DNA of 24,656 nucleotides from positions 1 to 24,656 of IMG/VR virus record IMGVR_UViG_3300017773_000130; one strand, written 5' to 3'. This document shows, one piece after another, positions 1 through 24,656 of this stretch (the first letter of the stretch is position 1; each line of letters begins with the position of its first letter). The notes beneath the pieces are model-generated. The model was not told the origin of the DNA, did not search any database, and saw only the letters and a list, made by a program, of their open reading frames with translations. The translations under genes were made by a program, and so were the position numbers. The DNA is from a virus.

Positions 1-81
1 CGTTGTGGTTTTCTCCCATCTAACAACAGTGATGCCTGGGAAGCGGGCAAACGACCCAGTAAACAAGGGTATTACTCATGA
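1..81 (+). CDS. C-terminal fragment of an unknown protein
   Basis: Frame 1 is open from the window edge to a TGA at 79-81 and encodes the last 26 residues of a protein whose start lies outside the window. The tail is polar (it includes KRPSKQGYYS) and matches no family I recognise. The stop overlaps the ATG of the next ORF as ATGA, the same coupling seen between the next two genes, which supports it as a real gene end. It is too short for a function. Confidence 0.4.
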   Translation, partial: RCGFLPSNNSDAWEAGKRPSKQGYYS

Positions 82-230
82 ACGACAAAGAATTTATCCA
101 CGAAATATATCAATTAGTTGTTGGTGATGAACATGCGTCAAGGACAGATAACAACAAATTTAGCCACGAAGAAATCCTAGATTTAATAAAAGACTACCAA
201 CTTACATACTACGAAAAGGAAAACTCATGA
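78..230 (+). CDS. Small acidic hypothetical protein, 50 aa
   Basis: The ORF starts at ATG 78 with an AAGGG ribosome binding site about 8 nt upstream and ends in TGA at 228-230. It begins MNDKEFIHEI and is rich in Asp, Glu and Lys, with no membrane segment or cysteine. Both ends are coupled to neighbours by ATGA overlaps (78-81 and 227-230), which is the main reason to believe it. I recognise no family. Small proteins like this are typical of early regions of phage genomes, where some modify host enzymes, but nothing in the sequence shows what this one does. Confidence 0.6.
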   Translation: MNDKEFIHEIYQLVVGDEHASRTDNNKFSHEEILDLIKDYQLTYYEKENS

Positions 231-421
231 ACCGTATGCCATGTAGAATTACCGACGACCCATACAGCGACTACTCTGATTTTATAGAGCAAGAAGGCGT
301 GTATAAACAGTACATTGAAGCTGATCCAGACTATGAGCGCGATACGCAGCTAAACAAAAAACTCGTGCTGAACACAAGTCTTGAACCATTAATCACTCCT
401 CATGTAGGAGACAAACCATAA
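227..421 (+). CDS. Small acidic hypothetical protein, 64 aa
   Basis: The ATG at 227 overlaps the stop of the preceding ORF, and an AAAAGGAAAA ribosome binding site lies just upstream. The protein is acidic, with Asp/Glu/Tyr clusters (DDPYSDYSDF near residues 10-19 and DPDYERD near 33-39), and has no transmembrane segment. It is the last gene before promoter 427-455, so this small operon and the DUF3310 gene are probably separate transcription units with read-through. I recognise no family. Confidence 0.65.
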   Translation: MNRMPCRITDDPYSDYSDFIEQEGVYKQYIEADPDYERDTQLNKKLVLNTSLEPLITPHVGDKP

Positions 422-426
422 AGTAC

Positions 427-456
427 TTGAGCTAATATATTAGCACTGATACTATT
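427..456 (+). promoter_or_regulatory. Sigma70-type promoter with overlapping dyad operator (copy 1)
   Basis: TTGAGC (427-432) and TACTAT (450-455) are separated by exactly 17 nt, and TG at 447-448 gives an extended -10. The spacer and -10 carry a dyad: left half TATATTAGC (436-444), centre ACT, right half GATACTATT (448-456). A separate perfect 14-bp palindrome, GCTAATATATTAGC, lies at 431-444. It sits between the stop at 421 and the DUF3310 gene and would drive that gene and the polymerase. The dyad recurs at four other places in the window. Confidence 0.65.
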
Positions 457-478
457 TCGCTCTTACCAGGAGAGTATG

Positions 479-781
479 ATGAGTATTAACGAAGCAACCC
501 CGAGAGACTGGGACAAAGTTAGCAAAACTAAATCTTATATTGACCCTTACGACATACAACCAGACCCAGTAAATAAGCCTTCGCATTACAACGCGGGTAA
601 TATTGAGTGCATTGATTATCTCAAAGATAGCTTAGGCACTAATTTTGAACATTACCTAGAAGGTTCAATAAAAAAATATCTTCACAGATTCCGCTATAAA
701 AAAAGTTCAGTAGAAGACCTTCGTAAAGCTCGTTGGTATTTAGACCGTTTAATCACCGAACAACTCGATAAAAATTCGTAA
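479..781 (+). CDS. DUF3310 / T7 gp1.7-like protein
   Basis: A protein of 100 aa. The core DPVNKPSHYNAGNIECIDYL (about residues 30-49) and the later KKYLHRF and DLRKARWYLDRLI blocks are the DUF3310 signature found in many phages. A member of this superfamily, T7 gp1.7, is a nucleotide kinase, so a role in dNTP metabolism near the polymerase is plausible but is not shown by visible motifs. Two ATGs stand in tandem at 476 and 479. The AGGAGAG at 468-474 is almost touching the first, so 479 (spacing 6 from AGGAG) is the better start. It follows promoter 427-455 and precedes the polymerase. Confidence 0.85.
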   Translation: MSINEATPRDWDKVSKTKSYIDPYDIQPDPVNKPSHYNAGNIECIDYLKDSLGTNFEHYLEGSIKKYLHRFRYKKSSVEDLRKARWYLDRLITEQLDKNS

Positions 782-807
782 TTTCCAACATCACCTAGGA
801 GGGTGCT

Positions 808-999
808 ATGGATACCAAAGAATACTTTCAAGAATTACCAGGTCTTGAAAAAGACAACCTTCATCCAGAATTTCATACATATTTAACTACTTATATACGT
901 GCAAGATCACCCCAGCTATATAGTGAAATTGCATCGCGCTTTAGATTTATAGAAGGCGAAATCTATGCTCAGCACGAATGCAATGGAAAACCTTTCTAA
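808..999 (+). CDS. Small hypothetical protein, 63 aa
   Basis: The ATG at 808 has a strong AGGAGGG ribosome binding site (797-803, spacing 4). The protein is soluble and mixed in charge, and I recognise no family. Its stop TAA (997-999) overlaps the polymerase start ATG (999) as TAATG, so translation of the polymerase is probably coupled to it. Position and coupling suggest it is expressed in step with the polymerase and may serve replication, but that is inference from context only. Confidence 0.75.
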   Translation: MDTKEYFQELPGLEKDNLHPEFHTYLTTYIRARSPQLYSEIASRFRFIEGEIYAQHECNGKPF

Positions 1000-2804
1000 T
1001 GTTAATAACTCTCGATTTTGAGACATACTTCGACACCAAAGTGTCTCTAAGCAAACTCACTACAATGGATTACGTCAGGCATGAAAAGTTCAAAGTATGG
1101 GGCGTTGGTATCAAGATTAATCATGATGAAACAGAGTGGTTTGGTGAAGACGAAACAGAAGCAGCAATACATGATATTGATTGGAGCGAAGCAACCCTTA
1201 TCTGTCACAACACCCCCTTTGATGGCTATATTTTAACCAGGTACTACGGCGTAATACCTAAATTTTATGTAGACACAGCATCTATGGCGCGCGCTTTAGC
1301 GCCAGGCCAGTCGGCCCGGCTAAAAGACTGCGCTATCCGCGAATTTCCAGACGACGAAACCATGCGTAAAGGTGAAGAACTTATAGATGCAAAAGGTATC
1401 TATGATCTAGATCCCGAAACAGAAGCAGCACTTGGTGGTTATTGTATACAAGATGTAGATCTCACCTACGCTTTGTATAGAAAAATGATTAATAAAATGC
1501 CACTGACTGAATTAGAACTTATCGACATCACTTGTCGAATGTTCTGCGAACCTAAATTGACCGCGAACCTCGAAACATTAATCAAGTTTCGTGATGAACA
1601 AATCTCTAATAGTGAAGCAGCCATTGCCGCTGCAGGTATTGACCGCAAGATACTTAGTTCTAATCAACAATTTGCAGACTACATAAAACTAGAATTAAAT
1701 ATTGTGCCGCCTACAAAACGTAGTCCAACAACAAACAAACAAATACCCGCGTTAGGTAAAAACGATAAAGCATATCAACAGATGGTTGCAATGAACCCTC
1801 AACTGCAACATATCTGGGATGCCCGTGCCGCTGCAAAAAGTCGTATTAATCAAACCAGAGCGCAACGTTTCATTGATGCTAGACACGACGACGGCACGAT
1901 TTCTGTACCGCTGCGGTATTACGCAGCACACACAGGCCGTTTTGGCGGCACTGAAAAAATTAATATGCAAAACATGCCGCGTAAATCCCCATTACGTGCA
2001 GCATTAGAAGCACCCGAAGGTAAATTAGTATTCGTAGCCGACTTATCAAACATTGAAGCGCGTATGCTTGCCTGGTTAGCAGATGAAGATGACTTGTTGC
2101 AGCAATTTAGAAACAACGAAGATGTATACGCTAACCTCGCACAAGACATCTATGGACGTCCCATAAATAAAGATGATCATCCGCTTGAACGTTTTGTAGG
2201 TAAGACTGCAGTTTTAGGTCTTGGCTACGGAATGGGTGCTACAAAATTTCAAGCAACTTTAGAAGCTGGCGCTATGGGCCCGCCCATGAAATTTTCTGAT
2301 AAAGAAGCAACAAACGTTGTAAATACATACCGCACTACATATCCAGGTATACAAAATTTGTGGACTAAATTAGAACTCAAACTTATCAATACAATCAATT
2401 GTAATTTTCACGAAGTTTGGCGCTGTCTAATTTTTAGTGACAAAAAAATAGAGCTGCCTAATGGTTTAGCCTTGCATTACAACAACCTCCAACACAAAGG
2501 AGGGCGGTTAACTTACACCTCTCGAAACGAAGAGCAAACATGGGGAGGGCGTATTACCGAAAACGTAGTACAAGCACTATCGCGTCTTGTTGTAACAGAT
2601 GCAATGCTACGTATTCAATCTGACAAAGATCTCAATGCTGATGTTGTACTTACAGTGCATGATGAGATCGTTTTAATTAGCCAAGCTATTAATCCTGATG
2701 CTACAATGGACAAGCTCATTGAGCACATGTGTGTCCCTCCATCTTGGGCACCAACCCTTCCTCTTCATGCGGAAGGCGGATATGGCAAAGGATATAGCAA
2801 ATAA
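999..2804 (+). CDS. polA: Family A DNA polymerase (Pol I type) with 3'-5' exonuclease
   Basis: A protein of 601 aa, typical for phage replicative family A polymerases. The exonuclease domain shows Exo I D6-F-E8, Exo II HNTPFDGY and an Exo III-like YCIQDVDLTYALY. The polymerase domain has motif A VADLSNIEAR (catalytic D348), motif B RFVGKTAVLGLGYG and motif C VHDE (H554-D555-E556). The motif B residue equivalent to E. coli Phe762 is Leu406 (codon 2214-2216), a class that viral metagenomic work links with temperate phages. The start at 999 is preferred over 978 because it forms TAATG with the preceding gene and places DFET at the expected distance. It presumably copies the phage genome with the primase-helicase encoded downstream. 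Confidence 0.96.
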   Translation: MLITLDFETYFDTKVSLSKLTTMDYVRHEKFKVWGVGIKINHDETEWFGEDETEAAIHDIDWSEATLICHNTPFDGYILTRYYGVIPKFYVDTASMARALAPGQSARLKDCAIREFPDDETMRKGEELIDAKGIYDLDPETEAALGGYCIQDVDLTYALYRKMINKMPLTELELIDITCRMFCEPKLTANLETLIKFRDEQISNSEAAIAAAGIDRKILSSNQQFADYIKLELNIVPPTKRSPTTNKQIPALGKNDKAYQQMVAMNPQLQHIWDARAAAKSRINQTRAQRFIDARHDDGTISVPLRYYAAHTGRFGGTEKINMQNMPRKSPLRAALEAPEGKLVFVADLSNIEARMLAWLADEDDLLQQFRNNEDVYANLAQDIYGRPINKDDHPLERFVGKTAVLGLGYGMGATKFQATLEAGAMGPPMKFSDKEATNVVNTYRTTYPGIQNLWTKLELKLINTINCNFHEVWRCLIFSDKKIELPNGLALHYNNLQHKGGRLTYTSRNEEQTWGGRITENVVQALSRLVVTDAMLRIQSDKDLNADVVLTVHDEIVLISQAINPDATMDKLIEHMCVPPSWAPTLPLHAEGGYGKGYSK

Positions 2805-2808
2805 TTAA

Positions 2809-2997
2809 ATGTCTAGACTAGTGCTAACAAGGAAGATTAACGAACAAATCATCATTCACAAAGATGACGACGGCGTTTTGGCGACATTGAAAGTGTCAAA
2901 GGTTGACAGGAACCAGGTTCGCTTAACATTTGAAGCTGGTAATGAGATCAGGATTGATCGACAAGAAATATTCGACAAGAACGCTCCTACTAAATAA
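2809..2997 (+). CDS. csrA: CsrA/RsmA-family RNA-binding regulator
   Basis: At 62 aa this matches the usual CsrA length. CsrA dimers bind GGA motifs in mRNA leaders, usually blocking ribosome binding. The first strand has LVLTRK (residues 4-9, with R8 like CsrA R6), followed by an NE in place of the usual GE, the NQVRL block (35-39), and DRQEIF (50-55), whose R51 matches the RNA-contacting R44. It lies 4 nt after the polymerase stop with a poor ribosome binding site, so it may depend on coupling. The primase mRNA just downstream carries a GGA-containing hairpin loop, a possible target. It could act on phage or host mRNAs. The family call is firm and the target is unknown. Confidence 0.92.
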   Translation: MSRLVLTRKINEQIIIHKDDDGVLATLKVSKVDRNQVRLTFEAGNEIRIDRQEIFDKNAPTK

Positions 2998-3017
2998 ATA
3001 ATACCTATGGTATTATT
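2997..3017 (+). promoter_or_regulatory. Perfect dyad operator overlapping extended -10 promoter (copy 2)
   Basis: The left half AATAATACC (2997-3005), centre TAT, and right half GGTATTATT (3009-3017) form a perfect 9-bp inverted repeat. The right half contains TG-G-TATTAT (3008-3016 with T at 3008), an extended -10. The -35 region is weak. The dyad starts at the last base of the csrA stop codon and lies directly upstream of the primase-helicase ribosome binding site, so it probably controls that gene. It is the most symmetric of five copies. Confidence 0.6.
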
Positions 3018-3020
3018 GAT

Positions 3021-3036
3021 GCTCTGTAGGAGGAGC
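3021..3036 (+). promoter_or_regulatory. Candidate CsrA-binding hairpin at the primase ribosome binding site
   Basis: GCTC (3021-3024) pairs with GAGC (3033-3036), leaving the loop TGTAGGAG, which presents a GGA next to the AUG at 3038. GGA in a short hairpin loop overlapping the Shine-Dalgarno is the classic CsrA target layout, and csrA is the preceding gene. The stem is only 4 bp, and GGA is common in ribosome binding sites, so this is a hypothesis. Confidence 0.3.
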
Positions 3037-3037
3037 C

Positions 3038-5536
3038 ATGCAATTAACGTTTTTAGAAGCCGCGAATGGGCAACGGCTAAGCAAACGACACTGCCCAAAA
3101 AATGGATTTACCCCATACCCACACGTAAAAAACGTAACATCTCACGAACATAATATACCTTTAAACGATGCTGGCTTAGCCATGCTAGAACGTCTTATTA
3201 TTGATGAAGGCAATAAAGGCTACTGTCTATTAAAAGGTGATCTAAAACGTCCACTTTCTAACGAATCGCGAGCAGGAAAAACGAACCGCGTTGCGTACTC
3301 CAATCTACTTGTACTTGATATTGATGGCATTACATTGCCAGGGCATACAAATTTAAAATCCTATGATGCTAAAGCAATAAGTATATTAGCAAAATCAATA
3401 TTGCGTGAGTTACCACCTGCATTACAAGACTGTAGCTTTATTGCACAAGCATCATCTAGTTTAGGTCTTAAAGGAGACAAGGTTTCCTTACATATATTTA
3501 TGCTTCTCAAACATGCTATGCCTGCAAAAGCAGTCAAATTATGGTTGCAAGCAGCTAATTTTGAATCTCAACTTTTCGCATCTCAATTAGAGCTGTCTTC
3601 TAATGGGCATTCACTCAAGTTCCCCCTTGATGCAAGCGTTGCTGATAATTCAAAACTCATCTTCATTGCTCCTCCTACCTTTGAAGACGGAACCCACGAC
3701 CCTTTCAGATCCTCGTCTGATCGGGTTGTGCGCGTTTCCGGTATTACAAACGTTCTGGATCTTGCAGCTCTTATGGGCGACATTAGTCCAGAAGTAATAC
3801 ATCAAAAAAGTAATGAATATAAAAATAAATTACGTCTACAGCGCGGCTTTAAAGCAAAAAAAGAACGGTTAACCATCGCTACTGTTAATAATAAATCAGA
3901 AGAAATTCTAAATAATCCTGACAAAATGTCTATTCAAATTACAGACGATACAAACCCTCCATACATAAGGTGTAACGTAAACGGCGGAGACAGCAACGCA
4001 TATTATTTCAAACTTGAAGATCCTACATATATGTTCAATTTTAAAGGCGAACCTATATGGTCAATTGAACAAGCTGACCCGGATTTCTACAAATCATTAT
4101 TTGATGTGTATCAAGAAGAAATGGAAAAAGAGGGTAGAGCTAACTTCCCTGTAGCATTACGTGATTTTTATACAGATACATATTACAACGGTGTTTTTGA
4201 TCCAAACCTTAACCAATTCAGTGAAGACTTTCCGCTTATGCCTTGTTCATCAGCTAGTATAGAAGGGTTTATGCGTTCCCACGGACGTAGTAAGCCTGAT
4301 TTTGTACCTGATGCAAAAGTTGTCTTTAACCCAACATCTGACGAAGCAGCTGTAAATTTAACTAACGTGCCTTATCACATCAATATGTTTCGTAAAACAG
4401 AATACATGCTATCAAACCGTAAACACGAATCATTAAGCATGGGTGACGCACATAAAATCGCAAGCTCATGCCCACTTATATATAAACTTTTAACCCACAT
4501 TCTTGGTGGTCAAAACTTAGAAGTTGAACACTTTACTAATTGGTTAGCTTACATTTTTCAAACTAAAAAGAAAGCAATGACCGCATGGGTATTACAAGGT
4601 GTACCTGGTACAGGTAAAGGTATCTTTTACACTAAAGTGCTGCGTCCACTTTTTGGTGTAGAGCATGTGCCAATGCGTGCATTGCAAAACATCGAAGAGC
4701 AATTCAATCTTTATATGAGACAAGCACTGTTCCTAGTTGTTGATGAATTCCATATGGCATCAGCTAATGCAGGTACCATGAAAATTGCTGATAAACTCAA
4801 GAACGCTATTACAGAAAACACAATGACTATTCGTGCAATGCGTTCTAATCAAGTTGAAATGCCTAACTTCACTAACTTTATCTTCCTTACTAACCGTATG
4901 GATGCTGTAAAAATTGAAGAAGGCGACCGTCGATACAACATCGCTCCAAGACAGGAGCAAAAGCTTGAACATGTATACCCAGAAGTTATCGAAGGTATTG
5001 ATGATATAAGCAAAGAACTAACTGTCTTTGCAGCACTACTGCAAAATTACAATGTTAACAAACAACTTGTGCGTACACCTATTGCTAATAATGCAAAAGC
5101 ACAAATGGCTCAAGTAACAATGTCAGTTATGGAAGAGTTCTTTGCAGCAGTGCGTAACAACAACCTTAATTTCTTTACAGAAATTCTAGATATTAGCGTA
5201 ACCAATGTTATGCAAGCGCAAGAAATTACAACCGCACAACGCTTTGTAAAGCAGTGGATTGCAGAATCTGAATGGCCTTATTCCGTCATACCAATGGAAC
5301 ACTTGCGAGTTGTATATTCAGTACTAACAGAAGATCGTATGTCTCAACGTGAATTTATAAAAAAAGCAGAGCGTTGTGGAGTAAGTAGAGAACGTAAAAG
5401 AGTCTATGGAAGTCCACGATCCGTTAATCCAATTAATGGTGTAATTACACAATGGCAACTTATAAACGATACGTTTAAAGAACTTACCGATAAGTACTTT
5501 GATGCAAACGATAAGAAGCTTCTTGCAGTAAAATAA
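3038..5536 (+). CDS. Bifunctional AEP-type primase and SF3-like helicase
   Basis: A protein of 832 aa. The N-terminal part carries the archaeo-eukaryotic primase signatures LVLDIDG (D94, D96) and SLHIF (S150, H152), expected to bind the metal ions and nucleotide. The C-terminal part is a P-loop ATPase: Walker A GVPGTGKG (K527), Walker B LFLVVDEFH (D569, E570), then FTNFIFLTNR, a sensor-1-like motif, as in phage and plasmid primase-helicases of the P4/DUF5906 type. It would unwind the template and lay primers for the family A polymerase. The AGGAGG ribosome binding site is strong and the ATG at 3038 well placed. Its expression is probably governed by the dyad at 2997-3017 and perhaps by CsrA. 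The central 250-500 region shows no motif I recognise. Confidence 0.9.
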   Translation: MQLTFLEAANGQRLSKRHCPKNGFTPYPHVKNVTSHEHNIPLNDAGLAMLERLIIDEGNKGYCLLKGDLKRPLSNESRAGKTNRVAYSNLLVLDIDGITLPGHTNLKSYDAKAISILAKSILRELPPALQDCSFIAQASSSLGLKGDKVSLHIFMLLKHAMPAKAVKLWLQAANFESQLFASQLELSSNGHSLKFPLDASVADNSKLIFIAPPTFEDGTHDPFRSSSDRVVRVSGITNVLDLAALMGDISPEVIHQKSNEYKNKLRLQRGFKAKKERLTIATVNNKSEEILNNPDKMSIQITDDTNPPYIRCNVNGGDSNAYYFKLEDPTYMFNFKGEPIWSIEQADPDFYKSLFDVYQEEMEKEGRANFPVALRDFYTDTYYNGVFDPNLNQFSEDFPLMPCSSASIEGFMRSHGRSKPDFVPDAKVVFNPTSDEAAVNLTNVPYHINMFRKTEYMLSNRKHESLSMGDAHKIASSCPLIYKLLTHILGGQNLEVEHFTNWLAYIFQTKKKAMTAWVLQGVPGTGKGIFYTKVLRPLFGVEHVPMRALQNIEEQFNLYMRQALFLVVDEFHMASANAGTMKIADKLKNAITENTMTIRAMRSNQVEMPNFTNFIFLTNRMDAVKIEEGDRRYNIAPRQEQKLEHVYPEVIEGIDDISKELTVFAALLQNYNVNKQLVRTPIANNAKAQMAQVTMSVMEEFFAAVRNNNLNFFTEILDISVTNVMQAQEITTAQRFVKQWIAESEWPYSVIPMEHLRVVYSVLTEDRMSQREFIKKAERCGVSRERKRVYGSPRSVNPINGVITQWQLINDTFKELTDKYFDANDKKLLAVK

Positions 5537-5557
5537 TATAATACCTATACTAATACT
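5523..5557 (+). promoter_or_regulatory. Sigma70-type promoter with dyad operator (copy 3)
   Basis: TTGCAG (5523-5528) and TATACT (5546-5551) are spaced 17 nt apart. The dyad here is left half TATAATACC (5537-5545), centre TAT, and right half ACTAATACT (5549-5557). It overlaps the 3' end of the primase-helicase gene and would start a transcript near 5558, just upstream of the nuclease gene, which favours the start at 5587 over an upstream in-frame start at 5563. Confidence 0.6.
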
Positions 5558-5586
5558 TCTATTTGTTACTATTCTTAGGATATAGA

Positions 5587-6336
5587 ATGATTAAGTTAAC
5601 TCAGGATACGAGACCCGACAATGTTGTCGATTTTGAAAAACCTAAATCATTAGGTGATGTACGTGCTTGGAGTTACTCAGCTTTAAAAGTTTACGAAGAT
5701 TGCCCTTATCGTACATATATCAGCAAAGTAAAAGGTGTTAAAGAACCTAGTGGCCCAGCAGCTGATCGTGGTACACAAATCCACCAAGAAGCGGAAGACT
5801 ATGTTAATGGTACTCTTAGTGAGCTGCCAGATTCATGTAAAAAATTTGAAGATGACTTTAAAGAGCTGCGTCGATTGTTTATTGACGCTAAAGTAGAGCT
5901 CGAAGGTGAATGGGGTTTTGACTTAGATTGGGCTCCAGTTGGTTGGATGCAAAAAGAAACATGGGCTCGCATCAAACTTGATGCATTAGTTCACGAAGAT
6001 GAATCATCAGCTCGAGTTATCGACTACAAAACAGGCAAGCATTTTGGCAATGAAATAGCTCATGGGCAACAAGGTTTGCTTTATGCCATTGGTACTTTTT
6101 TTAGATACCCACATCTTCAATTTGTACAAACTGAATTTTGGTATTTAGACCACAGCAAAATTACTTCAAAACAATATACACGCGAACAAGCAATGGTCTT
6201 TGCACCTGGTTTTCACCGGCGTGCAATAAAGATGACCACTGAAACAGAATTTGCTCCAACACCCAGTAAAGACAGTTGCAGATGGTGTTCATTCCGCAAA
6301 GGTGATGAACCTGAATGTACTTGGGGTGTTAGCTAA
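5587..6336 (+). CDS. Cas4/RecB-like PD-(D/E)XK exonuclease with probable 4Fe-4S cluster
   Basis: A protein of 249 aa. It has WSYSALKVYEDCPYRTY near the N-terminus (C39), GTQIHQEAE (H66), KLDALV (D132), VIDYKTG (D146, K148) and a QxxxY-like Q162/Y166: the RecB-family nuclease core in order. The C-terminus has CRWCSF and EPEC (C231, C234, C244). With C39 this gives the four-cysteine arrangement that holds an iron-sulfur cluster in Cas4, AddB and related nucleases. It probably resects DNA ends for recombination or replication. There are no CRISPR repeats in the window, so a CRISPR role is not suggested. The start at 5587 has AGGA 6 nt upstream and lies after promoter 5523-5551. Confidence 0.9.
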   Translation: MIKLTQDTRPDNVVDFEKPKSLGDVRAWSYSALKVYEDCPYRTYISKVKGVKEPSGPAADRGTQIHQEAEDYVNGTLSELPDSCKKFEDDFKELRRLFIDAKVELEGEWGFDLDWAPVGWMQKETWARIKLDALVHEDESSARVIDYKTGKHFGNEIAHGQQGLLYAIGTFFRYPHLQFVQTEFWYLDHSKITSKQYTREQAMVFAPGFHRRAIKMTTETEFAPTPSKDSCRWCSFRKGDEPECTWGVS

Positions 6337-6369
6337 ACATCTTATTTTCCCCTAAATAAGACCCTTTTT

Positions 6370-6393
6370 GCCCCTCACTAGAGGGGCTTTTTT
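6370..6393 (+). terminator. Intrinsic (Rho-independent) terminator
   Basis: GCCCCTC (6370-6376), loop ACTA, and GAGGGGC (6381-6387) form a 7-bp GC-rich stem followed by six T residues (6388-6393). It stands 33 nt after the nuclease stop and closes the replication operon. The T run is on the + side only, so it works for rightward transcription. Confidence 0.92.
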
Positions 6394-6445
6394 ATTCCCG
6401 ATCGGAATTTAACTGATCCTCATGAAGAATAAACAGGAGAACTCA

Positions 6446-6640
6446 ATGAAACATCTAAATAAAACACTCAGATATGCTCTGGGTGTTTTTCTCATATTTT
6501 TATTTTTTACTCTTATAGGCCAAGCAATTGCTATTGCATTTTACACTTCACTTGCAATCGCAAGTCTAATCAGCTTGGTCTACTTATTTTCAAGGAAAAC
6601 AAATGATTCAAGCAGTAATTGCAATTCTAAACATTTATGA
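6446..6640 (+). CDS. Small membrane protein, 64 aa, two transmembrane segments
   Basis: The start at 6446 has AGGAGA 5 nt upstream; an in-frame ATG at 6422 lacks such a site. After a basic start (MKHLNKTLR), residues of about 10-50 are almost wholly hydrophobic and long enough for two transmembrane helices, and the tail is polar. It opens a run of four overlapping small membrane-protein genes behind the terminator. No family is recognised. A holin-like, exclusion or membrane-anchoring role is possible, but the sequence does not decide. Confidence 0.65.
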   Translation: MKHLNKTLRYALGVFLIFLFFTLIGQAIAIAFYTSLAIASLISLVYLFSRKTNDSSSNCNSKHL

Positions 6641-6731
6641 ACTTTCATTATTTATCGCTGCATTTATAGGAGTTATTTATGATTTTTGCAGGTCTACTTT
6701 CAGCACTAGGACTACTGTTCCTGATATTTAA
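6603..6731 (+). CDS. Very small membrane protein, 42 aa
   Basis: The ATG at 6603 follows AAGGAAA (6592-6598). The first 26 residues (from MIQAVIAILNIYEL) are hydrophobic and can span the membrane once; the tail is short, with Thr and Arg. It overlaps the preceding gene by 38 nt in another frame and the following one by 53 nt, so it is a nested gene whose existence rests on the ribosome binding site and hydrophobicity. The function is unknown. Confidence 0.45.
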   Translation: MIQAVIAILNIYELSLFIAAFIGVIYDFCRSTFSTRTTVPDI

Positions 6732-6969
6732 ATTTGGTATACGCCGTGTTATTGCGTACGACATACCTATCGATATTACTGTTACAGGCTTTCTCATGTA
6801 TGCATTTGCTGGCACATACAGCGGCATGATTGCAGCTATGGTCGGCGGCTTAATTGTTTCTATTACTTTATTCATTATGAAACAAACTATGCGTCGCGAA
6901 GAACTCAAACTAATCAAAATTAAATCTTTCCCATATCGCGCTATGCGTTGGGTAGGAGTACAGCCATGA
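6679..6969 (+). CDS. Membrane protein, 96 aa, two transmembrane segments
   Basis: AGGAG (6668-6672) lies 6 nt before ATG 6679. Hydrophobic stretches at about residues 2-20 and 32-66 are separated by RRVIAYDIPID, and the C-terminal 30 residues are basic (MKQTMRREELKLIKIK), which suggests a cytoplasmic tail. The stop overlaps the next start as ATGA at 6966-6969. I recognise no family. It is the largest of the membrane cluster and the best-supported member. Confidence 0.75.
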   Translation: MIFAGLLSALGLLFLIFKFGIRRVIAYDIPIDITVTGFLMYAFAGTYSGMIAAMVGGLIVSITLFIMKQTMRREELKLIKIKSFPYRAMRWVGVQP

Positions 6970-7106
6970 TTTTAAATATTATCAGTTTTATATTTACAGT
7001 TATTATTTTTGGAATTTTATTTGATGGTGCTCGACTCATGCTTCAAGACGCAGAAAAGCGCCATGAAATTAGAAAAAAATTACAAGAGGAACAAGACAAT
7101 GACTGA
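6966..7106 (+). CDS. Single-pass membrane protein with charged tail, 46 aa
   Basis: The ATG at 6966 overlaps the stop of the preceding gene (ATGA). Residues 2-19 (ILNIISFIFTVIIFGILF) form one transmembrane helix, followed by a strongly charged helical tail (QDAEKRHEIRKKLQEEQDND). This shape is common for small phage membrane effectors and spanin- or holin-accessory proteins, but there is no specific match. Its end overlaps the ATG at 7099 by 8 nt. Confidence 0.6.
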   Translation: MILNIISFIFTVIIFGILFDGARLMLQDAEKRHEIRKKLQEEQDND

Positions 7107-7335
7107 TTACAAAGAATTGTTATGTGGACACTTAAAGGAGATCTTTGATGACGCTGCCAGCAAACCTAAAAATGTTTTACAAAAGGGAAGGAACAATTAT
7201 TCAGTACACAATATCGACAGACCCCGAGGAAGCTATGTACTGGTCAACATACCGTCTCAAGAAAGGAGATATAAGCCTTCATATCAAGTTAGACAGATCG
7301 TTGAAAGCACAGATCAAAGAGGAGATCCTGCATGA
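7099..7335 (+). CDS. Hypothetical protein, 78 aa, overlapping another ORF
   Basis: It starts at ATG 7099 after AGAGGAA and ends in a TGA that overlaps the ATG of the GP88-like gene (ATGA at 7332-7335). The first 22 residues look protein-like; the rest is Arg-, Lys- and Pro-rich and may be constrained by the ORF in the other frame (7148-7465). Either both genes are real and overlap by 188 nt, or only one is used. No family is recognised. Confidence 0.4.
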   Translation: MTDYKELLCGHLKEIFDDAASKPKNVLQKGRNNYSVHNIDRPRGSYVLVNIPSQERRYKPSYQVRQIVESTDQRGDPA

Positions 7336-7465
7336 CATCCTTAGCAGAGAACCTAATCCCAGTAGTAAATCTCAGACCACCGAGGACAAGATACAAAAAA
7401 GGAGTAAAAGCACCCAACCTATCTATGTTAAAACGCGGAAAACAAAACAAAAAACTCGGAGATAA
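7148..7465 (+). CDS. Hypothetical protein, 105 aa, overlapping two other ORFs
   Basis: The ATG at 7148 has a strong AAAGGAGAT site (7133-7141 region, spacing about 6-8). The N-terminal 75 residues have balanced composition, while the last 30 are Lys/Arg/Thr-rich and overlap the start of the GP88-like gene by 134 nt. On ribosome binding site and composition it is a better candidate than the ORF at 7099. No family is recognised. Confidence 0.5.
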   Translation: MTLPANLKMFYKREGTIIQYTISTDPEEAMYWSTYRLKKGDISLHIKLDRSLKAQIKEEILHDILSREPNPSSKSQTTEDKIQKRSKSTQPIYVKTRKTKQKTRR

Positions 7466-8027
7466 GATAACTAAAGGTGCTTGGAAAGGCATGACAATGT
7501 ATTCACTTACATTAGAAGAACGTGCTACATGCCCTAGTGATTGTGAACAGTGGGATAATTGTTATGGTGATAACATGCCCTTTGCACATAGATTTAATCA
7601 CTTACATCCTGACTTTAAAAATAATCTTGAAACCCAACTTTGCGAGCTAAACAAAAAACACAACGCAGGTTTTGTTGTACGACTTCATGTACTTGGAGAT
7701 TTTTACGATGGCTTATACATTGCTCAATGGCAGCAGTGGCTGCATAAATTTAAAAACATGCATGCATTTGGATACACACACCATCGATATACATCTCAAC
7801 TAGGCGTCATGCTTAACAACATCAACCGTATTTACTCAGACCGGTTTCGCATTCGTTTTTCAGATGACTGGGATACAGAATTTAGCGCACATGTTATTGA
7901 TGCAAACCAAACACAACACGTAAAACACGGCATTGTATGTCCTGAACAGCTCGGTAAAACAGATAGCTGCGCAACCTGTAGCTACTGCTGGTCAAGTAAT
8001 AACCCTGTCATTTTTATTGAGCATTAA
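7332..8027 (+). CDS. Cys-rich conserved phage protein, GP88-like
   Basis: A protein of 231 aa. The blocks MYSLTLEERATCPSDCEQW, NCYGDNMPFAHR, VVRLHVLGDFYDG and a C-terminal CPEQLGKTDSCATCSYCW recall, from memory, a family of phage and prophage proteins named after mycobacteriophage gene 88. Seven cysteines in two clusters (three near residues 62-72, four near 208-222) suggest metal binding, possibly an iron-sulfur cluster or zinc. The biochemical function of the family is unknown to me. AGAGGAGAT precedes ATG 7332. Its stop codon lies inside promoter 8017-8046, so the next gene has its own transcript. Confidence 0.72.
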   Translation: MTSLAENLIPVVNLRPPRTRYKKGVKAPNLSMLKRGKQNKKLGDKITKGAWKGMTMYSLTLEERATCPSDCEQWDNCYGDNMPFAHRFNHLHPDFKNNLETQLCELNKKHNAGFVVRLHVLGDFYDGLYIAQWQQWLHKFKNMHAFGYTHHRYTSQLGVMLNNINRIYSDRFRIRFSDDWDTEFSAHVIDANQTQHVKHGIVCPEQLGKTDSCATCSYCWSSNNPVIFIEH

Positions 8028-8046
8028 TATTAGCTATGGTATTATT
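8017..8046 (+). promoter_or_regulatory. Sigma70-type promoter with dyad operator (copy 4)
   Basis: TTGAGC (8017-8022) and TATTAT (8040-8045) are spaced exactly 17 nt apart, with TG at 8037-8038 as extended -10. The dyad is left half AATATTAGC (8026-8034), centre TAT, and right half GGTATTATT (8038-8046). The 13-mer CTATGGTATTATT is identical to that of copy 2 upstream of the primase. It overlaps the end of the preceding gene and would start a transcript near 8052 for the SNF2-like helicase. Confidence 0.7.
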
Positions 8047-8070
8047 CCAAACCATCAACGAGTGATGTAT

Positions 8071-9408
8071 ATGTTAAAACCCTTTGAACATCAAAGCGCT
8101 ACGACAGCGCACATTCTTAAAAACCCCCGCTGCTTAATTACATCTGATCCTGGTACAGGCAAAACCCGTTCTGTCTTAGATGCAATTGCTATCCGTGGAT
8201 CGCGAACCTTGGTCCTCGCACCGCTGTCCATCCTTGAAGCATCATGGGCCGATGACATTAACAAGTTTCAGCCAGGTCATACGTACGTAGTCGCGTACGC
8301 AAAAAACCGCGCCAAAGCATTTGCTGGTAATGAATCAATTGTGATTACTAATCATGACGCAGTGAAATGGCTAGTTAAAAATCAACATGTACTTAAAGAC
8401 TTTGAAACTTTAGTAATTGATGAATTTACTGCATTCAAAAACAAAGACAGTCAACGTAGTAAAGCAATTAAAAAATTAACTGACATATTTGAATACCGTA
8501 TTGCTATGTCGGGCACGCCCAACAGCAACACAATTCTAGATATCTGGCATCCAACATTACTTATTGACGACGGCGAACGCCTTGGTCATCGCTTTTATAG
8601 TTTCAGATCTGCTGTGTGTACTGCACGGTTTAATGGCTTTGCTAATGAGTGGGTAGATAAAGATGACGCAGAAGAAATTGTTGCTGCAGCTATTGGTGAC
8701 ATCAACATCCGTTATGAACTAGAAAGTTGCCTTGATATGCCTGAACAAACAATGCATACAAAGCTTGTTACGCTGCCTAAAAAGATCATGAACCAGTACA
8801 AAACACTTAGTGAAGACTCTGTGTTATATACCGGCAAAGCTACCATCAACGCTGTTCATGCAGGCGCTAAAGTCAAAAAGTTATTGCAACTATGTACTGG
8901 TGCAATTTATGACGAACATGGTGATGTTCAGTCTGTGCATCCAGAACGTTATGAGCTTGTAATGCAGCTAGTATCACAACGCAAACACAGCCTTGTTGCA
9001 TTTAATTGGAAACATGAAAAACAACATATGACTGCACTTGCAGAAAAACTGCGTATTTCATATGCAACTATTGATGGCGATACACCACCACATCGCCGAA
9101 AAGAAATTGTAGATCGTATGCAAGCAGGGCAGTTACAAGTCGTGTTCTGTCACCCTCAATCAGCAGGTCATGGCCTTACTATGACTAAAGCAACTACTGT
9201 TATCTGGGCATCACCAACATACAACGCAGAGCATTACCAACAGTTTAATCGACGCATTTATCGCGCCGGTCAAACGCAGCGTACAGAAATAATACAGATC
9301 GCAGCGCGCAACACCTGGGAACCAGAGGTATATGAAAAGCTTCATAGCAAGCTTAAACGCATGGAAGACCTTTTAGGAATTCTCAATCAACTTAAAAATG
9401 TAGCCTGA
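8071..9408 (+). CDS. SNF2-like DEAD/H superfamily 2 helicase
   Basis: A protein of 445 aa. The motifs in order are: Walker A DPGTGKT (D26-T32), motif II VIDEF (D117, E118; DEF rather than DEAH), motif III MSGTPNSN, motif V SAGHGLTM, and motif VI QFNRRIYRAGQ (391-401) with the Arg fingers. The order and the RAGQ ending match SNF2-like phage helicases, which remodel DNA or protein-DNA complexes in replication and recombination. In-frame codons run back to 7933, but promoter 8017-8045 and GAGTG at 8060-8064 favour ATG 8071 (8065 is possible). It stands first in the second replication operon. Confidence 0.9.
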   Translation: MLKPFEHQSATTAHILKNPRCLITSDPGTGKTRSVLDAIAIRGSRTLVLAPLSILEASWADDINKFQPGHTYVVAYAKNRAKAFAGNESIVITNHDAVKWLVKNQHVLKDFETLVIDEFTAFKNKDSQRSKAIKKLTDIFEYRIAMSGTPNSNTILDIWHPTLLIDDGERLGHRFYSFRSAVCTARFNGFANEWVDKDDAEEIVAAAIGDINIRYELESCLDMPEQTMHTKLVTLPKKIMNQYKTLSEDSVLYTGKATINAVHAGAKVKKLLQLCTGAIYDEHGDVQSVHPERYELVMQLVSQRKHSLVAFNWKHEKQHMTALAEKLRISYATIDGDTPPHRRKEIVDRMQAGQLQVVFCHPQSAGHGLTMTKATTVIWASPTYNAEHYQQFNRRIYRAGQTQRTEIIQIAARNTWEPEVYEKLHSKLKRMEDLLGILNQLKNVA

Positions 9409-9418
9409 AGGAATCAGT

Positions 9419-9784
9419 ATGAATATTAATGAATTAATCGAAGCACGAGCCAAAGTCAAAGACGCTATGGCAGGTCTTAATACAGAGCTTAAAGAGCTTA
9501 ACAAAACAAAAGATGAGTTAGATTATCAACTCTTAACCCAATTAGACGAGCAGGGTTTGTCACGTACAGCTAATGACAAAGCCAGTGTGTCTATTAACCA
9601 AGATACTGTACCTGAAGTGACAGACTGGGATGCATTTTACGCCCACGTTCTCGAACAACAGGACTTCAGTCTCTTACAACGACGGGTATCGTCGACTGCA
9701 TACAAAGAACTTCTAAAGCTTGGCGAAGGTGTTCCAGGTTTGCAGCCCCGTGAAATTCGACGCATTAACTTTCGATCTTTATAA
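9419..9784 (+). CDS. Conserved phage protein with N-terminal coiled coil, 121 aa
   Basis: The ATG at 9419 lies 10 nt after the helicase stop, with AAGGAA just upstream. Residues 1-45 form a charged heptad-like helix (ELIEARAKVKDAMAGL onward), and the C-terminal half holds DWDAFYAHVLEQQDFSLLQRR and ends PREIRRINFRSL. Similar proteins accompany phage SNF2-like helicases, in my recollection. There is no catalytic motif. It could be an oligomeric partner of the neighbouring DNA proteins, but that is inference. Confidence 0.75.
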   Translation: MNINELIEARAKVKDAMAGLNTELKELNKTKDELDYQLLTQLDEQGLSRTANDKASVSINQDTVPEVTDWDAFYAHVLEQQDFSLLQRRVSSTAYKELLKLGEGVPGLQPREIRRINFRSL

Positions 9785-9815
9785 ACCTAAACATGAATCA
9801 TGAAGAGATAATATT

Positions 9816-10496
9816 ATGGCTAAATCAGCAGTAGCAGTACAACTTGTAGCATCAACAGACTCATTACCAGCGCACCTAAAATCCGTTGAAGGTGCGGGTC
9901 GTGGTAACGAAAATGTTGGGCAAAATGTTCAAATCCCTCGCATCAAACTTTTGCAAAAGATGTCAAACGAAGTAGACAAGCACCATGCTAGCTACGTCGA
10001 AGGATGCGAGCCTGGACACCTGGTTAACACTTTAACTAATCATAATTATGGCAATGATCTGTATTGTATAAGTCTTACATTCAAAACAGAGTTTGTTGTA
10101 TGGCGTCATCTTGATGCTGGTGGTGGTTATTTAGGAGCGTTTTCTTCAATGACTGAAGCACAAGCTAAAGTTGACGAGCAAGATAAACCTAGTGAGTACG
10201 ACATTAACGAAACTCATGCGCACGTCATCCTTATTAAAAATCCTGAAACGGGTGAGCTAGAACGTTCACCAGCCATTATGGATTTCGCTAGCTCTAAACT
10301 GCGTGTATCCAAAGCATGGAACTCTCAGATTGGTATGAAGGGCGGCGATCGTTTCGCGGGTCTGTGGAAAGTATCTGGCGTACCTACCGAAAACAAAATG
10401 GGCAAAGCGTTTATGAATTGCGAAGTTTCGTTTGTTGGTTGGGCTCAAGAAGAAGACTACAAGGCTGCTGAAGCTTTGTATGAGCAGTACTCCTAA
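9816..10496 (+). CDS. Conserved phage DNA-metabolism protein, possible ssDNA-binding protein
   Basis: A protein of 226 aa. Features: a Gly- and Asn-rich linker near residues 25-37, IPRIKLLQKMSNEVDKHH (about 41-58), a beta-rich centre (FKTEFVVWRHLD), HVILIKNPETGELERSPAIMDF, and an acidic C-terminal end with EEDYKAAEALYEQYS. An acidic tail after a beta-rich core is typical of single-stranded DNA-binding proteins, and the position between helicase and nuclease fits, but no specific fold signature is visible. The ribosome binding site is AGAGA, weak and somewhat distant. I am confident that the gene is real, less so of the function. Confidence 0.72.
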   Translation: MAKSAVAVQLVASTDSLPAHLKSVEGAGRGNENVGQNVQIPRIKLLQKMSNEVDKHHASYVEGCEPGHLVNTLTNHNYGNDLYCISLTFKTEFVVWRHLDAGGGYLGAFSSMTEAQAKVDEQDKPSEYDINETHAHVILIKNPETGELERSPAIMDFASSKLRVSKAWNSQIGMKGGDRFAGLWKVSGVPTENKMGKAFMNCEVSFVGWAQEEDYKAAEALYEQYS

Positions 10497-10510
10497 AAGA
10501 GCAACTGGCT

Positions 10511-10534
10511 ACGACACTGGCCCCCCAGTGTCGT
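10511..10534. repeat. Perfect 10-bp inverted repeat (stable hairpin)
   Basis: ACGACACTGG (10511-10520) and CCAGTGTCGT (10525-10534) pair perfectly around the loop CCCC. It lies in the 87-nt gap between the DNA-binding protein and the nuclease gene. There is no T run on the + side (TCGTCGACTAAAA follows) and none upstream for the - strand, so it is not a classic terminator. It could stabilise mRNA, attenuate transcription or be a protein-binding site. Confidence 0.7.
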
Positions 10535-10583
10535 CGACTAAAACGGATTGATCCACCGTTAGCCATAACGGATCACTTACTTT

Positions 10584-11036
10584 ATGAACGAACACAGCTT
10601 CATTAGATCGGTCCACAGGCACCTTTCACCTGAAGTGTACTCATGGAAAATTCATGATACATACACGGGAGGCGTGCCAGACGCTATGTATTGTGGCCCG
10701 TCCGCTCTTTTGTTTGTTGAGTATAAATATATTAAATCTCTTCCCAAACGTAATGACACTTTAATTCGTCATTCCTTATCTGAACTGCAAATTCAATGGC
10801 TAAACCGAATCAATGGACCAGCTCAAGCAGCATTAGTTATAGGTATAGAACAAACAGCGTTAATAATACCTAGTGACTTTTCAACTAATATTAGTAAACT
10901 GCAATATATAGAACAAAATATTTCCCGACAAGATGTCGCACAGTGGATATATGAAGTAACACACTCAGGACGAGCAGAACATGAACAAAGAACACCCCCA
11001 AGTAGTAAAAAACCTACGAAAAATTTGGGACGCTAA
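10584..11036 (+). CDS. VRR-NUC-like PD-(D/E)XK nuclease
   Basis: A protein of 150 aa. The N-terminal region contains K22-I-H-D, GGVPD (D33) and LLFVEYK (E46, K48), the spacing of a VRR-NUC/Holliday-resolvase-like PD-(D/E)XK active site, followed by LSELQIQWLNR. Such small phage nucleases cut branched or nicked DNA during recombination and packaging. The C-terminal 20 residues, rich in Pro, Lys and Ser, overlap the next gene by 56 nt in another frame and may be nonessential. No good ribosome binding site is seen at ATG 10584. Confidence 0.78.
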   Translation: MNEHSFIRSVHRHLSPEVYSWKIHDTYTGGVPDAMYCGPSALLFVEYKYIKSLPKRNDTLIRHSLSELQIQWLNRINGPAQAALVIGIEQTALIIPSDFSTNISKLQYIEQNISRQDVAQWIYEVTHSGRAEHEQRTPPSSKKPTKNLGR

Positions 11037-11538
11037 AAAAATACAAATGCGGTTTACACAAGTCGAAGCTGCAAAAGAACTAGGATGGTCTCAAGGCGCC
11101 ATTTCTCATTATCTCAATAACATCACTGAACTACGAGCACCAGCCATCGTAAAGCTAGCAAACTTCTTAGACGTAGACCCTCGCGACATCGACCCTAATA
11201 TTGAAAACAGCCTGCATAGTGTCGAAAAAAAGTTTATTTCATATGATGTCAGGGACGCTACTAAAAAAATCGACGAAATCTTGCTTAGTCGTCGAGATGA
11301 TTCTTCTATCCTAGTAAAAATACCTAACAGCGGGATCTATACTGCACATTTTTCTCAATATGAATCTTACAAAGAGTGTTATGCACGGCTGATATCGCCG
11401 TCGCAATTAAAAACCCCAAAGACCTACGCTGTTCGTTTAAAAGGTAAAAAGAATATTGAGTTCTTTACCCCAGAAAAACTGCCCCCTTCATCAGCAATTC
11501 AAACCCTTTGGTCTGTCGTAGCCTACTATTATTATTAG
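10981..11538 (+). CDS. XRE-family helix-turn-helix transcription regulator
   Basis: A protein of 185 aa. Residues of about 23-72 form the HTH: FTQVEAAKELGWSQGAISHY with the following helix LRAPAIVKLANFLDVDPRDI, characteristic of Cro/CI-type regulators. The C-terminal 110 residues show no obvious Ser-Lys LexA-type peptidase motif, so cleavage by RecA is not indicated. It ends in four Tyr residues. It overlaps the nuclease gene and precedes the excisionase-like gene, fitting a regulator of the lysogeny switch, and it is the best candidate in the window for binding the recurring 21-bp dyads. Whether it acts as CI or Cro cannot be told. Confidence 0.88.
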   Translation: MNKEHPQVVKNLRKIWDAKKIQMRFTQVEAAKELGWSQGAISHYLNNITELRAPAIVKLANFLDVDPRDIDPNIENSLHSVEKKFISYDVRDATKKIDEILLSRRDDSSILVKIPNSGIYTAHFSQYESYKECYARLISPSQLKTPKTYAVRLKGKKNIEFFTPEKLPPSSAIQTLWSVVAYYYY

Positions 11539-11553
11539 CTTTTTAATATTGGG

Positions 11554-11562
11554 TGTTATAAC
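11554..11562 (+). promoter_or_regulatory. Extended -10 promoter candidate upstream of the excisionase-like gene
   Basis: TG (11554-11555), one T, then TATAAC (11557-11562) is a close match to an extended -10. No convincing -35 is seen. It includes the 8-bp palindrome GTTATAAC. A transcript would begin near 11569, almost at the leader ORF ATG at 11571, and so would be leaderless or nearly so. It does not contain the 21-bp dyad of the other promoters. Confidence 0.4.
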
Positions 11563-11570
11563 ATAACCAA

Positions 11571-11648
11571 ATGCTATTTGCTATTTTGCAAAAGCCAACA
11601 CAAGGAGGTGTGCGCCTTCGATTGGTGCACCGATGTACGTATGGCTGA
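11571..11648 (+). CDS. Possible 25-aa leader peptide
   Basis: ATG 11571 opens a 25-codon frame (MLFAILQKPT onward) ending at TGA 11646-11648, which overlaps the ATG at 11641 of the HTH gene. An AAGGAGG (11602-11608) sits inside it with no start codon at the usual distance. The ORF has no Shine-Dalgarno of its own and would start on a nearly leaderless mRNA. It may couple translation of the excisionase-like gene, or it may be chance. Confidence 0.25.
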   Translation: MLFAILQKPTQGGVRLRLVHRCTYG

Positions 11649-11844
11649 ATTACTAATGGAAAAGTATGGTCCTTTCATGGACATGAACGATTTGTCAGAT
11701 TTACTAAAAATAAAGAAACAATCAATGTACCAACAGATATATCATGGTCGTCTTAATATCCCCCATGCAAAATTAGGAAAAAAATATTTATTTCCAACGC
11801 ATGAAGTAGCTGCTTACATGACAAAAAGAATTTCAGTCTACTAA
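11641..11844 (+). CDS. xis: Excisionase-like helix-turn-helix protein, 67 aa
   Basis: The sequence MNDLSDLLKIKKQSMYQQIY, then GRLNIPHAKLGKKYLF and PTHEVAAYM, is the winged-HTH17/AlpA-type layout used by phage excisionases and small regulators. It overlaps the integrase gene tail to tail by 12 nt, the usual neighbour of Xis. An in-frame TTG at 11578 would add a Cys- and Trp-containing N-terminus (88 aa) that fits the family poorly; ATG 11641 has no good ribosome binding site, so the start is uncertain. As Xis it would bend attachment-site DNA and bias the integrase to excision. A plain transcription regulator is the alternative. Confidence 0.7.
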   Translation: MAELLMEKYGPFMDMNDLSDLLKIKKQSMYQQIYHGRLNIPHAKLGKKYLFPTHEVAAYMTKRISVY

Positions 11845-12837
11845 ATCTTCAGCTCTTAGATTTACATAACGTGACAACTGATCCAGGCTACTGTGGCCTG
11901 ACACCAGTCTAACTTGCTCTACCGGCATTTTTCGCACCTCAAACATGCGTGAAATTGCTTCGTGTCGAAGATCATGAAAACGTAAATCAACAATACCTAA
12001 TTTTGTACACATACGCGCAAATTTGTCAGAAATGCTTGAAGCACGTTTTACACAGAACACGGTTGAGCCCTTGCGAGATTCATTTGACAAGCGTAGGAGC
12101 ACCTCTCTCACGCCCTTCCACATAGGTATAACATGCCATTTTTTGCCGCCAACAGCCTTCCTGTTTTTTCTCCATAACCCTATTGTGCTTTTTTTAAAAT
12201 TAATATTTTTCCACTCTAACGCATGGATTTCACCTTGACGCATACCAGACTCAACTGCAATTTCTAACATTGGTCTTATCCAATGTGTGCCAGCCTCATC
12301 CATCAATCGTTCCCACTCGTTTCCTTCCAGTCGTCTATCGCGCTCTTCACTCTGCGCAATAATTTTACGATCAGTTAATATTTTAATTGCATTGTCAATG
12401 GGGCGCTCTACTAATTTAAGACCATGCAGTAGCTCTGCATTTACAATAGCTTGTTTAAAAAAATATAAATTTTTGCCTAAAGTAGAAGGCTTAACCGTTT
12501 TGCTTCGTTCAGCTGCAAAGTTCATAATTTCGTTAGCTTGTAATTCGTGAACAACAATGTGCCCGAAGTAGCGTCTAACCATGTCTAATTTGTGGGCCTT
12601 AGATTTGTCCATTACCTCAAATTTTTCTATGTCTGCTTTATACAAATCAAGAATGTCACTAATGAGCATGGACCGCGATTCGCGAGGATCGATCCACGAA
12701 CCATTTGCTATAGCCACTTGAGTCGAATAACCCCAAGTTTCTGCTTGGCCTTTAAGAGAAAATGTTTTTTGAACAGAGGGGAGGTTTTTTCTTTTGATGA
12801 CAGCTTGCCATACATCACCACGTTTCCGTACGTACAT
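11833..12837 (-). CDS. int: Tyrosine recombinase (phage integrase)
   Basis: A protein of 334 aa, a standard length. The N-terminal region (1-55) resembles arm-type DNA-binding domains, residues of about 57-150 the core-binding SAM-like domain, and the catalytic domain has R200 (SGMRQGEIHALEW), a Lys near 224-233, H288 and R291 (HDLRH), H315 (SGHSS) and the nucleophile Y324 (SRYVN). It joins phage attP to the host attB site. The gene faces away from the replication genes and its start abuts a hairpin that can hide its ribosome binding site (12838-12880). The probable attP core lies 82 bp upstream of the start codon. Confidence 0.97.
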   Translation of the reverse strand: MYVRKRGDVWQAVIKRKNLPSVQKTFSLKGQAETWGYSTQVAIANGSWIDPRESRSMLISDILDLYKADIEKFEVMDKSKAHKLDMVRRYFGHIVVHELQANEIMNFAAERSKTVKPSTLGKNLYFFKQAIVNAELLHGLKLVERPIDNAIKILTDRKIIAQSEERDRRLEGNEWERLMDEAGTHWIRPMLEIAVESGMRQGEIHALEWKNINFKKSTIGLWRKNRKAVGGKKWHVIPMWKGVREVLLRLSNESRKGSTVFCVKRASSISDKFARMCTKLGIVDLRFHDLRHEAISRMFEVRKMPVEQVRLVSGHSSLDQLSRYVNLRAEDLVD

Positions 12838-12880
12838 AATAAATCCTTTTGGGTGTCACACGGGTGTCTTAGGATTTATT
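12838..12880 (-). promoter_or_regulatory. Inverted repeat over the int ribosome binding site, enclosing arm-like repeats
   Basis: AATAAATCCT (12838-12847) and AGGATTTATT (12871-12880) are perfect 10-bp inverted arms. In the int mRNA the arm next to the ATG contains the AGGA Shine-Dalgarno and would be sequestered by the other arm. The 23-nt loop holds two direct GGGTGTC repeats (12851-12857 and 12862-12868), 11 bp apart, which reappear at 13068-13084. The site may serve both translation control and Int or Xis binding. Confidence 0.6.
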
Positions 12881-12918
12881 CTATAACTTTTTCTAGGTAA
12901 AACATACACTTATAAAGT

Positions 12919-12937
12919 TGGCGGAGGGACAGGGATT
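12919..12937. other. attP: Probable attP core, tRNA 3'-end identity block
   Basis: On the - strand, the 19 nt read as AATCCCTGTCCCTCCGCCA: a T-stem end, acceptor strand, discriminator G and CCA, as at the 3' end of tRNA-Ser type genes. The preceding bases depart from the T-loop consensus, as expected where identity with the host tRNA stops. The block lies close to int, the usual place for attP. Arm-like GGGTGTC repeats flank it at about 50 and 130 bp. The identity is inferred from pattern, not alignment. Confidence 0.5.
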
Positions 12938-13047
12938 GCAGCGTTTAAATGTCTAAATATTGTTCTATTTCAATCACTTATCTGCTATTTGAGCTATTTT
13001 GAACTTCAACTACTAAGTTTCGTAAGTTCATGATATTTCTATTTATT

Positions 13048-13167
13048 TTATTTTAAACTTTTTCTTTGGGTGTCACTGACACCCGCGCTTTTACGACCTA
13101 TATCCAGGTCATCAATTGCAATTGCGCTTAAACTAAGCAGTGAAAATACCAACATGTAAACGATCAT
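13048..13167 (-). CDS. Small ORF, 39 aa, with signal-peptide-like N-terminus
   Basis: The ORF is preceded by AGAGG (13173-13177, spacing 5) and a TATAAT -10 (13193-13198 on the - strand). The first 18 residues, MIVYMLVFSLLSLSAIAI, are hydrophobic and contain SAIA before an acidic DDLD, resembling a signal peptide with an Ala-X-Ala cleavage site, though it lacks a basic N-region. The remaining part is short and basic. It lies in the attP region and contains the GGGTGTCA inverted repeat (13068-13084), so part of its sequence is fixed by that DNA site. The function is unknown. Confidence 0.4.
   Translation of the reverse strand: MIVYMLVFSLLSLSAIAIDDLDIGRKSAGVSDTQRKSLK
13068..13084. repeat. GGGTGTCA inverted pair, candidate integrase arm site
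   Basis: GGGTGTCA (13068-13075) and TGACACCC (13077-13084) form an 8-bp inverted repeat around one base. The same heptamer occurs twice as a direct repeat at 12851-12868 on the other side of the putative core. Four copies bracketing a tRNA-like core resemble the P and P' arms of a lambda-type attP. Confidence 0.5.
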
Positions 13168-13192
13168 AAACACCTCTATTGAATGAGGCGCT

Positions 13193-13221
13193 ATTATAAT
13201 CGGGGTCAGGTCATGAATCGA
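13193..13221 (-). promoter_or_regulatory. Leftward promoter upstream of the 39-aa ORF and int
   Basis: On the - strand a perfect TATAAT (13193-13198) has TCGATT (13216-13221) 17 nt upstream, a poor -35. A transcript would begin near 13186, pass the AGAGG and ATG of the 39-aa ORF and could run on through attP into int. No terminator is visible between them. Confidence 0.45.
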
Positions 13222-13241
13222 ATTACATTACTGCATTTAGG

Positions 13242-13475
13242 TTATACAAATCTGTATGTACCGCGATTCTTTTTACGGCTTACTACTTTGACGTTCCCTT
13301 TTTTATTGTTGCGAGGGTTCCCATCTTTGTGATGCACGTCTTTTTTATCGCCTTTTTTTACCTTCCCTGCAGCTAAAGCGGCACGACGTGCTTTGTTGCG
13401 GCCAGCCCGATTCTTTTTTTGATCTGACTTACTATGGTATCCCGCATACTCTTTTTTGTAATCTCTAGTAGCCAT
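13242..13475 (-). CDS. Small basic HNH-like phage protein, 77 aa
   Basis: The N-terminal half is very basic (RDYKKEYAGYHSKSDQKKNR, then ARRAALAAGKVKKGDKKD), followed by DVHHKDGNPRNNKKGNVKVV, which keeps the His-His and Asn of the HNH ββα-metal core. Similar short proteins recur in marine phage genomes, in my recollection, annotated as HNH endonucleases. It lacks the Cys pairs of larger HNH nucleases, so whether it cuts DNA is open. It is the last clear gene of the leftward tail operon and overlaps the preceding microprotein by 11 nt. Confidence 0.75.
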   Translation of the reverse strand: MATRDYKKEYAGYHSKSDQKKNRAGRNKARRAALAAGKVKKGDKKDVHHKDGNPRNNKKGNVKVVSRKKNRGTYRFV

Positions 13476-13566
13476 AATTTCGCTTCTTTTTAGCAGGTTT
13501 CTTTTTGCCTTTTTTAGGTTTATCCATTTGGTTTAGGACACATTTTTTTCCTTTTCCAGCGTGCAT
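13465..13566 (-). CDS. Lys-rich microprotein, 33 aa
   Basis: ATG at 13566 with GGAG 8-10 nt upstream, ending in TAG at 13465. The product begins MHAGKGKKCVLNQMDK and ends in a Lys/Pro-rich tail (KPKKGKKKPAKKKR, then NYGY). Its extreme positive charge suggests nucleic acid or acidic-protein binding. It sits 2 nt after the tail chaperone gene and overlaps the HNH-like gene, both consistent with operon membership. No family is recognised. Confidence 0.5.
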   Translation of the reverse strand: MHAGKGKKCVLNQMDKPKKGKKKPAKKKRNYGY

Positions 13567-13568
13567 AA

Positions 13569-14024
13569 TTATTCTCCAGGTTTAGTTGGCCAAGCCACAT
13601 CTTCTACAGATGCTACATTGGCGTTAGTTGATGGGATGTTTCTTAACGCTTCACGATAAGTTGCCCATGCGGTTTTGTCAGAATCAGATAAAGGGCTATC
13701 GTTAAATTGCGTCCAATCCGATTCACTTAGCCTTACATCTCGCTGAAACCGAATCGCGGACCATAAATCTTCGACACTTACCGGGGGTATCGACCAGGCG
13801 TCAGCTAACCACACATGATCATCAGAGGGACGAGAATCACGAGTTTGCCATCCATCTCTGTAATACTTGGTTGCTAAAAACTCATCATTGGGTTCAGAAG
13901 CATCAATTTCTTTAGCCATATGATCGCCATACATAGACCCATCTACATAAGTAGTTGCGCTTGCTGGAGACACAATATAACCAACTTCCCCTGATTCTAG
14001 ATTTACCATTGCAAATTTTTTCAT
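13569..14024 (-). CDS. Phage tail assembly chaperone-like protein
   Basis: A protein of 151 aa. The C-terminal third has IRFQRDVRLSESDWTQFNDS followed by PLSDSDKTAWATYREALRNIP, the hallmark of the Phage_tail_APC family found next to tail fibre genes. Members are thought to assist assembly of tail fibres and do not have a known enzyme activity. The ATG at 14024 overlaps the stop of the preceding gene (ATGA). The N-terminal half is less conserved. Confidence 0.85.
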   Translation of the reverse strand: MKKFAMVNLESGEVGYIVSPASATTYVDGSMYGDHMAKEIDASEPNDEFLATKYYRDGWQTRDSRPSDDHVWLADAWSIPPVSVEDLWSAIRFQRDVRLSESDWTQFNDSPLSDSDKTAWATYREALRNIPSTNANVASVEDVAWPTKPGE

Positions 14025-14896
14025 ACGAACGTTCCTATAACGATGCCTCGAGTTGAGGCAAGATCAACTTGATTTCCAAAATAACTGCCATAAGCAAGTG
14101 ACTTGGAATAAGTTGAATACATTTTTACGTTGGGTGAGTAAGTGCTAGATGAGCTAGATCGATAACCAAACTGCAGATAAGGTTGATACCAAAACATTCC
14201 GCGCGTACCAGCATTAAAAATAAAAGACTGCTGCGTGCTACCGCCCGTAACAATTTGCCAACCTGAATAAGCTGCGCAACCATTTAAAAGGCAGTAGTAC
14301 TCAAACTGCTCTGTGTAAGAGTCTTTATCAAAATACAAAGGCCCAATAACCGTAGAGTTATAGTCTGTGGAGCTAGTTGTTGTCATAGTTCTACTAGGAG
14401 TACCGTAAGCAAATTGTTCGCCCTTAAAATTTGCCCGATTACTAGTAAATCCAACATCGCCCGAAGGACTAAAAACGCGTAACCCATAATTTGCGTTCTC
14501 GTCTTCATCGTTGTTCACTACGCACAGTTTGTAATCTACTGTATTCGTGCCCCAATCAACCCATTCAGGACATGTAATTTCGAAAGCGCTGCTGCTAAAT
14601 ATGCAGCCAATCATTTTGGTACCTTGGTTATTATTAGAAGGCCGAGCAAATAAAAATACGTCGGAACTGTTATAACCAGTCGGTATAGATATAGATGTAG
14701 CATCTTTGTTTGGGTGCCAATTAGATGCACGACCGCTGTTAGGATACAAAGAATTGCCCGCAGCATCTTTGTCAGATGAAGACCCGCCGATAACACCAGG
14801 CACAACGCTACCGCTAGCTAATACTTTAAGCTGAAGGTTCTCGCCATCAATCTGAGCGTAACCATTGTCTGTATTTGAAAGAAAGCCGTAAGCCAT
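14021..14896 (-). CDS. Phage virion/tail-associated protein, 291 aa
   Basis: A Ser-, Gly- and Tyr-rich protein with low charge and alternating beta-type sequence, usual for tail fibre or surface-exposed virion proteins. The N-terminus is MAYGFLSNTDNGYAQIDGEN. No enzyme motif, signal peptide or coiled coil is seen. It lies 1 nt after the 222-aa protein and overlaps the tail chaperone gene, so it is likely part of the distal tail fibre or its cap. The specific role is unknown. Confidence 0.75.
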   Translation of the reverse strand: MAYGFLSNTDNGYAQIDGENLQLKVLASGSVVPGVIGGSSSDKDAAGNSLYPNSGRASNWHPNKDATSISIPTGYNSSDVFLFARPSNNNQGTKMIGCIFSSSAFEITCPEWVDWGTNTVDYKLCVVNNDEDENANYGLRVFSPSGDVGFTSNRANFKGEQFAYGTPSRTMTTTSSTDYNSTVIGPLYFDKDSYTEQFEYYCLLNGCAAYSGWQIVTGGSTQQSFIFNAGTRGMFWYQPYLQFGYRSSSSSTYSPNVKMYSTYSKSLAYGSYFGNQVDLASTRGIVIGTFV

Positions 14897-14897
14897 A

Positions 14898-15566
14898 TCA
14901 GACCCTAAATACTATAATTTCGTAGTTGTAATTGCCGCCATACAAATTACCGCCTGTACCAAAGTTAGCCAGGTTTAAACCAATAGCATTAGTTCCAACA
15001 AAACATTGCACAAGACTACCCTGAGCTTGATTGTTAATACCCCAAGTACCATCAGCCGCCATGCCGGTTACAGATATAGTGGTAGTGCCTGATATTGTGC
15101 CGGTGTAAACACTATGAAATTTGCATAAACGGTTGTCGTAACGCAGTCTGGAGTTTCCATTGGCATCAAATATTTCTAAACCGTAAACAGGAAGCACGCC
15201 CACCGCACCGCTAAGCACGAATGTTTTAGTCTGTTGATTTGCTGCAGAACCACTAACTGGGTTTTCATGGTAATGCGTGATTACAACTTCACAACGATAA
15301 GCCGTGTTGTTATTAACAGGCGTTACTGTAATCGTATTGCCCGACCTAACGTTTGTTGAAGGGCTTACTGTGCAATTTAATAATGTAAACACAGCTATTG
15401 AGTATGAAGAATAGATGAGACTTTGAGCTTGACCGTAAGTATTAGTCCCCACGGTAACCGTCAGACTAACAGTGTCATTGATTTGGATATCTTGTGTAGC
15501 ACTCGTTGTCGTCGGGTACTGACTAACTGAAGAGTTACTAGTAATACCAACTGTATACGTAGCCAT
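14898..15566 (-). CDS. Phage tail-associated protein, 222 aa
   Basis: The start ATG overlaps the stop of the large fibre gene (TAATG at 15564-15568). The first 120 residues are a Thr/Ser/Val-rich beta sandwich-like sequence; residues of about 130-145 read VYGLEIFDANGNSRLRYDNR, a block I recall from tail proteins in several phages. The remainder is Gly-rich. It probably forms part of the tail tip or fibre attached to the preceding protein. There is no catalytic motif. Confidence 0.75.
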   Translation of the reverse strand: MATYTVGITSNSSVSQYPTTTSATQDIQINDTVSLTVTVGTNTYGQAQSLIYSSYSIAVFTLLNCTVSPSTNVRSGNTITVTPVNNNTAYRCEVVITHYHENPVSGSAANQQTKTFVLSGAVGVLPVYGLEIFDANGNSRLRYDNRLCKFHSVYTGTISGTTTISVTGMAADGTWGINNQAQGSLVQCFVGTNAIGLNLANFGTGGNLYGGNYNYEIIVFRV

Positions 15567-18500
15567 TACGCTGACAAGTTACCAAGCTGCACACGGAGCG
15601 TACTACCATCAAAAATTTTAATAACATCTGATGCAACTTCCATGCGAGATCCGCTCGCTGCAGATTTAATACTAAGTCCTGTGCCCGTGCCCTGGATGTT
15701 GACCTGCGACGCGTCTATTGTACCGCCTACAATTTTGTCTGCTGACATAGAACCCGAAGTAATAGTGTCTGCGTTAATTGAACCAATTTTAGCTGCTGTA
15801 ATTGATGCGTCTTCGATCGCTGCAGCTTTTATATAAACGACCCCGTTCGTTACACCAAAAGGTATAACATCGGCAGAAGGTGTATTTGTTGTACCGTTAG
15901 CCGTTGATGAGGGATCAACGATTGCAAACTTGTCCGCACGAATTACAAATGCTGACTCAGGTGTACCATCGACATCAACGCTAGATAGTCCAAAACCTGA
16001 TACATGGCCGTTGTTATCTATTTTTACAGAATACTGAGCTTCAAGTCCTGATATGTCAGAAGCAGTAGCAGTAAAACCTTGTTCCACTGTAACACCAGTA
16101 CCACCAGCATTATTTAACCTAGCAGTCAAACCATTAACAGTTGATGCCGCTGAAGTTGCAGAACCTGCCGCATTAGTAGCTGCGGTAGAAGCAGTGCTTG
16201 AAAATGTACTTGCGTTAGATTCACTTGTTGCAGCATTAGTAGCACTTGCCGCTGCAGAAGAAGCCGATACGCCTGCTTCACTAGCTTTAGTAGCCGCCGT
16301 GCTAGCACTACCTGAAGCCGCTGAAGCGGAGTTGCCAGCATTGTTTTCTGATGTCGCAGCGTTACTAGCAGAAGTACCGGCAGCTGATTCAGAACCCGCC
16401 GCATTTGTTTCGCTAGAAGCCGCATTTGTTTCAGCAGTCTCTGCGCCAGCTTGAGCGGTTTCTGCTGCATTTTTTGCACTAGTGGCAGTACTAGCCGCTG
16501 TTCCAGCCTCCGTAGCTTTAGTGGCAGCAGTAGCAGCAGATGTGTTTGCTGCACTTGCACTATTACCAGCGTTATTTTCAGAGGTTGCAGCATTCGAGGC
16601 GCTTGTGGCCGCAGCTGACTCTGAACCCGCAGCATTAGTTTCACTTGTTGCTGCATTTGTTTCAGCAGTTTCAGCTGCTCCCTTCGCTGTTTCTGCTGCA
16701 TTTTTTGCTTGAGTAGCTGTTGTAGCAGCCTGGCTTGCGTCTGTAGCTTTAGTAGAAGCAATACTAGCATTAGAGGCGGCAGCGCTTGCACTACTACCAG
16801 CATTATTTTCAGAGGTTGCAGCATTAGTAGCAGATGTCCCAGCAGAAGACGCGGAGCCTGCCGCATTTGTTTCACTAGAAGCCGCATTTGTTTCAGCAGT
16901 TTCTGCACCTGCTTTAGCTGTTTCAGCCGCTGTTTTTGCAGTATCAGCTGCAGTTGCTGACTGGCTAGCTTCTGTTGCTTTTGTAGAAGCTGTAGATGCA
17001 GCAGTAGACGCTGATGTAGCAGACTGACCGGCAGCCGTAGCGCTATTTGCTGCAGTAGTAGCAGAAGTACCGGCAGCTGACTCCGATCCCGCTGCATTTG
17101 TTTCGCTTGTTGCTGCATTAGTCTCAGCAGTTTCTGCACCCGCTTGAGCAGTTTCTGCCGCTGTTTTTGCAGTATTTGCTGCGCCTGCAGAAGTACCAGC
17201 ATTTGAGGCACTTGTTGACGCTAATGAAGCGTTTGTTGATGCAGCAGTTGCAGATTGACCAGCTTGATTTTCAGATGTTGCTGCATTAGATGCGGATGTA
17301 GCCGCTGCTGCTTCAGAAGAATCAGCATTAGTAGCAGAACTTGCTGCGGATGTAGCGGCAGTTATAGCATTAGATTCAGCAGTTTCTGCTGCAAGTTCTG
17401 CAGTTTGAGCTGCCGATGCACTTGTACCAGCCGCGGATGCACTAGTCGCTGCTGAAGTTGCTGAATTACCCGCTGCCGTTGCCGAAGATGCGGCATTTGT
17501 CTCAGCTGCCTCGGCATCAGTTACGGCTTGTTGAGCATCTGCCAAACTAGATGCTGCAGATACACTGCTAGATTGTGCCGCAGTAGAAGCTGTTCCCGCA
17601 TTAGTAGCGTGAGTAGCAGCAGACGAAGCACTTGTAGACGCCGCTGTTGCGCTCTGACCAGCTGCATTTTCTGAGTTAGCCGCATTTGTAGCACTAGTAG
17701 CTGCGCTTGATGCTGATCCAGCAGCGGTGGTTGCAGATGAAGCTGCATTTGTTTCAGCTGTTTCTGCACCTGCTTTAGCTGTCTCTGCTGCTAGCTTCGC
17801 AGTGTTTGCAGCGCTCGAAGCTGTACCCGCATCAGTAGCAGATGTAGCAGCATTCGAAGCGCTTGTAGCCGCAGCTGTAGCGGAACTACCTGCATTATTT
17901 TCTGAACTAGCTGCATTAGTTGCTGAAGTACCAGCTGATGAAGCTGATCCAGCAGCGCTCGTAGCTGAATTAGAAGCGGCAGTTTCAGCGGTTTCAGCCG
18001 CTGCCTTAGCAGTAACTGCATTAGTTTCTGCCGTTTCTGCATTAGACTCAGCAGTTTCTGCACCCGATTGCGCGGATAAAGCCGCAACTTTAGCCGCTAG
18101 TGCATTTGTATAGGCAGTACTTGCACCTGTTTCTGCAGTCTCTGCATCTACTTGAGCAGCAAGAGCTAATATTTTTGCTGCATTAGAATTTGTTTCTGCA
18201 GTTTCGGCTCCACTTTGAGCAGCAATTGCCGCTGTACGCGCTGTAATAGAACTATCTCTAGCACTTTCTGAACTCGTTTGAGCCGCTAAAGCCGCTACTT
18301 TTGCTGCCAATGCAGCCGCCGCATCAGAGTTAGCGGCTGCAGCAGAAGATGCAGAAGAAGCCGTATTTCCATAAGTTGTTACAAGCCCAGACGCAGTTGT
18401 TTCTACACTACCTATACGACTAAGAAGGTTTCCTGCAGATGAAACGCTATATGAACTTGAGTATCCAACAAAGGATTCAAGGTTTGCTAAATCAACAGCT

Positions 18501-19138
18501 GATCCAGAACCATCAATCTGATTTGCTAAAGATGTGCTTAACTGACTAACAGAAATAGCACCAGTTAGCTCATCAAGAATATGAGCAGGGTCAGTAGCTG
18601 TAGTTGCAAGGGTACCATTACTACTGTTAAACGGCCCTTTAACATCGCTTGTGTTGACATGTCTTATCCAATAGTAACGAGAAACTCCACCACCTGTTGG
18701 GTCTATGTAACTACGACCCGTCGCCACACCAGTTAAGGTAGCGTCACCAATGGTGTCAGATGTGTGCGACCAAATTTCTGTCTGTGAGTGCGAAGTATAA
18801 CTAGGCATATCCCAAAACAAATTAACTTGGCTGAAAGCTGCACTAGCTGTAAAACCAGTAGGGACTAGTGGGGTACTAGTTGCAACAAACGTATTATCCG
18901 ACATTCCTATGTTGGATACGTTTATATTGTTTGGATCAAAAGCACTAGATTTTAATTCTGATGCAAGACCTGATGCTATAAGTTCGCGTAACGTTACAGC
19001 TCTATCGACAGGATCTCCTCTTCGACCAAGTCTTATTTCTAATGCTTCGGCAATGCTTTCTAAATATTTTGTAAGTTGAGGAGGAATACCCGTTGGTGGT
19101 TTAGGTATACCTGGAATTTTTGTTGGAGTAGGTTTCAT
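15566..19138 (-). CDS. Long tail fibre protein: fibronectin III, Ala-heptad shaft, gpJ-like C-terminus
   Basis: A protein of 1190 aa. The N-terminus (MKPTPTKIPGIPKPPTGIPP) is Pro-rich, residues of about 92-182 look like a fibronectin type III domain (VPTGFTASAAFSQVNLFWD), residues of about 260-1000 are an Ala/Ser/Thr heptad region, and the last 185 resemble the lambda gpJ C-terminal (DUF1983) segment with YSVKIDNNGHVSGFGL and the repeated ITAAKIGSINADTI pattern. The product would be a trimeric, rod-like fibre. ATG 19138 forms ATGA with the stop of the 567-aa gene and has GGAGGAGAT upstream, so it is preferred to the TTG at 19174. Receptor contact at the C-terminal end is inferred from gpJ. 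Confidence 0.85.
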   Translation of the reverse strand: MKPTPTKIPGIPKPPTGIPPQLTKYLESIAEALEIRLGRRGDPVDRAVTLRELIASGLASELKSSAFDPNNINVSNIGMSDNTFVATSTPLVPTGFTASAAFSQVNLFWDMPSYTSHSQTEIWSHTSDTIGDATLTGVATGRSYIDPTGGGVSRYYWIRHVNTSDVKGPFNSSNGTLATTATDPAHILDELTGAISVSQLSTSLANQIDGSGSAVDLANLESFVGYSSSYSVSSAGNLLSRIGSVETTASGLVTTYGNTASSASSAAAANSDAAAALAAKVAALAAQTSSESARDSSITARTAAIAAQSGAETAETNSNAAKILALAAQVDAETAETGASTAYTNALAAKVAALSAQSGAETAESNAETAETNAVTAKAAAETAETAASNSATSAAGSASSAGTSATNAASSENNAGSSATAAATSASNAATSATDAGTASSAANTAKLAAETAKAGAETAETNAASSATTAAGSASSAATSATNAANSENAAGQSATAASTSASSAATHATNAGTASTAAQSSSVSAASSLADAQQAVTDAEAAETNAASSATAAGNSATSAATSASAAGTSASAAQTAELAAETAESNAITAATSAASSATNADSSEAAAATSASNAATSENQAGQSATAASTNASLASTSASNAGTSAGAANTAKTAAETAQAGAETAETNAATSETNAAGSESAAGTSATTAANSATAAGQSATSASTAASTASTKATEASQSATAADTAKTAAETAKAGAETAETNAASSETNAAGSASSAGTSATNAATSENNAGSSASAAASNASIASTKATDASQAATTATQAKNAAETAKGAAETAETNAATSETNAAGSESAAATSASNAATSENNAGNSASAANTSAATAATKATEAGTAASTATSAKNAAETAQAGAETAETNAASSETNAAGSESAAGTSASNAATSENNAGNSASAASGSASTAATKASEAGVSASSAAASATNAATSESNASTFSSTASTAATNAAGSATSAASTVNGLTARLNNAGGTGVTVEQGFTATASDISGLEAQYSVKIDNNGHVSGFGLSSVDVDGTPESAFVIRADKFAIVDPSSTANGTTNTPSADVIPFGVTNGVVYIKAAAIEDASITAAKIGSINADTITSGSMSADKIVGGTIDASQVNIQGTGTGLSIKSAASGSRMEVASDVIKIFDGSTLRVQLGNLSA
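16140..18360 (-). repeat. Ala-rich heptad region with 231-bp super-repeats
   Basis: Nearly every seventh residue is Ala, giving about 105 consecutive heptads (such as AETAETN, AATSENN, AGNSASA). Above this runs a 77-residue (11-heptad, 231-bp) unit, each starting AETA(K/Q/E)xx AETAETN, visible as at least four full copies in the C-terminal half and degenerate copies before. The stop-free antisense frames over this stretch are composition artefacts. Confidence 0.85.
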
Positions 19139-20838
19139 GTCCCACGGATCTCCTCCATCGACTGCGCTAAACAAAACTCATTAATGTCAGTCCCTTCAAC
19201 TTGCACTTCCCACTCCTGAGCAACAACAGCAGGCATGCGCATAATAGGTTCTCTTAAAGTACCGTTACTAATACTGCTAGGCACAGTAGTCGCCTGTATG
19301 TAAGTTGATCCAGATTTGGTTAGGGTATAGTGAGCAACTAATGTTCCGTCACCATAAACTTTCACAGTAGCGGGGTACTCGTTTGCATGAACTGAAACCC
19401 AACCCATGCTAACGGGGGAGGGGGTGACGAACTTTTTACTTTTAAATGTCGCAGTTTTACTTGTGCTGCCACCGCGATACTTTTTAATTTTATTCCCAAC
19501 AATAATATACAACTCCCCGTCTTTAGGGTTCATATATCCGCCGCGAATTCCCGCAGAAATAGTAAGCGTTGTTAGTGCATTTTCTTCACCTCGGGGGTCA
19601 TATACCCAGCCACCACTAGAATGAAATGCTACATATGTGCCTTCATGTTTAAACGCACGAATAGTTGTAGGATTAAATGTGCTATTCCACTGTTCAACAC
19701 TGATAAGACCAGCGGTGACCACGGACCCCGAAGCGCTCTGCACGGCACATAAACCATCTGGACCTGCATAAAGAACATAGTCCCCCATATCTACAACGCT
19801 GTTAATATTCACACAAGCTTGAGCTAAATCTATACGGACCGCTGTCATTGCTGATGGGTCGGTACCTGTGATGAAATATGGTTGCCCATCAGTTAGAGCT
19901 GCGACACCATTTGCAGTAGACGCAATAGCAACAATGTCTTCTTCAGTCGTTATACGATAGCTAATTGGCCATGCGTGAGGGAGGAAGGGTTCGCTCAAAC
20001 AAAAACGTTTGCCTGTAAACCCAGCCATAACGCCTTGCGCTAAAGAAATCAGCCCTTTTAGAGGGCCGTCTGGATACAAACTAGAGTTATCGTCTGGTGG
20101 TCCAATCCAAGTATCACTCGGTAAAACTTCACCTAGATTTGCTGCATCTGTAGTGTCCGTAAATGAAGTCGCCGTATAAGCTACCTCACCTACAAACTGA
20201 AAAGTTGTATTAGTACTACCCGTATTAGACCGATAAACACGTTTTAACGCACCAGTTGTTAAATTATAGTTACCAGAAGGTTGCTGCCCTGTAGATAAAG
20301 TAACAGTTACCGACTCAGTGTCTGTTAACTCTATGACCGTACTTGGGCTGCTAGGTGGACCTTCTTCGCCCATCGCCGTAACAAATGTGTACACATAAGA
20401 AACATCATTAGGCGTGGCAGTGTCATCCGCCGTCCCTGTTTTAGCCGTTGTCGGAGCACCTGATGGGGCAGGGACACCTAACCTAAAAGAATTTGCGGGG
20501 TAACCCGATGCACCACTTACTAAAGTACTTACATTACCAACCCTAGGGTAGTCATCGCCGGTAAAATACAATCTATCGGTTGTATCACCAGGTATTGGAC
20601 CAGGAACAACCGACACGTTGTCTTCGTTCCATTCTAACCAGCTTGTATCTCTGTAAAAATAAATTGATCTACGCTGCGTATTTTGCAGAGTGTAAGTATC
20701 AGAATTATCTTTTATCGAAACAAGCCTGCCTGACTCAAGATCAACATTCTCAGCTGTTTGGCCAAACTGGTCAGCGAGCAACCTGGGGGAAACCCCAGGT
20801 GCAATTCCGCTAAACCTGTCCCGTTTAAAATACGCCAT
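19135..20838 (-). CDS. Phage structural protein, beta-rich, 567 aa
   Basis: The N-terminus (MAYFKRDRFSGIAPGVSPRL, then LADQFGQTAENVDLESG) is a motif I recall from many marine podovirus-like genomes, where it marks a conserved virion protein of unclear role. The body is beta-rich with recurring turns such as DGxLVAHYTL and GDYVLYAGPDGLCAV that suggest a propeller-like fold, comparable to tail hub or nozzle proteins. GAGGT precedes ATG 20838, 7 nt after the upstream stop. It overlaps the large fibre gene by 4 nt. A neck, nozzle or fibre-attachment role is inferred from its position. Confidence 0.7.
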   Translation of the reverse strand: MAYFKRDRFSGIAPGVSPRLLADQFGQTAENVDLESGRLVSIKDNSDTYTLQNTQRRSIYFYRDTSWLEWNEDNVSVVPGPIPGDTTDRLYFTGDDYPRVGNVSTLVSGASGYPANSFRLGVPAPSGAPTTAKTGTADDTATPNDVSYVYTFVTAMGEEGPPSSPSTVIELTDTESVTVTLSTGQQPSGNYNLTTGALKRVYRSNTGSTNTTFQFVGEVAYTATSFTDTTDAANLGEVLPSDTWIGPPDDNSSLYPDGPLKGLISLAQGVMAGFTGKRFCLSEPFLPHAWPISYRITTEEDIVAIASTANGVAALTDGQPYFITGTDPSAMTAVRIDLAQACVNINSVVDMGDYVLYAGPDGLCAVQSASGSVVTAGLISVEQWNSTFNPTTIRAFKHEGTYVAFHSSGGWVYDPRGEENALTTLTISAGIRGGYMNPKDGELYIIVGNKIKKYRGGSTSKTATFKSKKFVTPSPVSMGWVSVHANEYPATVKVYGDGTLVAHYTLTKSGSTYIQATTVPSSISNGTLREPIMRMPAVVAQEWEVQVEGTDINEFCLAQSMEEIRGT

Positions 20839-20845
20839 GCGTACC

Positions 20846-21073
20846 TCATTCTTCGGTTTCTGTAACAGCCTTTTCTATGAGTGAAGCAATATTTGCTACG
20901 GCAAGATCATGAATAGTAGCTTGTCTTTTAGCACTTACAGACATTTGCACAGCTTGTTCATGCAGCGATAGCATTTCTTTTACTTCATCACTAAGTCCTG
21001 AAACAGGGTAAGAGACATCACCAATAGTTAACGTTGGTTCTTCTTTTGTTGCATTTTCAATTACGTCGGTCAC
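20846..21073 (-). CDS. Small conserved phage protein, DUF6447-like
   Basis: The pattern LTIGDVSYPVSGLSDEVKEM, followed by a long helix with AKRQATIHDLAVANI, resembles from memory the DUF6447 plan of a short beta hairpin plus coiled coil. The frame extends to ATG 21088, but AAGGAG (21080-21085) lies inside that extension and is 6 nt before GTG 21073, so translation most likely starts at GTG, giving a 75-aa protein (TDVIENATKEEP after the start). It follows promoter and dyad 21103-21125. The function is unknown; a virion accessory role is possible. Confidence 0.65.
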   Translation of the reverse strand: MTDVIENATKEEPTLTIGDVSYPVSGLSDEVKEMLSLHEQAVQMSVSAKRQATIHDLAVANIASLIEKAVTETEE

Positions 21074-21102
21074 GATTGACTCCTTCATATTTGTGAAGGT
21101 TT

Positions 21103-21125
21103 ATTATATTAGTCCAGGTATTATA
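21103..21125 (-). promoter_or_regulatory. Leftward promoter with dyad operator (copy 5) in the tail operon
   Basis: On the - strand the dyad reads TATAATACC, centre TGG, then ACTAATATA; the left half equals that of copy 3 and the right half differs at two bases. A perfect TATAAT (21103-21108) follows immediately. No strong -35 is seen. It lies in the 48-nt gap between the 110-aa and 75-aa genes and would start a transcript for the DUF6447-like gene and the fibre genes beyond. Confidence 0.5.
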
Positions 21126-21136
21126 AATAAAGCTGT

Positions 21137-21469
21137 TTATGACCAAGGCACTTCTGCAACGACCGAAGGAGCTTTAGACTCAGCAATCTGGTTTGCAATA
21201 GATGCTTCAAGAGAAGTTACTTGCTCTTCGCCCATTGAGTCTTTACACCACTGAATCGCTACAGCTTCTGTAATATCTGCAAATGCTACAAATCCATCTG
21301 CATCTGGGTCTGGGGTAAATGAAGAGGTGCCGTAGGATGATCCGTAATGACTGACTGCGTCATCACCTGAGCCTACTTCTTCTGAGTCTGATGCACGCCA
21401 ATGAGCAACGATTACACCATCGTCACTTGCATTGCGCTCTAATTGTACTACTGTCCAAGTTACTGCCAT
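21137..21469 (-). CDS. Small conserved phage protein, DUF7936-like, 110 aa
   Basis: It has WTVVQLERNASDDGVIVAHW near the N-terminus, a Ser/Gly/Asp loop, FTPDPDADGFVAFADITEA, and an acidic helix with WCKDSMGEEQVTSLEASIANQ, ending in PW. The pattern is one I recall from marine phages beside tail fibre genes, now carried as a DUF. There is no membrane segment or catalytic motif. AGAGG lies 9 nt before ATG 21469. It probably has a fibre-associated or chaperone-like role, judged from context only. Confidence 0.7.
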   Translation of the reverse strand: MAVTWTVVQLERNASDDGVIVAHWRASDSEEVGSGDDAVSHYGSSYGTSSFTPDPDADGFVAFADITEAVAIQWCKDSMGEEQVTSLEASIANQIAESKAPSVVAEVPWS

Positions 21470-21481
21470 GATTTTATACCT

Positions 21482-24400
21482 CTAGTTGTTTTCAAGTTGT
21501 GTTATTCGTGCTTCAAGTTCTTGTATAGTTGCAACCAATAGCGGTACTAGCTTGCTCTGGTCGATGCCTTGGTAATCAGGGACAGACCTAGTACCCATAA
21601 CAGCTTCAGTGGTTACATTGCCTTCATTATCTAGTACTGCGGGAGTAACTTCATACTCCTCGTCTTTCATTGCGTCTTTTGTGCCTGTTATTGCTTCAGG
21701 TACAACGTCTGCAACCTCGTGTGCAAGGAAGCCATCGACAGTAGCGTCAGCATTGGCAATAAAATTAAATCGTTTAGGTTCTAATTGCTTAAGTCTTTCT
21801 GTAGCACTTGACATAGCTACTACGTTTTCTTTAAGACGGTAGTCAGACGAAGTGGTGTAAGAGGTAGAAGAACCACTGGCTGAAATTGAACCAACTATTC
21901 CATTTGCGTTGTAAAAATATTGATAAACGTGCAAACCTGTTCCGGTATGGCTGTTAAGAATTTGAGAGTCAGCTGACCTTATTTCAATCCCATTACTAGC
22001 GCCTGAATTTGACCACGAAGCAAATTTAGCTGTGCCGCCAATATTAGCAACGCCTGATAGGTATAGGTCTTTCCAACGATGGCTTGCTAATCCAATGTCA
22101 ACTGTTGCATCTACATCTGATCCAGCCCGTCTTGGGATTATGCTGGTGTTTTGAAATCTTATTCCTGTGTCACCATCGATGTGCAAATCACCATTAGCAG
22201 TACCAATTTTACCTATAGATGATAATCCTTGGTAAAACTCCATTAAATCCCCTGAGTTGGTAAGGCGATTTACAATAACAGGACACCCACCGTCTCTAGT
22301 AAATCCTGCAAAACTATTTGGTTTTATTTCATGCCCTGCAACTGTAAAGTTTGCACTAGTCTTACCAACGAGCAAATCACCGCCTGATGTGAGCCTTGCC
22401 TTCTCTTGAGGGTTAGCAGACGAACCAGTTGCAAAAGATAAAGCATATGCTGTTCCAAAAATATTATCAGCTACAGCACTAATTTTTGCTTGAACGCCAG
22501 TACCGCCAGTTGAAGAATCACTTGAACTAAATTCAATATCACCAATAGATTCCCCTGAATTAACAGATGTATCAAGACTTTGTAACTTTATTCCATTAGT
22601 GTTTGAAGTTATTCCTACGCTTGTTATGGCTCCTGTAAATGATCCAGTTGTTGCATTTGCCGTCCCAGATAGGTGGAGGTCACGGAAACGAGCAGAAGAG
22701 GCTTCCCCCAAATCAACAGTACCATTTGCATAATTACCGTTCTTATAAGGATTCACAGCCGCATCGCTAAAGTTTAATCCTGCGTGGCTTGAGTTTCCTG
22801 AAATTGTCAGGTTGTCTCCGTTGTCAACACCAATCGAGCCTACGGTTGTGCCGTCTTTGGCAAAAGCCAAGATAGCGCCATCTGAGTTTTGTCTATTTAA
22901 ATAAGCATTTATTTCACCATTAGTACTGCTGTAATACTGACCATTACTTAAAATGTTGTGACCGTAGTTGTCAGCGTTATCGTTCCATAAAGTTGTATCA
23001 GTAGTCCCCACGAGCAAATCACCGCCTGATAAGCGCATCTTCTCTGAGCCGCCCGATTGGAAGAGCAAAATGCCAGTGTTTCTTGCGTTTAATGTAAGTG
23101 ATGAACTGCTTGTTGTAATAGTACCGTGTACTGCTGAACCAGATTTGATATCTATTGCATTTACATTTGCCGTCCCAGATAGGTGTAGGTCTTTGAAGCG
23201 TCCACCTGACCAACCTAAATCTATTGTGGCATCAACATCAGAACCGTTTTGTCTTGAGCCAATAGCGCCAGCAAACATTTTTAATCCTGCATGACTTGCT
23301 TCACCGTCTAAGTAAAAACCACTTGACTCTATACCAATCGAGCCTACCTGTGCATTTGCCTTATCAAATCTAACGATTTCACCATCACTACTCAGCCGAT
23401 TAAAGTAAGCAACTAGCCCACCATTAACAGTGCTTTCTTGCGCTCCAGTTGGACTAAATTTATGCCCTGCAACACCTGAAGAAGAAGAAGTCTTACCCAC
23501 GAGCAAATCACCGCCAGCCGTCAGCATCATGTTGGTCTGAGGTGTGGCAGTGTTTCCTGCTGTACCTGCTGGAGCAGTAGCCCAATAGTGTATGCCGTTA
23601 GTTATTTGATAACTACCGACTGCTACAGAGCTGACAGAATACTTGTAGGTTGATGCCGCGTCCCAAAATAAACCAGACATAAAATGAGTATCTGCCGCAC
23701 CTCTACCTGTTATGCTTGAGCCAGAATTACCAATTTCTAGAGATTTATAGTGTGAAGCTGAAGGAACAACACCAATACCCACCGACCCTGATGAGTCTAT
23801 GACCATCTGAATCTGGGAGGCACTAGTAGGTCCTGTGCCGCCATTTCCAAACATAATATTACCAGCAGAACCTCCGCTTCTTCCTATCCATACAGAACCA
23901 GCGTATGTACTATGTGCATGACCATAAAGTTTTACACCACCACCTGCTCCACTAGAACCAAACCCAGCTTGAATATTTACATCTCCTGCCCAAGTTGCAT
24001 CAGCTCCTTCTACAAGAAGGTATCTTCCAGCGTTTGTTCCTTTTGAAAAACCTATGTTGCCATTTACTTCTAGTGGCTGATTTGGCGCAGTGGTACTTCC
24101 CACCATTAATCCACCGTTAGCAATATTTATATTTTGTGCAGAAGTAATTCTAAGAGCTTCGGCAGAACTAGAGCCTGTTAAAAACTGAAAGCCTCCATTG
24201 GCAGTATTTGCTATATGGTAGTTGGTTCCATTACGACCATAATAAAAGTCATTACCATTTGCGGCTATTGTATAATTTCCGTTAGTTCCAGTTTTTAAGA
24301 AAGTACCACTTGATGTCACGCTACCACCAACATTTAGACCATGACCAATGGTCGATGCTTCATACGACTTTAACTGTATAGTTGCAGTGCCACCGTGGTT

Positions 24401-24656
24401 ATAATAAAACGCTCCACCTTGACCTGCACCTGTTAAGTCACCGACAGCGGCTATGTTAGTTCCATCAGTTTCTTTAATAAAAAGAAGTGCATCATCATTT
24501 TGCATTGTGATGTTGCCTGAAAAAGTAGCACCCGCATTAAACGTAGCCGCACCGCCGATGGTGGTTGCACCGTTTCCAAATACTCTTAGCAAAACATTAC
24601 TAGCATCGTGGTCAACAACATTTAAAGCAATATCACTTCCAGTAGACCCTGCGGCA
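21482..24656 (-). CDS. Tail fibre with C-terminal S74 intramolecular chaperone (5' end beyond window)
   Basis: The frame is open to the window edge, so at least 1057 residues are present and the N-terminus is missing; TTG 24592 is not the real start. The body is Gly/Ser/Asn-rich beta sequence with three tandem modules containing GDLLVGKT (or GTT), NRLxSxGE, SIG, and DVDATIDLG or TVDLG followed by RFKDLHLSGTANV, a fibre with repeated receptor-binding or shaft units. The C-terminus, from SSDYRLKENV (about 21825-21850) on, is the endosialidase chaperone (Peptidase_S74), ending with a coiled coil (LEARITQLENN). S74 domains guide trimer folding, then cut themselves off at the Ser before Asp in this motif. 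Confidence 0.93.
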   Translation of the reverse strand, partial: AAGSTGSDIALNVVDHDASNVLLRVFGNGATTIGGAATFNAGATFSGNITMQNDDALLFIKETDGTNIAAVGDLTGAGQGGAFYYNHGGTATIQLKSYEASTIGHGLNVGGSVTSSGTFLKTGTNGNYTIAANGNDFYYGRNGTNYHIANTANGGFQFLTGSSSAEALRITSAQNINIANGGLMVGSTTAPNQPLEVNGNIGFSKGTNAGRYLLVEGADATWAGDVNIQAGFGSSGAGGGVKLYGHAHSTYAGSVWIGRSGGSAGNIMFGNGGTGPTSASQIQMVIDSSGSVGIGVVPSASHYKSLEIGNSGSSITGRGAADTHFMSGLFWDAASTYKYSVSSVAVGSYQITNGIHYWATAPAGTAGNTATPQTNMMLTAGGDLLVGKTSSSSGVAGHKFSPTGAQESTVNGGLVAYFNRLSSDGEIVRFDKANAQVGSIGIESSGFYLDGEASHAGLKMFAGAIGSRQNGSDVDATIDLGWSGGRFKDLHLSGTANVNAIDIKSGSAVHGTITTSSSSLTLNARNTGILLFQSGGSEKMRLSGGDLLVGTTDTTLWNDNADNYGHNILSNGQYYSSTNGEINAYLNRQNSDGAILAFAKDGTTVGSIGVDNGDNLTISGNSSHAGLNFSDAAVNPYKNGNYANGTVDLGEASSARFRDLHLSGTANATTGSFTGAITSVGITSNTNGIKLQSLDTSVNSGESIGDIEFSSSDSSTGGTGVQAKISAVADNIFGTAYALSFATGSSANPQEKARLTSGGDLLVGKTSANFTVAGHEIKPNSFAGFTRDGGCPVIVNRLTNSGDLMEFYQGLSSIGKIGTANGDLHIDGDTGIRFQNTSIIPRRAGSDVDATVDIGLASHRWKDLYLSGVANIGGTAKFASWSNSGASNGIEIRSADSQILNSHTGTGLHVYQYFYNANGIVGSISASGSSTSYTTSSDYRLKENVVAMSSATERLKQLEPKRFNFIANADATVDGFLAHEVADVVPEAITGTKDAMKDEEYEVTPAVLDNEGNVTTEAVMGTRSVPDYQGIDQSKLVPLLVATIQELEARITQLENN
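22360..23520 (-). repeat. Tandem fibre modules with near-identical DNA segments
   Basis: The string CGAGCAAATCACCGCC occurs near 22369-22384, 23011-23026 and 23500-23515 (+ strand), each encoding the GGDLLVG motif of one module. GCCGTCCCAGATAGGTG occurs near 22660 and 23170 and encodes the HLSGTA motif. The high DNA identity inside otherwise diverged modules suggests recombination or recent duplication. Confidence 0.7.

Follow-up and report, generated by a model that had tools for sequence, protein, structure and literature searches.

Introduction

The integrase of phage lambda acts on an attachment site in which arm-type sites lie on both sides of the core with IHF sites between, and it carries a small N-terminal domain that binds the arms, as outlined in PMC4880445. 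The cluster K mycobacteriophages, as PMC3203893 sketches them, have the tmRNA gene's 3′ end as core, with pairs of putative arm sites flanking it. Closely related phages of the cluster differ in arm consensus and, with it, in positions 17 and 19 of the integrase N-terminus; Pixie and Tweety are said to have the site in common but not the arm sequences. Integrases of uncultured marine phages have been found adjoining a tRNA fragment, which was used for host inference; the attP–tRNA matches cited span 36–55 bp, against 19–21 bp here, and the arms are not treated in the available text of these accounts (PMC3861242, PMC4981710). A survey of tyrosine recombinases covers the arm-binding domain, its available text leaving aside the DNA motifs of the arms (PMC8138268). 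The open-access literature on integrase arm specificity, most subscription journals being beyond its scope, yielded cluster K as the one close precedent. To our knowledge, few integrases have had their arm sites mapped.

The locus described here lies in a virus record of 24,656 bases, the whole of which we call the window. Judged from its sequence, the stretch 12851–13084 is very probably the attP of a temperate phage fragment, lambda-like in its working and with arms that change together with the integrase N-domain. As in the published outline of lambda attP, arm-type sites flank the core, IHF-like sites lie between, in an order resembling H1, H2 and H′ (PMC4880445), and the integrase has an N-terminal domain. 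Unlike lambda, the site has two inverted P and two direct P′ sites, a tRNA-Ser core and an arm sequence specific to the phage. An RNA-gene 3′ end as core, flanking arm pairs and arm variation with the integrase N-terminus are shared with cluster K as it is summarised in print; there the differences are small and the phages few, whereas the 42 loci compared here have ten kinds of arm, the offsets are fixed and the N-domain is exchanged as a whole. This switching of the arms with the N-domain is our main result and was absent from the initial annotation, which had proposed a lambda-like attP next to int.

Results

Reading in the sense of int, with the first base of the core as 0, the site begins on the P side with a 17-bp palindrome (13068–13084) made of two inverted arm sites, GGGTGTCA (13068–13075) and TGACACCC (13077–13084), about a central G. 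GGGTGTC lies at −147 and GACACCC at −137, this inner copy standing 137 nt ahead of the core start. IHF-like 13-mers follow at −98 (H1-like, 13023–13035, minus strand) and −43 (H2-like, 12968–12980, minus strand), then the core itself, AATCCCTGTCCCTCCGCCA (12919–12937, minus strand), a weaker IHF-like 13-mer at +25 (H′-like, 12900–12912, minus strand) and two putative P′ arm sites, GACACCC at +69 (12862–12868, minus strand) and +80 (12851–12857, minus strand), and finally int. Scored against what we take to be the IHF consensus, these 13-mers have one, one and two mismatches respectively, the H′-like site being weak. The gene int (11833–12837, minus strand) encodes a tyrosine integrase of 334 residues (PF00589, E 6e-23). 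Convergent with it is a candidate Xis gene (11578–11844, plus strand) for an HTH_17 protein (PF12728, E 1.3e-7); such a convergent frame is present in 43 of 45 relatives. More than 200 nt separate the P palindrome from the gene segment coding for the integrase N-domain. Both GGGTGTC pairs had been located correctly in the initial annotation, the direct one, on the plus strand at 12851–12857 and 12862–12868 and 11 bp apart, being exact and the inverted one having the right starting points at 13068 and 13077.

On both strands of the window GGGTGTC occurs five times, four of them at the attP; 100 dinucleotide shuffles gave a mean of 1.27 copies and reached five in two cases. The window has a single copy of the spaced pair GACACCCN4GACACCC, and the 100 shuffles have none. 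The 19-nt core block is likewise found once in the window.

Other reading frames lie close by. A tiny hydrophobic frame of 39 residues (13167–13048, minus strand; MIVYMLVFSLLSLSAIA...) runs into the P palindrome, and by eye similar short frames seem to occupy the same spot in L150 and L172. An HNH_3 endonuclease frame (13242–13475, minus strand) flanks the P arm, and coding DNA like it adjoins attP, again by eye, in L171, L172, L177 and L193. Further away the window encodes a CsrA-like protein (2809–2997, plus strand; PF02599, E 9e-12) and two long tail-type proteins (21482–24655 and 15566–19174, both minus strand), one of the pair with a C-terminal Peptidase_S74 match and one rich in Ala/Ser/Thr repeats.

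Relatives were gathered by searching first with the integrase and later with an alignment of five rows. This gave 61 loci; L211 was left out for its short flank and the other 60 reduced to 49 distinct N-termini. The P-side test used 45 loci, L209, L212, L213 and L226 being without a motif, and the covariation, trees and tree counts used 42, leaving out L207, L217 and L222. Motifs were assigned by eye, and related loci are non-independent events. In the 50 nt ahead of int, 43 of the 49 distinct loci have a 6-mer repeated perfectly with a spacing of exactly 11 bp; the other spacings between 5 and 22 are each met in 0–2 loci. Shuffled sequences (n = 200) gave a mean of 0.46 loci with the 11-bp repeat and a maximum of 3, and two control stretches gave 0 of 49 at this spacing. 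The six loci lacking the perfect repeat are L172, L205, L207, L209, L212 and L213; for the last three no arm pair was seen. On the P side, beyond the core, each phage's own motif recurs as an inverted pair in 41 of 45 loci, and the other 6-mer motifs of the set do so in none. The P-side copy starts exactly at −137 from the core in 34 of the 45. L216, L217, L219 and L223 are the four misses, L216 having a palindrome visible in another register. The results for L207 and L222 are weak, since these were tested with a self-complementary 4-mer and a 5-mer. IHF-like matches with at most one mismatch fall at −98 in 30 of 36 attPs, at −43 in 28 and at +25 in 17; any other listed offset has at most 1 of 36. 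The proposed integrase arm sites beside the core thus find support in repeats on both core sides among relatives, and the lambda-like reading gains from the recurrence of the layout.

The core was compared with bacterial DNA in a 19-mer scan of genome contigs, tRNA genes being called with ARAGORN, which returned at least 127 copies in at least 118 stretches. Among the matches listed, at least 119 of the 127 copies form the 3′ end of an ARAGORN tRNA-Ser, with anticodons TGA (106), CGA (6), GGA (5) and one printed 'act' (2); eight listed copies have no tRNA call, at least L025 of these being at a contig end. The core is identical to a bacterial target, arm-type repeats stand on both sides of it in the sequence and a tyrosine integrase gene adjoins it, three of the features of a lambda-type attP. 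The reading of the block as a tRNA-Ser-type 3′ end on the minus strand was borne out: with a relaxed pattern, 43 of 49 distinct relatives have such a core in the same orientation and five have it flipped, 48 in all, leaving one with none. The commoner core forms, AATCCCTCYYTCTCCGCCA, were found at ten places in five of 12 genomes checked, eight of them ending an ARAGORN tRNA-Ser and two without a call. The exact 19-mer also occurs in 29 viral stretches. In L123, L126, L134 and L148 it adjoins this integrase and the remainder of a tRNA is missing, and in the others T-loop sequence precedes it.

In the subgroup with the flipped core (L215, L216, L217, L219 and L220), where the core is opposite in orientation to int, the P side would restore the tRNA; these loci also have an extra arm-like copy between palindrome and core. 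Two 19-mers, in L032 (7586–7604, plus strand) and L006 (1285–1303, minus strand), lie outside called tRNA genes, one of them shortly past a complete tRNA-Ser in Halopseudomonas; both are possible remnants of old attachment sites. In the viral contigs L121, L133 and L145 a different integrase (28% identical) lies close to a tRNA-Ser end that contains this 19-mer, and this tRNA-Ser target appears to be used by other integrase groups as well.

Among the listed matches, the identity of the genomic copies with the window stops at the upstream end of the 19-mer and goes on for at most two bases downstream. A homology of only 19–21 bp is too short to name a host, and naming one from the 19-mer was rejected, the block being found in many gammaproteobacteria and some other groups. 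No close-family lysogen was found in 390 genomes at E ≤ 1e-60, in a search run without a positive control, and later genome samples, the last two of which were the same five genomes, gave only cousins in place of a close-family prophage. A complete tRNA was found in 0 of 6 and 0 of 43 viral loci scanned, sets that partly overlap. With no close relative found integrated, insertion into tRNA-Ser is predicted rather than observed. Megablast returned no close named phage, the best integrase being 33% identical. Marinobacter phage PS6 (L159) has an integrase 33% identical over 99% of the query and, upstream of int, GTACCA repeated at 11 bp, an arm motif that differs from ours; no tRNA-Ser core was seen in the stretch of it that was examined.

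Cousin integrases, some 33–36% identical, sit behind other tRNA genes, with the same layout and another target. We found 18 of them in 15 of 369 bacterial genomes. Fourteen are 70–174 nt downstream of a tRNA gene for Met, Val, Arg, Pro, Ala, Asn, Leu or Lys, and none of these 14 is behind tRNA-Ser. The order in the chromosome is tRNA, 11-bp repeat, int, and the repeat is present at 15 of the 18 loci. Arm type and target therefore vary separately. Among 60 distinct out-of-family loci the 11-bp repeat occurs within 110 nt in 40, the next best spacing in eight. Attachment-site repeats were sought around six cousins. L244 has a 57-bp tRNA-Met repeat 20.5 kb away, followed by a second P′-like stretch, with one copy of its own motif 115 nt ahead of the distant repeat; it is likely a tandem element. 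No repeat was found around L231, L233 and L326; the repeats of L325 lie away from any tRNA, and that of L329 is its own arm pair.

Arms and core could both be real and the true host target still be another tRNA-Ser isoacceptor or locus sharing only the 19-mer, or integration could have been lost. The shortness of the homology, the lack of a lysogen in the genomes searched and the use of other tRNA genes by the cousins all fit such a reading. We nevertheless consider it unlikely, given a tRNA-Ser-type core beside an intact integrase frame in nearly every distinct relative. The site looks like a genuine lambda-style attP for insertion at a serine tRNA gene, in a virus of marine bacteria.

The arm sequence itself is variable. 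Ten kinds are present in the 42 loci (GACACC, GTCACA, GGCACA, GGCACC, GACGGA, GACGCA, GACCCA, GGCGGA, GGGGCA and GGGACA), and within each phage the copies on the two core sides agree, mostly at fixed distance. Across the 42 loci, motif is correlated with the integrase N-domain when the catalytic part is held constant (partial Mantel r 0.47, p 0.0005) and not with the catalytic part when the N-domain is held constant (r −0.06, p 0.82). The ten kinds require ten motif changes on the N-domain tree against 20 on the catalytic tree, both being built quickly and having long branches and several forks that are weak; shuffled motif labels gave a mean of 26.3 changes and a minimum of 22 in 200 draws. 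The catalytic tree, needing 20, thus retains a little signal. From these comparisons the arm sequence tracks the N-domain of the integrase and not its catalytic part.

Individual pairs of relatives illustrate the exchange. The integrases of L172 and L177 differ by 1.1% in the catalytic part (99% identical) and by 43% in the N-domain (57% identical), and their motifs are GACACC and GGCACA. The DNA flanking the P palindrome is nearly identical on both sides in the two loci, thus the P-side change is confined to the palindrome. L181 and L194 have N-domains 49% different and different motifs; L170 and L171 follow the same swap pattern, the L170 stretch being without an Xis for comparison. The relatives look as though they keep the tRNA-Ser target and repeatedly swap their arms and, along with these, the region of the integrase that would read them.

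The swap pairs also bear on whether the repeats bind the excisionase and not the integrase. The 11-bp spacing is what an excisionase might require, as recombination directionality factor (RDF) sites are typically described as direct repeats one helix turn apart (PMC7498355), and an Xis-like gene adjoins int. The Xis proteins are, however, 98.5% identical in L172/L177 and 96.8% identical in L181/L194 despite the different motifs, and it is the N-domains that differ, which speaks against the motif being read by Xis; L216/L220 is uninformative, its Xis differing too (69% identical). We therefore regard binding by the excisionase as quite improbable. Weaker still is the proposal that the repeats serve as operators, for a phage repressor or for autoregulation of int, and that neither the P palindrome nor the P′ pair takes part in recombination. 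The P′ pair is placed where an int promoter could be, and the palindrome resembles an operator. Against this, the motif goes with the N-domain of the integrase, and its P-side copy stands at a fixed distance from the core; the proposal seems very unlikely indeed.

Integrase residues 1–48 are predicted to form the arm-binding domain. The predicted fold (E2-6 E9-16 E19-26 H29-45, mean pLDDT 90.9) is a three-stranded sheet and a helix, as in AP2-like arm-binding domains. Foldseek with the N-domain model gave no match at E ≤ 0.001, and a PDB sequence search with the N-domain gave nothing useful. The top four VIA-align rows are 1gcc, 7et4, 7wq5 (which we take to be an AP2 protein) and 6sy0, with Z of 5.8, 5.8, 5.6 and 5.0, a range the tool calls possibly mere common arrangement, over 49–52 residues with rmsd 2.4–3.9. 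That the best rows for the model are DNA-binding AP2 domains (Z 5.0–5.8) is suggestive only. No integrase arm-domain entry is among the structure matches listed by Foldseek and VIA-align, an absence that carries no weight. The Glu and Arg in the AEIR stretch of the ERF domain touch bases in AtERF1. The readers of GACGGA have this same AEIR stretch, which is noted at positions 15–18 of plant ERF domains in the available text of PMC9748296.

Alignment columns were ranked using 95 locus pairs whose sequences beyond the N-domain are at least 80% identical; the two loci share their motif in 36 of these pairs and differ in it in 59. Of 333 columns, those that best fit the pattern of differing only when the motif differs are 9, 23, 13, 10, 8, 21, 11 and 2; the best column outside the N-domain, 232, ranks fifteenth. 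In the model, columns 9, 11, 13 and 15 alternate along predicted strand 2 and 21, 23 and 25 along predicted strand 3. The strongest residue/arm-position pairs are 15 with 6, 4 with 3 and 13 with 4: Lys-15 goes with C and Arg-15 mostly with A at arm position 6, and Gln-13 goes mostly with A and Glu-13 and Asp-13 with G at arm position 4. Among the out-of-family loci, GTCACA accompanies Q11/Q13/R15 in five of six cases, and all four loci with Y11/E13/R15 carry GACGCA. From this covariation we infer base-specific contact by the N-domain sheet.

A predictor based on residues 11, 13 and 15 was trained on the 42 family loci and applied to 35 others, of which 18 were testable; L240, L243, L269, L276 and L297 were dropped, their register being unclear. 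It was exactly right for 11 of 18, namely 11 of 12 where the triple had been seen at least twice in training and none of six where it had been seen once. Taking the motif of the nearest neighbour was right for 9 of 18 by the N-domain and for 5 of 18 by the catalytic part, and a score of 11 was attained with permuted labels in 2 of 5000 cases. Positions 9, 11, 13 and 15 had been noted before the bacterial set, and the triple was chosen after the bacterial and out-of-family loci were known. As the triple was chosen late and some of the test loci are closely related to one another, the predictor counts as support and not as a finished code.

Discussion

The layout and its covariation with the N-domain can be read directly from the loci compared; binding, bending, integration and excision would then proceed as follows. 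The integrase N-domain would hold the two inverted P-arm sites and the two direct P′ sites, and bends at the IHF-like sites between arms and core would let the catalytic domains act on the 19-bp tRNA-Ser 3′ end. Insertion would rebuild the tRNA, with int about 80 nt behind it. In this phage family the core stays nearly constant while the variable arms on its two sides change together with the N-domain that would read them.

A more specific proposal is that arm specificity is an exchangeable module, that residues of the sheet read single arm bases and that arm types constitute compatibility groups; taken as a whole this is tentative and less likely than not to hold. In the module, the N-domain, the P′ pair and the distant P palindrome would be replaced together, with the core, the IHF-like sites and the catalytic domain staying in place. 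Prophages that share one tRNA-Ser target would have to avoid excision by each other's integrase, and arm exchange may be selected for that reason. The HNH_3 endonuclease beside attP might favour exchange of attP segments.

The same 6-mer occurring twice at 11 bp before int, with its inverted motif beyond the core, could serve as a finder of arm sites that needs sequence only. These phages provide a natural series of arm specificities on one scaffold, with which a recognition code for the integrase arm domain becomes testable. It likewise becomes possible to test by what route, and for what reason, arm sites that lie apart change in step with a protein domain.
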